From the NCBI RefSeq assembly GCF_005405465.1, contig NZ_BJEC01000012.1, positions 1 through 64,000 on the forward strand: DNA of 64,000 nt, in the 5' to 3' direction. The DNA comes from Weissella thailandensis (GTDB taxonomy: Bacteria > Bacillota > Bacilli > Lactobacillales > Lactobacillaceae). This document shows, piece by piece, positions 1 to 64,000 of this stretch. The notes under the pieces are model-generated. The model had not been told where the DNA came from, searched no databases, and saw only the letters and a program-made list of their open reading frames with translations. The translations under genes and the position numbers were made by a program. Each line of letters begins with the position of its first letter. The first letter of the stretch is position 1.

Positions 1-113
1 TGCAATTAGACAGTGGCGAAGTTGCTCGAGCTACTTATCCTAAGATTAAAATGTTACAAAATCAAGATATTCAATTGAAAGGTCAAATCACAGGTAATAC
101 GTATGTCTATTAA
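1..113 (+). CDS. C-terminal end of a phage tail protein, probably tape measure (partial)
   Basis: An open frame enters from the left edge (first full codon at base 3) and stops at 111-113, giving about 36 C-terminal residues ending in GNTYVY. It overlaps the next start by 11 bases, typical of tightly packed phage tail genes. The gene just upstream of Dit in siphophages is normally the tail length tape measure protein, so that is the likely identity. This rests on position only; the visible fragment has no diagnostic motif. Confidence 0.5.
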   Translation, partial: QLDSGEVARATYPKIKMLQNQDIQLKGQITGNTYVY

Positions 114-942
114 ATTTGAAAAAGATATTCTTATTCAAAGGCGAGATGGTACCATCTATGACTTAGGTGCTGAAGGTATACGAGTGATTAGCTTTGACCC
201 ACCAGCGCCTAGTTATCAGCATACTTATTCGCAAATTGGCGATTTTGGAGCTGACTTAACAGCAACACAAGTCTCACAGACATCAATACCATTAGTATTT
301 GATGTGTACGCTCGTGACAATTATGATTATGAATTGCAAAGGCTCAAGGTGCTAAAGATTTTTAGTAGCGTTGAGCCTTTTTATGTAATTAATTCTCGAA
401 CACCTTTCATGCGTTGGAAAGTCGTTGCCGATGGTTTTGCATACCCACGCTTAGGTAATTATTGGAAAGCTAAGAATGTGTCGGTCAATTTAGTGTGTTA
501 TGAAGGTTATGCTGAAAGCACAGCAACAACATTAAATCCGTTTACTTTTAAGGATGGTTCTTATGGTATAGGAATGACGATTCCTTTTGAAACGCCACAA
601 TATACATTTACGAATCAACCTAAATTTAAGTTCTATAACGCTTCAGTGATTCCGCTATTGGCCAATGAACGACCAGTAACAATCAATTTCAAAGGTAATG
701 CACCTAAAGGATTAACAATTACTAATCGTACAACTAAACAATCATTCACTTATAAAAAGAGTTTGACTGCGAGTGACGAATTTAAATTAATTGGGTTAGT
801 ACCCATAGTTAATGGTATTCAACGCTTAGGTAATGATTATTCAACTAGGAGCTTTGTTGATTTTGCTTCTGGTTACAATGACATTGAAGTTACAGGCAGT
901 TCTGACTTTAAAATTTCATTTGAAACGAGGTTTTATTATTAA
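103..942 (+). CDS. Phage distal tail protein (Dit-like)
   Basis: A 279-residue protein at the usual Dit position between the tape-measure end and the Tal-like gene. The N-terminus (MSIKFEKDILIQRRDGTIYD) followed by a beta-rich core and a C-terminal galectin-like half fits siphophage distal tail proteins. Dit forms the hexameric ring joining the tail tube to the baseplate. The stop overlaps the ATG of the next gene by one base, so the two are probably translationally coupled. Family assignment comes from size, order and general sequence character, not from a catalytic motif. Confidence 0.75.
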   Translation: MSIKFEKDILIQRRDGTIYDLGAEGIRVISFDPPAPSYQHTYSQIGDFGADLTATQVSQTSIPLVFDVYARDNYDYELQRLKVLKIFSSVEPFYVINSRTPFMRWKVVADGFAYPRLGNYWKAKNVSVNLVCYEGYAESTATTLNPFTFKDGSYGIGMTIPFETPQYTFTNQPKFKFYNASVIPLLANERPVTINFKGNAPKGLTITNRTTKQSFTYKKSLTASDEFKLIGLVPIVNGIQRLGNDYSTRSFVDFASGYNDIEVTGSSDFKISFETRFYY

Positions 943-2048
943 TGGCTAATGTTATTTATATGTATACGACCTTACTAGATGAAGTACCTGCAACGGTGTC
1001 TAATTTATCAATCACTGAATCGTTAAACGAATTTAGTACATTATCATTTAATCTGGAAGGTGATGTTAAAAACAAAATTGCAACACAAGCAATGTTGCCA
1101 CAAACAAGGGTATTAGTCCCGGAAACGGGTCAATGGTTTCGTTTGACCAGTGTTAACCCTACTTCTGCGGGTAAAGTAAGAAACTATTCCGTTTCGGCAG
1201 TTCATATTGCCACCGATCTACATGATAAATACGTTGAAAATAAGTTGATGAACACACAAAGTTTGGACCAATGCATGCAACATATTACTAAAGGGACAAA
1301 TTTCAAGTATGTCATTCATGATAAGTTTTCAAACTATGCATTTAGTGATGGATTTGGTGCTGATTATGCTGATTCATTGTTTATGAGTACATTAAAAGAT
1401 GATTTTGGCTTCGAATTTTATTTTGATAATTGGACAATTCACATTTATAAGAAGCTTGGTCAACTAGATCAGTTTGTTTTTGTAGATGGTTACAATGCTA
1501 GTAAGATTTCGTGGACTGAAGATTACAGCAATATTCGCACTAAAATCAAAGGACTAGGTAAGCAAAATGATGATGGTTCATACGTGGCAACTGCTGAATA
1601 TACTAGCCAGAACGCCAGCATTTGGGGCGTTAAGCAGGCGGCAACTGTACAAGACGACCGTTTTACTGACAAAACAGCATTACTTAATTACATTAAGTCA
1701 CAATTACAAGATTATCCTATTGTTCAATATTCAATGGAACGAGCCGAGTTTGAACATCACGCAAAATTAGCTGACATCAATAATGTAAAGATAGGTAATT
1801 CTGGACTAATTAAAGATCGTTTAGGTGTTGATGTAGACGTTCGAATTATTGGTATTACATCACATCCACAAGAGTCCAAACAGTCCGACAGTGTGACTTT
1901 TGGCAATAAATTGTTTGACTATGCTACCAATTATGCAAAACGTCAGAAAGTCCGCAATAGCAATGAATCAATGAACAAATCAGTTAAACAATTAGAGCAA
2001 AATGTCACATCTATGATGAACGATGGTGCCTGGTATGTATGGAGTTAA
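942..2048 (+). CDS. Phage tail-associated protein, prophage endopeptidase tail family (Tal-like)
   Basis: A 368-residue protein directly after Dit. It resembles the N-terminal structural domain of siphophage Tal/gp44-like hub proteins, which close the tail tip and may carry a peptidoglycan hydrolase further on. No lysozyme, CHAP or NlpC/P60 motif is visible in the C-terminal part (KQLEQNVTSMMNDGAW), so this copy looks like a structural hub only. It is short compared with long Tal proteins. Its last codons overlap the next ribosome binding site. Confidence 0.7.
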   Translation: MANVIYMYTTLLDEVPATVSNLSITESLNEFSTLSFNLEGDVKNKIATQAMLPQTRVLVPETGQWFRLTSVNPTSAGKVRNYSVSAVHIATDLHDKYVENKLMNTQSLDQCMQHITKGTNFKYVIHDKFSNYAFSDGFGADYADSLFMSTLKDDFGFEFYFDNWTIHIYKKLGQLDQFVFVDGYNASKISWTEDYSNIRTKIKGLGKQNDDGSYVATAEYTSQNASIWGVKQAATVQDDRFTDKTALLNYIKSQLQDYPIVQYSMERAEFEHHAKLADINNVKIGNSGLIKDRLGVDVDVRIIGITSHPQESKQSDSVTFGNKLFDYATNYAKRQKVRNSNESMNKSVKQLEQNVTSMMNDGAWYVWS

Positions 2049-2050
2049 AT

Positions 2051-2476
2051 ATGATTGATTGGAATAACAAGAGGCCTGCTTTAGAAGGGAAAGTTAGCGC
2101 ATTAGGAATTGGCAAAGCAATTTATGCTGCTCCTGATGGTGATAAAAATAATGCCCGTTTGCTGTTAGCGGCAGACGGGTTTCATTTTAGACAGGCAGAT
2201 TTTTCAGACTTTGAATTTAATAATATTGTGATTGCTTCCAACGCAGGAAGGAAATACAGCATTTCATTTGATGAAAATGGCCAATTGCTTATTAATGGAT
2301 TGCCTTATGTTACTCCCACTAATCAGAGTGATGAAACAATTGCAGGTAATAAAGAATTTACGAACAAAGCCAAAATGTCAGGCGGTCTACAACTAGTTTC
2401 ATCGAATGGGACAGTTTTTAGTATTGATGTGGACGACGATGGTTTATTACATGCAGAGGAGGTAAAAAATGATTGA
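2051..2476 (+). CDS. Phage baseplate/tail protein of unknown function
   Basis: 141 residues starting MIDWNNKRPALEGKV. An in-frame ATG lies 12 bases upstream at 2039, but the GGAG at 2041-2044 is correctly spaced only for 2051. The protein is beta-rich with a GKAIYAAPDGDKNNARLLLAADGFHFRQ-like central part (residues about 20-50) and an acidic end. It lies between Tal and BppU-like genes, so it is probably a minor baseplate protein. I do not recognise the family. Confidence 0.6.
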   Translation: MIDWNNKRPALEGKVSALGIGKAIYAAPDGDKNNARLLLAADGFHFRQADFSDFEFNNIVIASNAGRKYSISFDENGQLLINGLPYVTPTNQSDETIAGNKEFTNKAKMSGGLQLVSSNGTVFSIDVDDDGLLHAEEVKND

Positions 2477-2678
2477 ATTAGATTTATCCAACTCACTAGA
2501 TCAGAAGCTACGTAATCAACTTATTGATAATTTTAAAGAATTAGATAAAGCGCATATCAACATTAATGGATATGAATTCAATTCAACTGCTGATCGAATC
2601 GATTATATCGAATCGGTTCTTAAACAGTTAGGAATGCCAATTGACCCTAAAGAAGAAAAAGAAATGTATGGAGGATAA
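2469..2678 (+). CDS. Small phage protein of unknown function
   Basis: 69 residues, largely helical and charged (MIELDLSNSLDQKLRNQLID...), ending in KEEKEMYGG. It overlaps the previous gene by 8 bases, and the GAGG at 2459-2462 serves as its ribosome binding site. Small helical proteins like this are common between tail hub and receptor-binding genes and may act in baseplate assembly. No motif is visible. Confidence 0.6.
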   Translation: MIELDLSNSLDQKLRNQLIDNFKELDKAHININGYEFNSTADRIDYIESVLKQLGMPIDPKEEKEMYGG

Positions 2679-2680
2679 AA

Positions 2681-3961
2681 ATGGCAACACAAGGTAAATA
2701 TGCTGTGGTTGATACAACATTATCAATTACTGATGCCACAGTGATAAAAGAATTAAACGGTCGTCAAGGTGATAATGGTCGAGTCGTTTACTTTGCATTG
2801 AAGGATGGACGATTGCCCCATAATTTAAATGGTCAAGATGTGCAACTATCTGTAAAAGATGCTGCAGGGAAGGTAAAAGTTCTGTCGGGTATTTATGACC
2901 TGATTTCTGCAACAGCTGGTCTGTTTTCAATGCTGATTCCAGCCGAATTTTATCAAGCTGCAGGAGACGTCGAAGAAGCTTATTTGGCAGTATTTGACGA
3001 TAAAAATACGACGATTTCATCAATCCCGATTAGTTTCACAGTATTTCCAAATGGTATTATTTTGTCGGCAAACGCTTCAAAAGATTATATCAATACTGTC
3101 AATAAAATCACGGCTGATTTTAATCAACAAATTAAACAGTTGAATAATAACGTTAGCGCAACCCGCTCAGCATATAAGTCATTAGATGATGCGTTGAAAA
3201 CATATACTAAATTAGTGAATGACAATTACGTGGCTCAACTAAATAAAAAAAATGAATTCACTAAGGATGTAAAAATTGATGCAAATCTAAACGTTACCGG
3301 AGCGATTGATGGTCAAATTGCAAGAAGCACATTGCCTTATAAACGCAATGTTGCAATTGATTTGAATAAGCTGCCCGACACTTCAGAAGTCGGAACATAT
3401 TCAGCGTTTTACTTTTCAACGCCAACTTCAGTCAAACATACGCCCGAAAGTTTATCAGCCGGCCTAGTTGAAACGTTTATTTTGCATAATGTAACGATTT
3501 TGCAGCGCTTTACACAAGTTTCGAAAACAGCTAATCAAGTTTGGCATCGGGTAATTACGAATTGGAATGACGGTAGTACACCTAAATATTTTCCCTGGAC
3601 TTCTGAACGAGATGTTCATGTTAAATCGATTAAGGCTTTTGGGGGTAATCTAACTTTCGTACGTTCTGGTAACACGGTTAGTGTATCGGCAGATATTGAG
3701 AAAACTAATTTTAGATTTCCAGATTTTCGTGCTGTCTATTCTGCTGGCAAGATTCCAGCTGGCTATCGACCAGCTATTGATTATCCTGGTATTGTAATGG
3801 AAACGCCGACTTGGCTAAAGGGTGGTAATCGAAATAGAGGGGCTTTGGAGTTTGGTTCTTCTGGGTTTATTGGTGCACGTTCTGCTTTTGTTAAAGATGA
3901 CATTAAAAGCTGGGTAACTATATCTGGTAGTTACGTTACTAACGATTCAATGCCTGAATAA
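2681..3961 (+). CDS. Phage baseplate upper protein, BppU-like N-terminus with receptor-binding C-terminus
   Basis: 426 residues behind a strong GGAGG site. Residues about 5-125 (TTLSITDATVIKEL..., GIYDLISATAGLFSMLIPAEF) look like the BppU N-terminal domain that docks tail fibres onto the baseplate of lactococcal-type phages. Residues 130-200 are predicted helical linker. The C-terminal ~200 residues (from about HVKSIKAFGG) are beta-rich and end in WVTISGSYVTND, like trimeric phage tip domains. This is a candidate receptor-binding or adaptor protein. The N-terminal match is good; the C-terminal role is inferred. Confidence 0.7.
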   Translation: MATQGKYAVVDTTLSITDATVIKELNGRQGDNGRVVYFALKDGRLPHNLNGQDVQLSVKDAAGKVKVLSGIYDLISATAGLFSMLIPAEFYQAAGDVEEAYLAVFDDKNTTISSIPISFTVFPNGIILSANASKDYINTVNKITADFNQQIKQLNNNVSATRSAYKSLDDALKTYTKLVNDNYVAQLNKKNEFTKDVKIDANLNVTGAIDGQIARSTLPYKRNVAIDLNKLPDTSEVGTYSAFYFSTPTSVKHTPESLSAGLVETFILHNVTILQRFTQVSKTANQVWHRVITNWNDGSTPKYFPWTSERDVHVKSIKAFGGNLTFVRSGNTVSVSADIEKTNFRFPDFRAVYSAGKIPAGYRPAIDYPGIVMETPTWLKGGNRNRGALEFGSSGFIGARSAFVKDDIKSWVTISGSYVTNDSMPE

Positions 3962-3972
3962 AGGAGGAAACA

Positions 3973-4263
3973 ATGAATAACGAAAATACATGGTGGTATA
4001 TGTTTGATCCCAGTACTTATGCTTACACAGGGATGATATTGGCTGATGTACAACCAGAAAATACAACAGATGTTGCTCCAGGTGATGTTGCAAATCCTGT
4101 TTGGGACCCAACTTTAAAGACCTGGAATGATGAAGATGTTAATGATAAATTAGATGATTTAAATTCTGACAATGAAAATATCCCTCTGAATATTCAGATT
4201 GCTAACCTTTCCAGTGAACTGGAGACAATCAAACAAGATGTTGCAGAGTTAAAAAATAAATAA
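3973..4263 (+). CDS. Small phage tail-fibre-associated protein
   Basis: 96 residues behind AAAGGAGGAAACA. The N-terminus (WWYMFDPSTYAYTGMILAD) and the NPVWDPTLKTWND segment resemble short proteins found beside receptor-binding genes in phages of lactic acid bacteria. The C-terminus (ANLSSELETIKQDVAELKNK) is a clear short coiled coil. Probably a baseplate accessory or fibre chaperone; the function is not established from sequence. Confidence 0.6.
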   Translation: MNNENTWWYMFDPSTYAYTGMILADVQPENTTDVAPGDVANPVWDPTLKTWNDEDVNDKLDDLNSDNENIPLNIQIANLSSELETIKQDVAELKNK

Positions 4264-4274
4264 GGAGATGTTAC

Positions 4275-6251
4275 ATGAAAACAGTTAAAGTTGTTGGCGA
4301 TTCCATAAATAAAAAAGCAGACACATCTGAAGTGTTTAATTTTCAATTGTGGAATGATGGCATTCTGCAAGATTTATCAAATAAAAAAGTATTTGCCACT
4401 GTCGCTGATGATAGTGGCTTTTTAATTGAAGTACCAGCACTAACTAACGGCCTTGAAACCTACTTAGACTTTTCAGATAATCTTTTGCGCCAACTACCAG
4501 CAGGGCAATATCAAATTGAATTTAGTGTGATAGATGGGTCGAGCGATACTGAAATATACCCTACATCGGGTAGTGTATCAATTGATGTTTCAAAGAACTT
4601 GAAAAATTATGATGGCACGTTAGTGCCAGAGGTGACGCTTGCTAGCGTTTTAGAAACAGTGAATGAGCGAATTGATTATCTTGCTAAACACATTAAGCGT
4701 GGCGAAAAAGGAGAGAAAGGCGACCCAGGTAAAAACGTAATAACCCCTGAACCTGTGACTAATTCTGGTGATATGACAGATCGAGGAAAAATTTACGTTT
4801 ATAGTGGTGATGAAATCGACTACCAAAAAGGTAGTTGGTATTATTTTGATGGTAAAAATTGGGTAGCTGGTGGTGTTTATCAGTCAACTGGATTAGCGCC
4901 TAATTCAATTGACCGTTCAGTCATTACACCAGATTCTTTTAAGGATAAAGTTAGTTACCAAGGGCGATGGGATACAGGATATATTGCTAGTTCAACTAAT
5001 GCTAATGAGACTGCAGGGGACATTATCGGTACTGCTGGACAAAGTGAATACAAGCATTCCGACTTCATTCCATTGAATAAAGGTGATTTGTTAATTGCTA
5101 ACTGCCAAGTAAATGACGGTGTGGCTGGTTTGGCAGTCTTTGATAAGAATAAAAACTTTGTAAAAAATATTCAAGAAGATTATAGCGAATTTGGTGATTT
5201 GGCTTATATAGCAACTGATGAATTTGAACTTGTCATTATCAGTGATGCAGGAGTTCGTGTGTCATCTCCGACAATCCAAATTATTCGTAGTTATGCTGAT
5301 GACTATAGCAAGGTGATGGAAGTTTCAAATGAACAAAAATACGGTTATTTTATTAAACCTGACACTTTTGCTCCGTCCGTATCTTCGACATATGCAACTT
5401 CTAAAATGATTGCCATTCGACCTGATGATGCCATTGTTTTAGAGTTATTTGGGTCTGACGGAACGTCCATAATCACAGAGTATGACCAAACAGGAAAACC
5501 TGTAAAATCACTACAAGTAGGCGAGAAGACAAATAAGTATTATGTGGTTAGAGGAAAAGATAATATCAGATTCATTCGATTTACTAATGACTTTAGTAAG
5601 CTAACTCCAGTTGCATTAATGGGGTCTAACAATAGTGCAACCAAATTTGGAATGCTGGGTGATAGCTACGTTCGTGGTAATAAAACAGATGGTACGCTAA
5701 CAGCCTATAATATCGCAGCCATCAAGCTTGGTTTTAGTTATTATAACTACGGAAAAAATGGAAACACCATTGCCAGCTATGATGGCTATGACGATAATCA
5801 CATCCCAATGGTTGTTCGTTACACTGATATGGATGACAATTTGGATATTGTTGGTGTTGAGGGTGGACGTAATGACTACGGTCACAACATCCCAATTGGT
5901 GAAGACACTGATAAGGACGTGACAACATTTAAAGGCGCTTTGAATGTGTTATGTGAAGGCCTAATTAAGAAATATCTTGGCAAAAAGTTATTTGGTGTGC
6001 CCTGTTGGGCAGTCAATACCCCAGTTAACAAGGTAGGGGCAACACAACTTGATTACTTGAACGCTTTCGTACACGTTGTTCATGATATTTGGGGTATTGA
6101 AGTCCTGGATTCACGCTCAGTGGGCGTTTACATGAATAGTCCTGAGTTTTTGGCTAAGTATACCGAAGATGGTAACAGTATCAGCCATCTGAATGCAGAA
6201 GGACATGCTATGTTTGCCAATAAAGTAAAAGCTTTCTTGAATAACGTTTAG
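4275..6251 (+). CDS. Phage tail protein: BppU-like N-terminus, collagen-like linker, SGNH/GDSL hydrolase C-terminus
   Basis: 658 residues. The N-terminal ~110 residues are BppU-like (VFATVADDSGFLIEVPALTN). A Gly-X-Y stretch (RGEKGEKGDPGK, about 143-154) gives a short collagen-like linker. Two beta-rich modules follow. From about residue 455 there is an SGNH-hydrolase fold: GDS with Ser464, the YGKNG block, GRND with Asn533, and SHLNAEGH with His638. The usual DxxH spacing is altered, because the nearest Asp is five residues before the His. Such domains remove acyl groups from cell-surface glycans, so this is probably the specificity fibre with deacylase activity. Fibre role is likely; enzyme activity is inferred. 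Confidence 0.75.
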   Translation: MKTVKVVGDSINKKADTSEVFNFQLWNDGILQDLSNKKVFATVADDSGFLIEVPALTNGLETYLDFSDNLLRQLPAGQYQIEFSVIDGSSDTEIYPTSGSVSIDVSKNLKNYDGTLVPEVTLASVLETVNERIDYLAKHIKRGEKGEKGDPGKNVITPEPVTNSGDMTDRGKIYVYSGDEIDYQKGSWYYFDGKNWVAGGVYQSTGLAPNSIDRSVITPDSFKDKVSYQGRWDTGYIASSTNANETAGDIIGTAGQSEYKHSDFIPLNKGDLLIANCQVNDGVAGLAVFDKNKNFVKNIQEDYSEFGDLAYIATDEFELVIISDAGVRVSSPTIQIIRSYADDYSKVMEVSNEQKYGYFIKPDTFAPSVSSTYATSKMIAIRPDDAIVLELFGSDGTSIITEYDQTGKPVKSLQVGEKTNKYYVVRGKDNIRFIRFTNDFSKLTPVALMGSNNSATKFGMLGDSYVRGNKTDGTLTAYNIAAIKLGFSYYNYGKNGNTIASYDGYDDNHIPMVVRYTDMDDNLDIVGVEGGRNDYGHNIPIGEDTDKDVTTFKGALNVLCEGLIKKYLGKKLFGVPCWAVNTPVNKVGATQLDYLNAFVHVVHDIWGIEVLDSRSVGVYMNSPEFLAKYTEDGNSISHLNAEGHAMFANKVKAFLNNV

Positions 6252-6265
6252 GAGGTGTGACTAAA

Positions 6266-6664
6266 TTGTTACGACACATAGTTAAGAATAGATTTTGGAT
6301 CATCACTGGTCTTGAATTGATAACCGTTGCGTTCATGTTCAGCATCAGATTTTTAGTCTTAAACGTTCATACACCAGCTTCATTCAGTATTGTAGCAACA
6401 CCAGCGTTTCAGTTTGTAACAGTAGCCGTCAGTGTGGCAATGATTATTCAATCTATCTGGGACATTTCATTCCACTTCATTCGTGAAATTACACGTCTGT
6501 TGGCAGTTGGTGTTACCTGCATGATGATGGTGGCATTCTGGTTAAGTGATTTAAGCACACTGCACGTAACGCTAGTACCACTGGGGCTGATGTACTTGTT
6601 GATACGAATGTTGCTAGACTTAGCAACTGACAACACACTGTTCAAAAATGGAAAGGGGCAATAA
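6266..6664 (+). CDS. Small phage membrane protein
   Basis: About 132 residues with roughly four hydrophobic segments (WIITGLELITVAFMFSIRFL, PAFQFVTVAVSVAMII, LLAVGVTCMMMVAFWL, VTLVPLGLMYLLI). A GTG start at 6257 is possible, but it abuts the GGAGGT at 6251-6256. The TTG at 6266 has normal 9-base spacing and is preferred. It lies between the tail fibre and the holin-type genes, so it may take part in lysis or superinfection exclusion. The family is not recognised. Confidence 0.6.
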   Translation: MLRHIVKNRFWIITGLELITVAFMFSIRFLVLNVHTPASFSIVATPAFQFVTVAVSVAMIIQSIWDISFHFIREITRLLAVGVTCMMMVAFWLSDLSTLHVTLVPLGLMYLLIRMLLDLATDNTLFKNGKGQ

Positions 6665-6931
6665 ATGAATCAAGCGACATGGACAGCCCTATTAAGTGTT
6701 GTTGGAACGGCTGTTGCTGGGTTGCTAGGTATTTGGAAACTGAATGTCGGCAAGACAGTTACGGCGGATAAAGATTTTTTACAGATGTATAACGAGTTGT
6801 TGGAATCTAACCGTACGTTAATTAAGCAAAACGCTGAACTTACTGCAGAACTAAAGGAAGCCCACTCATCTATCCAAGGGCTTACTAAACGCATTAAAGA
6901 ATTGGAGGACAAGATGCCTCATGAATACTAA
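6665..6931 (+). CDS. Phage lysis-module protein, one membrane segment plus coiled coil
   Basis: 88 residues. An N-terminal hydrophobic segment (WTALLSVVGTAVAGLLGIW) is followed by a heptad-rich helix (ELLESNRTLIKQNAELTAEL...). This layout resembles haemolysin XhlA-like proteins that accompany holins. It starts directly after the previous stop, behind an AAAGGGG site, and overlaps the holin gene by 11 bases. The role in lysis comes from position and topology. Confidence 0.6.
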   Translation: MNQATWTALLSVVGTAVAGLLGIWKLNVGKTVTADKDFLQMYNELLESNRTLIKQNAELTAELKEAHSSIQGLTKRIKELEDKMPHEY

Positions 6932-7244
6932 AAACATTGTGGACATTGTATTGTTCCTATATAACACAGGACTATTAACGGCACTAGCTTACGCTGGTAG
7001 CCGTTTTTTAGTTGCCCACACAAAGAATAAAAACTTGCTCATGCTCAATGAGTGGGCAATGCAAGCCGTGCAATATGCAGAGACACACTTGCATAGCTCA
7101 ACCGATAAGAAAAAGGCGGCAATGTCATTTCTAACTGAACGCTTAAATGCTAACAAGCTGGGCGTGAAGTTTGATGAGAAGCAACTAGACACGGTTATTG
7201 CATTAGCCGTGCGACAATTGAAAGGTGATAAAGATAATGGTTAA
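6921..7244 (+). CDS. Phage holin, LL-H type
   Basis: 107 residues with one N-terminal membrane segment (IVDIVLFLYNTGLLTALAYAG), a basic linker, then a soluble helical part with the NEWAMQAVQYAETH segment typical of the LL-H holin family found in lactic acid bacteria phages. It sits immediately before the endolysin and overlaps it by 8 bases. It should permeabilise the membrane and release the amidase. The upstream GGAGG at 6903-6907 is 13 bases from the ATG, which is long and may lower expression. Confidence 0.75.
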   Translation: MNTKNIVDIVLFLYNTGLLTALAYAGSRFLVAHTKNKNLLMLNEWAMQAVQYAETHLHSSTDKKKAAMSFLTERLNANKLGVKFDEKQLDTVIALAVRQLKGDKDNG

Positions 7245-8157
7245 TGTGATTAAGAATATTGTTGTACCGGGTAAACCTGCGGTTGCAGCTGGACTAGCAG
7301 TGCCACCATTTACACAAATACATTTACACTCAACTGGTAATCCTAACGCTACCAACGCCAACTCAATTTCATATTTGTCACGTACTTACAATAACGCTTA
7401 TTACACGCATATCGTTGGAGAAGGACAGGCTATTCAGGTTGCTGCTACGAACGGTGGTGGGTATGATCTTGGTGGAAGTTGGAACTGGTACGGATATGCC
7501 TCAATCGAGTTCAACGAACACGTAGGTAGTCAAGCAGAGTTCAACCGTGACTACAAGATTTATATTGAGTTAGCACGTCAATTAGCACGTGAAGCTGGCA
7601 TTAAGGACTTCACATTAGACACTGCCAGCTCAACTGGTATCAAAACTCACAACTATGCTTCACGTACAGGACATGGTTCTGACCACGTTGACCCATTGCC
7701 CTTCTTGCAAAAGTGGGGCATTTCTTATGCGCAATTAAAGCATGATATTAAGTATGGTGTTGGTGGCGCAGTTACCACATCACCATCTAAGCCAGCTAAG
7801 TCTAATCACAAAGTAGATCAAGTGCTAAACGTTGGTGAATACTTCAAGGCTAAGCCCGCTTACCGTGTAGACGATATGAAATACATCAACGGTATTTGGC
7901 AAGTTTATAGCAATGAACTAGGCGGTGGTTCAAATAAGAACTGGACGCTTAATGGTTTAGGTGTTGAATCAGTCGACAAGGTTGATAGTAAGGGGAAGAA
8001 AACTTCTAACCAAACTCTCAACAAGGGCGATTACTTCCGCCTACATTCAGACCGCATCAAGGTAGTAGATAATGATGCAGCATCAAACGGTGTTGCTCTA
8101 TCAACTCGTTACGGTAACGTCTGGGTAGATGCTAAGACATTGACAGAAGTTAAATAA
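7237..8157 (+). CDS. Phage endolysin: N-acetylmuramoyl-L-alanine amidase with SH3-like C-terminus
   Basis: 306 residues from the ATG at 7237, whose AAAGGTGAT site is well placed; the in-frame GTG at 7225 is less likely. The N-terminal ~165 residues form an Amidase_2/PGRP-like zinc domain with HLHSTGNP, YTHIVGEG and GHGSDHVDP around the expected metal ligands. A Pro/Ser/Lys linker follows (TTSPSKPAKSNHK). The C-terminal ~110 residues (GEYFKAKPAYRVDDMKYING ... NVWVDAKTL) form an SH3-like wall-binding part. It should cut the amide bond between muramic acid and L-Ala at lysis. It is the last gene of the prophage lysis cassette. Confidence 0.88.
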   Translation: MVNVIKNIVVPGKPAVAAGLAVPPFTQIHLHSTGNPNATNANSISYLSRTYNNAYYTHIVGEGQAIQVAATNGGGYDLGGSWNWYGYASIEFNEHVGSQAEFNRDYKIYIELARQLAREAGIKDFTLDTASSTGIKTHNYASRTGHGSDHVDPLPFLQKWGISYAQLKHDIKYGVGGAVTTSPSKPAKSNHKVDQVLNVGEYFKAKPAYRVDDMKYINGIWQVYSNELGGGSNKNWTLNGLGVESVDKVDSKGKKTSNQTLNKGDYFRLHSDRIKVVDNDAASNGVALSTRYGNVWVDAKTLTEVK

Positions 8158-8166
8158 TTTTTGGAT

Positions 8167-8195
8167 TTGTCAGATAATTGTCAGAAGTTTATACT
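8167..8195 (+). promoter_or_regulatory. Promoter-like sequence after the endolysin gene
   Basis: TTGTCA, a 17-base spacer and TATACT, close to the sigma-A consensus. It starts 10 bases after the endolysin stop and would start a transcript of about 105 nt ending at the terminator at 8265-8305. No gene-sized frame follows. Confidence 0.45.
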
Positions 8196-8201
8196 GAAGG
8201 C

Positions 8202-8305
8202 ACACTTGATGGTTTCTCCTTATTAACTTCTAGTGACACTAAACTTATCTATCAAGTTAAATTAAGCCCTACTGGTATCTAAATGGTACTGGTAGGGCTT
8301 TTTTT
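8202..8305 (+). ncRNA. Candidate small RNA 1
   Basis: Bounded by a good promoter-like sequence and a strong intrinsic terminator, with no supported coding frame. An internal pair CTTGAT...ATCAAG could form a structure before the terminator. It could also be only the endolysin 3' untranslated region plus terminator, since read-through from the lysin would share the same end. Inferred from signals only. Confidence 0.35.
8265..8305 (+). terminator. Intrinsic terminator (first of four in tandem)
   Basis: A 13-pair stem (AGCCCTACTGGTA with TACTGGTAGGGCT, two wobble pairs) followed by seven T. It closes the prophage lysis operon and the candidate RNA. Confidence 0.9.
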
Positions 8306-8384
8306 GTGTTTATATAGTTAAATTCTCGCCACCTATTTATATGCATTACACTTTAAAAATAAGCATTTAGACGAGTTATTTTCT

Positions 8385-8412
8385 TTGTAAAATCATCATA
8401 AAAAGGTATAAA
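8385..8412 (+). promoter_or_regulatory. Promoter-like sequence before candidate small RNA 2
   Basis: TTGTAA, a 16-base spacer and TATAAA. Predicted start near 8419, just before a self-complementary region that ends in a terminator. Confidence 0.4.
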
Positions 8413-8418
8413 ATAGTG

Positions 8419-8534
8419 ATGATTCGGTAGTCCTCCTTTTGATATCCTGATAATAAAGACAAAATCTAAAGTAATGGCTATCGAATTAATTAGTCCCACT
8501 AACGCCTTAATTGGTTTTGGTAGGACTTTTTTTT
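8419..8534 (+). ncRNA. Candidate small RNA 2 with a CU-rich loop
   Basis: Predicted transcript of about 115 nt. Bases 8421-8430 (GATTCGGTAG) pair with 8478-8487 (CTATCGAATT) over ten positions including two G-U pairs. The enclosed loop opens with TCCTCCTTTT (8431-8440), complementary to a strong Shine-Dalgarno sequence. A long terminator hairpin follows. There is no start codon with a ribosome binding site. This is the layout of Gram-positive trans-acting RNAs that block ribosome binding sites, but expression is not shown. Confidence 0.4.
8492..8534 (+). terminator. Intrinsic terminator (second of four)
   Basis: A 15-position stem (8492-8506 with 8513-8527, two mismatches) and a loop of six, then a run of T. 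It ends candidate RNA 2. Confidence 0.85.
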
Positions 8535-8546
8535 ATGTGTTATAAT
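8517..8546 (+). promoter_or_regulatory. Promoter-like sequence inside the second terminator
   Basis: TTGGTA, an 18-base spacer and TATAAT with the TG of an extended -10 (TGTTATAAT). The -35 lies in the 3' arm of the preceding terminator. Predicted start near 8553. Confidence 0.4.
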
Positions 8547-8552
8547 TTGTCC

Positions 8553-8712
8553 GTAGGGCATGATATCTATGGAAGCTATTCTCCAACTGCTCTACATTAG
8601 TTATGTGTTGGTCGAGTCACATGACTATAAAAACCATGTCTTTCTATATCTATCTCAGTAAAAAAAATTACATGGTTCAGCCCACTGGTCATTGTGACTG
8701 GTGGGCTTTTTT
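8553..8712 (+). ncRNA. Candidate small RNA 3
   Basis: About 160 nt between an extended -10 promoter and a terminator. It holds a perfect 8-bp stem AACCATGT (8632-8639) with ACATGGTT (8670-8677) around an A/T-rich loop, right before the terminator hairpin. A 75-codon frame crosses this region, but it has no ribosome binding site and runs through two terminators, so I treat it as chance. Confidence 0.35.
8679..8712 (+). terminator. Intrinsic terminator (third of four)
   Basis: AGCCCACTGGTC pairs with GACTGGTGGGCT (12 positions), then six T. Stem and downstream bases (GTGTTT..ATATAG) resemble those of the first terminator, which suggests an old duplication. Confidence 0.9.
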
Positions 8713-9000
8713 GTGTTTTTATATAGGTAGAGTTCTAAATGTATTGTCCACCTTCTATCCACCTTTTGGCTTTATATATACTGATGTAATAAGGCTTTTG
8801 GAGTTCAACAAGAAATATGGTCTTGCTTAATCACAAGTCCTTACAAAAGCCGTTGCATAGCGCTAATTGCCTATGCGGCGGTTTTTTTGTGTGATTTTTG
8901 GCATACCATTGAGTGGGGAAAGAACGACGTCTACCTTTTATCCATCCAACAAATCAAGTGCTTTTTGTAATTACCTTGTGATACATTGCCAAAACTCAAG
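8713..9000 (+). other. Non-coding stretch with a fourth terminator
   Basis: No supported gene. It contains GGCTTTTG (8793-8800) complementary to CAAAAGCC (8844-8851), then a strong terminator at 8850-8888. A weak promoter-like TTGGCT...TAATAA lies at 8766-8792. Between 8889 and 9000 I see nothing recognisable. The prophage right attachment site may lie somewhere in 8158-9000, but the partner end is outside the window and I cannot place it. Confidence 0.5.
8850..8888 (+). terminator. Intrinsic terminator (fourth of four)
   Basis: CCGTTGCATAG pairs with CTATGCGGCGG (11 positions with two G-U), followed by seven T. Confidence 0.88.
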
Positions 9001-9029
9001 TTGACAAAAAAATCATTGATGCGTACAAT
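9001..9029 (+). promoter_or_regulatory. Promoter of the T-box leader and transporter gene
   Basis: Consensus TTGACA, a 17-base spacer and TACAAT. The transcript should start near 9036 and run through the T-box leader into the NhaC-family gene. Confidence 0.8.
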
Positions 9030-9035
9030 AACGGG

Positions 9036-9233
9036 TATCAGTAGGAGACTTCATTGTATGTCAGAGAAGCTACGGGAGCTGTGAGTAGCGCAGGTGGAGT
9101 AACTGAACTATTTTTAAACATTGAAATAAACGAAAGAGAGTTGATTCGTGGTAATCAACTAATTTTTGGGTGGTACCGCGGAGAAATTTCGTCCCAGTAA
9201 ATAGGTTTTATGCCTGTTTACTGGGATTTTTTT
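9036..9233 (+). promoter_or_regulatory. T-box riboswitch, probably tyrosine-specific
   Basis: The invariant T-box core GGGTGGTACCGCGG is at 9168-9181, followed by a terminator stem (CCCAGTAAATAGG with CCTGTTTACTGGG) and seven T. Upstream, AGAGAAGCTACGGGAGCTG matches the AG-rich arm of stem I. In the specifier region GAACTATTTT, TAT (9109-9111, Tyr) is the most natural codon after GAAC, though CTA or ACT cannot be excluded. Uncharged tRNA binding the leader would favour antitermination. Tyr T-boxes before NhaC/YheL-type transporters are known in lactic acid bacteria. T-box identity is firm; tRNA specificity is moderate. Confidence 0.92.
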
Positions 9234-9253
9234 ATGTAGATAGGAGAAAAACA

Positions 9254-9346
9254 ATGGGGTATTAAGGCATACAAGTCATGCAGGTGGGCTTACTCGTTAT
9301 CGACTTAATTAGAAATAGCGCATTAATGGCAAAAATTATTTCATAA
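9254..9346 (+). other. Mini-ORF region between T-box and transporter
   Basis: A TAGGAGAAAAACA ribosome binding site precedes ATG GGG TAT TAA (Met-Gly-Tyr-stop). After the stop the same frame continues, with a further ATG at 9278 giving 22 mostly hydrophobic residues (MQVGLLVIDLIRNSALMAKI...) ending 19 bases before the transporter start. It may be a leader peptide, or the broken start of a small gene. No homology is recognised. Confidence 0.3.
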
Positions 9347-9364
9347 AATAGAGGAGAACAGGTA

Positions 9365-10720
9365 ATGAATAAGCCGATGACATTTAAACAGAGTATTTTA
9401 TTATTATTAGGATTAGTTTTTATTTTTAGTGGTAGTATCCTCGGATTGGGGTTATCACCCAATGTGCCACTTGTGATTAGTATTATTACAGTCATGATAT
9501 TTGCCAGAATTCGTCGAACATCTTGGGAAATAATTCAAGAACAATTGTTAAAAGGGATTGAAAAAGCCTTGGCACCGTTGTTTTTATTTTTATTGATTGG
9601 TATGTTGATTGGTTTATGGATGGCAACTAATACAATTCCATCGTTATTATGGGTGGGATTAAAAATAGCCAATGTACAATGGTTTTTACCGAGCGCATTA
9701 CTGATTATGGCCCTTATGGGTACAATGATTGGATCTGCTTTTACAACGATAGCGACGGTAGGGGTTGCATTGATGGGCGTGGGTACAGCGATTGGATTTG
9801 ATCCAGGTATCGTAGCTGGTGCTGTACTATCTGGTGCGATTTTTGGGGATAAAAGTTCCCCATTGTCCGATTCGACAAATCTAGCATCATCAATCGCTGG
9901 GACTGACTTATTTGCACATATTAAGAATATGATGTGGACCACGATACCAGCATTATTAGGCTCGCTATTGATTTTTATTGTTTTCAATCAACACCAAATT
10001 ATTAAAGGTAGCATGAACGATTTGCAAAAGTTAGCTGATTTGTTAACTCCTAACTGGTGGTCAGTATTACCAATCATATTGTTATTTATTATGGCATGGC
10101 GTCATGTACCAGCCATTCCAACGTTATTGGTAAATATTACTGTAACGGGGATTATGTTTATGCTAAATCACACACCACAACAGTTGGCAGATGTTATTAT
10201 GAATGGTTCAAAAACAACTATCAAAAATGACTTGTTAGCCGCATTGTTGAACCGCGGGGGAATGCTTTCGATGATGCCAACGGTTATTATTATTATGTTG
10301 GCACTTGCATTAGGTGGTCTATTAACCGAACAAGGTGTTTTAAAGGCAGTTATGACACCATTAGTCAAACGCATTAAAACAAAGGCAGGTATGATTACCG
10401 GTACGTTGGTGACGGGTATTTCGGCTAACTTTCTAATTGGTGAACAATACTTAGCGACGATTTTACCTGGACAACTTTGGCGTGATACTTATGTTCGATT
10501 AAAAGTGAGTCGATTGACTTTAGGACGGACGTTGGAAGATTCAGGGACGGTTATTAATTACTTAGTCCCCTGGGGTGTCGCTGGTAGTTTTGCTGCACAA
10601 ACGTTAGGTGTGTCTGTGACTGCCTTTGCACCATTTACTTTTTTTGCACTACTATCACCTGTTTGTTCGCTAGTCAGTGCATGGACTGGGATTGGACAGC
10701 TTAATCCTGATGATGAATAG
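9365..10720 (+). CDS. NhaC-family transporter, probable tyrosine transporter or Na+/H+ antiporter
   Basis: 451 residues with about 11-12 membrane segments, of usual NhaC length. The motif GDKSSPLSDSTNLAS (around residue 160) is characteristic of the NhaC family. The second half repeats the pattern (GRTLEDSGTVINYLVPWGVA). Classical annotation is Na+/H+ antiporter. The T-box leader points instead to amino-acid supply, most likely tyrosine uptake or exchange, as proposed for YheL-like members. The start has a good GAGGAGAACA site. The 3' end overlaps the convergent RNase H gene by 20 bases. Confidence 0.85.
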   Translation: MNKPMTFKQSILLLLGLVFIFSGSILGLGLSPNVPLVISIITVMIFARIRRTSWEIIQEQLLKGIEKALAPLFLFLLIGMLIGLWMATNTIPSLLWVGLKIANVQWFLPSALLIMALMGTMIGSAFTTIATVGVALMGVGTAIGFDPGIVAGAVLSGAIFGDKSSPLSDSTNLASSIAGTDLFAHIKNMMWTTIPALLGSLLIFIVFNQHQIIKGSMNDLQKLADLLTPNWWSVLPIILLFIMAWRHVPAIPTLLVNITVTGIMFMLNHTPQQLADVIMNGSKTTIKNDLLAALLNRGGMLSMMPTVIIIMLALALGGLLTEQGVLKAVMTPLVKRIKTKAGMITGTLVTGISANFLIGEQYLATILPGQLWRDTYVRLKVSRLTLGRTLEDSGTVINYLVPWGVAGSFAAQTLGVSVTAFAPFTFFALLSPVCSLVSAWTGIGQLNPDDE

Positions 10721-11093
10721 CTTGCCAAGCTAATTGATGGGCCCCACGGTTTTGTTTTTCTGGTATCCAGGTGCTAATGATTAAATGATAGCGATCATAA
10801 TAATGTAGTAATTGTGCTAATTGGGTACTAAAGTGCTTCGCATAGCGTTTATGAATACTGTCGATAACAATTCTAGAGTCGGCATAGTACATGATGGTAT
10901 CGGTATCACTACTAAGCGTTGCTAACACTTGGAAGGCCCAAATAGCAGCTGCAAATTCTGCTTCATGATTTGACATATTTCCCAGGTAGTGATGCCGTTG
11001 AATTTGTTGTCCATCATATAAGATGACTAGACCGGCACCACTATTACCAGGGTTTCCTTGGCTAGCAGCATCTGAATAAATTTTGATTAACAT
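10701..11093 (-). CDS. RNase HI-like protein
   Basis: 130 residues from the ATG at 11093, preceded on its strand by GGAGGT; longer upstream frames lack a site. Ribonuclease H motifs are present: YSDAASQGNPGNSGAG (first Asp), NHEAEFAAA (Glu) and YADSRIVIDSI (second Asp). The usual C-terminal ADxLA reads AHQLA, so the fourth acidic residue is His. It would cut RNA in RNA-DNA hybrids, or belong to the YpeP-type HI-like group of uncertain activity. It overlaps nhaC tail-to-tail. Family is firm; activity is uncertain. Confidence 0.8.
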   Translation of the reverse strand: MLIKIYSDAASQGNPGNSGAGLVILYDGQQIQRHHYLGNMSNHEAEFAAAIWAFQVLATLSSDTDTIMYYADSRIVIDSIHKRYAKHFSTQLAQLLHYYDRYHLIISTWIPEKQNRGAHQLAWQAIHHQD

Positions 11094-11189
11094 GACAAGT
11101 ACCTCCAATTTCATTATACTAGATGATAGAAACATTCTCAGATGGTTTACAAACAACATGCTTATTAGTAAATCAGAAAGGACATAAGA

Positions 11190-11570
11190 ATGAAGGGATA
11201 TTACCAACCAGCAGGCCTACTTGGCTGGGTCAACTGGCTGTGGATTCTAATGATCGCCATGTTTGGCCTCGTCATGCTATTAGAGGTTACGTACCTTAAC
11301 GTTTGGACAATTGGTGCTGTGGTAGTTTTCATTATTGTTGCACTATTAACTTATTTTAGAAGAAGAGTCGCATTGGCTACAGATGCACTTTGGATTTTAC
11401 CAACGTTTGGCGTTCATACAGATAAATTTCGTTTTTCTGAAATGTCACATGTGCAGTTTACGAAAAGGACTGTTTTGTTCAGTTATGATGGTGAATATTA
11501 TAATTTCTGGATGAACCGGCGCTTTTTAAACAGCTTAAGAAAAGAAATTGAAGGAAAAACAAATGACTGA
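11190..11570 (+). CDS. ebsA: EbsA-like membrane protein
   Basis: 126 residues with two adjacent membrane segments (WLWILMIAMFGLVMLLEVTY and WTIGAVVVFIIVALLTYF), then a basic turn and a soluble domain with FSEMSHVQFTKRTVLFSYDG. Size, topology and position before a RluD gene resemble the EbsA family of Lactobacillales. Its role is unclear (first linked to pore formation and aggregation-substance expression in enterococci). It overlaps rluD by 8 bases, so the two are co-transcribed. The assignment is from memory of the family, so moderate. Confidence 0.55.
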   Translation: MKGYYQPAGLLGWVNWLWILMIAMFGLVMLLEVTYLNVWTIGAVVVFIIVALLTYFRRRVALATDALWILPTFGVHTDKFRFSEMSHVQFTKRTVLFSYDGEYYNFWMNRRFLNSLRKEIEGKTND

Positions 11571-12477
11571 GGAATCACTGACAATCACAGACCAGAAGGG
11601 ACGCTTGGATAAAGTTGTCGCTGATGCATTTACTGAATACACACGAACACAAGTATCAAAGTGGATCGATGAAGGTGTTTTAAAGGTCAATAAGGAAAAT
11701 AAGAAACCTAATTATAAAGTACGTCCTGATGATGTCATATCATTTGTTGTGCCAGAACCAGTTGCTTTGGATCTTAAGCCAGAGAATTTACCGCTGGATA
11801 TTGTCTATGAGGATGACGACTTATTAGTGGTCAACAAGCCACAGGGGATGGTCGTTCATCCTGCTGCTGGTCATCCGAATGGTACGTTAGTTAATGCTTT
11901 AATGTACCATACTGAACTGTCATCGATTAATGGTGTCGTTCGCCCAGGGATTGTGCACCGTATTGATAAAGATACGTCAGGCTTACTGATGGTTGCCAAA
12001 AATGATCAAGCACATGAGGCCTTGTCATCAGATTTAAAAAACAAGAAAAATTTGCGCCAATATTATGCTTTGGTGCATGGTGAGTTTTCTGAGAATAAAG
12101 GTACGATTAAAGCACCGTTGGGACGGTCAAAGATCAATCGTAAGAAACAAGCTGTTATTGCGGGTGGTCGCGATGCCGTTACTCATTTTGAAGTTGTTAA
12201 ACGATATGTAGGTTATACCTTATTACGGGTAACCTTAGAAACTGGTCGTACACATCAAATTCGTGTACACATGGCCTATATTGGTCATCCAGTAGCCGGC
12301 GACCCATTATACGGACCAAAGAAAACGTTGGCGGGCAATGGACAATTTTTGCATGCGGCTACCTTGGGCTTAACGCAACCAACAACAAAAGAAGCATTAA
12401 CATTTGAGGCACCTTTACCACAGTATTTTGTGGACGCAATGGCAGAATTAGAACCTTATGCAGAAGAAAATAACTGA
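11563..12477 (+). CDS. rluD: Pseudouridine synthase, RluA/RluD family
   Basis: 304 residues from the ATG at 11563 (GAAGGAAA site; an upstream in-frame start at 11548 is less well placed). Residues 10-75 form an S4 RNA-binding domain (GRLDKVVADAFTEYTRTQVSKW). The catalytic motif HRIDKDTSGLLM carries the active-site Asp, followed by ETGRTHQIRVHM and PVAGDPLYG, all typical of RluA-type enzymes. It converts uridine to pseudouridine in 23S rRNA, probably in helix 69 as for RluD. Other RluA paralogues are possible, so the exact target is inferred. Confidence 0.88.
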   Translation: MTEESLTITDQKGRLDKVVADAFTEYTRTQVSKWIDEGVLKVNKENKKPNYKVRPDDVISFVVPEPVALDLKPENLPLDIVYEDDDLLVVNKPQGMVVHPAAGHPNGTLVNALMYHTELSSINGVVRPGIVHRIDKDTSGLLMVAKNDQAHEALSSDLKNKKNLRQYYALVHGEFSENKGTIKAPLGRSKINRKKQAVIAGGRDAVTHFEVVKRYVGYTLLRVTLETGRTHQIRVHMAYIGHPVAGDPLYGPKKTLAGNGQFLHAATLGLTQPTTKEALTFEAPLPQYFVDAMAELEPYAEENN

Positions 12478-12545
12478 TAGTGCGCAAACCGTGCTGAACA
12501 TGATAAAATAGCTTTAGATAAACTGAATGAATGTAACTTTCTTAA

Positions 12546-12612
12546 AGTAATCCCGTGAGTTTACTAGGAGGTAACGTAATGAATAAGACCGAATGAGACG
12601 TTATCCTTTTTA
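12546..12612 (+). promoter_or_regulatory. PyrR-type attenuator
   Basis: A hairpin AGTAA / TTACT (12546-12550, 12561-12565) presents the loop TCCCGTGAGT, close to the PyrR binding loop (UCC-G-GAG). Directly after it GGTAACGT can pair with ACGTTATCC, followed by TTTTT at 12607-12611, a terminator. A second GAGAC...GTCTC T-run follows. With UMP, PyrR would hold the binding loop and permit termination. It sits before pyrR itself, the usual autoregulatory place. The loop is convincing; the terminator stem has a bulge. Confidence 0.65.
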
Positions 12613-12668
12613 GAAGTGATGGTGTCTCTTTTTATTAGTTGGAATCAATGAGAGAAAAGGAATAGATT

Positions 12669-13181
12669 ATGGCAAAAGAAATTGTTGATGCAATGGCGAT
12701 GCAACGAGCACTCACAAGAATTACATATGAGATTATCGAAAAGAATAAAGGGGTGACAAATCTCGCTATTGTCGGGATAAAGACACGTGGCGTCTTTATT
12801 GGTCAACGAATTGCTGATCGCTTGCAACAATTAGAAGGAGCATCAATTCCTGTTATACCACTTGATATTACACATTATCGTGATGATGATTCTGAACGTG
12901 CTGGTGAAAAATCATCTTTTAATGTAGATATCGATAACAAGCGAATTATTTTAGTAGATGATGTGCTATTTACTGGTCGGACGATTCGGGCAGCCTTAGA
13001 TGCCATTATGGACAACGGCCGACCTGCAGCTGTTAACCTAGCAGTCTTGGTGGATCGAGGTCATCGTGAGTTACCAATCCGTGCTGATTTTGTTGGTAAA
13101 AATATTCCAACAGCAACTTCTGAAAAGATTCGCGTTAACATGAAAGAATTTGACGGCCAGGACGGTATTGAAATCCGTTAG
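12669..13181 (+). CDS. pyrR: Bifunctional PyrR: pyrimidine operon attenuator / uracil phosphoribosyltransferase
   Basis: 170 residues, normal length. The PRPP-binding signature is [17 protein letters not shown] (about residues 97-113). The [10 protein letters not shown]-like region is conserved ([15 protein letters not shown]), as is [16 protein letters not shown] at the C-terminus. PyrR binds pyr leader RNA with UMP/UTP and has minor uracil phosphoribosyltransferase activity. It has its own attenuator upstream and is followed after 40 bases by a degenerate carA-carB pair, so the unit looks pyrimidine-responsive even though those enzymes lack catalytic residues. Confidence 0.93.
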
Positions 13182-13221
13182 TTTTTCAACGGTTAGACGG
13201 GAAGGAGGGATCGTTTAGCAT

Positions 13222-14328
13222 TTGCCAAACGAGAACTACGTCATGACAACACGTTATTTAATTTTACAAGATGGTACGGTATACGAAGGTGAAGCTTTTG
13301 GGGCACCAGCAACAACTTTTGGTGAACTAGTTTTCAATACAGCGATGACTGGCTATCAAGAAATTATCACGAATCCAATTTACTACAATCAAATTATCAT
13401 GTTTACGACACCAACAATTGGTGCGGCCGGTATCAATCATTATGCAGATGAAGCCATTGTCCCGGCAGTCAAAGGGGTGGTCGTACGTGAAATTGCGGAA
13501 ATTTCAACTAATCGTATCCGAGCACTTAGCTTAAATGATTATTTGAAAAGACATAATATTCCCGGTATCTCACAAATTGATACACGAGCATTAACAAGGC
13601 ATTTACGTGAAACTGGGATTCAAAAGGCATCAATTGTTGATCAACCAGATGACCATGCTTTTGATCAATTGCGAGCAATGGTATTGACTAACCAACAAAT
13701 TGCGCAGATTTCGACGCCGAAAGCTTATGCTAATCCAGGACGTGGCGCAAATGTTGTTGTGCTAGATTTTGGCCTTAAGAGTGGTATTTTACGAATGCTA
13801 AGCGACTTCGATGCGAATGTGACCGTATTGCCTTTTTCAGCGACATTTGATGAAGTGGCCAATCTTGATCCAGATGGTCTGGTCATTTCATCTGGACCGG
13901 GTGATCCGGCACAAGTTCCTGAAACAGCGCTGGATCTTATTCGTGAATTTGAGACACGCGTGCCATTGTTTGGTATTGGTTTGGGGCATGAATTGTTTGC
14001 GATAGCCAATGGGGCTAAAGTTAGTGAATTGACTTCAGCTCATCACGGTATGAATCATCCAATTCGTGAGCAAATCACGAAAGATATCATGTTTGCAACC
14101 CAAGGACAGGCATACTATGTTGATGCAAAATCGATTAAAGATACGCCTTTGTTTGTAACCCACATCGATATTACTGATAACCAAATTCAAGGCTTACGCC
14201 ATCGAGATTACCCAGCATTTAGTGTACAATTTTTTCCAGACGCAGCTCCTGGGCCATTAGAAGAAACACAGGCATTTGCTGAGTTCATGGAAATGGTGAT
14301 GGCCCGTCGAGGAGGTGGAACGATATGA
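13222..14328 (+). CDS. Carbamoyl-phosphate synthase small-subunit-like protein lacking its glutaminase triad
   Basis: Aligns over the whole length with CarA: N-terminal domain (YLILQDGTVYEGEAFG ... NTAMTGYQEI ... IDTRALTRHLRETG) and a class I glutaminase-like domain (LDFGLKSGILR, SSGPGDPAQVPE). The nucleophile motif GICLGHQ reads GIGLGHE (Cys to Gly at 13978-13980). YHPEAS reads FFPDAA (His to Phe at 14233-14235, Glu to Asp at 14239-14241). All three triad positions are lost, so it cannot hydrolyse glutamine in the normal way. Start is uncertain: TTG at 13222 suits the AAGGAGG site (13 bases away), while ATG at 13243 matches the family N-terminus but is 34 bases away. Overlaps the next gene by 4. 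Confidence 0.85.
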   Translation: MPNENYVMTTRYLILQDGTVYEGEAFGAPATTFGELVFNTAMTGYQEIITNPIYYNQIIMFTTPTIGAAGINHYADEAIVPAVKGVVVREIAEISTNRIRALSLNDYLKRHNIPGISQIDTRALTRHLRETGIQKASIVDQPDDHAFDQLRAMVLTNQQIAQISTPKAYANPGRGANVVVLDFGLKSGILRMLSDFDANVTVLPFSATFDEVANLDPDGLVISSGPGDPAQVPETALDLIREFETRVPLFGIGLGHELFAIANGAKVSELTSAHHGMNHPIREQITKDIMFATQGQAYYVDAKSIKDTPLFVTHIDITDNQIQGLRHRDYPAFSVQFFPDAAPGPLEETQAFAEFMEMVMARRGGGTI

Positions 14329-16793
14329 CAGAACGAGTATTAATTATTGGTGGTTCCGCTAACGATTTTGGCCGAGAAACTGAGGGTGATGTTGCAGCTT
14401 ATCAGGTTGTTCATGTACTGAAACAATATGGTCATGAAGTGGTCGTGGTTGATGACAACCCGTACTCCTTTACTAGCGCACGTCATGATATCCAAGTCAT
14501 TGAACAAACATTAACAGTTGAAAATCTGGTTCAAATTATTAATGATGAGCATATCACAGCGATGGTTGCGTCGGTAGGTGGGTCAACAGCCACACGATTG
14601 GGTGCTGATATCCTGAAACTTATGGGCAACGGTGCACCAACGGTTTTGGGGCTATCATTACCGGTCATGCAAGCCACCCAAAACACAAAATACCTACACG
14701 AGCGTTTGCAACAACTAAATATTCCAACAGTCCAGTCACGACTTGCTAGTAATGTGGGTGAGGTTTTTGATGCAACCAGAGATTTTGAGTTACCAGTTGT
14801 CATTAGACCAGTTGCGCCAATGGGCCAAACATTGCGATTACAGGTTAAAGATACAGATGATTTAGAGGAAGCGGCAGAAACCGCACTTGCTCGTTCAATT
14901 ACACATCAGGTAAATATTGACAAGAGTATTCGTGGGTACCAAGAAATTTCTATGTTGGTTATTCGTGATAAGAGTAATTCGACCATTTTAATTGGTGGTG
15001 TCGAGGATATGGATCCGGTTGGGATTCATTCAGCAGATTCAATTGCGATAACCCCAATTCAAACCTTGCCAGACCCGGTGTATCAGAAATTACGTGCTGC
15101 AGCATTCAAGGTTATTAGAGGCTTTGATGTCGTGGGACTATTAGAAGTCCGTTTTGCAGTGGACCCTAAAAATAATGAATATGTCATTACCCGTGTGACG
15201 CCTTACTTTGATCGAACAGCAGCCTTGTTGGTGGCTGCGACAGGTTATCCACTGGTTCCGGTGGTGGTGCGGTTAATGTTAGGTGAAAATATCGAAGATG
15301 TTCAGACACCGGTTATTGGTGCTAATCACACAGCATTATTAGAGCCAACGATGGACCACATTGTGATTCGTTTCCCAATTTTTTCATTTGGAGATTTTGA
15401 ATCAAATGGTGTTAAAACAGAGCACCGGTTAAATACAGTTCAAAAGTCAGTCGGAGCTACTATGGGAGTTGGTCGTAGTGTTGAAGAAGCCTTAGAGAAA
15501 GCTATTCGTGCGGCACACTTTAATAATCGTAATTTTTCACCAACTGTGATGAATGCGATAACTGATAATGAAATTATTGAGCAGTTGATTTACCCGCGTG
15601 ATAATCGAATCTTTGTATTAATGGAAGCATTGCGTCGTGGTTATACGGCTGATGAATTAGCAGAAATGACGAAAATAAATGCTTTTTATTTCTATAAATT
15701 GTCTCAAATCAATAAATTAGAAGAAACCGTTAAGAACAATGCTTGGCAAACAGATGTTTTGAAATTAGCAAAGTACTATGGTCTTTCAGATGGATTAATT
15801 GCTCGCTTATGGCATGCCAAGTTTGAAGAGATACGTCGTTATCGTTGGGATAATGGTATTTTGCCAACTTTTAAGGCGTTTGAACCCTCTGCTGGTGAAT
15901 TCGAAGAAGCAGCTAATCAATATTATTCTACTTTTGAGTCAGAAAATGAGAGTAATCGTTTAGGACGGCACTCTGTATTAGTCATTGGTTCTGGTGGGTT
16001 CCGTTTAGGGGATGGGGCAGCTGCATCTTATGTGATGGCGATGGTTGTCAAAGAACTACAAAACCAAAATATCAGTACGATTCTGATGAATAATAATCCG
16101 ACAGACTTGATGTTTATGTCAGAGTTAGGTAGCAAAAAATATTATGAGCCGTTAGAAATTTCTGACGTTATGAACGTCATTGAAATCGAACAACCTGTGC
16201 AAGTATTTGTACCAGGTAATCGTATTAAACTAATAAAGAGTTTGCGGGAAAATGGTGTTAACGTCCAGGTAATTGCTAAGGAAAAATACCTGCCAAGTAG
16301 TATGAAAGATGACTTACCATATACAGTAATCAACTACTTTTATGATGGACAAACTATCTATCTAATTGGCTTGGGTTATCAAAGCAACCAAGGAATTATT
16401 TTAGACCAAACTATGATGTCAGAGGAATTGTGGGAACGACTACCAAGGCCACGAATGAGCTCTGAAACACCAGGGCTTTATCAATTGATTATTAATCAAT
16501 TACCAAGTTATGATGAAAACCCGGCAATGATCGTGCGACCAATGCCGTTTACAGTGGTGGCTTTCTTAGACAAGGTCACGGGAATAGATTGGTTACGTTT
16601 AGTTATTCGTTATATGTTAAATCGTCAAACCTATTCCGAACAACAGTTTTTGGCGCAACTAAGTTCATTAAATTGGCGTGTACCAAAGGCGCAACTCGAG
16701 TATTGGGATGCAGATTTTGCGGAACATATGGAAATTAATGAAGAATTGGACAATGGTCGTTATGCGATTGGCGCAACTTACCGTATAATTTAA
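14325..16793 (+). CDS. Degenerate, shortened carbamoyl-phosphate synthase large-subunit-like protein
   Basis: 822 residues against about 1060 for CarB. Order seen: pre-ATP-grasp (1-110), first ATP-grasp (110-400), helical oligomerisation region (400-545), second pre-ATP-grasp (550-655), a remnant of the second ATP-grasp (about 665-770, e.g. FYDGQTIYLIGL), and no MGS allosteric domain. In the first ATP-grasp the Gly-rich loop after IRP is gone (MGQTLRL) and the metal region VIEMNPR reads ITRVTPY, with Gln to Arg in EVRFAV. GIHSADSI and KSVGATMGVGR are kept. The frame is intact over 822 codons, so it is expressed and probably selected, but normal catalysis is unlikely. Coupled to the CarA-like gene by ATGA. 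Confidence 0.85.
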   Translation: MTERVLIIGGSANDFGRETEGDVAAYQVVHVLKQYGHEVVVVDDNPYSFTSARHDIQVIEQTLTVENLVQIINDEHITAMVASVGGSTATRLGADILKLMGNGAPTVLGLSLPVMQATQNTKYLHERLQQLNIPTVQSRLASNVGEVFDATRDFELPVVIRPVAPMGQTLRLQVKDTDDLEEAAETALARSITHQVNIDKSIRGYQEISMLVIRDKSNSTILIGGVEDMDPVGIHSADSIAITPIQTLPDPVYQKLRAAAFKVIRGFDVVGLLEVRFAVDPKNNEYVITRVTPYFDRTAALLVAATGYPLVPVVVRLMLGENIEDVQTPVIGANHTALLEPTMDHIVIRFPIFSFGDFESNGVKTEHRLNTVQKSVGATMGVGRSVEEALEKAIRAAHFNNRNFSPTVMNAITDNEIIEQLIYPRDNRIFVLMEALRRGYTADELAEMTKINAFYFYKLSQINKLEETVKNNAWQTDVLKLAKYYGLSDGLIARLWHAKFEEIRRYRWDNGILPTFKAFEPSAGEFEEAANQYYSTFESENESNRLGRHSVLVIGSGGFRLGDGAAASYVMAMVVKELQNQNISTILMNNNPTDLMFMSELGSKKYYEPLEISDVMNVIEIEQPVQVFVPGNRIKLIKSLRENGVNVQVIAKEKYLPSSMKDDLPYTVINYFYDGQTIYLIGLGYQSNQGIILDQTMMSEELWERLPRPRMSSETPGLYQLIINQLPSYDENPAMIVRPMPFTVVAFLDKVTGIDWLRLVIRYMLNRQTYSEQQFLAQLSSLNWRVPKAQLEYWDADFAEHMEINEELDNGRYAIGATYRII

Positions 16794-16863
16794 GTAACAG
16801 TTGTGTTTATATGATAAACTAGACAAGTTGAATTAAAAAATTTCTAGAAAGAAGGCACTACCG

Positions 16864-17928
16864 ATGTGGAAAAAAGTATTAGGCGTGCTCGTCGTAATTG
16901 CGGTGGGTGTTGGGCTGGCTGCTTGGGGAATTGGCCCAAAGTCGCTCGTAACGACCGATGCAGGTAATGTTTCACAAGCTGAATATTACAAAAAGTTAAA
17001 AAGCTCTCCTGAAGGGCAAGAAGAATTGGCCAATATGATCATTCAAAAGGTTTTGGATGATAAATATGGAGATAAGGTTTCAAAGAAATCGATTGAATCA
17101 CAATACGATGATGCCAAGTCACAATATGGTTCTCAATTCTCACAAGCTTTGTCACAAAACGGCATGACTGAGGATAGTTTCCGTGATTCATTGCGCCTAC
17201 AAGCTTTAGAAAAGCAAGCAGTGATTGCAGATAAGCATTATTCAAATAAGCAACTACGTCAGGCTTACAAAGAATATCAACCAAAGGTTAATGTATCAGT
17301 TATTTTGACTTCATCAGAAGATGATGCCAAAAAGGTTATTTCTGAACTTGACAAGGGTGGTGACTTTGCTAAGTTAGCCAAAGAAAAGTCAACTGATACT
17401 AATACCAAGAAAAATGGTGGTAAGATGACTGGCTTTGATTCAACTGACACGAATCTTGAAGATGATTTCAAGACAGCTGCTTTCAAGTTGAAGAAGGGTG
17501 AATACACGAAGACACCAGTTAAGTCAACTTCATCACAAGGTTACTTTGTTATTAAGATGAATTCAAAGAGTGACAAGAAGTCATTCAATGCTTTGAAGTC
17601 AAAGATGAAGAATATCTTGGTTGAAAAGACGATGTCAGATACGTCTGAGGTTCAAGCAATTGTTGGTGAAGAATTGGGTAAGGCAAATGTAAACATTAAG
17701 GATTCAACATTACAAAATGTTTTGTCTACTTACACGCAAGCCGCCGCAACAGCTAAGACATCAAAGAATGGTTCATCTGCTGACAGCTCAAGTTCTTCAT
17801 CAGAAGCTTCTTCAAGTTCTGAATTAAGTTCATCAGCTTCATCAGAGAGTTCAAGTTCTGACTCAAGCTCTAGTTCAGATTCAAGTTCTAGTTCTAGTTC
17901 TAGTTCTAGTTCAGACGATAATAAGTAA
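16864..17928 (+). CDS. prsA: PrsA-like foldase (peptidyl-prolyl isomerase), membrane-anchored
   Basis: 354 residues. An N-terminal membrane segment (VLGVLVVIAVGVGLAAWGIG) lacks the lipobox Cys that anchors most PrsA proteins, so it should stay as a type II membrane protein. A SurA-like N-region is followed by a parvulin PPIase domain at about 140-240 (VSVILTSSEDDAKKV, FAKLAKEKSTD, GGKMTGFDS, FKLKKGEYTKTPVKS). The tail from about 300 is almost pure Ser with a few Asp/Glu. It helps secreted proteins fold outside the membrane. It ends in a terminator and is probably transcribed alone. Confidence 0.85.
   Translation: MWKKVLGVLVVIAVGVGLAAWGIGPKSLVTTDAGNVSQAEYYKKLKSSPEGQEELANMIIQKVLDDKYGDKVSKKSIESQYDDAKSQYGSQFSQALSQNGMTEDSFRDSLRLQALEKQAVIADKHYSNKQLRQAYKEYQPKVNVSVILTSSEDDAKKVISELDKGGDFAKLAKEKSTDTNTKKNGGKMTGFDSTDTNLEDDFKTAAFKLKKGEYTKTPVKSTSSQGYFVIKMNSKSDKKSFNALKSKMKNILVEKTMSDTSEVQAIVGEELGKANVNIKDSTLQNVLSTYTQAAATAKTSKNGSSADSSSSSSEASSSSELSSSASSESSSSDSSSSSDSSSSSSSSSSSDDNK
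17883..17912 (+). repeat. AGTTCT microsatellite coding for polyserine
   Basis: Near-perfect tandem AGTTCT units (five in a row at the end of prsA), each coding Ser-Ser. A looser version extends back to about 17770. Slippage here would change tail length by two residues and keep the frame, so length differences between strains are expected. Confidence 0.75.
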
Positions 17929-17944
17929 TAGATTTTAAATGAAT

Positions 17945-17979
17945 CAGGCTAGCACATTTTTGTTCTAGTCTGTTTTTTT
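17945..17979 (+). terminator. Intrinsic terminator after prsA
   Basis: CAGGCTAGCACA pairs with TGTTCTAGTCTG (one mismatch, one G-U), followed by seven T. Confidence 0.88.
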
Positions 17980-18079
17980 ATTGGATAAATTGCTGAAAGA
18001 AATTCGGATTTAAGTTACAATGGTTGTTGAATGTAATAATTTGTTCGGTTTTTCGAAAAGAAATAAGAGGTAAAAAAGG

Positions 18080-19381
18080 ATGCTTGATCGTTACACACGC
18101 CCGGAAATGGGACGTATTTGGTCGCTTAACAATCAATACCAATCGTGGTTAGATGTTGAAATAGCTGCTACGGCAGGATGGGTTTCAGTTGGTCATGTGC
18201 CAGCAGAGGACTTAGCTGCCATTCGTGCTAATGCAAAGTTTGATGCTGATCGCATTGCAGAAATTGAACAGTCAACGCGTCATGATGTGGTTGCTTTTAC
18301 CAGAAATGTTTCTGAATCATTGGGCGAAGAGCGTAAGTGGATCCATTATGGATTAACTTCAACGGATGTTGTTGATACGGCGCAAGCGTTGAGATTACGA
18401 CAAGCTAACCAGGTTATCAAGGATGATTTAAAGGCATTAAAAGAAACGTTAGCTGAATTAGCATTAAAGTATAAAGACACGGTTATGATGGGACGTACAC
18501 ATGGTGTGCAGGCTGAACCAACAACATTTGGTTTAAAGATGGCGCGATTCTATCAAGCAGCCGTGCGTAACATTGAACGTTTTGATAAAGTTGCTGCGGC
18601 CATTGAAACAGGTAAGCTTTCAGGGGCTGTCGGAACTTTTGCCAATATCCCACTACAAGTTGAAGAAGTGGCTATGAAAGAACTAGGACTAACACCACAA
18701 CCAATTGGTTCACAGGTATTACCACGTGATTTACATGCAGACTACATGACAACGATTGCGGTTATTGGTGCTAATTTGGAAGAGTTAGCAACGGAAATTC
18801 GTGGTTTACAACGTTCAGAAATTCATGAAGTCGAAGAAGGATTCCGTGGTGGGCAAAAAGGTTCATCAGCAATGCCACATAAACGTAATCCAATTGGTTC
18901 TGAGAATGTTGTCGGTTTGTCACGTGTCTTACGTGGTTATGCGGTAACCGCACTAGAAAATGTGACCTTATGGCACGAACGCGATATTTCGCATTCTAGT
19001 GCAGAACGGATTGTGCTTGTTGATGGTACAACGGTCTTGGACTATATGTTGCATCGTTTGACAAATATTTTACGTAATCTACAAGTATTCCCAGACACGA
19101 TGAAACAAAACATGGGTCGCACATATGGCTTGATTTATTCACAACGCTTGCTATTGAAATTGGTAGATGCTGGTTTATCACGTGAAGCCGCTTATGATAC
19201 GGTGCAGCCATTAACGGCCGAATCTTGGGATAATCAGCGACAATTCCGTGAGTTGGTAGATGCTGATGAGACGATTAAAGCTAATTTGACACCTGCACAG
19301 ATCGATGACGCCTTTGATTATCATTGGCACCTTAAGCATGTAGATGATATCTATAAGCGATTAGGGCTATTAGAAAAGTAA
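18080..19381 (+). CDS. purB: Adenylosuccinate lyase
   Basis: 433 residues, normal length. The fumarase/ASL signature SSAMPHKRNPIGSENV (about residues 263-278) carries the mobile catalytic loop. TSTDVVDTAQA and GRTHGVQAEPTTFG hold substrate-binding residues and the general-acid His. It removes fumarate from SAICAR and adenylosuccinate in purine synthesis and the purine nucleotide cycle. No pur neighbours are near, so it is a single-gene unit, bounded by terminators on both sides. A purine operator or riboswitch is not evident upstream. Confidence 0.95.
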   Translation: MLDRYTRPEMGRIWSLNNQYQSWLDVEIAATAGWVSVGHVPAEDLAAIRANAKFDADRIAEIEQSTRHDVVAFTRNVSESLGEERKWIHYGLTSTDVVDTAQALRLRQANQVIKDDLKALKETLAELALKYKDTVMMGRTHGVQAEPTTFGLKMARFYQAAVRNIERFDKVAAAIETGKLSGAVGTFANIPLQVEEVAMKELGLTPQPIGSQVLPRDLHADYMTTIAVIGANLEELATEIRGLQRSEIHEVEEGFRGGQKGSSAMPHKRNPIGSENVVGLSRVLRGYAVTALENVTLWHERDISHSSAERIVLVDGTTVLDYMLHRLTNILRNLQVFPDTMKQNMGRTYGLIYSQRLLLKLVDAGLSREAAYDTVQPLTAESWDNQRQFRELVDADETIKANLTPAQIDDAFDYHWHLKHVDDIYKRLGLLEK

Positions 19382-19401
19382 AATTGAATAATTTCTAAAA
19401 T

Positions 19402-19466
19402 TGGCAAATATATTATGGTGGATGTAATTACTTTAAAAATAGTTATATTTGCCATTTATTTTTTAT
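19402..19466 (+). terminator. Terminator-like hairpin after purB
   Basis: TGGCAAATATA (19402-19412) is perfectly complementary to TATATTTGCCA (19444-19454), with a T-rich tail after it. The loop of 31 bases is unusually large for a terminator. Confidence 0.6.
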
Positions 19467-19480
19467 TTAATAGATATTAT

Positions 19481-19509
19481 TTGCACTGTCTATAAATACC
19501 AGTTATCAT
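19481..19509 (+). promoter_or_regulatory. Promoter of the CsbD-like gene
   Basis: TTGCAC, a 17-base spacer and TATCAT, 31 bases before the start codon. No alternative sigma-B type sequence is evident. Confidence 0.6.
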
Positions 19510-19540
19510 AGAGAAAATATAGAAACGGGGGATTATATTT

Positions 19541-19786
19541 ATGGCAGTAGAAGATGATGTAAAAGGAAAAGTAGACCAAGCTTCAGGTAAGGCAAAAGAA
19601 GTTGCGGGTGTTGTTTCTGATGATGAAAAGTTGGAGGCTGAAGGAAAGGCACAAGGCGTAGCTGGTAAGGCACGTGGTGCTTTCGGTGATGCTAAAGACA
19701 AAGCAGAAGAAGTAGCTAAGGACGTGAAAGACAAGACAGAAGATGCAGTTGATAATCTGAAGTCAAAGTTTGATAAGGAGAAGTAG
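19541..19786 (+). CDS. CsbD-like stress protein
   Basis: 81 residues, very rich in Lys, Asp, Glu, Ala and Gly with repeated GKAxxxAG / DKAEEVAKDVKDK segments, no aromatic residue except Phe, and predicted as extended amphipathic helices. This matches the CsbD family of small abundant stress proteins, whose biochemical role is not settled. It has its own promoter, a GGGGGA site and a terminator, so it is monocistronic. Adjacent fatty-acid genes are separately controlled. Confidence 0.85.
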   Translation: MAVEDDVKGKVDQASGKAKEVAGVVSDDEKLEAEGKAQGVAGKARGAFGDAKDKAEEVAKDVKDKTEDAVDNLKSKFDKEK

Positions 19787-19836
19787 CAGATAAGATAAAA
19801 GGCTTTCGTCTTTTATCCAGGTTATTTCTCATAATG

Positions 19837-19873
19837 GCGATCAGAACATTTATTAATGTTCTGATCGCTTTTT
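19837..19873 (+). terminator. Intrinsic terminator after the CsbD-like gene
   Basis: A perfect 14-bp stem GCGATCAGAACATT / AATGTTCTGATCGC followed by five T. A smaller hairpin GATAAAAG/CTTTTATC lies just before it (19794-19817). Confidence 0.9.
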
Positions 19874-19939
19874 ATTTTGAATATAATCACGATAATTTTA
19901 ATAAAATATTAGATAAATTCGACGAATGTGTATAATAAG

Positions 19940-19968
19940 TTGACATTTTAGACAAAAAGCAATAACAT
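19940..19968 (+). promoter_or_regulatory. Promoter of the fatty-acid synthesis operon
   Basis: TTGACA, a 17-base spacer and TAACAT. The start falls at about 19975, inside the overlapping palindromes described next, so a bound repressor would cover the start site. Confidence 0.75.
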
Positions 19969-19974
19969 TTGAAT

Positions 19975-19998
19975 ATCGAATATTTCGATGTTCGAAAT
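19975..19998 (+). promoter_or_regulatory. Probable FabT operator: two overlapping palindromes
   Basis: Two perfect inverted repeats overlap: ATCGAATATTTCGAT (19975-19989) and ATTTCGATGTTCGAAAT (19982-19998). The second resembles the known FabT site pattern (TTTGA...TCAAA) with C/G in place of the inner T/A. It lies just after the -10 of the operon whose second gene is fabT. FabT with acyl-ACP would repress here. The FabT assignment is inferred from place and symmetry. Confidence 0.6.
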
Positions 19999-20020
19999 AA
20001 ATTTTGGAAGGAGCACAACT

Positions 20021-20482
20021 GTGGCAGTTCTATCTACGACAGAGATTATGGATTTAATTCCAAATCGTTATCCTATCTTGTACATGGATTATGTTGATGA
20101 GATGACTCCAGGAGAATCATTAGTTGCAACGAAAAACGTCACGATTAATGAACAATTTTTCCAAGGACATTTCCCAGGTAATCCAGTGATGCCGGGAGTG
20201 CTAATTATTGAATCATTAGCGCAAGCAGCTTCGATTTTAATTTTATCGTCACCACAATTTGTTGGTAAAACAGCTTATATGACTGGCATCGATAACGCGA
20301 AGTTTAAGAGAATGGTTAAGCCAGGCGATACAGTGAAGTTACATGTTGAATTTGGTAACTTACGTGAAAATATGGGAACAGTGCAGGTTAAAGCAGTAGT
20401 TGATGGTAAGTTGGCTACTAGCGCTGAACTAATGTTTGTCGTTTCACCTGAAGATAAGTCAGCTAGTGACACGGAGAAATAA
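20021..20482 (+). CDS. fabZ: 3-hydroxyacyl-ACP dehydratase, first copy
   Basis: 153 residues from the GTG at 20021, which has GGAAGGAG at 20006-20013; the ATG at 19988 lies in the operator and has no site. Hot-dog fold dehydratase with catalytic GHFPGNPVMPGVLIIESLAQ (His and Glu). The opening motif reads PNRYP where the second copy in this operon reads PHRYP. It dehydrates 3-hydroxyacyl-ACP. Being first in the operon and next to fabT, it could be the FabN-like dehydratase/isomerase that makes unsaturated fatty acids, which sequence alone cannot decide. Confidence 0.88.
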   Translation: MAVLSTTEIMDLIPNRYPILYMDYVDEMTPGESLVATKNVTINEQFFQGHFPGNPVMPGVLIIESLAQAASILILSSPQFVGKTAYMTGIDNAKFKRMVKPGDTVKLHVEFGNLRENMGTVQVKAVVDGKLATSAELMFVVSPEDKSASDTEK

Positions 20483-20484
20483 GT

Positions 20485-20943
20485 ATGACCGCACATGAAG
20501 AAGATTCTTTTGAAAAAATGAATGAGTCCTTAGTAGATGTCTTCAATAATGTGATGTGGATCGAAGAAGCGTCACTGCGTAAGTCACGTTTTAAGGATAT
20601 TTCTATTAAGGATATGCATACGATTGCGGCAATCACGATGTATGACACACGGACCGCTTCGCAATTATCGCAAACGATGCATCTAACGCCTAGTGCAATG
20701 ACTAGTGTGATTGATAAGCTTGAAAAAAAGGGCTATGTGGTTCGTACTCGTGATAGCAAAGATCGACGTGTTGTTCGAATTGGATTGACACATAAAGGAC
20801 GTACTGTTTTTCGTGCTCATGAGGCCTTTCATCGTGGCATGGCCCATTCATTGTTTGATTCATTAGAGGAAGGTGAAGCACCCGTGGTTGAAAAAGCCGT
20901 TGGTGATTTACAAGATTATCTTCATGAGCTAATACAGTTTTAA
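20485..20943 (+). CDS. fabT: MarR-family repressor of fatty-acid synthesis (FabT)
   Basis: 152 residues, winged-helix MarR fold: ASQLSQTMHLTPSAMTSVIDKLEKKGYV is the recognition region and RDSKDRRVVRIGLTHKG the wing. Placed second in the fab operon right after fabZ, as in streptococci, enterococci and lactobacilli. FabT binds acyl-ACP as co-repressor and represses the operon; the palindromes at 19975-19998 are its probable target. It starts two bases after the fabZ stop, so the two are translationally linked. Confidence 0.9.
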   Translation: MTAHEEDSFEKMNESLVDVFNNVMWIEEASLRKSRFKDISIKDMHTIAAITMYDTRTASQLSQTMHLTPSAMTSVIDKLEKKGYVVRTRDSKDRRVVRIGLTHKGRTVFRAHEAFHRGMAHSLFDSLEEGEAPVVEKAVGDLQDYLHELIQF

Positions 20944-20954
20944 TTGAGGACATT

Positions 20955-21926
20955 ATGGAACGATTTACAATTGTTGAGTCCGCTCACGTGGTACCTGAAC
21001 GTATTGTTACAAACGATGAATTGGCAACGTTTATGGATACGTCAGACGAATGGATTCATTCACGAACAGGTATTCACCAACGGCATATTGTGTCAAATGA
21101 AAATACTAGTGATTTAGCAACTGCTGTTGCTGATAAGCTTTTGGCACAAGCTAACTTATCAGCAGATCAACTAGATTTTATTGTTGTTGGGACAATGTCA
21201 CCAGACCACTTAACACCAAGTGTCGCCCAACAAGTGCAAGGTCGAATTGGTGCAACGAATGCTTTTGCATTTGATTTGTCAGCGGCTTGTTCGGGCTTTG
21301 TGTACACACTTAGTATGGCTAGTAAGTTATTAGCAACTAATTATCAACGTGGGTTGGTCATTGGTGCTGAAGTGCTAAGTAAGCTAGTAGATTGGGAAGA
21401 TCGTTCGACAGCCGTTCTTTTTGGTGATGGTGCTTCAGGCGTTTTGTTACAGCAGGTTTCAACAGAGACTGGTTTATTAGCGGAGTCGCTAAAAACATAT
21501 GGTAATCAATCGGAGTTCTTGACAGCGGGTCGTCAGCAAAATATGAATCATTTTGCTGGTAACATTGTGACAGCAGATCCTTACTTTCATATGAACGGAC
21601 GTGAAGTTTATAATTTTGCAACCCGCCAAGTACCGGTTGTTTTATCTCAGGCATTGGAGAAAGCACAATTAACGGCAAATGACATTGATGTGTATGTACT
21701 ACATCAAGCAAATGCCCGAATTATTGCCAGCATTGCAAAAAGGTTTGGTCAACCGATTGAGAAATTCCCAATAAATGTGACCGACTATGGTAATACCAGT
21801 GCAGCAAGCATTGGTATATTGCTTGATGAACTACGAAAAAATGGTGCGGTTCATCAAGGTCAAAAGATTGCTTTAGCTGGTTTTGGTGGTGGCCTGACTG
21901 CAGGTGCCCTAATTATCCAGTTATAA
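20955..21926 (+). CDS. fabH: 3-oxoacyl-ACP synthase III
   Basis: 323 residues, normal length. The catalytic triad is visible: Cys112 in DLSAACSGF, His in VLHQANARI and Asn in YGNTSAAS. It starts fatty-acid synthesis by condensing acetyl-CoA (or a short branched acyl-CoA) with malonyl-ACP. Ribosome binding site GAGGA is 7 bases before the ATG. Lies 11 bases after fabT in the operon. Confidence 0.95.
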   Translation: MERFTIVESAHVVPERIVTNDELATFMDTSDEWIHSRTGIHQRHIVSNENTSDLATAVADKLLAQANLSADQLDFIVVGTMSPDHLTPSVAQQVQGRIGATNAFAFDLSAACSGFVYTLSMASKLLATNYQRGLVIGAEVLSKLVDWEDRSTAVLFGDGASGVLLQQVSTETGLLAESLKTYGNQSEFLTAGRQQNMNHFAGNIVTADPYFHMNGREVYNFATRQVPVVLSQALEKAQLTANDIDVYVLHQANARIIASIAKRFGQPIEKFPINVTDYGNTSAASIGILLDELRKNGAVHQGQKIALAGFGGGLTAGALIIQL

Positions 21927-21975
21927 TTTATAAAAATTAATTTACTATTTAATAAACGAAAAAGAGGAAAATAAC

Positions 21976-22215
21976 ATGACTGAAACAGAAATTTTTAACA
22001 AAGTAAGCGAAATCTTGGTTGACCAATTCGATTTGGAAGATGATGAAATTAAATTAACTACTAACTTAAGCGAAGATATTGATGCAGATTCACTTGATTT
22101 GTTCGAAGTTTTGAACCGTGTTGAAGATGAATTTGATATTAAGTTGGCTGTTGCTGAAGAAATTCAAACGGTACAAGATTTGGTTAACAAGGTAGCAGAA
22201 CAAGTAAACGCCTAA
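21976..22215 (+). CDS. acpP: Acyl carrier protein
   Basis: 79 residues, acidic and helical, with the phosphopantetheine attachment motif DADSLD (Ser39). It carries acyl chains as thioesters through all the fab enzymes encoded around it, and acyl-ACP is the signal for FabT. A strong AAAGAGGAAA site suits the high expression expected of ACP. A 49-base A/T-rich gap separates it from fabH with no terminator. Confidence 0.95.
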   Translation: MTETEIFNKVSEILVDQFDLEDDEIKLTTNLSEDIDADSLDLFEVLNRVEDEFDIKLAVAEEIQTVQDLVNKVAEQVNA

Positions 22216-22245
22216 GTAGTCGACGTAGTTAGAAGGGACGATATT

Positions 22246-23193
22246 ATGAGCTTTGAGCTAAATAATCCACTTTTTGAAAAGTTGGGCATGAAGTATCCGA
22301 TTATCCAAGGCGGTATGGCTTGGGCTGGAACAGGTCATTTGGCTGGATCGGTTTCAGAGGCTGGTGGATTAGGTATTATCGGAACTGGGTATTGGAAGGC
22401 TGACAAAGTACGTGAAGAAATTCATCATGCGCGTGAAGTAACGGATAAACCTTTTGGGGTTAACGTGATGCTATTGTCACGTCATATTCGTGAAGTATTT
22501 GATGTTGTCATTGAGGAGGGTGTGAAAGTCGTTGCTACTGGTGCCGGCGATCCATCACCTTTTATTGATGAATTACACAGTCATGGTATCTTGGTCATTC
22601 CTGTTGTTCCATCCGTTGGCCTTGCCAAGATGATGGAAAAGAAGGGGGTCGATGCCGTTGTTGCCGAAGGTATGGAATCCGGTGGTCACATTGGTAGTTT
22701 GACGACGATGACGCTGATACCTCAAGTTGTCGATGCTGTTGATATTCCAGTTATTGCTGCTGGTGGAATCGGGGATGGACGTGGCGTTGCAGCTGCTTTC
22801 ATGCTTGGTGCATCCGGTGTGCAAATGGGAACTCGTTTCTTAGCATCTGAAGAGTCAGAGGTTCATGAGAACTTTAAGAACGCAGTTGTGAAAGCTAAGG
22901 ATATTGATACATTAGTAACTGGTGAAATTATGGGAAACCGTGCTCGTGTGCTAAAGACAAAGATGTCAAAGAACTTTGTTAAGCAAGAACGAGTTGAAAT
23001 TCAAAAGCCCAAGCCAGATGCTGATGCTATCGAGGACTTGGAAAACGGTTCACTACGGCGGGCAGTAATTGATGGTGATAAAACTACTGGTGCCTTCATG
23101 GCTGGACAAGTTTCTGGATTGATTAAAGAACTAAAGCCAGTATCACAAATTTTGTCAGAGACCTGGTCTCAGGCAGAGAATCTTTTGAAGTAA
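22246..23193 (+). CDS. fabK: Enoyl-ACP reductase II (FMN-dependent)
   Basis: 315 residues of the 2-nitropropane-dioxygenase-like TIM-barrel family. FabK features include the N-terminal YPIIQGGMAWAGTGHLA, VVAEGMESGGHIG with the His near FMN, and VIAAGGIGDGRGVAAAFMLGASGVQMGTRF. It reduces trans-2-enoyl-ACP with NAD(P)H and FMN in the last step of each elongation round. No fabI is seen in the operon, so FabK is probably the main enoyl reductase here. Such cells are usually insensitive to triclosan (family knowledge). Confidence 0.93.
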   Translation: MSFELNNPLFEKLGMKYPIIQGGMAWAGTGHLAGSVSEAGGLGIIGTGYWKADKVREEIHHAREVTDKPFGVNVMLLSRHIREVFDVVIEEGVKVVATGAGDPSPFIDELHSHGILVIPVVPSVGLAKMMEKKGVDAVVAEGMESGGHIGSLTTMTLIPQVVDAVDIPVIAAGGIGDGRGVAAAFMLGASGVQMGTRFLASEESEVHENFKNAVVKAKDIDTLVTGEIMGNRARVLKTKMSKNFVKQERVEIQKPKPDADAIEDLENGSLRRAVIDGDKTTGAFMAGQVSGLIKELKPVSQILSETWSQAENLLK

Positions 23194-23209
23194 CAATATT
23201 GGAGGACAT

Positions 23210-24139
23210 ATGAAACTTGGCATTTTAATGAGCGGACAAGGGGCTCAAAAAGTTGGCATGGGTGCTGATTTATACGAGCAAGTCCCTGCTTATAAAGAAA
23301 CCATTGATGAAGCTAGTCGTGTACTAGGTTATGACATCATGTCAACGATTGTTAATGATGAAGAGAACGTTAAGCAGACAAAGTATACCCAACCAGCAAT
23401 TCTAGCGATGAGTACAGGTATCTACCGAGCACTGGCTGATGTTATGCCAAAGCCACAAGCAACTCTTGGCTTGAGCTTAGGTGAGTATAGTGCTTTGGTA
23501 GCAGCTGATGTATTAACTTTTGATCAGGCAATGCGGATTATCAAAGACCGTGGCGCTTATATGCAACAAGCTGGTGAAAATAATCGAGGTAAGATGGTTG
23601 CCGTTATGACAGACGATCAAGATTTGGTCATTGCAACGATTAAAAAGTTACAAGCAGCTGGTAAACGTGTTTATCCAGCAAATTATAATACATTTAATCA
23701 ACTAGTTATTGGTGGTGTTGAGGCAGATGTGGATGCTGCGGTAGCAGCATTGACAGATGCAGGCATTGAACGAATGGTTGCGTTGCCGGTTTCAGGACCG
23801 TTCCACACACCATTGATGCAATCAGCAGCTGATCAATTGACAACGCGTATTGCAGATGAAACTTTTGCACCGATGACATTTGATGTTTATTCAAATACGA
23901 CTGGTGAGAAGTTTTCAGATGTTAAAGCGACATTATTAGATCAGATTGTTTCACCAACTTACTTTGCGCAAGCATTGCAAGCAATGGTCGATGATGGTGT
24001 TGATACATTAATTGAATTTGGACCAAGTGATACGCTTTATAAATTTGCTCGTAAAATCGTTGGTAAAGATATCAAGCGTTATAAGGTCACTAATTTCAAG
24101 ACGTATCAAGAAGTTCGGAACATGCTAGCAGCAGAATAG
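23210..24139 (+). CDS. fabD: Malonyl-CoA:ACP transacylase
   Basis: 309 residues. The acyltransferase motif is GLSLGEYSALV with Ser89, variant of the usual GHSLGE; MSGQGAQ is at the start and GPFHTPLM carries the catalytic His. It transfers malonyl from CoA to ACP, feeding FabH and FabF. A clear GGAGG site is present, and the gene is tightly packed between fabK and fabG. Confidence 0.95.
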   Translation: MKLGILMSGQGAQKVGMGADLYEQVPAYKETIDEASRVLGYDIMSTIVNDEENVKQTKYTQPAILAMSTGIYRALADVMPKPQATLGLSLGEYSALVAADVLTFDQAMRIIKDRGAYMQQAGENNRGKMVAVMTDDQDLVIATIKKLQAAGKRVYPANYNTFNQLVIGGVEADVDAAVAALTDAGIERMVALPVSGPFHTPLMQSAADQLTTRIADETFAPMTFDVYSNTTGEKFSDVKATLLDQIVSPTYFAQALQAMVDDGVDTLIEFGPSDTLYKFARKIVGKDIKRYKVTNFKTYQEVRNMLAAE

Positions 24140-24150
24140 GAGACGAAGTA

Positions 24151-24873
24151 ATGAATCTCGAAGGGAAAACAGTCTTAGTTACAGGGTCAACTCGTGGTAT
24201 TGGTTTGGCCATTGCCCAAGCTTTTGATAAAGCTGGCGCACGTGTCATTTTGCACGGCCGTTCAGCACCCAAAGCAGAGGTATTAGCTAAATTTAGTGAA
24301 GATACAATGGCGATTACAGCAGATATTGCCGATGATGCGAGTGTTAAAACAGCATTAGATGGATTATTCGCTGAAATTAAAGGGATTGACATTCTAGTTA
24401 ACAATGCTGGAATTGTGAATGACAAACTCACAATGGGAATGAAGTCAGCAGATTTTTCACAGGTTGTAAATACTAACTTAAATGGGACATTCAATGTCAC
24501 ACAACCTGTGTTCAAGAAGATGTTGCGTGCCCGTACTGGACAGATTATTAACATGGCTTCTGTTGTTGGTTTGATGGGAAATGTTGGTCAGGCCAATTAC
24601 GCTGCTTCCAAGGCAGGTATCGTTGGATTAACCAAGACGCTTGCTAAGGAAGGTGCAATGCGTGGTATTCGTGTGAACGCGATTGCACCAGGCATGATCG
24701 TCTCAGATATGACGAATGCCTTATCAGATAAAGTGAAAAATCAAGTACTGGAAGCAGTACCGTTAAAACGTTTTGGTGAAGCAACTGAAATTGCAAATAC
24801 AGCTGTTTTCTTGGCTCAAAACGATTACATTACCGGCCAAACAATTACGGTCGATGGTGGGTTATATATTTAA
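24151..24873 (+). CDS. fabG: 3-oxoacyl-ACP reductase
   Basis: 240 residues, classical short-chain dehydrogenase. The NADP loop is TGSTRGIG, followed by NNAG, the catalytic Ser in NMASVVGLMG and YAASKAG with Tyr and Lys. The C-terminus (YITGQTITVDGGLYI) is the usual FabG end. It reduces 3-oxoacyl-ACP to the 3-hydroxy form. It starts 11 bases after fabD. The 87 bases to fabF are A/T-rich and hold no clear terminator. Confidence 0.95.
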   Translation: MNLEGKTVLVTGSTRGIGLAIAQAFDKAGARVILHGRSAPKAEVLAKFSEDTMAITADIADDASVKTALDGLFAEIKGIDILVNNAGIVNDKLTMGMKSADFSQVVNTNLNGTFNVTQPVFKKMLRARTGQIINMASVVGLMGNVGQANYAASKAGIVGLTKTLAKEGAMRGIRVNAIAPGMIVSDMTNALSDKVKNQVLEAVPLKRFGEATEIANTAVFLAQNDYITGQTITVDGGLYI

Positions 24874-24960
24874 GCAACGCGTACGTGCGCTTTTGCACTT
24901 ATTTATTTTTATTGACTTTTTTCGTACGTATAGAATTGCTGAAACATAAAGGAGAACAAG

Positions 24961-26196
24961 ATGACACGAGTTGTTATTACAGGTTTAGGTGCTGTTACAC
25001 CCGTTGGAAATAGTACTGAAGATTTTTGGAATGGTATTTTTAACGGTGAAGTTGGTATTGCACCAATCACAAAATTTGATGCAACAGAAACAGGTGTGAC
25101 TGTTGCCGGTGAAGTTAAGGACTTTGATCCTTCTGCACGCGTTGGTAAGCGTGAATCACGTAAGATGGATCTATTTTCACAATATGCTGTTCACGCTGCT
25201 GGTGAAGCACTTGAACAAGCTGATTTGGCTGACGGCGTTGATAATCCAGACCGTTTTGGTGTCATTATGGGAACTGGTATCGGTGGTTTAACAACTATCG
25301 AGCAACAAGTTATTAAGATGCATGATAAAGGCCCAAAGCGTGTGAGCCCAATGTTCGTACCTAATGCTATTCCAAATATGGTTTCTGGTAACGTTTCAAT
25401 GCGTTATGGTGCCAAGGGAATTAACTACACGGTTTCTACGGCATGTGCTAGTGCCACAAATGCGATTGGTGAGGCATTCTGGCGTATCCAATCTGGCAAG
25501 ATGGATGTCATGATTACTGGTGGGGCAGAAGCTTCAGTTAATGAAATGGGAATTTCTGGATTCGCAGCTTTAACAGCTTTGTCAACTGAACCAGACCCAT
25601 CAAAGGCTTCAACACCATTTGATGTTAACCGTCATGGATTTGTGTTAGGAGAAGGTTCAGGTGTATTGATTCTTGAATCATTGGAGCACGCCCAAGCACG
25701 TGGTGCTAATATTATTGCTGAAATTGTTGGTTACGGTTCAAATGCTGATGCTTATCACTTAACGAGTCCAACTCCTGATGGTTCAGGACCTGCTGGCTCA
25801 GTTAAATTAGCCTTGGATGATGCTGGTATTCAACCAGAAGACATTGATTATGTGAATGCCCACGGAACAGCTACTGGTGCAAATGATGCCGCTGAATCAA
25901 AGGCGATGGAAGCTGTCTTTGGAAAGAATGGTGTTTTGGTTTCTTCAACTAAGGGAATGACCGGTCATCTATTAGGTGCCGCTGGTGCGATTGAAGCCAT
26001 TGCAGCTATTGGTGCACTTGTCCGTGAAGAATTGCCAGTTAATGTTGGTCTAACTGAACAAGATCCTGAAACTGCTGGTGTGACGCTAGTTAATGAGGAT
26101 AATAAGCATGTTGCACCAAATTATGTGCTATCAGCAAATTATGGTTTTGGTGGTCATAATGCAGTGGTTATTTTTAAGAAATGGAGTGGAAAGTAA
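24961..26196 (+). CDS. fabF: 3-oxoacyl-ACP synthase II
   Basis: 411 residues, full-length KAS II. Catalytic Cys162 sits in VSTACASATNAIG, the two His in NAHGTAT and MTGHLLGAAG. It extends acyl-ACP by two carbons each round and, as KAS II, favours longer and unsaturated chains. The stop codon overlaps the accB ATG (TAATG), so translation is probably coupled to acetyl-CoA carboxylase subunits downstream. Confidence 0.96.
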   Translation: MTRVVITGLGAVTPVGNSTEDFWNGIFNGEVGIAPITKFDATETGVTVAGEVKDFDPSARVGKRESRKMDLFSQYAVHAAGEALEQADLADGVDNPDRFGVIMGTGIGGLTTIEQQVIKMHDKGPKRVSPMFVPNAIPNMVSGNVSMRYGAKGINYTVSTACASATNAIGEAFWRIQSGKMDVMITGGAEASVNEMGISGFAALTALSTEPDPSKASTPFDVNRHGFVLGEGSGVLILESLEHAQARGANIIAEIVGYGSNADAYHLTSPTPDGSGPAGSVKLALDDAGIQPEDIDYVNAHGTATGANDAAESKAMEAVFGKNGVLVSSTKGMTGHLLGAAGAIEAIAAIGALVREELPVNVGLTEQDPETAGVTLVNEDNKHVAPNYVLSANYGFGGHNAVVIFKKWSGK

Positions 26197-26660
26197 TGGG
26201 TTTGCAATTAGACGAAATTCGAACGTTGATGCAAGATTTAGAAAAAAGCTCATTGCGTGAATTTTCATTACAATCAGAAGATTTTAGCTTACATTTAAGT
26301 AAGAACGAAATGACACAACCAGTTGTCACAACGCCTGCACAGCCTGAAATGGCTACCCAAGCGTCGACATCTGACAAGAAAACGGCTGAAGGAACTGCTG
26401 ACATGGGCGCTGATAATACCGTCTTAGTTGAAGCACCTTTGGTTGGAACAGTTTACTTGAAGCCAAAGCCTGATGCTGCGCCTTTTAAAGAGGTTGGTGA
26501 TCATGTGCAAGTTGGTGAGCAAGTTGCGATTATTGAAGCAATGAAATTAATGACTCCTGTTAAAAGTGAAGTGACAGGTGTGATTAAGGAAATCTTGGTT
26601 GAAGAAGAAGATGTTGTTGATTACGGACATGCTTTGTTCCGTGTCCAACCGGATGCCTAG
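26196..26660 (+). CDS. accB: Biotin carboxyl carrier protein of acetyl-CoA carboxylase
   Basis: 154 residues from the ATG at 26196; a longer in-frame ATG at 26181 lies inside fabF and has no better site. N-terminal helical region (LDEIRTLMQDLEKSSLREFSL), Ala/Thr/Pro-rich linker, then a biotinyl domain with EAMKLM (Lys117 biotinylated). It carries carboxybiotin between AccC and AccA-AccD. A biotin ligase is not in the window. Confidence 0.93.
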   Translation: MGLQLDEIRTLMQDLEKSSLREFSLQSEDFSLHLSKNEMTQPVVTTPAQPEMATQASTSDKKTAEGTADMGADNTVLVEAPLVGTVYLKPKPDAAPFKEVGDHVQVGEQVAIIEAMKLMTPVKSEVTGVIKEILVEEEDVVDYGHALFRVQPDA

Positions 26661-26671
26661 GAGGATTTGAT

Positions 26672-27103
26672 ATGTCAGTGTTAAATACACAACAAATTCA
26701 AGAAATTTTGCCACATCGTTACCCAATGTTAATGTTGGATACCGTAGAAGAGTTGGTACCTGGCGAAAGCGCTGTTGCGATTAAAAACGTCACAATCAAT
26801 GAAGAAATTTTCCAGGGACATTTTCCAGGTAACCCAACGTTTCCAGGTAATTTAACAATTGAGGCTTTAGCCCAAACTGGGGCAGTCGTTTTGTTATCAA
26901 TGCCTGAATACAAAGGGAAAACGGCGTACTTCGGTGGTATTAAGAAGGCTCGCTTCCGTAAAATGGTTCGTCCTGGTGATCAAGTGAGATTAGAAGTTAA
27001 GTTGACCCGTTTACGTGGCCCTATCGGGGAAGGTAAGGGAACAGCATATGTGGATGGCAAGCGAGTCACCACAGCTGACTTAACATTTATTGTTGGAGAT
27101 TAA
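26672..27103 (+). CDS. fabZ: 3-hydroxyacyl-ACP dehydratase, second copy
   Basis: 143 residues with LPHRYPMLMLD and the catalytic GHFPGNPTFPGNLTIEALAQTG. It ends in the usual TADLTFIVGD. It dehydrates 3-hydroxyacyl-ACP during elongation. It lies between accB and accC, the place of the general FabZ in related lactobacilli, while the first copy leads the operon. The proteins differ clearly, so they probably divide labour (saturated against unsaturated products). Confidence 0.93.
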   Translation: MSVLNTQQIQEILPHRYPMLMLDTVEELVPGESAVAIKNVTINEEIFQGHFPGNPTFPGNLTIEALAQTGAVVLLSMPEYKGKTAYFGGIKKARFRKMVRPGDQVRLEVKLTRLRGPIGEGKGTAYVDGKRVTTADLTFIVGD

Positions 27104-27105
27104 GT

Positions 27106-28482
27106 ATGTTCAAAAAAGTTTTAGTGGCGAATCGAGGAGAAATTGCGGTTCGTATCATTCGTACACTGAAGGAAATGGGCATTAAATCTGTCGCTATTTA
27201 TTCTTCAGCCGATGCGGATAGTCTTCATGTGCGATTAGCAGATGAAGCAATTGCCGTTGGTGGACCAAGGTCAAAAGACAGTTACTTAAATATGAAGAAT
27301 ATTTTAAGTGCTGCTGTATTGACTGGTGCTGAGGCTATCCATCCAGGCTATGGTTTCTTATCTGAAAATGAAGCCTTTGCTGAAATGGTGGGTGCCGTTG
27401 GTCTTAAGTGGATTGGACCAAGTCCTAAGGTATTGGAATTGATGGGAAACAAAGCAAACGCGCGTGAGTCAATGCGTGAAGCTGGTGTACCAGTCATTCC
27501 GGGATCTGAAGGCTTTATTCATAATGCAAGTGAAGCAAAAAAGGTAGCTGAACGAATTGGTTATCCTTTGTTACTAAAAGCTGCTGCCGGTGGTGGTGGT
27601 AAAGGGATGCGCTTTGTTTATGCAGAAAACGAATTAGCCGATAAATTTGATGATGCGCAACATGAAGCGAAAGCCGCTTTTGGTGATGGGCATATGTATG
27701 TTGAGAAGGTCATGACAAATGTGCGTCATATTGAGATGCAGATTATTCGCGACCAACAAGGCAATGTGCTATATTTCCCAGAACGTAATTGCTCATTACA
27801 GCGTAATAATCAAAAGGTGATGGAAGAAAGTCCAGCAGTTGGTGTGACACAAGCAATGCGTGATGAATTGGGAGCTATCGCAACCAAGGCTGTCAACGCA
27901 TTAGATTATGAAAACACCGGAACACTGGAGTTTTTGGAAGATCATGAGGGTAATTTCTACTTCATGGAAATGAACACGCGTATTCAGGTTGAACACCCGG
28001 TTACTGAGTTGGTTACTGGTGTTGATTTGATAAAGATGCAGGTACAAGTCGCTGCAGGTGAAGTGTTAACAATGCATCAAGCAGACATTAAAGTGAATGG
28101 GCATGCGATTGAAGTACGATTAAATGCTGAACAACCAGAGCGTAACTTTGCGCCAAGTGCTGGAAAGATTAATTTTGTCTTTCTGCCAACTGGCGGACCA
28201 GGAATTCGTATCGATTCTGCGATTTATTCGGGTGACATTATTCAGCCATTCTACGATTCAATGATTGGAAAGTTACTGGTACATGGTGATGACCGTGATG
28301 AAGCAGTCATTAAAATGAAACGTATTTTAGATGAGATGGTCGTTGATGGTGTCAATACGAATGCTGATTTCCAAGAAGCGTTGTTAAATGACGATGTTGT
28401 CGCCAAAGGATTGTTTACAACACAGTACCTTGAACAGGACTTTTTACCAAAATGGCAAAAAAGTTTAACAACAGGTGAATAG
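27106..28482 (+). CDS. accC: Biotin carboxylase subunit of acetyl-CoA carboxylase
   Basis: 458 residues. ATP-grasp enzyme with KVLVANRGEIAVRIIRTLKE at the start, the Gly-rich loop KAAAGGGGKGMR, ERNCSLQRNNQKVMEE and FMEMNTRIQVEHPVTE in the active site. It carboxylates biotin on AccB with ATP and bicarbonate, the committed step to malonyl-CoA. Starts two bases after the fabZ stop. Confidence 0.96.
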   Translation: MFKKVLVANRGEIAVRIIRTLKEMGIKSVAIYSSADADSLHVRLADEAIAVGGPRSKDSYLNMKNILSAAVLTGAEAIHPGYGFLSENEAFAEMVGAVGLKWIGPSPKVLELMGNKANARESMREAGVPVIPGSEGFIHNASEAKKVAERIGYPLLLKAAAGGGGKGMRFVYAENELADKFDDAQHEAKAAFGDGHMYVEKVMTNVRHIEMQIIRDQQGNVLYFPERNCSLQRNNQKVMEESPAVGVTQAMRDELGAIATKAVNALDYENTGTLEFLEDHEGNFYFMEMNTRIQVEHPVTELVTGVDLIKMQVQVAAGEVLTMHQADIKVNGHAIEVRLNAEQPERNFAPSAGKINFVFLPTGGPGIRIDSAIYSGDIIQPFYDSMIGKLLVHGDDRDEAVIKMKRILDEMVVDGVNTNADFQEALLNDDVVAKGLFTTQYLEQDFLPKWQKSLTTGE

Positions 28483-28492
28483 GAGGCAAGTA

Positions 28493-29338
28493 ATGGATTT
28501 ATTTAATAAACCAAATGCCAAATTGCCTAAAATTAAAAAAGATGCGCATGTTGATGCCCAAATTCCGGATGGCTTATTTTTAGCATGTCCATATTGTGGT
28601 GAACAATTATATTCTAAGCAATTGGGTGACCATCGTGTTTGTCCAAACTGTGGTTATGGCTTTCGTTTGCAAGCATACGAGCGTGTTCATTTAATGACAA
28701 CGGCATTTGAAGAGTGGGACGCAGACTTAACACTAGCAGAGACAGACTTTCCTGGTTATGCAGAAAAGTTAAGTCGTGCAAAATCACAAACGAAGCTTAA
28801 TGAATCAGCTTTGACTGGGCAAGCCGTCATTGAAAATGAGACAGTTGCATTAGGAATTATGGATTCTTACTTTATGATGGGGTCATTAGGAACCGTAACG
28901 GGTGAGAAAATTACGCGCTTGTTTGAAAAAGCAACCACGCAACAATTACCAGTTATCTTGTTTACTGCTTCCGGTGGTGCTCGTATGCAAGAAGGAATTA
29001 ATTCTTTGATGCAAATGGCTAAGGTATCGGCAGCAGTAGCCGCACATCAGGAAGCTGGTTTGCCATATTTTGTGGTGCTAACCGATCCAACGACCGGTGG
29101 GGTGACCGCCTCATTTGCCATGCAAGGGGATGTTACGTTGGCTGAACCACATGCATTAGTTGGTTTCGCTGGTAAGCGTGTGATTGAGCAAACCATTCAT
29201 GAAAAGGTACCTAAGGATTTTCAGCGTGCTGAAACAGTGTTGGAAAATGGTTTCATTGATGCGGTTGTGCAACGTAAAGAACTGCCAACAGTCTTGGCAC
29301 AACTTGTTAAATTCCATCAACCACAAGGAGGTCGTTAA
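28493..29338 (+). CDS. accD: Acetyl-CoA carboxylase carboxyltransferase, beta subunit
   Basis: 281 residues from the ATG at 28493 (AGGAGG at 28481-28486); an in-frame GTG at 28475 is inside accC. The four-Cys zinc ribbon is at about residues 28-50 (CPYCG ... CPNCG). The crotonase-like core has SGGARMQEGI and TDPTTGGVTASFA. With AccA it moves the carboxyl group from biotin to acetyl-CoA. Next to accA as in most Lactobacillales. Confidence 0.95.
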   Translation: MDLFNKPNAKLPKIKKDAHVDAQIPDGLFLACPYCGEQLYSKQLGDHRVCPNCGYGFRLQAYERVHLMTTAFEEWDADLTLAETDFPGYAEKLSRAKSQTKLNESALTGQAVIENETVALGIMDSYFMMGSLGTVTGEKITRLFEKATTQQLPVILFTASGGARMQEGINSLMQMAKVSAAVAAHQEAGLPYFVVLTDPTTGGVTASFAMQGDVTLAEPHALVGFAGKRVIEQTIHEKVPKDFQRAETVLENGFIDAVVQRKELPTVLAQLVKFHQPQGGR

Positions 29339-29340
29339 TC

Positions 29341-30126
29341 ATGGTGAGTTTATTTAGACGTGAATTAACACCCGTCCAAATTGTTAAACGGGCACGTGAT
29401 GATCGGTTTATGGCCCGTGAAATTATTTCAGGCATCTTTACTGATTTCTTTGAGTTGCATGGTGATCGTTATGCTGGTGATGACAAAAGTGTGATTGGCG
29501 GTCTGGCAAACCTTAATGGTAAACCAGTGACGGTGATTGTGATTGACAAGGGTTCGGATATCAAGGATAAGTTGGCTAAACGTAATGGTTCACCTGAACC
29601 ATATGGTTATCGTAAGGCAACCCGTTTAATGAAACAGGCGGCTAAGTTTGGTCGACCAATTATTACTTTCATTAATACACCGGGGGCTTTTCCAGGAAAA
29701 ACTGCTGAAGATCAGGGTCAAGGTGAAGCGATTGCGCAAAGTATTTTGGAGAGTCTGAAATTACCAGTGCCAATGATTGCCATTGTTTATGGTGAAGGTG
29801 GTTCTGGTGGTGCCCTTGCCTTAGCAACGGCTGATCAAGTGTGGATGTTCCAAAATTCGACTTATTCAGTTCTTTCACCTGAAGGATTTGCATCTATTCT
29901 TTGGAAGGATGCAAAGCGTCGTGATGAAGCGGCTGCAGTGATGGGCCTAACGCCCAATGATTTGCTAGATAATCACATTATCGAGTACATTGTACCTGAA
30001 AGTCGTTCACATTCACGTGTCTTTTCACTGATTCGTACAAAATTATCTGAGGAAATTAAGACATTGGCTAATATGCCAATAAATGACTTGATTGCCCAAC
30101 GACGGGCACGTTTTCGTAAATTTTAA
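29341..30126 (+). CDS. accA: Acetyl-CoA carboxylase carboxyltransferase, alpha subunit
   Basis: 261 residues, the short Lactobacillales-type AccA lacking a long N-terminal helix. Core motifs are PGAFPGKTAEDQGQGEAIA, YGEGGSGGALALA and SVLSPEGFASILWKDA. Partner of AccD in malonyl-CoA formation. Last gene of the 13-gene operon, followed by a strong terminator. Confidence 0.95.
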   Translation: MVSLFRRELTPVQIVKRARDDRFMAREIISGIFTDFFELHGDRYAGDDKSVIGGLANLNGKPVTVIVIDKGSDIKDKLAKRNGSPEPYGYRKATRLMKQAAKFGRPIITFINTPGAFPGKTAEDQGQGEAIAQSILESLKLPVPMIAIVYGEGGSGGALALATADQVWMFQNSTYSVLSPEGFASILWKDAKRRDEAAAVMGLTPNDLLDNHIIEYIVPESRSHSRVFSLIRTKLSEEIKTLANMPINDLIAQRRARFRKF

Positions 30127-30132
30127 TTATAA

Positions 30133-30172
30133 AACGAGGTTAGGAAATTTTTTCCAACCTCGTTTTTTTTTT
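30133..30172 (+). terminator. Intrinsic terminator of the fatty-acid operon
   Basis: AACGAGGTTAGGAA pairs with TTCCAACCTCGTT, followed by ten T. The -GGTTGG.../CCAACC- core recurs in other terminators in the window. Confidence 0.92.
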
Positions 30173-30285
30173 AATTTATATTGACGTGTTATGTGGATCT
30201 CTGCCATCACCATCCTTTTTCTATCTTTTTTTTGCTTTTCTCGGTAAAATAAACTTAATATTAGGGGGATGAGGAGGACTATGCA

Positions 30286-30984
30286 GTGACTGATAAGCAA
30301 ATGGTGCAAAAGCAACAAGCTGGAGAATTTGCGGCGACGCTGATTAAAGACGGTATGATTGTTGGCCTAGGGACCGGTTCAACTGTACGTTTTTTTATTG
30401 AAGCATTGGCAGCCAGAATTAATAGTGAAGGGTTGGATATTATTGGTGTTACAACATCTAACAAAACATCTTCATTAGCTAAGTCATGGGGAATCAAATT
30501 AGCTTCAGTTGATGAAGTATCCAAGATTGATTTAACAATTGATGGAGCTGATGAAGTTGATTACCAATTAAACGGCATCAAGGGTGGGGGCGCCGCTTTG
30601 CTGTTTGAAAAAATTGTTGCTCTGAATTCAGAGAAAAACATTTGGATTATTGATGGATCAAAATATCATGATGTGATTGGTCAGTTTCCATTACCTGTTG
30701 AAGTGGTGCCTTATGGTAGTCATCAGTTGTTACAAAGATTTTTGGCAGCAGATATGCAGCCAACTTTTCGACGGACGATGACAGGTGAACGATTAACCAC
30801 TGATGCAGGTAATTATATTATTGATTTGCACTTAAATCGCATTGCGCATCCCAAAAGTTTAGCATATTTTTTGGAACAAACGATTGGGGTCGTTGAACAT
30901 GGGTTGTTTTTGAATACAGTCGATGAGGTTATTATTGGCGGCAATCAACCGACATTAATTTCTAATACAAAGCCATCATGTTAG
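30286..30984 (+). CDS. rpiA: Ribose-5-phosphate isomerase A
   Basis: 232 residues. GLGTGSTVRFFIEAL (phosphate loop), DGADEVD (catalytic Asp) and KGGGAALLFEKI are diagnostic of RpiA. It interconverts ribulose-5-P and ribose-5-P, central for the phosphoketolase pathway. Start is GTG at 30286, 7 bases after GAGGAGGA. An ATG at 30281 in another frame gives Met-Gln-stop and overlaps this start. Confidence 0.93.
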   Translation: MTDKQMVQKQQAGEFAATLIKDGMIVGLGTGSTVRFFIEALAARINSEGLDIIGVTTSNKTSSLAKSWGIKLASVDEVSKIDLTIDGADEVDYQLNGIKGGGAALLFEKIVALNSEKNIWIIDGSKYHDVIGQFPLPVEVVPYGSHQLLQRFLAADMQPTFRRTMTGERLTTDAGNYIIDLHLNRIAHPKSLAYFLEQTIGVVEHGLFLNTVDEVIIGGNQPTLISNTKPSC

Positions 30985-31062
30985 ACTAAATAACACTATA
31001 ATCCTATGGTACAATGAGATTAGTTATATTGGGGAACACAATAACAAAGGAGAATGACAGAA

Positions 31063-32787
31063 ATGACTTGGCAAGATAATTTTCAAGTATGGACAAAACA
31101 CAATGATTTACCAGAATATTTAAAAAATGACATGGATGCGTTGGCAATAGATGAACAACAAGCAGAAGATGCTTTTTACCAACCATTGTCATTTGGAACT
31201 GCTGGTATGCGAGGCCTGTTAGGTGCAGGAATCAATCGTATGAACATTTACACCGTCCGACAAGCTACAGAGGGGTTAGCTCGTTTGATGGATTCATTAT
31301 CTGAAGATGTGAAAAAGCGCGGCGTTGCGATTTCATATGATTCACGTCATTTCTCACAAGAATTTGCTTTTGAATCAGCTAAAGTTTTGGGTGCCCATGG
31401 GATTAAGGCCTATGTCTTTGAATCACTACGCCCAACACCAGAATTATCTTTTACTGTGCGTCATTTTAATGCCTATGCGGGTATTATGATTACAGCTTCG
31501 CACAATCCAAAAGAATACAATGGTTATAAAATTTATGGTGAAGATGGTGGTCAGATGCCACCAAAGGAATCTGATATTATTACAACATCAATTCGTGAAG
31601 CTGATATGTTCGCGGTACCAGTGAAGCCACAAAAGGAGCTAGAATCTGCCGGATTGTTGGTAACTATTGGTAAGGATGTTGATGATGCTTATTTGTCTGA
31701 AATTAAGACAGTTACGGTCAATCAAGAATTAGTTGATCAAGAAGGTCGTGATATGAAGTTAGTCTATTCACCACTTCATGGAACAGGGGCCTTGATTGCT
31801 GGCCAAGCATTAGCTAATGCTGGCTTTAAGAATGTGACAATCGTGCCAGAACAAGCACAACCAGATGGTGATTTTCCAACAGTCACGCTACCAAATCCTG
31901 AAGATCCAGCAGCATTAGCCATGGGGATTTATTTGGCTAAGCAACAAGGTGCTGATGTGGTGATTGGTGTTGATCCGGATGCTGATCGGATGGGAACGGC
32001 TGTCCGACTACCATCAGGTGAATATCAACTATTAACAGGTAATCAAATTGGGGCTATTTTGCTACACTACTTATTAACTGCTAAGCAAACAGCTGGTACG
32101 TTACCAGCGAATGGTGTGCTTGTTAAATCAATTGTGTCATCAGAATTTGCGGCAGATATTGCCAAGAGCTTTGATATTGAAACCATTAACGTATTAACTG
32201 GCTTTAAGTATATTGCTGAGCAGATTCAAAACTATGAAGCAACGCATGAGCACACATTCTTGTTTGGCTTTGAAGAATCATATGGTTACCTTGTTAAGTC
32301 ATTCGCTCGCGATAAAGACTCTGTTCAAGCAACCGTCTTGTTAGCAGAAGTAGCGGCTTATTACAAGTCATTAGGTAAGACACTGTATGATGGGTTACAA
32401 GACTTGTTCAAGACATACGGTTACTTTGTTGAAAATACACAATCACTAACGTTTAAGGGAATTGATGGTGCGGAGAAGATTGCAGCATTGATGGCGAAGT
32501 TCCGAGCTGAGCAACCAACTTCATTTGGTGATATTGCGGTCACAAAGTTCGCGGACTTCACGTTACAAACAGAAACTGATACGCAGACGGGTGTGACAAC
32601 GCCAATGACGTTACCAAAAGCAAATGTATTGAAGTATTGGCTGGCTGATGGTTCTTGGGTAGCTGTGCGTCCTTCTGGTACTGAACCAAAAATCAAGTTA
32701 TATGTTGGTACTAAAGGGGCAACACAACAAGAAGCTGATGATAAATTAACAGCTATTCAGCAATCAATTACTGATTATGTTGATTAG
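31063..32787 (+). CDS. Phosphoglucomutase/phosphomannomutase family protein
   Basis: 574 residues from the ATG at 31063; the in-frame ATG at 31054 abuts the AAAGGAG site. Alpha-D-phosphohexomutase domains in order: catalytic Ser in ITASHNPKEYNGYKIYGEDG, metal loop in GVDPDADRMG, sugar loop in GFEESYGYL, phosphate loop in RPSGTEPKIKLY. Length fits Firmicute PgcA-type phosphoglucomutase, converting glucose-6-P and glucose-1-P for cell-wall glycans and UDP-glucose. The exact sugar preference cannot be read from sequence. Confidence 0.92.
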   Translation: MTWQDNFQVWTKHNDLPEYLKNDMDALAIDEQQAEDAFYQPLSFGTAGMRGLLGAGINRMNIYTVRQATEGLARLMDSLSEDVKKRGVAISYDSRHFSQEFAFESAKVLGAHGIKAYVFESLRPTPELSFTVRHFNAYAGIMITASHNPKEYNGYKIYGEDGGQMPPKESDIITTSIREADMFAVPVKPQKELESAGLLVTIGKDVDDAYLSEIKTVTVNQELVDQEGRDMKLVYSPLHGTGALIAGQALANAGFKNVTIVPEQAQPDGDFPTVTLPNPEDPAALAMGIYLAKQQGADVVIGVDPDADRMGTAVRLPSGEYQLLTGNQIGAILLHYLLTAKQTAGTLPANGVLVKSIVSSEFAADIAKSFDIETINVLTGFKYIAEQIQNYEATHEHTFLFGFEESYGYLVKSFARDKDSVQATVLLAEVAAYYKSLGKTLYDGLQDLFKTYGYFVENTQSLTFKGIDGAEKIAALMAKFRAEQPTSFGDIAVTKFADFTLQTETDTQTGVTTPMTLPKANVLKYWLADGSWVAVRPSGTEPKIKLYVGTKGATQQEADDKLTAIQQSITDYVD

Positions 32788-32838
32788 TACATTTTAAGTA
32801 TAAGAGGTTGGAACATTTTCTTTTGTCCCAACCTTTTT
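32788..32838 (+). terminator. Intrinsic terminator with flanking repeat arm
   Basis: AGGTTGGAACA (32805-32815) pairs with TGTCCCAACCT (32824-32834) and five T follow. The preceding TACATTTTAAGTATA (32788-32802) belongs to a repeat arm also seen near 34454, 36064 and 40827. Confidence 0.88.
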
Positions 32839-32976
32839 GTCATCAAAGGGTTATTATGCCACATGCATTTGATAAAAAAATAAATATTAGGCGATGGATA
32901 TTTTTGATCATGTTACAATGTAGGGTAGTAGACTATAAAGCATCTTATGATTAGTTCATAAAGATTGGAGAAAATG

Positions 32977-33546
32977 ATGATTGGATGGATTATTGTCGGT
33001 ATCGTGGTTGTCTTGGCCTTATTATGGGTAGGAATTTATAACGGTCTTGTACAGGCACGCATGCGTACACAAGAGTCATGGAGTCAGATTGATGTACAGT
33101 TAAAGCGACGAAATGATTTGATTCCAAATTTGGTGGAGACAGTCAAGGGCTCAGCTAAATTCGAGCAAGGAACTTTAGAGAAAGTTGTTAGTCTGCGTAA
33201 TGCATTAACACAAACACCAACTGATGACCATCAGAAAACAATGGCACTATCAGACCAACTGACTAACTCTTTGAAGTCAGTTTTTGCAGTTGCGGAATCG
33301 TATCCTGATTTGAAAGCTTCAAATCAATATAATAAGTTGATGGAAGAATTGACGAATACAGAAAATAAAATTGCTTATTCACGTCAGTTATTTAATACCA
33401 CAACTGCCACATATAATACAAAATTGCAGTCGTTCCCAACAAACTTTGTTGCTAAGATTCATAGCTTCAAACCTAGTGAATTCCTGGAAACACCAGCAGA
33501 AGAACGAGAAATGGTCAGCGTCTCATTTGATGAACGTGGCCTTTAA
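32977..33546 (+). CDS. lemA: LemA family membrane protein
   Basis: 189 residues. One N-terminal membrane segment (MIGWIIVGIVVVLALLWVGI), then the LemA helical domain with QESWSQIDVQLKRRNDLIPNLVETVKG and YPDLKASNQYNKLMEELTNTENKIAYSR. Two ATGs (32974, 32977) follow GGAG; the second has normal 6-base spacing. Function is not well defined; it often pairs with HtpX, whose gene follows by 13 bases here, so a joint role in membrane protein quality control is likely. Confidence 0.9.
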   Translation: MIGWIIVGIVVVLALLWVGIYNGLVQARMRTQESWSQIDVQLKRRNDLIPNLVETVKGSAKFEQGTLEKVVSLRNALTQTPTDDHQKTMALSDQLTNSLKSVFAVAESYPDLKASNQYNKLMEELTNTENKIAYSRQLFNTTTATYNTKLQSFPTNFVAKIHSFKPSEFLETPAEEREMVSVSFDERGL

Positions 33547-33559
33547 GAGGTAATCGACC

Positions 33560-34447
33560 ATGTTATTTGAACAAATTGCAAAAAATAAACGCAAGACAAT
33601 TGTGTTGTTTGTTGGTTTCTTTTTGTTCATGGGAATCGTTGGTGCAGCGCTAGGGTATTACATGTTTGGTGAATGGGTACCTGGTGTGATTATAGCGGTC
33701 GTAACAGGCATTGTTTACGCTGTCTATATGTTTGGTCAGTCAACAGATGTGGTGATGGGAATGAACCATGCCCAGGAAATCACGAGTGCGGATCAAGCGC
33801 CTGACTTATGGCATATCGTGGAAGATATGGCGTTAGTCGCAAATGTGCCAATGCCACGTGTGTTTATTATTGATGATCCAAGCCCTAACGCTTTTGCAAC
33901 AGGGAATGATCCTGAACACGCAGCGGTCGCCGCAACTTCAGGAATTATGTCAGTATTAACGCGTGAGGAATTAGAGGGCGTTATGGCGCATGAGATGACA
34001 CACGTTCGTAACTATGATATTCGGCTTCAAACAATTGCTGTTGCTTTGACGTCCGCAATAGCCATGTTGGCTAACTTCGGGACTCATTTTTGGTACTTTG
34101 GTGGTAGTCGTAATCGTGATAACAAAGAAGGCAATGTTATTGCATTGATTGCTTCAATTGCCGTGCTTGTATTGGCTCCGGTTGCGGCAACGTTAGTCCA
34201 GTTGGCGATTTCGCGAAATCGAGAATTCTTGGCAGATACGGGTGCAGTGGAATTGACGCGTAATCCGCAGGGACTGATCAATGCATTGAATAAAATTTCG
34301 AATAGTGAACCAATGTCAGATGAAAATGTCTCACCAGAAAGTGCGGCATTGTATATTTCGAACCCATTACAAACAAAAAAATTAACCAATCTATTTTCAA
34401 CACATCCACCAATGTCTGAAAGAATTTCAGCATTACAAAAAATGTGA
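33560..34447 (+). CDS. htpX: Membrane zinc protease HtpX
   Basis: 295 residues. Two membrane segments at the N-terminus (about 13-33, 40-58) and two more in the middle flank the M48 zinc motif HEMTH (His144, Glu145, His148); the third ligand lies in SRNREFLADTGAVELT. Active site faces the cytoplasm. It degrades misfolded membrane proteins. Forms a two-gene unit with lemA. No CtsR or CIRCE site is visible upstream. Confidence 0.93.
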   Translation: MLFEQIAKNKRKTIVLFVGFFLFMGIVGAALGYYMFGEWVPGVIIAVVTGIVYAVYMFGQSTDVVMGMNHAQEITSADQAPDLWHIVEDMALVANVPMPRVFIIDDPSPNAFATGNDPEHAAVAATSGIMSVLTREELEGVMAHEMTHVRNYDIRLQTIAVALTSAIAMLANFGTHFWYFGGSRNRDNKEGNVIALIASIAVLVLAPVAATLVQLAISRNREFLADTGAVELTRNPQGLINALNKISNSEPMSDENVSPESAALYISNPLQTKKLTNLFSTHPPMSERISALQKM

Positions 34448-34453
34448 TGATTA

Positions 34454-34558
34454 ATATATTTTAAGCATAAATGATAATATGACAAAAGACATTTTGAAGT
34501 CAGTGTAAATGACGTTGCATGGAAAAATCAGTCTTTTGCCACACGTTTATGCTTTTTT
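34454..34558 (+). terminator. Large composite hairpin with terminator end
   Basis: Nested pairs: AAGCATAAA (34463-34471) with TTTATGCTT (34546-34554), CAAAAGAC (34483-34490) with GTCTTTTG (34531-34538), and an inner GTCA/TGAC. A T-run follows at 34553-34558. The left flank ATATTTTAAGCATAA matches repeat arms elsewhere in the window. It probably ends lemA-htpX transcription. Confidence 0.65.
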
Positions 34559-34561
34559 CTT

Positions 34562-34589
34562 TTGGCTTTTGGATTCCTTGTGATACAAT
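34562..34589 (+). promoter_or_regulatory. Promoter of the uracil methyltransferase gene
   Basis: TTGGCT, a 16-base spacer and TACAAT. The start near 34596 lies after the upstream in-frame ATG (34593), which supports the downstream start codon. Confidence 0.6.
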
Positions 34590-34634
34590 TGAATGATTGT
34601 TGGTCGTCGAAAAGGCCAAAAGAAGGAGAAAATG

Positions 34635-36002
34635 ATGAAAAAGAAAGCCCCTGTGGTTAAGAATCAAGAATTTGATGCTGAAGTAATTGATTTAACTTAC
34701 CAAGGAAATGGTGTTGTTAAAGTTAATGATTTTCCGGTATTCGTGACGAATGCAGTGCCTGGCGAAAAGATTCGCGTGGGTATTACAAAGGTTACTAGTA
34801 ATTACGCCTTTGGACGGGTGGTAAAGACGATTGAGTCATCACCAAACCGCAATCATATGGTAAATACAGCTGCTTTAACAACTGGTATTGCACCATTAGC
34901 ACACCTAAAATATGATGCACAATTGAAGTTCAAGCAACAACAAATTGCCGAGTTATTCAATAAGCAACATGTTGATGTTAATGTGGCACCTACTATTGGT
35001 ATGGAAAATCCAACGGGTTACCGTAACAAAGCACAAATTCCAGCTCGTGAAATTAAGGGACAATTAACGACTGGATTCTTCCGCCGTGGTTCACACCGGT
35101 TAATGCCAATCGAGGATTTTTATATTCAAGATCCCGAAATTGACAAAGCCATTGTTATTATTCGTGATATTTTACGAAAGTTCCATATTGCAGCTTATGA
35201 TGAAGTTCATCATAAGGGTGTTATTCGTAATATTATGGTGCGTCGTGGTTATTATTCACACGAAATGATGGTTGTACTAGTGACACGCTCAAAGCGTATT
35301 CCTGGTGCAAACATTATTATTCCACAGATTAAAGAAGCACTACCAGAAGTGACTTCAATTATTCAAAATATAAACCAAGATAAGACCAATGTTATTTTGG
35401 GTGATGTTAACCATGTATTGTGGGGAAACAAAGTGATTAAGGATACTTTGTTTGATAAGACTTTTGCGATTGGACCAAATTCATTCTATCAAGTTAATCC
35501 ACAAACAACCGAAGTGCTGTATAAGTTAGCAGCTGATAAGGCTGAGTTAACAGGTAATGAAACTGTTATTGATGCTTACTCAGGTATTGGAACGATTTCA
35601 TTAACGATTGCTGATAAAGTAAAGTCAGTACTTGGTGTGGAAGTTGTACCAGCAGCTATTGATGATGCTAAGCGTAATGCAGATTTAAACAATGTTCATA
35701 ATGTTAAATTTGAATTAGGTAAGGCCGAAGAAAAGATGGTTGCATGGCAACAAGATGGTCTACAACCAGATGTTATCTTTGTGGATCCGCCACGTAAGGG
35801 ATTGACACCTGAGTTAATTGATGCAGCTTCAGCGATGGCACCAAAGAAAATTGTGTACATTAGTTGTAATCCAGCAACGTTAGTACGTGATATTGTGCAA
35901 TTCGAAGAAAATGGCTACACGATTAAGGGTGATGTGCAACCAGTTGACCAATTCCCACAAACAACGCATATCGAGTCAGTAACTGTACTTGAGCGTGATT
36001 AA
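34635..36002 (+). CDS. rlmD: RNA uracil-5-methyltransferase, TrmA/RlmD (RumA) family
   Basis: About 455 residues from 34635 (AAGGAGA at 34623-34629; ATG at 34632 is the close alternative). N-terminal TRAM domain (VIDLTYQGNGVVKVNDFPVFVTNAVPGE, about 13-60). SAM-binding core has DAYSGIGTISL, and the catalytic YISCNPATLVRD carries the Cys that attacks uracil. VDPPRKGL is the neighbouring conserved loop. Makes m5U in 23S rRNA (RlmD-like) or another RNA; the target among these paralogues is not certain. No Fe-S Cys cluster is evident at the N-terminus. Confidence 0.88.
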   Translation: MKKKAPVVKNQEFDAEVIDLTYQGNGVVKVNDFPVFVTNAVPGEKIRVGITKVTSNYAFGRVVKTIESSPNRNHMVNTAALTTGIAPLAHLKYDAQLKFKQQQIAELFNKQHVDVNVAPTIGMENPTGYRNKAQIPAREIKGQLTTGFFRRGSHRLMPIEDFYIQDPEIDKAIVIIRDILRKFHIAAYDEVHHKGVIRNIMVRRGYYSHEMMVVLVTRSKRIPGANIIIPQIKEALPEVTSIIQNINQDKTNVILGDVNHVLWGNKVIKDTLFDKTFAIGPNSFYQVNPQTTEVLYKLAADKAELTGNETVIDAYSGIGTISLTIADKVKSVLGVEVVPAAIDDAKRNADLNNVHNVKFELGKAEEKMVAWQQDGLQPDVIFVDPPRKGLTPELIDAASAMAPKKIVYISCNPATLVRDIVQFEENGYTIKGDVQPVDQFPQTTHIESVTVLERD

Positions 36003-36013
36003 TTATTATTTAA

Positions 36014-36069
36014 AAGCATGAATGAAGAGCAGGCTGAGGCAAAAGAATGTCACAGCCTGTTTTATGCTT
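36014..36069 (+). terminator. Hairpin with repeat arm after the methyltransferase gene
   Basis: CAGGCTG (36030-36036) pairs with CAGCCTG (36053-36059) and the outer AAGCAT/ATGCTT extends it. Only a short TTTT follows, so termination may be weak. The right arm TTATGCTTAAAATGTA continues to about 36077 and matches the family described under 32788 and 40827. Confidence 0.55.
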
Positions 36070-36226
36070 AAAATGTATCAATTATCAGTCAGGTATTTTA
36101 CAGCATAAACGTGTGCCAAATTTATTTTAGAATAATTTATCAGCTGAGAGATAGCTAATTTTATTGTTGATGATGATATAATTAATACTAACTAAACGTA
36201 TAAGTAGTACACAAGGGAGAATAATT

Positions 36227-37219
36227 ATGGCATACAAACTTGGAATCATTGGTACCAATTGGATTACAAAGCAATTCGTACAAGCGGCTCACGAATCAGG
36301 TCAATATGTGCTAAAGGCAGTATATTCACGCCATGAAGATACTGGTAAGCAATTTGCTCAACCATTTAATGTTGATGATGTTTATACTGATTTAGAATCT
36401 TTCTATAATAGTGGTATCAATGTTGTTTACATTGCATCACCTAATAGTGTGCACTTTGAACAGGTTAAAGCAGCAATAAACCATGATATTCATGTGATTG
36501 TGGAAAAAACCGCTTTTTCTAACCCAATGGAGTATGCTGCAATTTTAGAGCTACTAAATGATCATCCCAATGTACGTTTATTTGAGGCAGCTCGTCATAT
36601 CCAGCAGGCTAATTTTAAAGTTATTGAACAGCAAGTGGCCCAAATGGAAAAAATTGCTGGGGCAACTTTTGTTTATGAAAAGTATTCATCTCGTTTTGAT
36701 GACTATCTAGCGGGTAACGAACCCAATGTACTAAGTCGTCGCTTTAGTGCGGGGGCCTTGACAGACCTAGGTGTGTATCCAATTTATGCTGCTATTAAAC
36801 TATTTGGTGCACCAAAACAAACTCATTATTTTGCGACACCATTACGTAATGGTGCTGATGGCCGCGGTATCGCTATTCTACGTCATGATGATTTTGATGT
36901 GACGATCGAGTTTGGTAAGGGATCTAATAGTCATTTACCATCTGAAATTCTAGGTCGACGTGATACCCTGGTGATTGGTGATATAGCTGAAGTGCTTGAT
37001 GTAACTTATTATGATGATGAAGGTGCTGCCCATCAATTGAGTCAGGAACCATTGGCAAATCCGATGACTACTGAAGCGGTTAAATTTGCTGATATGATGA
37101 CAAACCCAGTCGATACAGCGGATGCTTATCAAGAATTGCTGTCATTAAGTCAAACCGTAAACCAAGTACTATTTGATTTACGTCAAGATGCTGGGATTGT
37201 ATTTCCTGCTGATAAATAA
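36227..37219 (+). CDS. Gfo/Idh/MocA family oxidoreductase
   Basis: 330 residues. N-terminal NAD(P) fold (KLGIIGTNWITKQFVQAAHES, then VYIASPNSVHFEQVKAAI) and the family's EK motif in HVIVEKTAFSN, where the usual EKP reads EKT. The C-terminal alpha/beta substrate domain includes SAGALTDLGVYPIYAAI, which carries the conserved Asp/Tyr region. It oxidises a sugar or cyclitol-like alcohol, but the substrate is not predictable. It stands alone before a helicase gene with a strong GGGAGAA site. Confidence 0.87.
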   Translation: MAYKLGIIGTNWITKQFVQAAHESGQYVLKAVYSRHEDTGKQFAQPFNVDDVYTDLESFYNSGINVVYIASPNSVHFEQVKAAINHDIHVIVEKTAFSNPMEYAAILELLNDHPNVRLFEAARHIQQANFKVIEQQVAQMEKIAGATFVYEKYSSRFDDYLAGNEPNVLSRRFSAGALTDLGVYPIYAAIKLFGAPKQTHYFATPLRNGADGRGIAILRHDDFDVTIEFGKGSNSHLPSEILGRRDTLVIGDIAEVLDVTYYDDEGAAHQLSQEPLANPMTTEAVKFADMMTNPVDTADAYQELLSLSQTVNQVLFDLRQDAGIVFPADK

Positions 37220-37247
37220 TAATGAAACAAAATATGAAGGAGATAAA

Positions 37248-38540
37248 ATGGATTCCCGTTTTGAAGAACGTTTAACAAGTGTTGGATTCACCACGCTAAC
37301 GCCAATTCAATCAGCTGTTGCTGAACCCTTGGCAAATGGGCAATCAATTGATGCACTTGCACCAACAGGAACAGGAAAAACACTGGCCTTTACCTGGCCA
37401 CTGTTACCTAAATTGGTGCCTGAAGATGGCGAGCAATTATTAATATTAGCGCCATCACAAGAGTTAGCTATGCAAACAACACGGGTTGTCCGTGATTGGG
37501 CGAACGTATTGTCATTAAAAGTGTTGTCACTAACTGGTGGGGCAAATATCAAGCATCAATTGGATCGCTTAAAAAAGCATCCAGAAATTTTGATTGGGAC
37601 GCCGGGACGTGTCAGTGAGTTGATTAATAATGGTAAACTAAAATTAAAAAGATTAAGAACGTTAATCTTAGATGAAGCTGACGAGTTGTTGCGCGATGAT
37701 ACAGCAAATCAAATTGATATTATTTGGGATGCGATTGATGATGATGACGTACAAGTTGCATTATTTGGTGCGACTGAAGTTGATCCGTCAACAGCTAGTG
37801 GTCTGTTCAATCGTGAATTTTTACGGATTGATCAACGCCAGGTTGCCATCCCAACAGAAATTAAGCATGAATTTTGGTTAACGGCACGTGACCAACGGCA
37901 AAAAAGATTACGTCAATTAGCAGCAGAAAAGCGCTTCCAAGCCATTGTATTCTTTAATACCACAAAACAATTAAAGATAACTGCTAGTTTTTTGGCGCAT
38001 GAACATGTAGCCATGGCGACTTTGGCCCGTGGTGATTCAAGTACCACAAGGGCAAAATCACTCACTAACTTCCGTCAGGGTAAAGCAAAGTTTTTGTTAA
38101 CTACTGATGCGGCGGCCAGAGGTCTTGATATTCCTGATTTGCCAGCAGTGATCAATTTTGACTTACCACGTGATGGGGAGACTTACACACATCGTGCTGG
38201 TAGAACTGGCCGTATGGGTAAAGTCGGTACTGTAATTTCTTTCGGAAATGATCATGATTTTCGTGACTTGAAGAAAATGGTTGCTGTTGATATTCAGGCC
38301 ATCTCTGGTGGTAAAGGGTTACCAAAGGCAGAGAAAGTACCAGTTACTGAAAAAACGTCTCATAAAAATCAAAATGAGACGCATGTGGCCCGTCCGAAAT
38401 CAAAGTCACCAAAAGTTGACCAGCCTAGAAAAAAGAAAGTGGCAGCTACCGATAGTGTTTCACGCCAAGAGCGGTTTGCTAAAGAAAAGCGCGCCAAGCG
38501 TAAGCATCGTAAAAATAAAGGTAAGCCAAAGCATAATTAA
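37248..38540 (+). CDS. DEAD-box RNA helicase
   Basis: 430 residues from the ATG at 37248 (GAAGGAG site); the long upstream extension overlaps the previous gene and is unlikely. Helicase motifs: Q-motif FTTLTPIQSAV, APTGTGKT, PGRV, DEAD, GATE in place of the usual SAT, RGLDIPDLPAVINFDLP and HRAGRTGRMG. C-terminal ~70 residues are highly basic (KKKVAATDS...KRKHRKNKGKPKHN), suiting RNA binding. Probably acts in ribosome assembly or cold growth, like CshB/YfmL-type enzymes; which one is unclear. Confidence 0.9.
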   Translation: MDSRFEERLTSVGFTTLTPIQSAVAEPLANGQSIDALAPTGTGKTLAFTWPLLPKLVPEDGEQLLILAPSQELAMQTTRVVRDWANVLSLKVLSLTGGANIKHQLDRLKKHPEILIGTPGRVSELINNGKLKLKRLRTLILDEADELLRDDTANQIDIIWDAIDDDDVQVALFGATEVDPSTASGLFNREFLRIDQRQVAIPTEIKHEFWLTARDQRQKRLRQLAAEKRFQAIVFFNTTKQLKITASFLAHEHVAMATLARGDSSTTRAKSLTNFRQGKAKFLLTTDAAARGLDIPDLPAVINFDLPRDGETYTHRAGRTGRMGKVGTVISFGNDHDFRDLKKMVAVDIQAISGGKGLPKAEKVPVTEKTSHKNQNETHVARPKSKSPKVDQPRKKKVAATDSVSRQERFAKEKRAKRKHRKNKGKPKHN

Positions 38541-38553
38541 TAAGTGTGTTGAG

Positions 38554-38588
38554 AACGAAATAAAATCAAGTATTTCGTTATTTTTTTT
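38554..38588 (+). terminator. Intrinsic terminator after the helicase gene
   Basis: AACGAAATA pairs with TATTTCGTT, followed by an A and eight T. Confidence 0.9.
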
Positions 38589-38616
38589 ATGGATAATCCA
38601 CTATTCAGGAAACGCT

Positions 38617-38729
38617 TTCACAAGTTGTCTGTTTGTGAATAAAAAATTGTTATTTCATTCACAAAAAATGCTGCATATGGTATGATTATAGGTAATGAGA
38701 GATTCACAATATTTGAGATAGATTGTGAA
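38617..38729 (+). promoter_or_regulatory. rex promoter with Rex-like operator and extra half-sites
   Basis: TTGTTATTTCATTCACAA (38647-38664) matches 13 of 18 positions of the Rex consensus TTGTGAAATATTTCACAA. Its right half TTCACA is also the -35, 17 bases before TATGAT (38681-38686). Further perfect half-sites are TTCACAA at 38617 and 38703, and TTGTGAA at 38633 and 38723. This suggests autoregulation of rex by NADH-sensitive Rex. Sites are seen; binding is inferred. Confidence 0.65.
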
Positions 38730-38762
38730 AATAGGTGAATTTTGAAAAAGAGGTCGAAATAA

Positions 38763-39398
38763 ATGGTTGAACATGATATTCCTAGAGCAACGGCAAAGCG
38801 ATTGCCAATTTACTATCGCTACTTAAAATTGTTGTTAGACTCTGGGACTGTCCGCGTTTCATCAAATGAATTATCTGATGCAGTAAAGTTTGATGCGGCA
38901 ACAATTCGACGTGATTTTTCTTACTTTGGCGCATTAGGTAAGCGTGGATATGGTTATGATGTCGAAGCCTTGATGACGTTCTTTGGTGAAATTCTTAATC
39001 AAGATACGTTAGCTTCTGTTGCGTTAGTTGGAGTAGGAAACTTAGGTCAAGCTTTGTTGAATTTTAATTTCCATCAAAGCTCAAATGCACGTATTGCAGC
39101 AGCGTTTGATGTTAATCCTGATATTGTTAATACCATTCAATCAGGAATTCCAGTGTACAGTCTAGATGATTTAGAGAAACAAATTACGGATCAGCGCATT
39201 GATGTTGCAATTGTAACTGTACCTGCTGATGTGGCGCAGGATGTGGCTAAGCGTTTAGCAACTGCAGGTGTGCGTGGTATTTTGAATTTCACGCCATTGC
39301 GTTTGGATGTACCGAAGTCAATCCGTGTTCAGAACGTTGACTTAACTAATGAGCTACAAACGCTTTTGTATTTTATAAATAATTTCGGTGAAAAGTAG
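38763..39398 (+). CDS. rex: Redox-sensing transcriptional repressor Rex
   Basis: 211 residues, normal length. N-terminal winged helix ([20 protein letters not shown] ... [24 protein letters not shown]) then a Rossmann domain with [16 protein letters not shown] binding NAD(H), and the domain-swapped C-terminal helix. Rex leaves DNA when NADH/NAD+ rises and derepresses fermentation genes. Its own promoter carries a Rex-like site. The gene is monocistronic between terminators. Confidence 0.94.
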
Positions 39399-39433
39399 GT
39401 TTTTACTAAAATTATAATTAATTGTAAATAAAG

Positions 39434-39470
39434 AAGGGGTTACGACAGTTTTTAGTCGTAACCCCTTTTT
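39434..39470. terminator. Bidirectional terminator between rex and the MntR-like gene
   Basis: A perfect 13-bp stem AAGGGGTTACGAC / GTCGTAACCCCTT with TTTTT on the plus side and TTCTTTATTT on the minus side, between two convergent genes. Confidence 0.88.
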
Positions 39471-39528
39471 CTCTTAAAATTTATTAATTACATACCGGTT
39501 TTAAACCAACTTTTGTCTCGCTCTAATT

Positions 39529-40185
39529 TTAATCGTTAATATAAATGAAGTCTGCAGCATGTTGCGTAACTTGGAGCTTTCTATCACCAGAAACTAATAC
39601 TAATGGACCGTCAAAAGGTAGCCGTTCTTTAATTGTCCACGTGCTGTTTAGGTCTAGTTGTAAAGTCTCGGTATATTGTAATAACTCTAAGTCTTCAGTG
39701 AAACTGTTAATAGTAACAGTTTCATTATCGTTAGCTTCACGTAATGCTCGTAATGATTTTGGATGGTAGTGGTGCTCAATATCGGGAATGACAAGCCCAT
39801 GAGGACTTAATTCTGGGAATTCTAAATATTTATCTAGCGCGTTGATAAATTGATCGTTTGCATCATGATCTAGATTGTCCGCATTCGAATGCGCTTCTGA
39901 AATTGATAAGCCGAGCTTCGTTGCGCCAAATGTTTCGATTAAACGATGTGATCGGATTAAACGAAGGGCAGTTGCACGACCAGGTTTTGTTAAAGTAACC
40001 CCATAGTAAGGGACTACATCGACTTCACCAGCTTCTTGGAGTTTTGCTAACATGTTAGAAACTGATGAAGGGGTGACATTTAAATGTTCAGCAATTTGGT
40101 TATTTGAAATCTTTGTTGATTCATCGCCGACGCTTAACTCTAGGATGGTTTGTAAATACTGGGTTTTAGAAATAGATTCAGGCAT
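39529..40185 (-). CDS. mntR: Metal-dependent DtxR/MntR family regulator
   Basis: 218 residues. N-terminal winged helix (QYLQTILELSV ... ISNNQIAEHLNVTPSSVSNMLAKLQEAGEV) then the dimerisation/metal region (HRLIETFGATKLGLSISEAHSNADNLDHDANDQFINALDKYL) with His/Asp/Glu ligands, and a C-terminal FeoA/SH3-like domain (from about 150). Length fits the long form, as in ScaR/SloR. It probably represses manganese uptake when Mn(II) is high; no Mn transporter gene lies here except possibly the VIT pair at 57020. Metal specificity is inferred. Confidence 0.85.
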   Translation of the reverse strand: MPESISKTQYLQTILELSVGDESTKISNNQIAEHLNVTPSSVSNMLAKLQEAGEVDVVPYYGVTLTKPGRATALRLIRSHRLIETFGATKLGLSISEAHSNADNLDHDANDQFINALDKYLEFPELSPHGLVIPDIEHHYHPKSLRALREANDNETVTINSFTEDLELLQYTETLQLDLNSTWTIKERLPFDGPLVLVSGDRKLQVTQHAADFIYIND

Positions 40186-40284
40186 AATGTAAAAATTCCT
40201 CGTTTGTTGTGTAATAGTTAATGTGGTTAATTATATCACGGAAAAAATGATTGTGTTTTTTTCGCGGGTAAAAAAATAATATGT

Positions 40285-40313
40285 TTGATAAAACATTTAG
40301 GATAGGTTATCAT
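40285..40313 (+). promoter_or_regulatory. Promoter of the unknown 104-residue gene
   Basis: TTGATA, a 17-base spacer and TATCAT. The leader then holds a small hairpin ACTGAC/GTCAGT before the TTGGAGG site. Confidence 0.6.
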
Positions 40314-40374
40314 AATTATGGAAAATTAAATTAGCAACTGACAACAGTCAGTAACAAGTTTTGGAGGCTAGATT

Positions 40375-40689
40375 ATGCAGGAAACAAAAGTACGCCAAGA
40401 GAACAAGTTAGTTGGATGTGCCGTCATTCGGCAATTATTGCAAAGTTCGCGTGACATTTCTGAGCAGACTGTTCATCGATTAGTTGAATTGCTAGAGTCT
40501 ACGATTGATTGCCAACAAGAAGTTTTTGTTGGGCAAGTATACGATAGTTGTGTCTACAGAATCGGTTGTGGTAACGTTTATTCGGAAACAAAATTAAAAT
40601 TTGCCACACCGGATGTCCGTAATAAGTTTGCCAGTTCATTTGAGGCTGCCTGTCAGGAAGTCGGTTTGCGTGTTCATCGAAGTTACTAA
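40375..40689 (+). CDS. Conserved-looking protein of unknown function
   Basis: 104 residues with a strong TTTTGGAGG site and its own promoter, so it is a real gene. Cys residues at about 15, 46, 57, 62 and 86 are many for a cytoplasmic protein of this type. There is no membrane segment or signal peptide. N-terminal half is helical, C-terminal half mixed with a helix (RNKFASSFEAACQEVGL). Divergent from mntR (189 bases apart) and convergent with folT. I do not recognise the family. Confidence 0.6.
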   Translation: MQETKVRQENKLVGCAVIRQLLQSSRDISEQTVHRLVELLESTIDCQQEVFVGQVYDSCVYRIGCGNVYSETKLKFATPDVRNKFASSFEAACQEVGLRVHRSY

Positions 40690-40792
40690 TAATAGGTTAA
40701 AAACTATTTTCTAATTTCTATAATTAGTCATTTGGATGGATAATCATGAATGTTACAGCCTAGTACTATAAAGTAGTGGGCGTGAGTTCAAA

Positions 40793-40842
40793 GGGGGTTG
40801 GGACATTTATTTGTCCCAACCCCCTGTATGCTTAAAATACAT
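40793..40842. terminator. Hairpin with repeat arm between convergent genes
   Basis: A perfect 13-bp stem GGGGGTTGGGACA / TGTCCCAACCCCC with a 6-base loop, then TATGCTTAAAATACAT, the same repeat arm as near 36064. There is no real T-run on either strand, so it may be more a repeat or transcript-end protector than a classical terminator. Confidence 0.55.
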
Positions 40843-40912
40843 TAATCATAACTTTATAAATTCTAATTATAAACGGTTTTTATTTGTCATTCCTTAAACT
40901 AATGTAAATGTT

Positions 40913-41452
40913 TTATATTTTTTGGTGTAGCTGCTCAATTGTTTGATTGTTAAGCAAAAAATATAACAAAATACTTTGGATAGGTAAAAAGACAAGTTGT
41001 TTAATCACTCGTACCCATAACAAAGACATAATAGTTTCATTATTATGAATATTACCAATTATCACGACCCATAATGTATTGCATAGGACGTTGACGACTA
41101 CAAGAACAATACTTACTGTTATGATGATTCGAAGCCAAGATAACGTTTGTTGCTTATAGAAGGAAAAACCGTAAATAGCAGCTGCTAAGACAGCAGATAG
41201 GGTAAATCCCCAAAAATAACCGTAACCATTGAGTAAGCTACTAATCACATCAGTAAAAATCGCAACTAGCATTCCCCATGCAGGACCATACCATTTCGCA
41301 ATCATGCCGACAATTAAAAAAGTAAAACCAACTTTAAGTGTGGCAGTCCCTAATGAGAAGCGACTGATGACTAAATGTAGGGCGATTAAAATGCCCAGCA
41401 TAGCCAATTGTTTTGTACGTAAACGTGGTAAACCATATTCTAATGTTTTCAT
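40913..41452 (-). CDS. folT: ECF transporter S component for folate (FolT)
   Basis: 179 residues, about six membrane segments, with the S-component N-terminus (LRTKQLAMLGILIALHLVISRFS) that docks to EcfT. The THF riboswitch directly upstream on the same strand identifies the ligand as folate. FolT works with the shared EcfA-EcfA'-EcfT energising module, which is not in the window. Ribosome binding site GGAGGT is 8 bases from the ATG and lies in the riboswitch expression platform. Confidence 0.9.
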   Translation of the reverse strand: MKTLEYGLPRLRTKQLAMLGILIALHLVISRFSLGTATLKVGFTFLIVGMIAKWYGPAWGMLVAIFTDVISSLLNGYGYFWGFTLSAVLAAAIYGFSFYKQQTLSWLRIIITVSIVLVVVNVLCNTLWVVIIGNIHNNETIMSLLWVRVIKQLVFLPIQSILLYFLLNNQTIEQLHQKI

Positions 41453-41499
41453 TTGAAAACACCTCCTTTTTTTTGGGGGGTTTCACTTATTACAGTGAA

Positions 41500-41583
41500 T
41501 GTGATCAAGACATCGCGGTAATCCTTCGTCCATGGCCCACATTCCGTTTCCATGGCACTTAACGCATCTTAATCTACCCTGTG
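41500..41583 (-). promoter_or_regulatory. Tetrahydrofolate (THF) riboswitch
   Basis: On the minus strand the sequence carries the class core: GGGTAGATTAAGATGCG, CGTTAAGTG, GGAATGTGGG, GGACGAAGGATTACCGCG and the closing TCTTGATC. GATTAAGA (41567-41574) pairs with TCTTGATC (41503-41510) as P1. Just after it lies CCCCCC (41475-41480), complementary to the GGAGG before folT, so control is probably at translation start. A -10 TATAAT lies at 41600-41605. Ligand THF turns folate uptake off. Confidence 0.88.
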
Positions 41584-41748
41584 CATCTAACAAAGTTATA
41601 TTATACTGCAAAGAATTTAAAAGTAAAATGAATTTCTAAAAAGCAAAACAAACGTCAAGGGTTTAAAATGTTTAAAAAGTTGGTAAAATGTTTTAATAAG
41701 GGTAATTCATAGATATAAAAATGAGGACTGTCTACAAAGGGGCCGGAT

Positions 41749-42741
41749 ATGGGAAAAGTTTCAATTAGAGATGTTGCTAGTTTAGCGGGTGTATCAATCG
41801 CGACAGTATCACAAGTATTAAATGGCAAAGGAGCCCGTTTTTCTGAAAAAACAAAAGCGAAAGTCTTGGCGGCCCGTGATGAAATTGGCTATGTACCAAA
41901 TGCAAGTGCCCGTAGTTTAAAACAAGGGGCTAAGATACTAATTGGTGTCGTCGTACCGAGTTTACGTAATCCGTTTTTTGGTGATTTAGTGCAACACATG
42001 CAAGAAAATATTCCTGATAACGTCTCATTATCAATTATGACGGCAGGAGCTGGTCAGGCTGATCAAACCGTTGAAATATTGGTTAATTCAGGTGTTCATG
42101 GTATTATTATGGCAGGTCAATTGGCACAACCTGTTGCTATTGCTAGTAGTTTGAAAAAGCGCGGCATAGCCTTAGTGGTTCTTGAGAATCATGACGGATT
42201 AGTTGATGCAGATGCTGTTTTTGCTTCTGATAAAATGGGTGGTCACCTGGTGGCTGAACATCTGTTAGCTCTCGGTCATAAACACGTTGTGCTGTTAGGA
42301 AATCAAGTTTATACTGACAACTTGCAATATCGAACAGCAGCATTTAAAGAGACGATGTTGGCTGCAGGGGCGAAAGTGAGTGAAGTTGCAACACGCAATT
42401 TGACAAAGCATGCTGGTCGCGCAGCTGCAATGGCCGTTTCGATTACACAAGCTACTGCAGCGTTCGCATTAAATGACGAGCTTGCTATCGGCTTAATTGC
42501 TGGACTTAATGCACATGGTATTCAGGTACCTAATGATATGTCAGTTATTGGCTATGACGATACTGACTATGCTGAGTTTTTCAGACCTGCATTAACGACT
42601 GTTGAACAGCCACTATGGTTAATTGCTGAAGCGGCCATGAAAACGGTGGTGGCACGTATTAATCATCCTGATGCTGAACGACAAGTGGCTGCATTTGATA
42701 CGAAATTAATTGTTAGAGAATCAACTGCACCACTATCATAG
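41749..42741 (+). CDS. LacI-family transcriptional regulator
   Basis: 330 residues. The LacI helix-turn-helix is VSIRDVASLAGVSIATVSQVLNGKGARFSEKTKAKV, with the hinge helix at GYVPNASARSLKQG. A periplasmic-binding-type effector domain follows (LIGVVVPSLRNPFFGDLVQHM ... VIGYDDTDYAEFFRPALTTVEQP). It probably senses a sugar or nucleoside, but no transport or catabolic genes are adjacent, so the target is unknown. The A/T-rich leader has two similar TAAAATGTTT stretches (41667 and 41685) that could be part of its own operator. Confidence 0.88.
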   Translation: MGKVSIRDVASLAGVSIATVSQVLNGKGARFSEKTKAKVLAARDEIGYVPNASARSLKQGAKILIGVVVPSLRNPFFGDLVQHMQENIPDNVSLSIMTAGAGQADQTVEILVNSGVHGIIMAGQLAQPVAIASSLKKRGIALVVLENHDGLVDADAVFASDKMGGHLVAEHLLALGHKHVVLLGNQVYTDNLQYRTAAFKETMLAAGAKVSEVATRNLTKHAGRAAAMAVSITQATAAFALNDELAIGLIAGLNAHGIQVPNDMSVIGYDDTDYAEFFRPALTTVEQPLWLIAEAAMKTVVARINHPDAERQVAAFDTKLIVRESTAPLS

Positions 42742-42779
42742 ATATGGTAAGGTAAGTGTAACAAGGAGGTCATTTCATA

Positions 42780-43802
42780 ATGACAGGATTGTTCAAACGA
42801 ACACGCGAACTAATAAAGTCACCAATAGGAGTCGATAAGCGCCAGACCATTATGTCAGCAGCCTTGTCGACCCAAGTAACACATCTTATGAATGATGGTT
42901 GGGTGCCAAAGTCAATCGCTGCTTATGTTGATGATATTGTCAATAATGAGCAATTGAACGACCAAACAATGAATAAAATTTTATCGGAAAAGTGGGGCGA
43001 AGCACATCGAATTGGCTCATCGCTTTTTACGACCATGTTTACAGCTGGATTTCATCGTGGCGGTGTACCAGCAGCTGATCGCCTGGAAGTGATATACAAA
43101 TTGCTAGGTATGACGGTTAGTCCGACTAATTTTGTGAGAATGTCACGGTTAGGTGACTGGGATTCAAAAGACAAGATTAAGGACGTTGACTTGTATTATT
43201 TGCATCTCGAAACGATTGATGAGGTGCAAGACTATTTTGAATTTGTTAAACAAGTTGCCTATATGGTACGACTAAAGCATCATGCTTGGAATGGTATTCG
43301 TTCAAAGTATGAAACTAGTCGACAATTAAGTACGATCATGGACAATCAATTGCGATACTATCTTAGCAAGCCAATTGTGGATTTTATTTTACGTAATGAC
43401 TGGCGTCAAGAAGATGTTGCTGAGGAAACATTACAGTTGACTGGCACACCGGTGTCGTATCCTAATGTCGCCTTTCATAATCGGGGGGTTGCTAAGCAGG
43501 ATAATGTCAAGATGGCATTACCAGGTTATCATCTAGAATTGATTTTTAATAATCAAGGTCACTTGGTATCGATGTGGGAGGCATTAGAAGCTCATCAGAC
43601 GATTGATGAATATGGTGTACTTGCTTTTTCAGAAGTACCAGACGATTATTCATTAGCTGAACTACAGATGATTGCCAATACGGAATCAACTAATTATGCA
43701 AATGCTGGTGGTCCGATCCACCAGTCATTAGATGTAAAACCTGCTAATCGTTACGCGGGTCTTGAATCAGATTTACGTAATTATGCAAAAAATCAATTTT
43801 AA
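42780..43802 (+). CDS. Protein of unknown function (340 residues)
   Basis: Soluble, mixed alpha/beta, no signal peptide or membrane segment. It opens with a helical, basic region (MTGLFKRTRELIKSPIG), has an aromatic-rich middle (DVDLYYLHLETIDEVQDYFEFVKQVAYMVRLKHHAWNGIR) and ends with a region rich in Asn (TESTNYANAGGPIHQSLDV). AAGGAGG site, 39 bases after the LacI-family gene with no terminator between, so probably co-transcribed. No family is recognised. Confidence 0.65.
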   Translation: MTGLFKRTRELIKSPIGVDKRQTIMSAALSTQVTHLMNDGWVPKSIAAYVDDIVNNEQLNDQTMNKILSEKWGEAHRIGSSLFTTMFTAGFHRGGVPAADRLEVIYKLLGMTVSPTNFVRMSRLGDWDSKDKIKDVDLYYLHLETIDEVQDYFEFVKQVAYMVRLKHHAWNGIRSKYETSRQLSTIMDNQLRYYLSKPIVDFILRNDWRQEDVAEETLQLTGTPVSYPNVAFHNRGVAKQDNVKMALPGYHLELIFNNQGHLVSMWEALEAHQTIDEYGVLAFSEVPDDYSLAELQMIANTESTNYANAGGPIHQSLDVKPANRYAGLESDLRNYAKNQF

Positions 43803-43808
43803 ATATAT

Positions 43809-43843
43809 AACCCCCTCGTTGCAGTTCAACGAAGGGGTTATTT
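43809..43843. terminator. Bidirectional terminator between convergent genes
   Basis: AACCCCCTCGTT pairs with AACGAAGGGGTT (one mismatch), with ATTTTGT on one side and A/T-rich sequence on the other. Between the unknown gene and lysC. Confidence 0.8.
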
Positions 43844-43855
43844 TGTATGTTCATG

Positions 43856-45211
43856 TTAGAAAACAGCGTTATAAATGACCTGTACGGCTTCGTTCATACG
43901 ATCGACTGGGACACCAATCATTGTCGAAATTTGTGAGGCACCTTGATTGATCATTGGTAGATTGATGCCGGCCTTAGCCAAAGCCGAAGTTATTTTGCTA
44001 AATGTACCAATATGTTGTTGCATACCTTCACCGACAATCATAATGATGGCATAGTCATCTAACCAATCTAGTTCATCTGGCGCGATAATTGCGTAGAGAT
44101 CATGGCTAATATGGGCTTTGATTTCAGGCGTTAATTGTGCTTTATCGAAGATGATGGTCATATCATCGATTCCAGAAGGCATATGCTCATAACTCACATT
44201 ATATGTTGCTAAAATTTGTAATATTTTTAAAGTAAAACCGACTTCACGGTTCAGCAAATAACGATGCAAGTACAGGGCAGCAAAGCGATTATCATTGGCG
44301 ATACCTGTGACAGGATTTTCAGAATCAATCGCATGATTAGGCATGATCATGGTACCTGGAGCTTGTGGATCGTTGGTATTTTTAACATTAATTGGTATAT
44401 TCGCTTCAATGACCGGAATAATTGCTTCATCATGGAAAACCGCAAAACCAGCATAAGACAATTCACGCATCTCACGATAAGTCATTTTTGAGATTGGTTG
44501 CGGGTGGGAAACAATCTTTGGGTTAGCGGAGTAAATAGCGGGTACGTCAGTGAAATTTTCATACAAATCAGCTTGCAGACCTCTTGCTAAAATTGCACCA
44601 GTAATATCAGAACCACCGCGGCTAAACGTTGCAGCATAACCGTCATTGGTATAGGCAATAAATCCAGGAACAATTAGGAGACTCGTGTCATCAAAGTGAT
44701 ACTGATTGATTGCATGATAACTTTCTGGATCCAGGCGGGCAGCACGTGGCGAACCAGTTACAGTAATTCCTAATTCGGCTGGTGAAACAAAGTTAGCTGG
44801 TATGCCTTTTTCTTGCATAATTGCTGCTAGTAATTGGGCATTTAGTAGCTCACCATTTCCCATGAAAGCGGCATAGAGATGGTTAAATGAGGGATAGTGC
44901 ACACGATTTAGATGAACGAGTTGTTGCTTAATCTGTGAAATAATCTTATTATCTTCTAACGAAAAATGCTGAGCAATCTCTTGATAACGCGCTAATATTG
45001 TTGTCATAATTTCATCGGTGTTGGCACCAGCAATTGTTTGATCAGCGTAAGTTTTTAGTAAGTCGGTCACTTTGATGTCACCGTCAAAACGCTTTCCCGG
45101 AGCTGATACGACAACGACCTGACGATCATTGTCTGCTGTAATAATATCCAAAACTTTTTGGAATTGTGCGCCTGTCGCCAGGGATGAACCACCAAATTTT
45201 ACGACTTTCAT
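43856..45211 (-). CDS. lysC: Aspartate kinase
   Basis: 451 residues from the ATG at 45211 (GGAGG site; the upstream TTG at 45226 overlaps that site). Starts MKVVKFGGSSLATG, the aspartokinase nucleotide-binding signature; RGGSDITGAIL and ENFTDVPAIYSANPKIV are substrate motifs. The C-terminal ~150 residues form two ACT domains (VGFTLKILQILATYN, MIVGEGMQQHIGTFSKITSALAKAGIN). It phosphorylates aspartate to begin lysine, threonine and methionine synthesis. It is divergent from the lysine operon and not behind its riboswitch. Confidence 0.94.
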   Translation of the reverse strand: MKVVKFGGSSLATGAQFQKVLDIITADNDRQVVVVSAPGKRFDGDIKVTDLLKTYADQTIAGANTDEIMTTILARYQEIAQHFSLEDNKIISQIKQQLVHLNRVHYPSFNHLYAAFMGNGELLNAQLLAAIMQEKGIPANFVSPAELGITVTGSPRAARLDPESYHAINQYHFDDTSLLIVPGFIAYTNDGYAATFSRGGSDITGAILARGLQADLYENFTDVPAIYSANPKIVSHPQPISKMTYREMRELSYAGFAVFHDEAIIPVIEANIPINVKNTNDPQAPGTMIMPNHAIDSENPVTGIANDNRFAALYLHRYLLNREVGFTLKILQILATYNVSYEHMPSGIDDMTIIFDKAQLTPEIKAHISHDLYAIIAPDELDWLDDYAIIMIVGEGMQQHIGTFSKITSALAKAGINLPMINQGASQISTMIGVPVDRMNEAVQVIYNAVF

Positions 45212-45279
45212 TGTTTCTGCCTCCAATTGAATTCCTAATTGGCACTAATTAAAAGTGAAAAAAAGATTAATGTCAAGTG

Positions 45280-45308
45280 TTGACATAGCCATAAAATTAA
45301 TATATTCT
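45280..45308 (+). promoter_or_regulatory. Promoter of the lysine operon
   Basis: TTGACA, a 17-base spacer and TATTCT (a TATATT at 15-base spacing is the alternative). The riboswitch starts soon after. Confidence 0.6.
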
Positions 45309-45327
45309 AATGTTACGTTAATGATTA

Positions 45328-45492
45328 ATAGAGGTTGCAACCAACAACAGTCACTTAGTGGAGTTCACACAGACAATGATACTAAGTAAAAGGGGCGGTT
45401 GCCGAAATGATACAGATTGTGTAACCCGTATCGTTGGGCTAATAGCGAAAAACTATTAGACTGTCGCTGAATAAGCGGGGAGCTATTGTCAC
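45328..45492 (+). promoter_or_regulatory. Lysine riboswitch (L box) aptamer
   Basis: Conserved L-box elements in order: AGAGGTTGC near 45329, AGTAAAAGGGGCGGTTGCCGA (about 45385-45405), GGGCTAATAG (45436-45445), ACTGTCGCTGA (45460-45470) and the closing AGCGGGGAGCTATTG. A strong terminator follows. With lysine bound, the terminator forms and the downstream lysine genes are shut off. Confidence 0.93.
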
Positions 45493-45515
45493 AGTCTTAA
45501 GGAATAGAAATGTGT

Positions 45516-45554
45516 CCGATTGACAGTGCAATAGTACTGTCAATCGGTTTTTTT
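45516..45554 (+). terminator. Lysine-riboswitch terminator
   Basis: A near-perfect stem CCGATTGACAGT / ACTGTCAATCGG and seven T, placed between the aptamer and the first gene of the operon. This is the switching element of transcription attenuation. Confidence 0.92.
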
Positions 45555-45588
45555 ATGCAATAAATTTAACAGTAAAGGGGCCATTATC

Positions 45589-46704
45589 ATGGTAGTAGCA
45601 GCAACAAGACCAACAAGAATTAAAATATCACAAGTGGCAGTCAAACATAATGTGGCCGTTACTCGTCAGGCAAGCGGTGCGAAGTTTATGTTTTTAGCCG
45701 TGAAAGCCAACGCTTATGGATTTGGTCTGATACCAATGGCACAAGCCGCAGTCAAAGCAGGGGTTGATGGTTTAGCGGTTGCAGTGTTAGATGAGGCCTT
45801 AGCGTTACGGCAAGCAGGCATTACGGTGCCAATTCTTATCTTGGGAATTACGTTGCCACAATATGCTAAGTTGATAGCTGATAATAATTTAATTGCGACG
45901 GTTAGTGATTTGGCTTGGCTACAATCAGCTCAGGAAAATTTGGATGAACATCAGGCGACTTTGCAAGTTAATCTAGGGATCGATACTGGCATGGGCAGAA
46001 TTGGTTTTCGTAGTCGTGAAACGTTATCTGAAGCAATCGCGTACTTACAATCGCACGCGACTTTCTTTAAATATCAAAGCATCATGACTCATTTTTCAGA
46101 ATCTGATTCATTAGCCACAGATTATTTTCAAAGGCAGTTGGCAAATTGGCATCGCTTAACGGATGATCTACCAATGCCACCGATGGTTCATTTAGCGAAT
46201 TCAGGTGCCGCGATGTATCATGCCGATGAATTGCCAACCGATTATATTCGTGCGGGGACGGTTGTTTATGGTATTGAACCATCACGTGGTGAGGTTTTGC
46301 CAGATAATTATTTAAAACCCGTTCTAACTTTAGAATCAGAACTTGTCTATGTGAAAAAGATGCCAGCCGATGTGGGGATTAGTTATGGTCATACGTACTA
46401 CACACATGAAGGTGAATGGGTTGGTACGTTACCAATCGGTTATGCCGATGGTTTGCCACGACCAATTCAAGGCTTTGAAGTATTAGTAAATGGCAAAAAG
46501 GCACCTATTATTGGCCAAATAGCAATGGATCAAATGATGATTTCATTACCAGAAGAATTACCAGTGGGTACCGTTGTGACAATTATTGGTAAGCAGGGGC
46601 AGTATGAAAATACAATTGAAGATGTTGCGCAACATGTGGGACTAGCCCCTTGGGTCGTCGCTACAGGATTACAAGATCGACTAATGCGCGTGCTTGTTGA
46701 TTAA
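45589..46704 (+). CDS. alr: Alanine racemase-family protein in the lysine operon
   Basis: 371 residues, fold-type III PLP enzyme. Lys39 in AVKANAYGFG binds PLP; the catalytic Tyr is in GISYGHTYYT, with GIDTGMGRIGF and LPIGYADGLPRP conserved. It interconverts L- and D-alanine for the wall stem peptide. First gene after the lysine riboswitch, which is odd for Alr: it may be a dedicated copy co-regulated with wall precursor supply, or have widened specificity (Lys, Ser). Sequence alone favours alanine. Confidence 0.88.
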   Translation: MVVAATRPTRIKISQVAVKHNVAVTRQASGAKFMFLAVKANAYGFGLIPMAQAAVKAGVDGLAVAVLDEALALRQAGITVPILILGITLPQYAKLIADNNLIATVSDLAWLQSAQENLDEHQATLQVNLGIDTGMGRIGFRSRETLSEAIAYLQSHATFFKYQSIMTHFSESDSLATDYFQRQLANWHRLTDDLPMPPMVHLANSGAAMYHADELPTDYIRAGTVVYGIEPSRGEVLPDNYLKPVLTLESELVYVKKMPADVGISYGHTYYTHEGEWVGTLPIGYADGLPRPIQGFEVLVNGKKAPIIGQIAMDQMMISLPEELPVGTVVTIIGKQGQYENTIEDVAQHVGLAPWVVATGLQDRLMRVLVD

Positions 46705-46722
46705 AAGGGAGAAATAGTAAAT

Positions 46723-48009
46723 ATGTCAACACCATATGAAGTCAATCAGAACGGTGAACTAACAATTGGTGGCGTTACGGCGACAGAATTAGCTTCACAG
46801 TATCAAACACCACTTTATGTGTATGATGTAAACCATATGCGTCAGCAGATGCGAGCCTTCAAAGCCGTATTTATGAAAAGAAAACTTGATTATGCTGTTT
46901 CATACGCATCTAAGGCCTTTGCAACGGTTGCTATGTATGAGGTTGCCGCACAAGAAGATGTCCATTTAGATGTTGTCTCGGGTGGTGAGATTCAAACAGC
47001 CTTAGCAGCAAATTATCCGATGAATCATGTATCTTTTAATGGTAATAACAAATCGGTTGCTGAGCTGGAAATGGCGGTTGATAGTGGCCTCGGCACGATT
47101 ATCCTTGATAACTTTTACGAATTAGATATTTTACATGATGTGTTGAGTGAACGGGATAAAAAACAAGATGTCCTATTAAGAATCACGCCAGGAGTTGAAG
47201 CACACACCCATGATTACATTTCTACTGGTCAAACTGATAGTAAATTTGGTTTTGATGTCGCAAGTGGTCAAGCTTATACGGCACTCCAAAAAGCAATTGT
47301 TGATCCATATCTCAATGTGTTAGGTGTTTCAGCTCATATTGGGTCACAAATATTTGATGTGACTGGTTTCCAGATGGCAGCCGCGAAGTTGGTTGATTTA
47401 GTTCATGAATGGGGCTTTGACCCACAAGTGATTAATACCGGTGGTGGTTTTGGTATTCGTTATACAGAAGATGACAAACCATTGCCAGCGACCGAATTTG
47501 TTGAGGCTATTATTGATACGATCACAGAGAAAACAACGTCATATGGGATGGCAATGCCAGCCATTTGGATCGAACCAGGACGAGCAATTGTTGGCCCCGC
47601 TGGTTATAACCTCTACACAATTGGTGCCAAGAAAGATGCGCCCGGTATTCGAACATACCTATCCGTTGATGGTGGGATGGGTGATAATATTCGGCCAGCT
47701 TTATATGAAGCAAAGTACGAAGCAGTCTTGGCAAATAACCCACAAGCACCGACAGAACAAGTTGTTCGGATTGCTGGTAAATATTGTGAATCGGGGGATG
47801 TCCTGGTTTGGCAACAAGAATTACCCAAAACGAAGCCTGGGGATGTTTTAGCTGTCTTAGCGACTGGTGCTTACGGCTATTCAATGGCATCGAATTATAA
47901 TCGTAATCCGCGACCGGCAGTTGTCTTTGTTGAGGATGGCCAATCACAATTAGTTGTTGAACGAGAAACATATGCCGACATGCTTCGCTTAGATAAGCAT
48001 TATCAATAA
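46723..48009 (+). CDS. lysA: Diaminopimelate decarboxylase
   Basis: 428 residues, fold-type III PLP enzyme. PLP Lys in SYASKAFAT, SAHIGSQIFD, NTGGGFGIRYTEDD, EPGRAIVGPAG and the active-site Cys in KYCESGDVL are all present. Catalyses the last step, meso-DAP to L-lysine. Lies 18 bases after the racemase, with which it shares distant fold ancestry. A whole DAP branch follows, so all is co-regulated by lysine. Confidence 0.95.
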   Translation: MSTPYEVNQNGELTIGGVTATELASQYQTPLYVYDVNHMRQQMRAFKAVFMKRKLDYAVSYASKAFATVAMYEVAAQEDVHLDVVSGGEIQTALAANYPMNHVSFNGNNKSVAELEMAVDSGLGTIILDNFYELDILHDVLSERDKKQDVLLRITPGVEAHTHDYISTGQTDSKFGFDVASGQAYTALQKAIVDPYLNVLGVSAHIGSQIFDVTGFQMAAAKLVDLVHEWGFDPQVINTGGGFGIRYTEDDKPLPATEFVEAIIDTITEKTTSYGMAMPAIWIEPGRAIVGPAGYNLYTIGAKKDAPGIRTYLSVDGGMGDNIRPALYEAKYEAVLANNPQAPTEQVVRIAGKYCESGDVLVWQQELPKTKPGDVLAVLATGAYGYSMASNYNRNPRPAVVFVEDGQSQLVVERETYADMLRLDKHYQ

Positions 48010-48039
48010 AAAATAATCGCAAGTAGGAGACAAATCAAG

Positions 48040-48750
48040 ATGAATAATTTAGATGCACAAGAAATTATCAATTACATTGCAACTGCCCCTAAAAAGACAC
48101 CAGCAAGGGTAACTTTAGCGGGAGATTTAGCCGATATTGCATGGCCGACAACGGTACAGGCTTTTATTGAAACCAAAACTGGTACGGTAATTGGTGATTA
48201 TCAAGATATCCAACCTGTCCTTGCCGCAGCAGCGGATCAAATATCGGATTACCATGTGGAATTATTGGCGCGAAATAGTGGTGTACCATTGTTGAACTAT
48301 GAAAACGTTGCCGCCCGAATTGAGCCAGGTGCTATTATTCGTGATCAGGTAGCAATCGGTGAGAATGCCGTGGTGATGATGGGAGCGGTTATTAATATCG
48401 GTGCTGAAATTGGCGCTGGTACGATGATTGATATGGGCGCTGTTCTTGGTGGACGTGCAACTGTTGGTCAGCACAGTCATGTTGGTGCAGGAGCAGTGCT
48501 TGCGGGGGTCGTTGAACCAGCCGCAGCAACACCGGTGACGATTGGTGATAATGTATTGATTGGTGCCAATGCAGTGGTTATTGAAGGGGTTCAAGTTGGT
48601 GATAATGCGGTTATTGCAGCTGGTGCAATTGTTACCAAGGATGTACCAGCAAACACGGTAGTTGCTGGTGTGCCAGCTAAAGTGATCAAGGAAATTGATG
48701 AAAAGACTCAGGCAAAGACCGCACTAGTTGATGCCCTAAGATCACTATAA
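48040..48750 (+). CDS. dapH: Tetrahydrodipicolinate N-acetyltransferase
   Basis: 236 residues. An N-terminal helical domain ([22 protein letters not shown]) is followed by a left-handed beta helix of hexapeptide repeats (from about 95: [34 protein letters not shown]...), typical of Firmicute DapH. Uses acetyl-CoA, so the organism runs the acetylase variant of the DAP pathway. The deacetylase follows directly, and the two aminotransferases downstream could provide the N-acetyl-LL-DAP step. Confidence 0.94.
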
Positions 48751-48762
48751 GTGGAGGTAGCT

Positions 48763-49914
48763 ATGACGATTACAGATTTAAATTTAGTTGATATTCGTCG
48801 CCATTTACATGCACACCCAGAATTGTCATTGGATGAGTTCGAGACCCAGCGTTATTTAAAAAATATTGTGACGGCTTGGCAATCACCTTGGTTGACTATT
48901 CGAGAAATACCAGCGTTACCGACAGCTTTGTTGGTACGATTGACAGGTAAGCATCCTAAACGAACGATTGGCTATCGAGCAGATATTGATGCGCTACCTA
49001 TTACAGAAGAAACTGGCTTACCTTTCTCTTCAGAGCGTGCCGGGGTCATGCATGCATGTGGACATGATATTCATATGACTGTTGCCCTGGGAGTTTTAGC
49101 TCATTTTGCTGAGCAACAACCGGAAGATAATATGGTCTTTTTGTTCCAACCAGCTGAAGAAGAACACGCTGGCGGTAAACAACTTTATGAATTAGGGACA
49201 TTTGTTGATGAATGGCGACCAGATGAGTTTTACGCCTTACATGATCAACCTGCTATGCCAGCTGGGCAGATTGCTACTCGTCAAGGCACTTTATTTGCCG
49301 GTAGCACGGAAATTCACTTAACGATTAAAGGACAAGGTGGTCATGCAGCCTTTCCACAGCGATCACAGGATGTGATTGTTGCCGCAGCTGCTTTTGTCAT
49401 GCAAGTTCAGACAATCGTCTCGCGTAACGTTGATCCAGTTCATGGTGGCGTGGTAACGATTGGTATGGTACAGGCTGGTAACATCGGTAATGTCATTCCA
49501 AATGAGGCAAAGTTAGCAGGGACGATTCGCGCGTTTGACCAGTCAGAATTAGAAATGATGCAGCAACGTGTCAGAGAAATTTCACAAGGGTTGGCGGCTG
49601 TGTATGGTGTCGAATTTGATTTACAATTAGAACAAGGTGGTTATTGGCCTGTTAATAATAACCCTGATATCACCCGTGAGTTTATTCAGTACATGGCAAA
49701 TGATGATGAGATTGATTTTACAACTTGTGAACCAGCTATGACGGGAGAGGATTTTGGGTATATTATTAACCAAATCCCAGGAACGATGTTTTGGCTTGGA
49801 GTCGGCGATGTTGACCATAGTTTACATGACAGTCGATTAAGTCCGGATGAAACAGCGATTGAAACAGGCGTTAAGGCAATTATTAAGTATTTGTCTTGGC
49901 GGATGTCAGCATAG
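48763..49914 (+). CDS. N-acetyldiaminopimelate deacetylase
   Basis: 383 residues from the ATG at 48763 (GGAGG just before; the GTG at 48751 overlaps the site). M20 metallopeptidase: IRRHLHAHPELSLDEF, HACGHDIHMTVALG with metal ligands, FLFQPAEEEHAGG and MTGEDFGYI. Same family as B. subtilis YkuR, which removes acetyl from N-acetyl-LL-DAP. Placed between dapH and dapA, which supports that substrate over other amidohydrolase roles. Confidence 0.9.
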   Translation: MTITDLNLVDIRRHLHAHPELSLDEFETQRYLKNIVTAWQSPWLTIREIPALPTALLVRLTGKHPKRTIGYRADIDALPITEETGLPFSSERAGVMHACGHDIHMTVALGVLAHFAEQQPEDNMVFLFQPAEEEHAGGKQLYELGTFVDEWRPDEFYALHDQPAMPAGQIATRQGTLFAGSTEIHLTIKGQGGHAAFPQRSQDVIVAAAAFVMQVQTIVSRNVDPVHGGVVTIGMVQAGNIGNVIPNEAKLAGTIRAFDQSELEMMQQRVREISQGLAAVYGVEFDLQLEQGGYWPVNNNPDITREFIQYMANDDEIDFTTCEPAMTGEDFGYIINQIPGTMFWLGVGDVDHSLHDSRLSPDETAIETGVKAIIKYLSWRMSA

Positions 49915-49928
49915 AAAGTGTGGATAAA

Positions 49929-50804
49929 ATGTACGAAGATATTTCTTTAATTACAGCAATTATTACACCATTTACTAATGATAATACGATCGATTATCCA
50001 GCGTTAGATTCATTAACTGAACGATTGATTGCCGAAGGGACTCAAGGATTTGTTATTGGTGGTACGACCGGTGAGTCACCAACATTAACGCATGATGAAA
50101 AAATTTCGTTATATGCTTATTTTGCCGCGAAGGTTGGTGACCGTGGACCGGTCATTGCGAACGTCGGTGATAATAATACTGCCCATTCCGTTGCATTTGC
50201 CAAAGAAGTCAGCGAGATTTCGGGTGTTGATGAGGTGTTAGCAGTGACGCCATACTATAGTAAGCCTAATCAGAAGGGGATGATTGCACATTTCCAGGCT
50301 ATTGCCGATGCATCCGATGTTCCTGTTATGATTTATAATATTCCTGGTCGTACCGTGGTTGGATTGAATAATGAGAGTGTTTTGGTATTGGCCGAACACC
50401 CTAATATCAATGCGGTTAAGCAAGTGACAAGTATTGATGACTTAGCTTATCTTGTTGATCATGCACCTGAAGGATTTAAAGTTTATACTGGTGAGGATTC
50501 ACAGACACTAGCTGCTAAGGCAGTGGGTGCGGCCGGAACAATTTCAGTGGCTGCGCATTTATATAGTAAGGAAATGACCGATTTGTTCCAAGCACTTGCC
50601 GAAGGAGATGTTGCAAAAGCTGGTGCACAACAACGTTGGTTAACACCACGTATGTCGGCTTTGTTCAGCTATCCATCCCCAGCACCAGTAAAGGCGGTGC
50701 TTGCACATCAAGGTGAGGTCAAAAACGTGACTCGCTTGCCAATTCTGTCATTAGATAACGCAGAGACCGCAGATGTATTAGCCAAACTTGATCAGAAGGA
50801 ATAA
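49929..50804 (+). CDS. dapA: 4-hydroxy-tetrahydrodipicolinate synthase
   Basis: 291 residues from the ATG at 49929; an upstream in-frame extension starts inside the previous gene. TIM-barrel aldolase with the Schiff-base Lys164 in AVKQVTSID, MIYNIPGRT with the Tyr, and GGTTGESPTLTHDEK. Condenses aspartate semialdehyde with pyruvate. Ribosome binding site is weak (GTGTGGA), so translation probably leans on coupling to the preceding gene. Confidence 0.95.
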   Translation: MYEDISLITAIITPFTNDNTIDYPALDSLTERLIAEGTQGFVIGGTTGESPTLTHDEKISLYAYFAAKVGDRGPVIANVGDNNTAHSVAFAKEVSEISGVDEVLAVTPYYSKPNQKGMIAHFQAIADASDVPVMIYNIPGRTVVGLNNESVLVLAEHPNINAVKQVTSIDDLAYLVDHAPEGFKVYTGEDSQTLAAKAVGAAGTISVAAHLYSKEMTDLFQALAEGDVAKAGAQQRWLTPRMSALFSYPSPAPVKAVLAHQGEVKNVTRLPILSLDNAETADVLAKLDQKE

Positions 50805-50808
50805 TAAT

Positions 50809-51549
50809 ATGACAACCGTATTTTTAGCTGGTGGTTTCGGTAAAATGGGCCGTGCCATTCAGCAGATGATTCAAGATGCAGCTGATTTAGAATTAGTCGG
50901 TATATTATCAGGATCATCGCATGAAAGTGAATTACCTGTTTTTACATCATTGGCAGATATTGACGTGACCGCAGATGTTTGGGTTGACGTTACCCAACCA
51001 GAGGCTGCTTTTGCTAATGGACAGTATGCGCTAACGCATGGATTTCAACTAGTTGTTGGGACCAGCGGTCTGCAATCTGAACAAGTCACGACTCTAAAAA
51101 CTTTAAGTGAAAAAGAACAGCAATCAGCCTTGATTGTGCCCAACTTTTCATTGTCGGGGGTTTTATTGATGCAATTTGCCGCCCAAGCAGCCAAGTATTT
51201 ACCTGATGCAGAAATTTTGGAGATTCATAATCCTAAGAAAATTGATGCCCCCTCTGGGACAGCGCGTGCGACTGCGCAAGCAATTGCTAAGGCACGCCAA
51301 CAATCCCCAGTGGCAATGAATACAGCGGACCCAGCACGGGGTGAGCAAATTGATGGTGTTGACGTTCATGCCATGCGGTTACCCGGGTATGTTGCTGAAG
51401 AAGAAGTTGTCTTTGGTGCACCAGGCGAAACTTTGCGTATAAAACAGACGTCATTTACTCGCGAGTCATTTATGGGTGGTGTCGGATTAGCTATCCGCCA
51501 GATTAACACCATTGAGGGATTACAAGTTGGGTTAGAAAAGGTATTATAG
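50809..51549 (+). CDS. dapB: 4-hydroxy-tetrahydrodipicolinate reductase
   Basis: 246 residues from the ATG at 50809, 7 bases after AGAAGGA. NAD(P) loop AGGFGKMGRAIQQMI; substrate motif EIHNPKKIDAPSGTA with catalytic Lys, and VVGTSGLQ. Reduces the DapA product to tetrahydrodipicolinate for DapH. Tightly packed within the lysine operon. Confidence 0.95.
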   Translation: MTTVFLAGGFGKMGRAIQQMIQDAADLELVGILSGSSHESELPVFTSLADIDVTADVWVDVTQPEAAFANGQYALTHGFQLVVGTSGLQSEQVTTLKTLSEKEQQSALIVPNFSLSGVLLMQFAAQAAKYLPDAEILEIHNPKKIDAPSGTARATAQAIAKARQQSPVAMNTADPARGEQIDGVDVHAMRLPGYVAEEEVVFGAPGETLRIKQTSFTRESFMGGVGLAIRQINTIEGLQVGLEKVL

Positions 51550-51588
51550 ATATTAAAAAGTAGGCAAGGAGCCAAGGGGAGTTAAAAA

Positions 51589-52770
51589 ATGGTTGAATTA
51601 AGTGCAGCGTTAGAAGGACAGTGCAACAAAGTATTAGCAGAGACAGTACCTTCGCCAATCCGTGTGGTCGATGACAAGTTTTCGCAAATTGATGGTATTT
51701 TGAAATTAACATTAGGTGAGCCTGATTTCGCAGCACCAGAACATATTAAACAAGCAATTATTCGTGATGTACAGGCGAACGATTCACATTATTCACCTTC
51801 ACAAGGTATCATGCCATTGCGTGAAGCAATCTCAGATTACTTAGTTGAACGTTTTGATACACCAAGATATGATCCAGCTACTGAGATTAGCGTAACGGTG
51901 GGAGCTGCTGAAGCAATCAATGCGGCATTCCAAGCTTTGTTTAATCCTGGGGATGAATTGATTATTCCAACGCCAACTTTCCCATTATATGAGTCAGTTG
52001 CCCAAACGTCAGACTTTAAAGTGGTCGGTCTAAATACAGCTCCTGATTTCATTGTGACACCTGAAAAGTTAAAGCATGTTTTAGCTGAGCATCCAAATGC
52101 CAAAGCTATTTTGCTTAACTATCCATCAAATCCAACTGGGGTCACTTATTCTGAAGACGAATTAAAAGAATTAGTCGCTATTTTGCGGGAACATCAATTA
52201 TTAGTAATTGCTGATGAAATTTATGCTGAATTGGTTTATGATGCCAAGCATACTTCAATGGCTCGTCTTTTGCCTGAGCAAACAGTATTGATTAGTGGGG
52301 TCTCAAAGTCACATGCGATGACTGGTTATCGCATTGGTTATGCTGTTGGACCAGCCAAACTAATGAAGCAGGTTGGTAAAGCACATCAATCAATGCTTGC
52401 TACTGCACCAGGTCCTATGATGGCCGGTGCTTTAGAAGCCTTGCGTAACGGCCGTGAAGATCCTGTCAAGATGCGTGCTGTTTATGAAGAGCGTCGTGAT
52501 TTGGTTTTGAAGGGGTTGTCAGAAGTCGGCTTTACGGCGGCTCGACCTGGTGGGGCCTTCTACATTTTTGCGAAGATTCCAGAATTTTTGAATATTAACG
52601 ATGTTGAATTTGTTTATGACTTGGCAGATGCTGTCAAATTGGGGGTTGCACCTGGTTCAATTTTCGGTGCTGGTGGTAAAGGTTATATTCGTATTTCTTA
52701 CGCTGCATCAACCGAAGATTTGGAATCGGCTATTACCCGTTTAAAGCACTATGTTGATTTAAAAAAATAA
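51589..52770 (+). CDS. patA: Class I/II aminotransferase, probable N-acetyl-LL-DAP aminotransferase
   Basis: 393 residues. PLP fold type I: ILLNYPSNPTGVTYSEDEL, IADEIYAELVYD, the PLP Lys in SGVSKSHAMTGYRIGYAVG, and C-terminal YIRISYAAS with substrate Arg. It matches PatA of Firmicutes, which makes N-acetyl-LL-DAP from the keto acid using glutamate. Its place between dapB and asd gives the step otherwise missing from this operon. A close relative lies at 54919. Confidence 0.88.
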   Translation: MVELSAALEGQCNKVLAETVPSPIRVVDDKFSQIDGILKLTLGEPDFAAPEHIKQAIIRDVQANDSHYSPSQGIMPLREAISDYLVERFDTPRYDPATEISVTVGAAEAINAAFQALFNPGDELIIPTPTFPLYESVAQTSDFKVVGLNTAPDFIVTPEKLKHVLAEHPNAKAILLNYPSNPTGVTYSEDELKELVAILREHQLLVIADEIYAELVYDAKHTSMARLLPEQTVLISGVSKSHAMTGYRIGYAVGPAKLMKQVGKAHQSMLATAPGPMMAGALEALRNGREDPVKMRAVYEERRDLVLKGLSEVGFTAARPGGAFYIFAKIPEFLNINDVEFVYDLADAVKLGVAPGSIFGAGGKGYIRISYAASTEDLESAITRLKHYVDLKK

Positions 52771-52803
52771 ATTTATAACTAGTGAAATGGGGGAGAAAAT
52801 CAG

Positions 52804-53877
52804 ATGATGAATGAAACAGGTTACGATGTAGCTATTTTGGGAGCTACTGGTGCCGTTGGTACCCGAATCTTAGCGCAGTTAGAACAGTCAACGATTCCAG
52901 TTAAATCACTGAAATTGCTAGCGTCTGTCCGCTCAGCTGGACAGACCCGTCAATTTAGAGGACAGGATATTGTTGTTGAAGAAGCAACGCCAGACTCATT
53001 TGACGGTGTTGATTTGGTATTAGCATCTGCTGGTGGTAGTTTAGCAGGTAAATTATTGCCAGAAGCTGTTAAGCGTGGGGCTGTGGCAGTTGATAATTCG
53101 TCACGCTGGCGTATGGACCCTAACGTACCACTTGTGGTACCAGAGGTTAATCCGGAGGCCTTGGCAAGCCATCAAGGGATTATCGCTAATCCTAATTGTT
53201 CAACGATTCAAATGGTTGTTGCCTTGGAGCCATTACGTAAAGCTTACGGCTTGAATCAGGTGATTGTGTCGACTTATCAAGCTGCTTCAGGTGCTGGTCA
53301 ACGTGCATGGGATGAGTTATTGCATCAAGCACAACAACACTTAGATGGAGAGACTGAAACGGCTGAAATTTTGCCAACCAAGGGAGACAAAAAGCATTTC
53401 CCATTGGTCTTTAACTTATTGCCACAAATCGATGTTTTCCAAGATGATGGCTATTCTTTTGAAGAACAAAAGATGATGCAAGAAACTAAGAAAATCTTGT
53501 TTGGTGATCCCAAGTCAAGTGAGGTAAAAGTTACAGCAACTGCTGTGCGGGTACCAGTGCCAATTGGTCACGGTGAATCAGTGTATGTTTCTGTAGCTGA
53601 TGAATCAGCAACACGAGAGGATGTCCAACATATCTTAGCTAGTGCACCAGGGGTAATCCTAGAAGATGATCCAGCTAACCAAGTATATCCACAACCAATC
53701 AATGCGGTTGGTAAGCGTGAGACATTTGTTGGTCGTGTTCGTGCTGACAATGAAAATCCTGGTAGCTTTAACCTATGGGTCGTGTCGGATAACTTATTAA
53801 AAGGTGCCGCATGGAATACTGTGCAAATTGCTGAAGAATTAGTTAAGCGCGATTTGATTCATAGTCAGGCTAAATAA
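52804..53877 (+). CDS. asd: Aspartate-semialdehyde dehydrogenase
   Basis: 357 residues (two consecutive ATGs at the start; GGGGAG upstream). NADP loop AILGATGAVGTRIL, catalytic Cys132 in NPNCSTIQM and VGRVRADNENPGSFNLWVVSDNL at the C-terminus. Reduces aspartyl phosphate, linking LysC to DapA and homoserine. Last gene of the riboswitch-led operon, followed by a perfect terminator. Confidence 0.95.
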   Translation: MMNETGYDVAILGATGAVGTRILAQLEQSTIPVKSLKLLASVRSAGQTRQFRGQDIVVEEATPDSFDGVDLVLASAGGSLAGKLLPEAVKRGAVAVDNSSRWRMDPNVPLVVPEVNPEALASHQGIIANPNCSTIQMVVALEPLRKAYGLNQVIVSTYQAASGAGQRAWDELLHQAQQHLDGETETAEILPTKGDKKHFPLVFNLLPQIDVFQDDGYSFEEQKMMQETKKILFGDPKSSEVKVTATAVRVPVPIGHGESVYVSVADESATREDVQHILASAPGVILEDDPANQVYPQPINAVGKRETFVGRVRADNENPGSFNLWVVSDNLLKGAAWNTVQIAEELVKRDLIHSQAK

Positions 53878-53884
53878 AATACTA

Positions 53885-53931
53885 AAAAAGGTGTGACAAA
53901 ACAGTTTCAAAACGTTTTGTCACACCTTTTT
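53885..53931. terminator. Bidirectional terminator after asd
   Basis: A perfect 18-bp stem (53885-53902 with 53914-53931) rich in A on one side and T on the other, so it works for asd and for the convergent dipeptidase gene. Confidence 0.93.
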
Positions 53932-53945
53932 ATTACTTTTAATTG

Positions 53946-54683
53946 TTAATAAGCTTCAACCCATGGGAATTCAGGTTTTGTGGCACCGTAAATGGCAAAG
54001 CCTTTGTCAGTCAGACTAGCCCAGTTTTGATTACCATAGTCAAAGTGCCACCATTCTTCACTGTAGTTCGTGAAGCCAACTTGGGTCATGACATGGTATA
54101 ACAAGCGTCGATTTCCGCGTACAGCATCGTATTTCGGATCAGTCTCTTCTGTTTCGTAATAGGTCGTTTTTGCTCGTTGACTGATATCATCAAATGGACT
54201 GCCCATATCTAACAAGCGACCATCTTCATCAACAATTGATAAATCGATCGATCCACCTGTGTTATGGGGGGATGGCTTCGTTGCATCGGTTGATGGTAAG
54301 GCAACGATACGAAGTGCTGCTTGCTCGATTTCTGTTTCAGAATAATCAGGATGCTCCTGCTTTACAAAGCGTTTCATTTGATCAAATAAAGCTTGCTGCG
54401 TTGGAATGCTGCGCCATGTATCAAAAATCACAAATTTATAACCATAGGGCAGCTTGCGAGTCGCTGCAATGAGCTTTTCTTGAACGCCAGCACGTGTATA
54501 TAAATCAGGATAGCTGCCTGGCAGATTTTGAATAAAATATTGCGGACTAACGACCATCTTTTCTGGTAAATAGCTTAAAGAAACGAGCGGCTCGTTATTC
54601 TCCCGAATAGGAACCTTACGAATGGGAGACCAGTCCCAGTTTGTAACTGGTGTTTCAATTGGCGTGTCAGTAAAATCTAACAT
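53946..54683 (-). CDS. D-Ala-D-Ala dipeptidase, VanX/DdpX family (M15D)
   Basis: 245 residues. Zinc motifs are PSPHNTGGSIDLSIVD (His and Asp ligands, Ser) and EEWWHFDYG (catalytic Glu, His ligand). No signal peptide, so cytoplasmic. It hydrolyses D-Ala-D-Ala dipeptide. In organisms that build wall precursors ending in D-Ala-D-Lac, such as vancomycin-resistant leuconostocs and weissellas, this lowers D-Ala-D-Ala; a role in using peptides as food is the alternative. Divergent from the next aminotransferase gene. Confidence 0.88.
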   Translation of the reverse strand: MLDFTDTPIETPVTNWDWSPIRKVPIRENNEPLVSLSYLPEKMVVSPQYFIQNLPGSYPDLYTRAGVQEKLIAATRKLPYGYKFVIFDTWRSIPTQQALFDQMKRFVKQEHPDYSETEIEQAALRIVALPSTDATKPSPHNTGGSIDLSIVDEDGRLLDMGSPFDDISQRAKTTYYETEETDPKYDAVRGNRRLLYHVMTQVGFTNYSEEWWHFDYGNQNWASLTDKGFAIYGATKPEFPWVEAY

Positions 54684-54918
54684 CTAATGCCTCCTTGGTA
54701 ATTAAATAATTAAAAAATTATGTCAATTTATTAGTATGTCTTAGCCCTATTCTACCATGAATTCTGTCTAATGAAACCGCTTTATGGTTGTTAAAAAACG
54801 CACAAATAGTGTAAAATAAAAGCATTCTTTTTACAGGAGTAAATACTTTCCTGAAAATCGGATTCTATACTATAATGATATTCAATTAAAAAATAAAAAG
54901 AAATGTGAGTGAATTAAA

Positions 54919-56112
54919 ATGACCAAAAATGAATTTGTACAACCACTTAATCCAAAGGTCACAAGCTTAGCTGCTGATGGCCTTATCGGCTTTCAAAAAA
55001 AGGTTCGCGATATTCCTGATTTGTTACGTTTAACATTCGGTGAACCTGGTTTCAACGTAGATGATGCCATTAAAGACGCTGTTATTTCATCAGTTGCCAA
55101 CAATAATTCACATTATAGTGATGCCCAGGGGGAACGTGATCTGCGTCAAGCAGCCGTAAAATATTATGCATTTCGCTATGATTTACCTTTCGAGAGTGAA
55201 GACAATGTCATTGTAACAGTCGGTGCTTCAGAGGCAATCAACGTTATTTTTATGACATTATTGAATGAAAATGAAGGATTGATTATTCCTGAGCCCGCGT
55301 ACACACCATATACAGCATCGTTAGATTTGGCGCATGGTACAAAAATCACTATTAATACCCGGCCAACAGACTTTAAATTAACACCAGAGTTGGTGGCAGA
55401 TGCCGTAGAGCAAGCCAATGTACCAGTAAAGGCCATTTTATTTAATTACCCATCAAATCCAACTGGAGTCACATATACTCGGGATGAGTTACAAGCCTTG
55501 GCGGATGTGTTTAAACGTTATCACTTATGGGTAATTTCTGACGAGATTTATGCACAATTGACATATGATCAAGAGCATGTGTCATTAAGTAGCCTATTAC
55601 CTGAGCAATCGATTTTGATGACCGGACTATCAAAGTCACATGCCATGACTGGTTATCGCATTGGGTTCATTATTGCTGATCAATCATTTATTGATGAAGC
55701 ACAAAAGGTGCACCAAGCATTGACGTTCGCCTTACCAAAATTTATTCAGGATGGTGCTACAGTTGCCTTAACGACGGCTGCTGATGTTGCTGATGATATG
55801 CGTGATACTTACAAGCGTCGTCGTGATTGGTTAGTACCACATTTAGAAGAATTTGGTTTTGAAGTTGTTAACCCAGAGGGAGCCTTTTATATTTTTGCTA
55901 AGATTCCTGATGATATGGGGCATGATAGCGATGCTTTTGCTTTGGACTTAGCTGAGAATGGTCATGTTGCGATGATTCCCGGATCAGCCTTTTCTGGATA
56001 CACGCCGGAGTATGTGCGTATTTCATACGCTGCTTCAGACGAAGATTTGCAAGAAGCGGTGCGTCGCATGACAGCTTTCTTCGCTGCCAAAAGGGCCAAT
56101 GTTAACGCCTAA
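54919..56112 (+). CDS. Class I/II aminotransferase, paralogue of the operon PatA-like enzyme
   Basis: 397 residues with the same blocks as the gene at 51589: AILFNYPSNPTGVTYTRDEL, ISDEIYAQLTYD and the PLP Lys in TGLSKSHAMTGYRIGF, with YVRISYAAS at the end. The two are clearly paralogues. This copy has its own upstream region and is outside the lysine riboswitch, so it may serve another amino acid (aspartate/aromatic) or be a constitutive DAP aminotransferase. The start ATG has only a weak site (GTGAGTGA), so the start is fairly but not fully certain. Confidence 0.85.
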   Translation: MTKNEFVQPLNPKVTSLAADGLIGFQKKVRDIPDLLRLTFGEPGFNVDDAIKDAVISSVANNNSHYSDAQGERDLRQAAVKYYAFRYDLPFESEDNVIVTVGASEAINVIFMTLLNENEGLIIPEPAYTPYTASLDLAHGTKITINTRPTDFKLTPELVADAVEQANVPVKAILFNYPSNPTGVTYTRDELQALADVFKRYHLWVISDEIYAQLTYDQEHVSLSSLLPEQSILMTGLSKSHAMTGYRIGFIIADQSFIDEAQKVHQALTFALPKFIQDGATVALTTAADVADDMRDTYKRRRDWLVPHLEEFGFEVVNPEGAFYIFAKIPDDMGHDSDAFALDLAENGHVAMIPGSAFSGYTPEYVRISYAASDEDLQEAVRRMTAFFAAKRANVNA

Positions 56113-56224
56113 AAAATTTACATAGTGGTTTCAAAACATCGTTTGTCGCATCCATTTTTTGGTATATAATAAACAATGCAGCTTAGAGTGTTTAATAACT
56201 TTATGATAAATTTGGAGGAACGCG

Positions 56225-56842
56225 ATGCAAACGCGTGTAAACAAAAGTCGACATTTAGTCTTAACAGCGCTGTTTATAGCGGTTATCTTACTACAATCAA
56301 TCGTGCCATGGCTTGGCACATTGCCTTTAGGTGCTTTTGCGGTCGGTGCAGCGGTGACTATTATTACTTATACGGTTGCTATTGGTGCGATGGTTCTTGG
56401 GCCTAAAACAGGGGCTTTATTAGGTTTTGTTTGGGGTGCCTATTCTTTATGGCATGCATGGGCTAGTGTCCCAAGCATTGGCGCCTTGATTTTCCGTAAT
56501 CCCATCACAGCATTGGTACCAAGGATTATGGTTGGATTATTGACTGGTTATTTATATCAAAAATTTGTGCAACAATATGAGTTAAAAAAGCAGGGGCCTG
56601 GCTTAGCTATCTTAGGTAGTTTGTCAGCTGTTATTAATACAACGTTGGTCTTATTAATAACATGGCTCAGTTTTACTGTGATGGATACTTCTTTTACCGG
56701 TATTCCAAACACTAATTTAGCGCAGTGGTTGATCGTTTCGATTGCTGGTTTTAATGGGATTTTTGAAATTATCGCAGGGGCCATTTTAGTACCACTGATT
56801 GGCTTACCAATCATGACCTATTTTAAAAATCGTCTGGCGTAG
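56225..56842 (+). CDS. ECF transporter S component, possibly for pantothenate
   Basis: 205 residues, about six membrane segments. The N-terminus ([29 protein letters not shown]) has the S-component dock motif, followed by [20 protein letters not shown], which looks like the PanT-type subgroup. It needs the shared EcfAA'T module. No riboswitch is seen upstream (112-base gap), consistent with PanT-type genes that usually lack one. Ligand is a guess. Confidence 0.75.
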
Positions 56843-56890
56843 TATGCAGACCAAACAATTAAATCGACGTATTAACCGGGTTTATTTAAT

Positions 56891-56949
56891 CAGGTAACGA
56901 CAGCGAGTAACAACACTCATGAACGTTACCTGTTTTTTTACGGCTATTT
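56891..56949 (+). terminator. Intrinsic terminator after the ECF gene
   Basis: CAGGTAACG pairs with CGTTACCTG around a long loop of 34 bases, followed by seven T. Confidence 0.8.
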
Positions 56950-57019
56950 TTTGAAATTTTATCGTAACAAAAACTTTTTATTTTTATCTGGTGTATAATA
57001 AGAAAAGAGGAGAAAGCAT

Positions 57020-57700
57020 ATGACGATAGGTAAAGATTTGGCACAAAGGAATAATATTATTCGGGCTGCTGTTATGGGAGCTAATGATGGTATTTTATCC
57101 GTATCAGGTATTGTTATCGGTGTTGCGGGGGCAACAACAAATTCTTTTGCAATTTTTATTGCTGGTTTTGCCGGTGCACTGGCCGGTACAGTTTCGATGG
57201 CGATGGGTGAATATGTTTCAGTGCATTCAGAAAATGATGCGCAAATCAAGGCCGTGGCAACTCAGAAAGCAGCATTGACAAACCATTATGAACAAGAATT
57301 TGACTTTGTGAAAAAGCAATATATGGCACAAGGTATATCAGCAGATTTGGCGCAAACGGCCACGTCAGAATTGATGGCCCGTGATCCATTAGAAACGACG
57401 ATTCGTGAACGGTATGGCTTTACGCAGCATCATGAAATATCTGCTTTAGCAGCAGCCTTAGCATCAATGATTTCATTTCCATTAGGTTCATTGTTACCGA
57501 TGCTAGCAATTACATTATTACCAGTTCATTTACGTATTCCTGCAACAGCGCTTGCTGTGTTGATTGCCTTAGCAATTACTGGTTTTTCAGCTGCTCATTT
57601 ATCAGGAGCAAATGAATATAAGGCAACTGGCCGTAATGTTATCGCAGGTATTTTTACAATGATTGTGACATATTTTGTCGGAACATTAATAGGAGCGTGA
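57020..57700 (+). CDS. VIT1/CCC1-family metal transporter, first copy
   Basis: 226 residues. N-terminal NNIIRAAVMGANDGILSVSGIVIGVAGA and AGFAGALAGTVSMAMGEYVSVHSENDAQ are the VIT1/CCC1 signature. Helices follow around a charged cytoplasmic helix (about residues 78-138, with DPLETTIRERYGF) that holds metal-binding Glu in this family, and three more membrane segments. Members export or store Fe(II) and Mn(II). Paired with a second copy starting 4 bases after its stop, so probably one unit or a heterodimer. Confidence 0.88.
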   Translation: MTIGKDLAQRNNIIRAAVMGANDGILSVSGIVIGVAGATTNSFAIFIAGFAGALAGTVSMAMGEYVSVHSENDAQIKAVATQKAALTNHYEQEFDFVKKQYMAQGISADLAQTATSELMARDPLETTIRERYGFTQHHEISALAAALASMISFPLGSLLPMLAITLLPVHLRIPATALAVLIALAITGFSAAHLSGANEYKATGRNVIAGIFTMIVTYFVGTLIGA

Positions 57701-57704
57701 AATT

Positions 57705-58382
57705 ATGCAGGACTCACAAACAACGATGTCTGAAAAATTGAACACGATTCGTGCAGGTGTATTAGGATCAAATGATGGCATTTTGACAGTTGTTGGTGTT
57801 CTTTTTTCAGTAGGTGCAGCGACAACTAATCAGTTTACAATTTTAATAGCTGGATTAGCAGATTTAATGGCGTGTGCCTTGTCAATGTCATCTGGTGAGT
57901 ATGCCTCAGTTAGCTCACAAGCGGATGCAGAAAAGGTTGTGGTCGCGCTTGAGCAGGATCGAATTCAGGTTAATCCTAATAGTGTGCAACAAGATATTTA
58001 TAACTTTTACCATGAACAAGGACTAAGTGAAACAACTGCAGACAAAATTGCTAATGAATTAATGCGTAAAAACCCGCTGGCAACAATTTTGAAGGTAAAA
58101 TATGATGTTTCATTGGGCCATTATGTTGGTCCTTGGTCTGCAGCATTTTCTTCCTTATTCTGTGCAGCTTTGGGTGGCTTTTTACCATTAATTGCCATGT
58201 ATATGGCGCCAGTTAAGTGGCAATTCTTAGCCACAATTGGCGCAACGGTCATTGCGGTTGCTTTGACAGGCTTATTAAGTGCGCGGTTGGGAAATGGTTT
58301 CCCAAAGCGTGCAATTATTAGAAATATAATTATTGGGATAATTACAATTACTATTCACTATGGTATTGGAAAGCTCTTTTGA
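57705..58382 (+). CDS. VIT1/CCC1-family metal transporter, second copy
   Basis: 225 residues with LNTIRAGVLGSNDGILTVVGVLFSVGAA and DLMACALSMSSGEYASVSSQADAE, the same pattern as the preceding gene but clearly diverged (about a third identical by eye). Five membrane segments and the cytoplasmic helical insertion (HEQGLSETTADKIANELMRKNPLATIL). Tandem VIT pairs are common in lactic acid bacteria, which accumulate manganese. A link to the MntR-like regulator at 39529 is possible but not shown. Confidence 0.88.
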   Translation: MQDSQTTMSEKLNTIRAGVLGSNDGILTVVGVLFSVGAATTNQFTILIAGLADLMACALSMSSGEYASVSSQADAEKVVVALEQDRIQVNPNSVQQDIYNFYHEQGLSETTADKIANELMRKNPLATILKVKYDVSLGHYVGPWSAAFSSLFCAALGGFLPLIAMYMAPVKWQFLATIGATVIAVALTGLLSARLGNGFPKRAIIRNIIIGIITITIHYGIGKLF

Positions 58383-58431
58383 TTTTAGTACACTAAACAG
58401 AGAGAAGAGTTTAGCAATATCATGTCACTCG

Positions 58432-58460
58432 AGAGGCTGTACTTTTCGGTCTCTTTTTTA
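58432..58460 (+). terminator. Terminator-like hairpin between the VIT pair and aro genes
   Basis: AGAGGCTG (58432-58439) pairs with CGGTCTCT (58447-58454) using two G-U pairs, then TTTTTT. It separates the metal transporters from the shikimate operon. Confidence 0.75.
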
Positions 58461-58491
58461 TTGCTAAAAATATATATTCCTGGAGATAATA

Positions 58492-59301
58492 ATGACAGAT
58501 CATTACGGGCTAATTGGTTATCCGGTACAACAATCCAAATCACCAATTATGCAAAATGAAGCCTTTCGGTTGTCTAATGTTGATGCTGACTATCAGTTAT
58601 TTGCTATTGAGCCAGAAAATTTAGGGGAAAAATTTCATGAATTGGTTACCAGTGGTATACGTGGTCTGAATGTCACGATGCCTTTTAAGCAAGCAATTAT
58701 TCCTTATATAGATGAAATGTCTGCGTTATCGAAAAAATTAGGAGTGGTTAACACGATTACTGTGCAAGATGGCCAGGTATTTGGTGACATTACGGACGGC
58801 ATTGGCTTTTGGGCAACAATTCAACAGGTACCAAAGCATGTTGTTGTTTTAGGCACTGGTGGTGCGGCACGCGCCATTATTGCCAGTGCACCTAGTGAAA
58901 GTCAGTTACATGTCTTTAATCGCATGACGCCAGAATTTGATAAGAAAGCAGCCATGTTAGCACCATTATTGGATGAACCATTACATAATATTGCCTATGT
59001 GGATCAGTTTTTATTAGAAGCAGATTTGATTATTAATGCAACAAATGTGGGGATGCAAAATAATCAATCGCTTCTTTCACCAAGACAATTTGCCATTACG
59101 CCAAACCATGCGCAAGTTGTTGATATTATTTATAAGTTGACTGATACACCATTTGTAGCAGCTGCCAAACAGGCCAATCGACAAGCAACCGATGGTCTCG
59201 CCATGTTAGTAGGGCAAGGTGCATTGAGTTTTGAAAGATGGACAGGCATCCAACCTGATCAAAACGCAATGTTGACAGCGATTTTAAGAGAAGGAAGATA
59301 A
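58492..59301 (+). CDS. aroE: Shikimate dehydrogenase
   Basis: 269 residues. Substrate motif YPVQQSKSPIMQNEAF (with Gln where His is usual), NVTMPFKQAI with the catalytic Lys, NTI, then NADP loop VLGTGGAARAIIASA and TDGLAMLVGQGALSFERWTG at the end. Reduces 3-dehydroshikimate to shikimate. First gene of the aromatic operon; the strong CTGGAGA site follows the terminator above closely. Confidence 0.93.
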   Translation: MTDHYGLIGYPVQQSKSPIMQNEAFRLSNVDADYQLFAIEPENLGEKFHELVTSGIRGLNVTMPFKQAIIPYIDEMSALSKKLGVVNTITVQDGQVFGDITDGIGFWATIQQVPKHVVVLGTGGAARAIIASAPSESQLHVFNRMTPEFDKKAAMLAPLLDEPLHNIAYVDQFLLEADLIINATNVGMQNNQSLLSPRQFAITPNHAQVVDIIYKLTDTPFVAAAKQANRQATDGLAMLVGQGALSFERWTGIQPDQNAMLTAILREGR

Positions 59302-59305
59302 TAAA

Positions 59306-60286
59306 ATGATTGTTATCATGGCAGATGAGTCTGCAGCACAAAAAGCTTTAGCGGAGGCCAAGGCTAATCATATAGAGCATGTTTATGCCTCTGAAAATCG
59401 TGTTGGTTTTGCTGGTTTAAAGGACATTGACGATGTTCCATTTATTAATGAGCAGCAAGTCGTAGATGTTATTACGGATCATCCGGGAGCAATGCAAGTT
59501 AGCCGGGCCTTTCATCCAACTGATACGGTGATTCAGACACCTCATTCAACAATTGGTGGTCAGAACTTTAGTTTAATTGCTGGACCGGATGCTATTGAAT
59601 CTGCCGAACATGTTTTAGCGATGGGTCAAGCTGCCAAGGCAGCTGGCGCAACGATTTTACGTGGGGGATCTTATAAACCACGTACGAGCCCATATAGTTT
59701 TCAAGGACTTGGTGAACAAGGACTTATTTGGCATCGTGCAGCGGCAGATGCTTTAGGTATGGACATGATGACAGAAATCATGAGCCCTGCGGATGTTGAT
59801 TTAGTTGGTAAATACACAGATATTTTCCAAATCGGCACACGTAACATGCAAAATTTTTCCTTACTAAAAGCTGTCGGTCGTCAAAATAAACCAGTGTTGT
59901 TAAAGCGCGGTATGAGTGCGACAGTTGATGAGTTTTTAAGTGCAGCAGAGTATATTGCATCTGAAGGGAATCGACAAATCATTTTGATGGAGCGGGGTAT
60001 TCGTAGTTTTGATCAAAAATATTTACGGAATACAATGGATGTTAGTGTGATCCCGGTCTTGCAAAAGTTGACTCATTTACCTGTTTTGGCCGATCCATCA
60101 CATGCTGCTGGGGTTTCTGAACATGTGACGCCAATTGGATTAGCTGCGGTTGCGGCTGGTGCGCAAGGGCTAATGCTTGAAATTCATGATCAACCAGCAA
60201 AGGCCTGGGTGGATGGCAAACAAGCATTGACGCCTGATCAGATGACGAATTTATTTGCAAAAGCAAATGCTATTCATGAACTATGA
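59306..60286 (+). CDS. aroF: DAHP synthase (type I beta) with an unusual metal site
   Basis: 326 residues. The N-terminal ~85 residues form a ferredoxin-like regulatory domain, then a TIM barrel: GGSYKPRTSPYSFQGLGEQGL, LLKRGMSATVDEF, LADPSHAAG (metal His), LMLEIHD (metal Glu) and DGKQAL (metal Asp). The usual AGPCxxE metal Cys (Cys102 in Thermotoga) reads AGPDAIE, with Asp95 at bases 59588-59590. It joins PEP and erythrose-4-P as first step of the pathway. The remaining ligands are intact, so it is probably active with a changed metal site. Confidence 0.9.
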   Translation: MIVIMADESAAQKALAEAKANHIEHVYASENRVGFAGLKDIDDVPFINEQQVVDVITDHPGAMQVSRAFHPTDTVIQTPHSTIGGQNFSLIAGPDAIESAEHVLAMGQAAKAAGATILRGGSYKPRTSPYSFQGLGEQGLIWHRAAADALGMDMMTEIMSPADVDLVGKYTDIFQIGTRNMQNFSLLKAVGRQNKPVLLKRGMSATVDEFLSAAEYIASEGNRQIILMERGIRSFDQKYLRNTMDVSVIPVLQKLTHLPVLADPSHAAGVSEHVTPIGLAAVAAGAQGLMLEIHDQPAKAWVDGKQALTPDQMTNLFAKANAIHEL

Positions 60287-60296
60287 GGTGAATAAT

Positions 60297-61361
60297 ATGG
60301 TGACAGTTTCTGTTCCTGATAAAACTTATCAAGTGCAAGTTTTAGACGGTTTGCGCCATGAAATTGGTAAAAAAATTCGACAAGTATGGTCACCACGACA
60401 GATATTAGTGATTACTGATAAAAATGTGGCTGATCTGTATTTATCTGATACAGTGGTACAACTGCAATCAGCAGGTTACCACGTTGCCACGCTGGTACTG
60501 CCAGCAGGTGAACGTTCAAAGTCATTGGCAAGTCTTGAAAAAGCCATTTCTTGTTTAGCTGAACATCAATTCACTCGTGCGGATGGTGTAATTGCTTTAG
60601 GTGGTGGGGTAGTTGGTGATTTAGCAGGTTTAACAGCCGCCACATATATGCGTGGTATTGCATTCATTCAAATTGCAACATCGCTAACCGCCCAAGTTGA
60701 TTCAAGTGTGGGTGGTAAAACAGCCATCAATTTAGGTCAGACAAAGAATATTATGGGAACATTTTACCAACCTGATTTGGTATTGATTGATCCAACCTAT
60801 CTTAAGACGCTAGCCATTCGTGATTTAGTTGAAGGCTACGCTGAAGTGATTAAATGTAGTGCCTTAGCAGGTGGCGATTTTTGGCAATTGACTGGTACGA
60901 TTCGGACGGTTAATGATATTTTGACTAGATCATCCGATCTGATTACCCAATCTGTACAATATAAAGCTGATATTGTAATGCAAGATGAACGTGAAGCAGG
61001 AATTCGCAAGTATCTTAATTTTGGGCATACGATTGGCCATGCGATAGAATTACTGGCTGAAGGTGGCCTCAGGCATGGAGAAGCAGTGGCAATTGGTATG
61101 ATAGCAATCACAGAACGTTTTGTGGCTGAAAACATTAGTTCGTCTGAATTTTTACAGGCGTTAAATCGGCGCTTACAGCTAGTTGGTTTGCCGGTGGATT
61201 CCGCTTTGATTCGCCAGCCAGCGACAATTGAACAGTTGGCGCACGATAAAAAGAACCTTTCAGGTGTCTTACAGCTAGTCGCAGTTAAAGAACCTGGTCA
61301 ACCAGCAATTATCAAAAAGTCATTGGCAGAGATGACAGAATTTATTGAAGGAGCATCTTAA
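60297..61361 (+). CDS. aroB: 3-dehydroquinate synthase
   Basis: 354 residues from the ATG at 60297 (GAGGTGA site); a longer frame runs into aroF. Sugar-phosphate cyclase with GGGVVGDLAGLTAATYMRGI, TSLTAQVDSSVGGKTAINLGQTKN, a metal Glu in LVEGYAEVIKC and LNFGHTIGHAIE with metal His. NAD- and Zn/Co-dependent. Overlaps nothing but follows aroF by 10 bases. Confidence 0.95.
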   Translation: MVTVSVPDKTYQVQVLDGLRHEIGKKIRQVWSPRQILVITDKNVADLYLSDTVVQLQSAGYHVATLVLPAGERSKSLASLEKAISCLAEHQFTRADGVIALGGGVVGDLAGLTAATYMRGIAFIQIATSLTAQVDSSVGGKTAINLGQTKNIMGTFYQPDLVLIDPTYLKTLAIRDLVEGYAEVIKCSALAGGDFWQLTGTIRTVNDILTRSSDLITQSVQYKADIVMQDEREAGIRKYLNFGHTIGHAIELLAEGGLRHGEAVAIGMIAITERFVAENISSSEFLQALNRRLQLVGLPVDSALIRQPATIEQLAHDKKNLSGVLQLVAVKEPGQPAIIKKSLAEMTEFIEGAS

Positions 61362-61364
61362 CCT

Positions 61365-62543
61365 ATGCGATATATGACAGCAGGAGAAAGTCATGGTCCA
61401 GAAGAGGTTGCCATTATTGAAGGCATTCCGGCGGGCCTGACAATTACAACAAATGATATTAATGAACAACTGGCTCGGCGCCAACATGGTTATGGGCGTG
61501 GTCAACGTCAAGTTATTGAAACAGATACCGTAACGATTATGTCTGGTGTCCGTCACCAAGTCACTTTAGGATCACCCATTGCTTTAAATGTTCATAATGA
61601 TGATCACAATCATTGGTCAAAAATTATGGACCCAAATATCCCCGCGACTGTTGAGAATAGTATGCGTAAAGTCATGCGACCAAGACCGGGTCACGCCGAT
61701 TTAGTTGGTGGCATGAAATATCGTCATCAGCATGATTTGCGAAATGTCCTAGAACGTTCATCGGCTCGTGAGACAGTGATGCGTGTGGCTGTGGGCGCAG
61801 TTGCTAAAAAACTATTGGCAGCGCTCGATATTGATGTTCATGGTTTTGTGACGAATATCGGTCCCGCTAGTTCGGATTTGACACAACTAACGCAATATAA
61901 AACCTTAGCGGAATTACGTGCGGTCACTGAAAGTTTGCCAACACGTGCATTGACTGCTGCGGATGATGAAGCAATGCGTGAAGTGATTGATCAAACAAAA
62001 CGCAATCGAGATACTGTTGGTGGTACGGTGCAAGTCATGGCCACTGGTGTACCAGCTGGGTTAGGATCGTATGTATCAGCAGATGAAAAATTAGATGCGA
62101 AGATTGCCCGTGCAATGGTGGGCATTAATGCCTTTAAAGGTGTTGAATTCGGTGGTGGTTTTGCGAATGCGACAAAATATGGTAGTGAACTGATGGATGA
62201 AATCTATTGGTCAGCTGAGCGTGGCTTTTATCGTGGCGCTAACCATCTGGGTGGCTTTGAAGGCGGTATGACAACTGGTGAAATGATTGTTGTCCGTGGT
62301 CTTGTTAAGCCGATTCCAACACTATACCAACCAATGCAGAGTGTTGATATCGACACTCATGAAGATCACCGTGCATCAACAGAAAGATCAGATACGACGG
62401 CAGTAACAGCAGCAGCAGTTATTGCTGAGGCTATGGTGGCAATTGAACTTGCAAAAGCCATCCTAGATAAATTTGATACTGATAGTTTGTCACGTTTACA
62501 AGAACAAGTGGCAGCTTATCGTGAAGAAATCAAACATTTTTAA
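61365..62543 (+). CDS. aroC: Chorismate synthase
   Basis: 392 residues, usual length. Motifs MRYMTAGESHGPEEVAIIEG, RRQHGYGRGQR, RPRPGHADLVGG, the signature RSSARETVMRVAVGAVAK and EDHRASTERSDTTAV. It needs reduced FMN and turns EPSP into chorismate. Placed before aroA as in many Lactobacillales. Start 3 bases after aroB stop; site TGAAGGAGC is good. Confidence 0.95.
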   Translation: MRYMTAGESHGPEEVAIIEGIPAGLTITTNDINEQLARRQHGYGRGQRQVIETDTVTIMSGVRHQVTLGSPIALNVHNDDHNHWSKIMDPNIPATVENSMRKVMRPRPGHADLVGGMKYRHQHDLRNVLERSSARETVMRVAVGAVAKKLLAALDIDVHGFVTNIGPASSDLTQLTQYKTLAELRAVTESLPTRALTAADDEAMREVIDQTKRNRDTVGGTVQVMATGVPAGLGSYVSADEKLDAKIARAMVGINAFKGVEFGGGFANATKYGSELMDEIYWSAERGFYRGANHLGGFEGGMTTGEMIVVRGLVKPIPTLYQPMQSVDIDTHEDHRASTERSDTTAVTAAAVIAEAMVAIELAKAILDKFDTDSLSRLQEQVAAYREEIKHF

Positions 62544-62568
62544 TTGGAAAAGAATTGTAGGTTAAATA

Positions 62569-63861
62569 ATGGGCAAGATTAAGTTACAAACAGCGGGGAA
62601 AAAACTGCGGGGAACTTTAACGATGCCTGGTGATAAAAGTATTTCACATCGAGCAGTTATGTTGGGAAGTATTGCGTCAGGTGATACGCGGGTACAACAT
62701 CTTTTGGATTCCGAAGATGTTCGTCGTACAGTGACGGCAATGTCAAATTTAGGGGTGACATTTAGTACTGACAATCATGATTTAATTATTCATGGCAGGT
62801 CATTGAATGAACTCGTTGAGCCAAGTCAAATGTTAGATATGGGAAATTCAGGAACGACGGCCCGTTTATTAATGGGGTTATTAGCGAATCAACCATTTGC
62901 GGTAACATTTCGTGGTGACAAAAGTTTATCAAAACGACCATTTGCGCGGGTCATTAAACCATTGATCGCCATGGGCGTCAGTTTTGTGACAAAGAATGAC
63001 CATTTACCAGTCACTAAACTTGGTACACACGAACTGGCAGGCCTCGTTTATGAATTGCCAGTGGCGTCTGCCCAAGTAAAAAGTGCCATTATCTTAGCGG
63101 CACTGCAAGCAAAAACGCCAACGACAATTATTGAGCCAATTGCGACTCGTGACCATACTGAACGAATGTTAGCAGCATTTGGCGTACATTTGGTGCGCGA
63201 GGACCATCAAATTAAAATTACACCACAGACGCATTTAACTGCGACCACTATTCGCGTCCCTGGCGATATTTCGTCAGCCGCTTTTTGGATTGTGGCTGGT
63301 GTGCTGGTTCCGAAAAGTGCGCTTACTCTCAAACAGGTTGGAATTAACCCAACTCGTACAGGTATCATGAAAATTTTGCAACGAATGGGTGCTAAATTTA
63401 CATTTGATAATGAGTCAGCTGATGGAGAACCAATGGCTGATATCCAAGTGCAATCGCAATCATTACATGGCACAACGATTACAGCAGTTGACGTCCCAGC
63501 TATGATTGATGAAATGCCACTAGTTGTGCTCGCTGCGACACAAGCACAAGGCGATACAGTTATCTCGGGTGCTAGTGAATTACATGTGAAAGAAAGTGAT
63601 CGGATTGCCACTGTCACTACCCAGTTAAATAAATTAGGAGCTGATATTGAGCCTAGAGAAGATGGCTTTTATATTCATGGTGGGACACCATTACAAGTTA
63701 AGCAACCAACAATCATCGATTCTTGTGGTGACCACCGCGTGGGGATGATGTTGACCATTGCGGCCTTAATAACAACAGGGGATGTATCACTTGCCAATGC
63801 AGAAGCAGTGAATATTTCGTATCCCAACTTTTTTAGTGATTTAAGTGAGGTCATAGATTAA
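62569..63861 (+). CDS. aroA: EPSP synthase (3-phosphoshikimate 1-carboxyvinyltransferase)
   Basis: 430 residues. Motifs PGDKSISHRAVMLGSIASG, DMGNSGTTARLLMGLLA, FRGDKSLSKRPFARVIKPL, ELPVASAQVKSAIILAAL and ELHVKESDRIATV. Two inside-out alpha/beta domains. Adds enolpyruvyl to shikimate-3-phosphate. The loop FRGDKSLSKRPFARV resembles class II (Gram-positive) EPSP synthases. Only a weak ribosome binding site (GGTTAAATA), but tight placement after aroC. Confidence 0.94.
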   Translation: MGKIKLQTAGKKLRGTLTMPGDKSISHRAVMLGSIASGDTRVQHLLDSEDVRRTVTAMSNLGVTFSTDNHDLIIHGRSLNELVEPSQMLDMGNSGTTARLLMGLLANQPFAVTFRGDKSLSKRPFARVIKPLIAMGVSFVTKNDHLPVTKLGTHELAGLVYELPVASAQVKSAIILAALQAKTPTTIIEPIATRDHTERMLAAFGVHLVREDHQIKITPQTHLTATTIRVPGDISSAAFWIVAGVLVPKSALTLKQVGINPTRTGIMKILQRMGAKFTFDNESADGEPMADIQVQSQSLHGTTITAVDVPAMIDEMPLVVLAATQAQGDTVISGASELHVKESDRIATVTTQLNKLGADIEPREDGFYIHGGTPLQVKQPTIIDSCGDHRVGMMLTIAALITTGDVSLANAEAVNISYPNFFSDLSEVID

Positions 63862-63862
63862 T

Positions 63863-64000
63863 ATGAAAGTGATTTTAATTGGCTTCATGGGAGCTGGTAA
63901 AACAACAGTTGGACAATTACTGGCTGAAAAAACGACGTTGCCATTTTTTGATACAGATCAACTGATTGTCACACAGACTGGTCAGACACCTGGAGAAATT
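63863..64000 (+). CDS. aroK: Shikimate kinase (5' part, cut by window end)
   Basis: 46 residues visible: MKVILIGFMGAGKTTVGQLL holds the P-loop GxxGxGKTT, and FFDTDQLI holds the conserved Asp that binds shikimate. It starts 2 bases after the aroA stop. The rest lies beyond the window. It phosphorylates shikimate for AroA. Confidence 0.9.
   Translation, partial: MKVILIGFMGAGKTTVGQLLAEKTTLPFFDTDQLIVTQTGQTPGEI

Follow-up and report, generated by a model that had tools for sequence, protein, structure and literature searches.

Why would a bacterium keep, in one operon and in full frame, both subunits of a carbamoyl phosphate synthase (CPS) that have lost their defining catalytic residues? This question is raised by a locus of Weissella thailandensis, which was analyzed within a window of 64 kb (the whole stretch of DNA under study). 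On the forward strand, the locus runs from rluD (pseudouridine synthase; 11548 to 12477), a conserved upstream neighbor and locus marker, through a PyrR-type leader (12535 to 12635) and pyrR (12669 to 13181; 170 amino acids [aa]) to carA′ (13222 to 14328) and carB′ (14325 to 16793), encoding a dead small and a dead, shortened large CPS subunit of 368 and 822 aa, respectively, with the start of carB′ overlapping the end of carA′ by 4 bases. The length of 368 aa is counted from a TTG at 13222; homologues suggest instead an ATG at 13243, giving 361 aa. The PyrR of the window, the sole one found in the W. thailandensis genome, passed model NF003548 with 271.7 bits (cutoff, 218), and pyrR is thus encoded in the operon.

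The leader matched RF00515 at 12535 to 12635 with 33.8 bits (E value, 0.003; gathering score, 54). It contains a binding-loop-like stem (12536 to 12572) and a terminator-like hairpin (12595 to 12628) followed by a U run, with a folding z score of −4.16 for 12595 to 12640 and of only −1.30 for the entire 106-base leader. The PyrR-type attenuator placed before pyrR by the first-pass annotation is therefore likely, considering the hairpin, but it is a subthreshold match because the score lies under the gathering cutoff. With such a leader, the pair would be made mainly at low pyrimidine nucleotide levels. The locus resembles the pyrR-led pyr operons of Lactobacillales, such as pyrRPBcarA of Lactococcus (PMC10609543), in having pyrR first, a likely PyrR-type leader, and carA in the same operon, and a uracil-permease-family gene is a further likeness in some divergent dead-pair loci. 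It differs from these operons in that its carAB is catalytically dead and in that, as the annotation had observed, the other pyr genes (pyrB, C, D, F, and E) are missing from the window locus.

Catalytic residues and predicted folds of the pair

Residue losses were read from an alignment to Escherichia coli K-12 CarAB and are given in E. coli numbering. CarA′ of the window carries C269→G, H353→F, Q273→E, and S47→I, the first of which replaces the glutaminase nucleophile (Gly253 of CarA′; codon 13978 to 13980); Cys269 and His353 are essential for glutamine hydrolysis, according to PMC6245113. After near-duplicate loci were removed from the alignments, both trees, and the CarA residue counts, Gly was present at position 269 in all 64 pseudo-CarA sequences aligned and Cys in 36/36 true CarA, and S47, Q273, and H353 were also lost across pseudo-CarA (Q273 was kept in 4/64). 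CarA′ passed both CPS small-subunit models (417 bits, cutoff 221; 360 bits, cutoff 307), and CarB′ reached only 462.7 bits against TIGR01369 (cutoff, 1027; model positions 7 to 656 of 1052) and 446.7 bits against NF003671 (cutoff, 599). At the residues of the first ATP-grasp site, CarB′ of the window shows R129→T, Q285→R, E299→R, N301→T, and R303→Y, with R-V-T-P aligned to E299-P302 (aa 290 to 293; codons 15192 to 15203), and each of these five residues was kept in 25/25 true CarB. At the second ATP-grasp (carbamate kinase) site, the residues needed are likewise gone, since R715 and E761 fall within a deletion and Q829, E841, N843, R845, and R848 are replaced. Only 84 of 162 residues are left across the E. 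coli 676-to-838 stretch and none aligned past position 940, so that the C-terminal allosteric domain, delimited as 933 to 1073 in PMC6245113, is absent. These alignments show that glutamine hydrolysis is not to be expected of the CarA′-CarB′ pair and that, in the window form, most of the residues serving the two ATP-driven steps are missing. The earlier description of a full-frame carA-carB-like pair (368 and 822 codons) with lost catalytic residues was thus confirmed by the frames and by the alignment.

The first-pass annotation had further considered a different ATP-grasp reaction. An enzyme of this kind (a new ligase or an amidotransferase-like protein) would be in line with the retained fold, with E215 kept in 63/64 and H243 in 54/64 CarB′, and with the whole first ATP-site set (RREHQENRR) retained at two g21 loci. 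Nevertheless, the nucleophile is gone from every pseudo-CarA and N301 and R303 are mostly lost from the short form of CarB′; because E299 is R or K in 40/40 short-form rows (an alignment that leaves out loci L045 to L047) and a deletion has removed the second ATP-binding core, such a reaction is unsupported as a general role, and we regard it as improbable. By both Gly269 and the replaced E299, relatives with the same lost residues, the search for which had been proposed as a check, were found.

Predicted structures were compared with E. coli CarAB (PDB 1jdb/1a9x/1c30). The CarB′ model (pLDDT, 86.2; pTM, 0.88) gave a Z score of 42.3 to E. coli CarB, with 3.1 to 3.2 Å over 789 to 792 residues, and the weaker CarA′ model (pLDDT, 77.8; pTM, 0.57) gave one of 34.2 to E. 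coli CarA; as modeled, the proteins have the CPS small- and large-subunit folds. The pair resembles E. coli CarAB in fold, carA-carB order, small-subunit domain layout, and the first half and oligomerization domain of the large subunit, but unlike it has neither the glutaminase nucleophile nor its His, a dead first ATP-grasp, a deleted second core, and no allosteric domain. In the E. coli large subunit, the carboxyphosphate and oligomerization domains contact the small subunit, and through these retained domains CarA′ and CarB′ would form a CPS-like heterodimer. The CarA′ and CarB′ distances co-vary, with a partial rank correlation of 0.66 given RluD (32 loci), compared with 0.34 to 0.35 for either with PyrR; such mirror-tree and AlphaFold results do not prove a CarA′-CarB′ complex. 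Pseudoparalogues of metabolic enzymes that turned into regulatory subunits include HisZ of HisG and the pseudo-dihydroorotase of some ATCases, to which the pair may be compared as a derivative of a biosynthetic enzyme that has lost catalysis and is retained for a noncatalytic role; it differs from them in that the loss of catalysis affects the two subunits of a heterodimer at once and that the pair outlives the pathway.

Distribution of the pair and selection on its genes

The short CarB′ form was detected in 174/301 sampled Lactobacillaceae genomes (tallied by hand from tables, as was the count of genomes without full CarB given below), belonging to 21 of 40 genera, and it was absent among the non-family matches listed (246 genomes). 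In other genera, the same locus next to rluD holds dead pairs of more divergent sequence. At the short-form loci, rluD was present in 38/39 (locus L060 ends near a contig edge). A conserved third downstream gene was looked for and rejected, the genes there being prsA/purB in Weissella, a gene for an NFACT protein in two loci tested, and one for a MarR-type regulator in one other. The pair would descend from the carAB of an rluD-pyrR(-pyrP) locus. One label change was needed in the CarA+CarB tree, and a single origin of the dead pairs is not shown by the CarA-only tree, which required four label changes (one row being mislabeled) and placed the pseudo-CarA of genome G022 among the true CarA of its relatives (95/94). 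Among the best 10 of 163 plasmid records, the best match was one Limosilactobacillus fermentum record.

Overall dN/dS values were 0.004 to 0.066 for CarA′ and 0.012 to 0.116 for CarB′, in agreement with the earlier remark that degenerate subunits are kept in frame; between the window and other Weissella, both genes fell within 0.004 to 0.066. In four species, CarA′ (0.004 to 0.037) was lower than true CarA (0.045 to 0.150) in 4/4, and CarB′ (0.022 to 0.059) was slightly less constrained than true CarB (0.018 to 0.033) in 4/4; across genera, CarB′ diverges far more than CarA′. Lineages without full CarB and PyrB gave 0.009 to 0.029 for CarA′ (10/12 pairs unsaturated) and 0.012 to 0.116 for CarB′ (9/12 pairs unsaturated), based on 15 of 20 genomes (G182, G053, G111, G060, and G299 were left out). 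These ratios show that the dead pair is under strong purifying selection, all unsaturated comparisons giving values much lower than 1.

A decaying duplicate, namely a pseudogene without function, might be suspected from a loss of domains that is graded across genera, from the carB′ of L. fermentum DR9, which is not one open frame (decay or sequencing error), and from one stop in the draft genome G165. However, no other frame among the listed matches contains a stop, the broken frame of Weissella confusa FS54 is a garbled record, and the frames of carA′ and carB′ are full in ten named relatives (L035 to L044), where disruption had been put forward as the sign of decay. Together with the invariant Gly269 and the invariant helix described below, the dN/dS values practically rule out decay. 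The pair is almost certainly a functional, conserved pseudoenzyme, and a hitherto unrecognized noncatalytic job is probable because strong conservation of the dead pair extends to genomes in which pyrimidine synthesis, the pathway that CPS opens, appears to be missing.

Relation to the true CarAB and to PyrR

W. thailandensis possesses a second, intact carAB (carB product, 1058 aa) on contig 7 in the order pyrB-C-carA-carB-D-F-E, in an operon carrying a PyrR element (56.5 bits); the window pair, whose standing as the only carAB had been flagged for checking, is thus not the only one. The annotation had also suggested a regulator of the true CarAB. That CarA′B′ regulates, or swaps subunits with, the CarAB of the same cell would be compatible with the shared fold, the retained contact regions, and the presence of a stronger CarB match in 138/174 short-form genomes, but full CarB was not found in 36/174 (their best TIGR01369 match, 1e-123 to 1e-170, is none other than the short form; this count does not include G291, which has a partial match of 1.3e-281), no PyrB passed the cutoff in 27 of the 36, and selection on the pair is still strong in genomes without full CarB. 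As a general role, regulation of either CarAB or the pyr operon is disfavored because the pair persists in these 27 genomes and because a full-length dead pair is kept in G242 and G299, in which no PyrR was found; it was rejected as such on this genome profile, and the regulator of the true CarAB is very improbable.

An accessory partner of PyrR, adding a signal (e.g., bicarbonate, glutamine, or nucleotides) to the attenuation of pyr and uracil permease genes, is suggested by several neighborhood features. pyrR adjoins the pair in 37/39 short-form loci, the PyrR of the locus is a single copy in 63/66 genomes tested (not all of which carry the pair), the gap genes directly before carA′ in divergent loci belong to the uracil-permease family in 9/9 tested, and a gene of this family lies after a PyrR element in the W. 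thailandensis genome. The model for such a partner would be the inorganic-carbon role proposed for PyrR2 of Lactiplantibacillus plantarum. For this species, PMC3582564 describes PyrR1 and PyrR2, the latter acting in response to inorganic carbon, and two CPS enzymes making carbamoyl phosphate. Like W. thailandensis, that system, a meeting point of pyrimidine, arginine, and CO2, has multiple CPS-like pairs and a PyrR encoded away from its main pyr operon, but both of its CPS are said to make carbamoyl phosphate, whereas W. thailandensis has one PyrR and a dead extra pair. Against a PyrR partner stand the two genomes that keep the pair without PyrR, the loci without a neighboring pyrR (L062, L066, and L. 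fermentum DR9), and the evolution of CarA′, which follows CarB′ more than PyrR, and we consider this role unlikely. An inorganic-carbon sensor acting via PyrR2 was rejected on its own, since pairs exist without PyrR and G123 has one PyrR, at rluD-pyrR, and is kept only within the PyrR-partner explanation. Because of the same genomes and loci, a pyrimidine-specific role is weakened, and a specific link of the pair to pyrimidine/uracil status is possible but doubtful.

A conserved CarA helix and the naming of the pair

Thirteen columns are invariant in all 64 pseudo-CarA, six of them within the 10-residue helix motif HAxDQxxAxV (aa 145 to 154 of CarA′; codons 13654 to 13683), a concentration reached in 1/20,000 random placements. 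The motif is not unique to pseudo-CarA, as its six residues were found in 15 to 21 of 36 true CarA. The true CarA keeps it in 30/31 genomes without the dead pair and in 0/32 with it; the independent contrasts agree in 4/4 (P = 0.125), and this complementarity cannot reach 0.05 because there are only four of them. This 63-row table leaves out G174 (76% complete, with unsure pair status), the g29 rows, and the arginine-type CarA (L166), and absence of the pair rests on a genome-wide CarA search for 16 genomes and, for the other 15 (L261 to L275), only on a true carA in an operon with pyrR (and also rluD in 14). Exceptions are G285, with carA at rluD-pyrR and the motif lost, and three g29 genomes with neither the motif nor a pseudo-CarA found. 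HAxDQxxAxV may be a lineage marker, given that among the true CarA of other families it is absent in 7/7 rows of f5, f7, and f8 and present in 13/13 of f2, f3, f4, and f9.

The best explanation, which we hold to be probable, is a dead CPS heterodimer that keeps an inherited noncatalytic function of the pyrR-locus CarA. The heterodimer would act without catalysis in nucleotide homeostasis, either as a regulator or as a scaffold, with the second function, already present in the pyrR-operon CarA, being read out through the HAxDQxxAxV helix; that an inherited function is carried by this helix has about an even chance. The new role that the annotation had suggested for the pair stands insofar as degenerate subunits are kept under selection, but the role is perhaps not new, since the conserved helix suggests that it was inherited. 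Of the roles that the annotation listed, a sensor or a scaffold may still apply. In a fuller, more tentative but still quite plausible form, the rluD-pyrR CarA of Lactobacillales would have had a second, helix-centered noncatalytic function; a pyr operon would have taken over catalysis, the locus copy becoming a dead CPS that keeps only this function and outlives pyrimidine synthesis, and the catalytic CarA losing the helix. A separate pyr operon, where present, would accordingly supply catalysis with a CarA lacking the motif. If true, live and dead CPS share labor, the dead one outliving pyrimidine synthesis, and a second CarA function becomes directly testable, also where the only CarA is catalytic.

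In agreement with the annotation, which knew of no such unit, no description of a heterodimeric pseudo-form of CPS, a textbook enzyme, was found among the matches listed in the open-license PMC literature. The dead small subunit passes NCBI curated "glutamine-hydrolyzing" models, and a public L. fermentum record names it as the CPS small subunit. In one other genus, a dead CarB′ of full length likewise passes a large-subunit model. With the short form so widespread in the sampled Lactobacillaceae, the capacity for pyrimidine and arginine synthesis may be overestimated by metabolic models that rely on these names.

Locus and catalytic state of the pair

In the window, rluD (11548-12477) lies upstream of a leader followed by pyrR (12669-13181), carA' (13222-14328) and carB' (14325-16793), with a prsA-like gene and then purB downstream. 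The window is of Weissella origin: among named organisms, carB' has its closest relatives in W. fangxianensis (98%) and W. paramesenteroides (94%), followed by W. sagaensis and W. hellenica (85%). The leader matched the Rfam PyrR family (RF00515) at 33.8 bits (E 0.003), short of the gathering score of 54; its terminator-like hairpin (12595-12628) folded much better than shuffled sequences (z -4.16), the signal being less clear for the whole leader (z -1.30). The window also holds a lysine riboswitch (RF00168, 108.7 bits, 45321-45493, forward strand) and a tetrahydrofolate riboswitch (RF01831, 69.4 bits, 41491-41583, reverse strand).

Alignment to E. coli K-12 CarAB and to the host genome's own intact pair confirmed the first-pass annotation's claim that both proteins look dead, with defining catalytic residues lost. 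In CarA', Cys269 is replaced by Gly, His353 by Phe, Ser47 by Ile and Gln273 by Glu; Cys-269 and His-353 are described as essential for glutamine hydrolysis in a review (PMC6245113). CarB' has lost R129, Q285, E299, N301 and R303 of the first site while keeping R169, E215 and H243. In its second ATP-grasp, a deletion removes R715 and E761 and every other listed ligand is substituted; it has no allosteric domain. Unlike E. coli carbamoyl-phosphate synthase (CPS), the window pair has neither Cys269 nor His353 of the glutaminase, a dead first ATP-grasp, a second ATP-grasp with its core deleted, and no allosteric domain. The curated NCBIfam small-subunit models NF009475 and TIGR01368 both score the window's Gly269 pseudo-CarA over cut-off.

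AlphaFold models of CarB' (pLDDT 86.2, pTM 0.88) and CarA' (pLDDT 77.8, pTM 0.57) matched E. coli CarB (Z 42.3, 789-792 residues, 3.1-3.2 Å, 26% identity) and CarA (Z 34.2, 349-352 residues, 4.8 Å) in the PDB. CarB' retains the carboxyphosphate and oligomerisation domains, which PMC6245113 names as the regions contacted by the CPS small subunit. Across 32 loci, the distances of CarA' and CarB' are correlated after RluD is taken into account (partial rank correlation 0.66); the corresponding values of the two proteins with PyrR are lower (0.34-0.35). Co-variation and retained contact regions together support, but do not prove, a CarA'-CarB' heterodimer.

Distribution and origin

A profile built from 32 CarB' (alignment A1) was run on 301 Lactobacillaceae genomes, with a gap between the weakest short-form genome (2.1e-237) and the strongest genome having full CarB as best match (2.9e-216). 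Short-form CarB' occurred in 174 of the 301 genomes and 21 of 40 genera (table counted by hand). In a search of 246 genomes of the order, the listed matches from outside the family included no short-form CarB'. Among representative loci, carA'-carB' lies behind rluD in 38/39 and behind pyrR in 37/39. Relatives sharing the lost residues, which had been proposed as a check, were found: position 269 is Gly in 64/64 aligned pseudo-CarA and Cys in 36/36 true CarA.

Other genera carry more divergent dead pairs at the same locus, with CarB' of ~790-800 aa (g4, g9, g35), 643 aa (one g22 genome), ~660 aa (g10) or full length but degraded (~1054-1067 aa; g11, g15, g18, g21, g27, g37, g40), and a uracil-permease-family gene was directly upstream of carA' in the nine divergent loci tested. 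Models of both CPS subunits, small and large, score the g11 pair (L169) over cut-off. Full-length CarB' of g21 keeps the first ATP-site residues; in two g21 loci (L145, L151) this first ATP-grasp set is present alongside a dead CarA' and a dead second ATP-grasp, and these pairs are possibly bicarbonate-dependent ATPase intermediates. Limosilactobacillus fermentum DR9 (L281, CP033372.1, "plasmid unnamed1", 760 kb) bears a plasmid label and chromosomal-looking genes (signal peptidase II, rluD, carA'), with no pyrR between rluD and carA', carB' not a single open frame, and a carbonic anhydrase family gene downstream. The W. confusa FS54 stretch (L047, JACSZT010000005.1) is a garbled record rather than biology: compared with W. 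confusa DSM 20196 (L041), it consists of ~198-base blocks whose order is reversed while their strand is unchanged.

In a quick tree that combined CarA with CarB's first half, 32/32 dead pairs fell on one side of one branch (SH-aLRT 100); the CarA-only tree needed four changes, with one row mislabelled, and placed the G022 pseudo-CarA among its relatives' true CarA (95/94). A single origin of the dead pairs is possible and would be consistent with these trees, in which fast-evolving rows can attract each other. In g25 and several g22 genomes the functional operon still occupies the rluD-pyrR locus, where no dead pair was found.

Selection and retention without the pyrimidine pathway

When the window was compared with its relatives, dN/dS (NG86) for carA' (0.009-0.066) and carB' (0.022-0.065), for which such a check had been suggested, resembled that of pyrR (0.037-0.098), rluD (0.030-0.065) and purB (0.019-0.046), with prsA above them (0.108-0.209). 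In a direct comparison within four species, carA' was more constrained than true carA in 4/4 (0.004-0.037 versus 0.045-0.150) and carB' slightly less than true carB in 4/4 (0.022-0.059 versus 0.018-0.033). All these values are rough, as dS was high or saturated in many pairs.

The second, intact carAB sought in the host genome is present in its real pyr operon (L069, pyrB-C-carA-carB-D-F-E) on a separate contig, with a PyrR element of 56.5 bits; a third element (47.5 bits, below cut-off) lies upstream of a Xan_ur_permease gene, and the one PyrR found is the window copy. Elsewhere, the short form itself was the best TIGR01369 match in 36 of 174 genomes, each with one PyrR match (36/36); PyrB scored over its cut-off in 9 of them and did not in 27. 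Those nine (G220, G028, G094, G104, G177, G197, G231, G289, G165) possibly obtain carbamoyl phosphate from elsewhere or reflect assembly gaps. Among 15 genomes with neither full CarB nor PyrB (12 pairs), dN/dS was 0.009-0.029 for carA' (10 pairs unsaturated) and 0.012-0.116 for carB' (9 unsaturated). Two genomes (G242, G299) keep a full-length dead pair although neither PyrR nor PyrB gave a match in them and no CarB scored over cut-off. Because the pair is kept in genomes where no full CarB, no PyrB and, in these two, no PyrR was found, regulation of true CarAB, as the first-pass annotation had offered, or of the pyr operon is ruled out as its general function.

Eight PyrR elements from PyrB-less genomes were tested: three precede Xan_ur_permease genes, and the others an MFS transporter, a phosphoketolase, a tRNA synthetase and two proteins without Pfam match. 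A PyrR-like element at L194 (G086 contig 12; 49.3 bits, below cut-off) lies ~180 bases upstream of a phosphoketolase gene.

A conserved helix and a probable inherited role

The carA'-carB' pair represents a conserved pseudoenzyme family that has most likely kept an inherited non-catalytic role; the "new role" proposed earlier is partly supported. Thirteen columns are invariant across 64/64 pseudo-CarA, and six make up HAxDQxxAxV (window CarA' aa 145-154, between the two CarA domains), a clustering equalled in 1/20,000 random placements. About half of true CarA also have this motif: at least four of the six residues occur in 30/31 true CarA from genomes without the dead pair, versus at most three in 32/32 from genomes with it, G285 being the exception to the split. 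In three g29 genomes neither the motif nor a pseudo-CarA was found, and the six true CarA of other Weissella have 0-2 of the six residues.

Such a pattern is suggestive of an inherited second function, and may instead be a lineage marker. When the motif columns were taken out and a quick tree was built from true CarA and CarB together, all four independent contrasts of motif versus pair ran in the predicted direction (p = 0.125); on an earlier 24-row tree three of four did, with one tie (p = 0.25). In other Lactobacillales families, 13/13 CarA of f2, f3, f4 and f9 carry the motif (5-6 of 6), and 7/7 of f5, f7 and f8 lack it (0-3 of 6).
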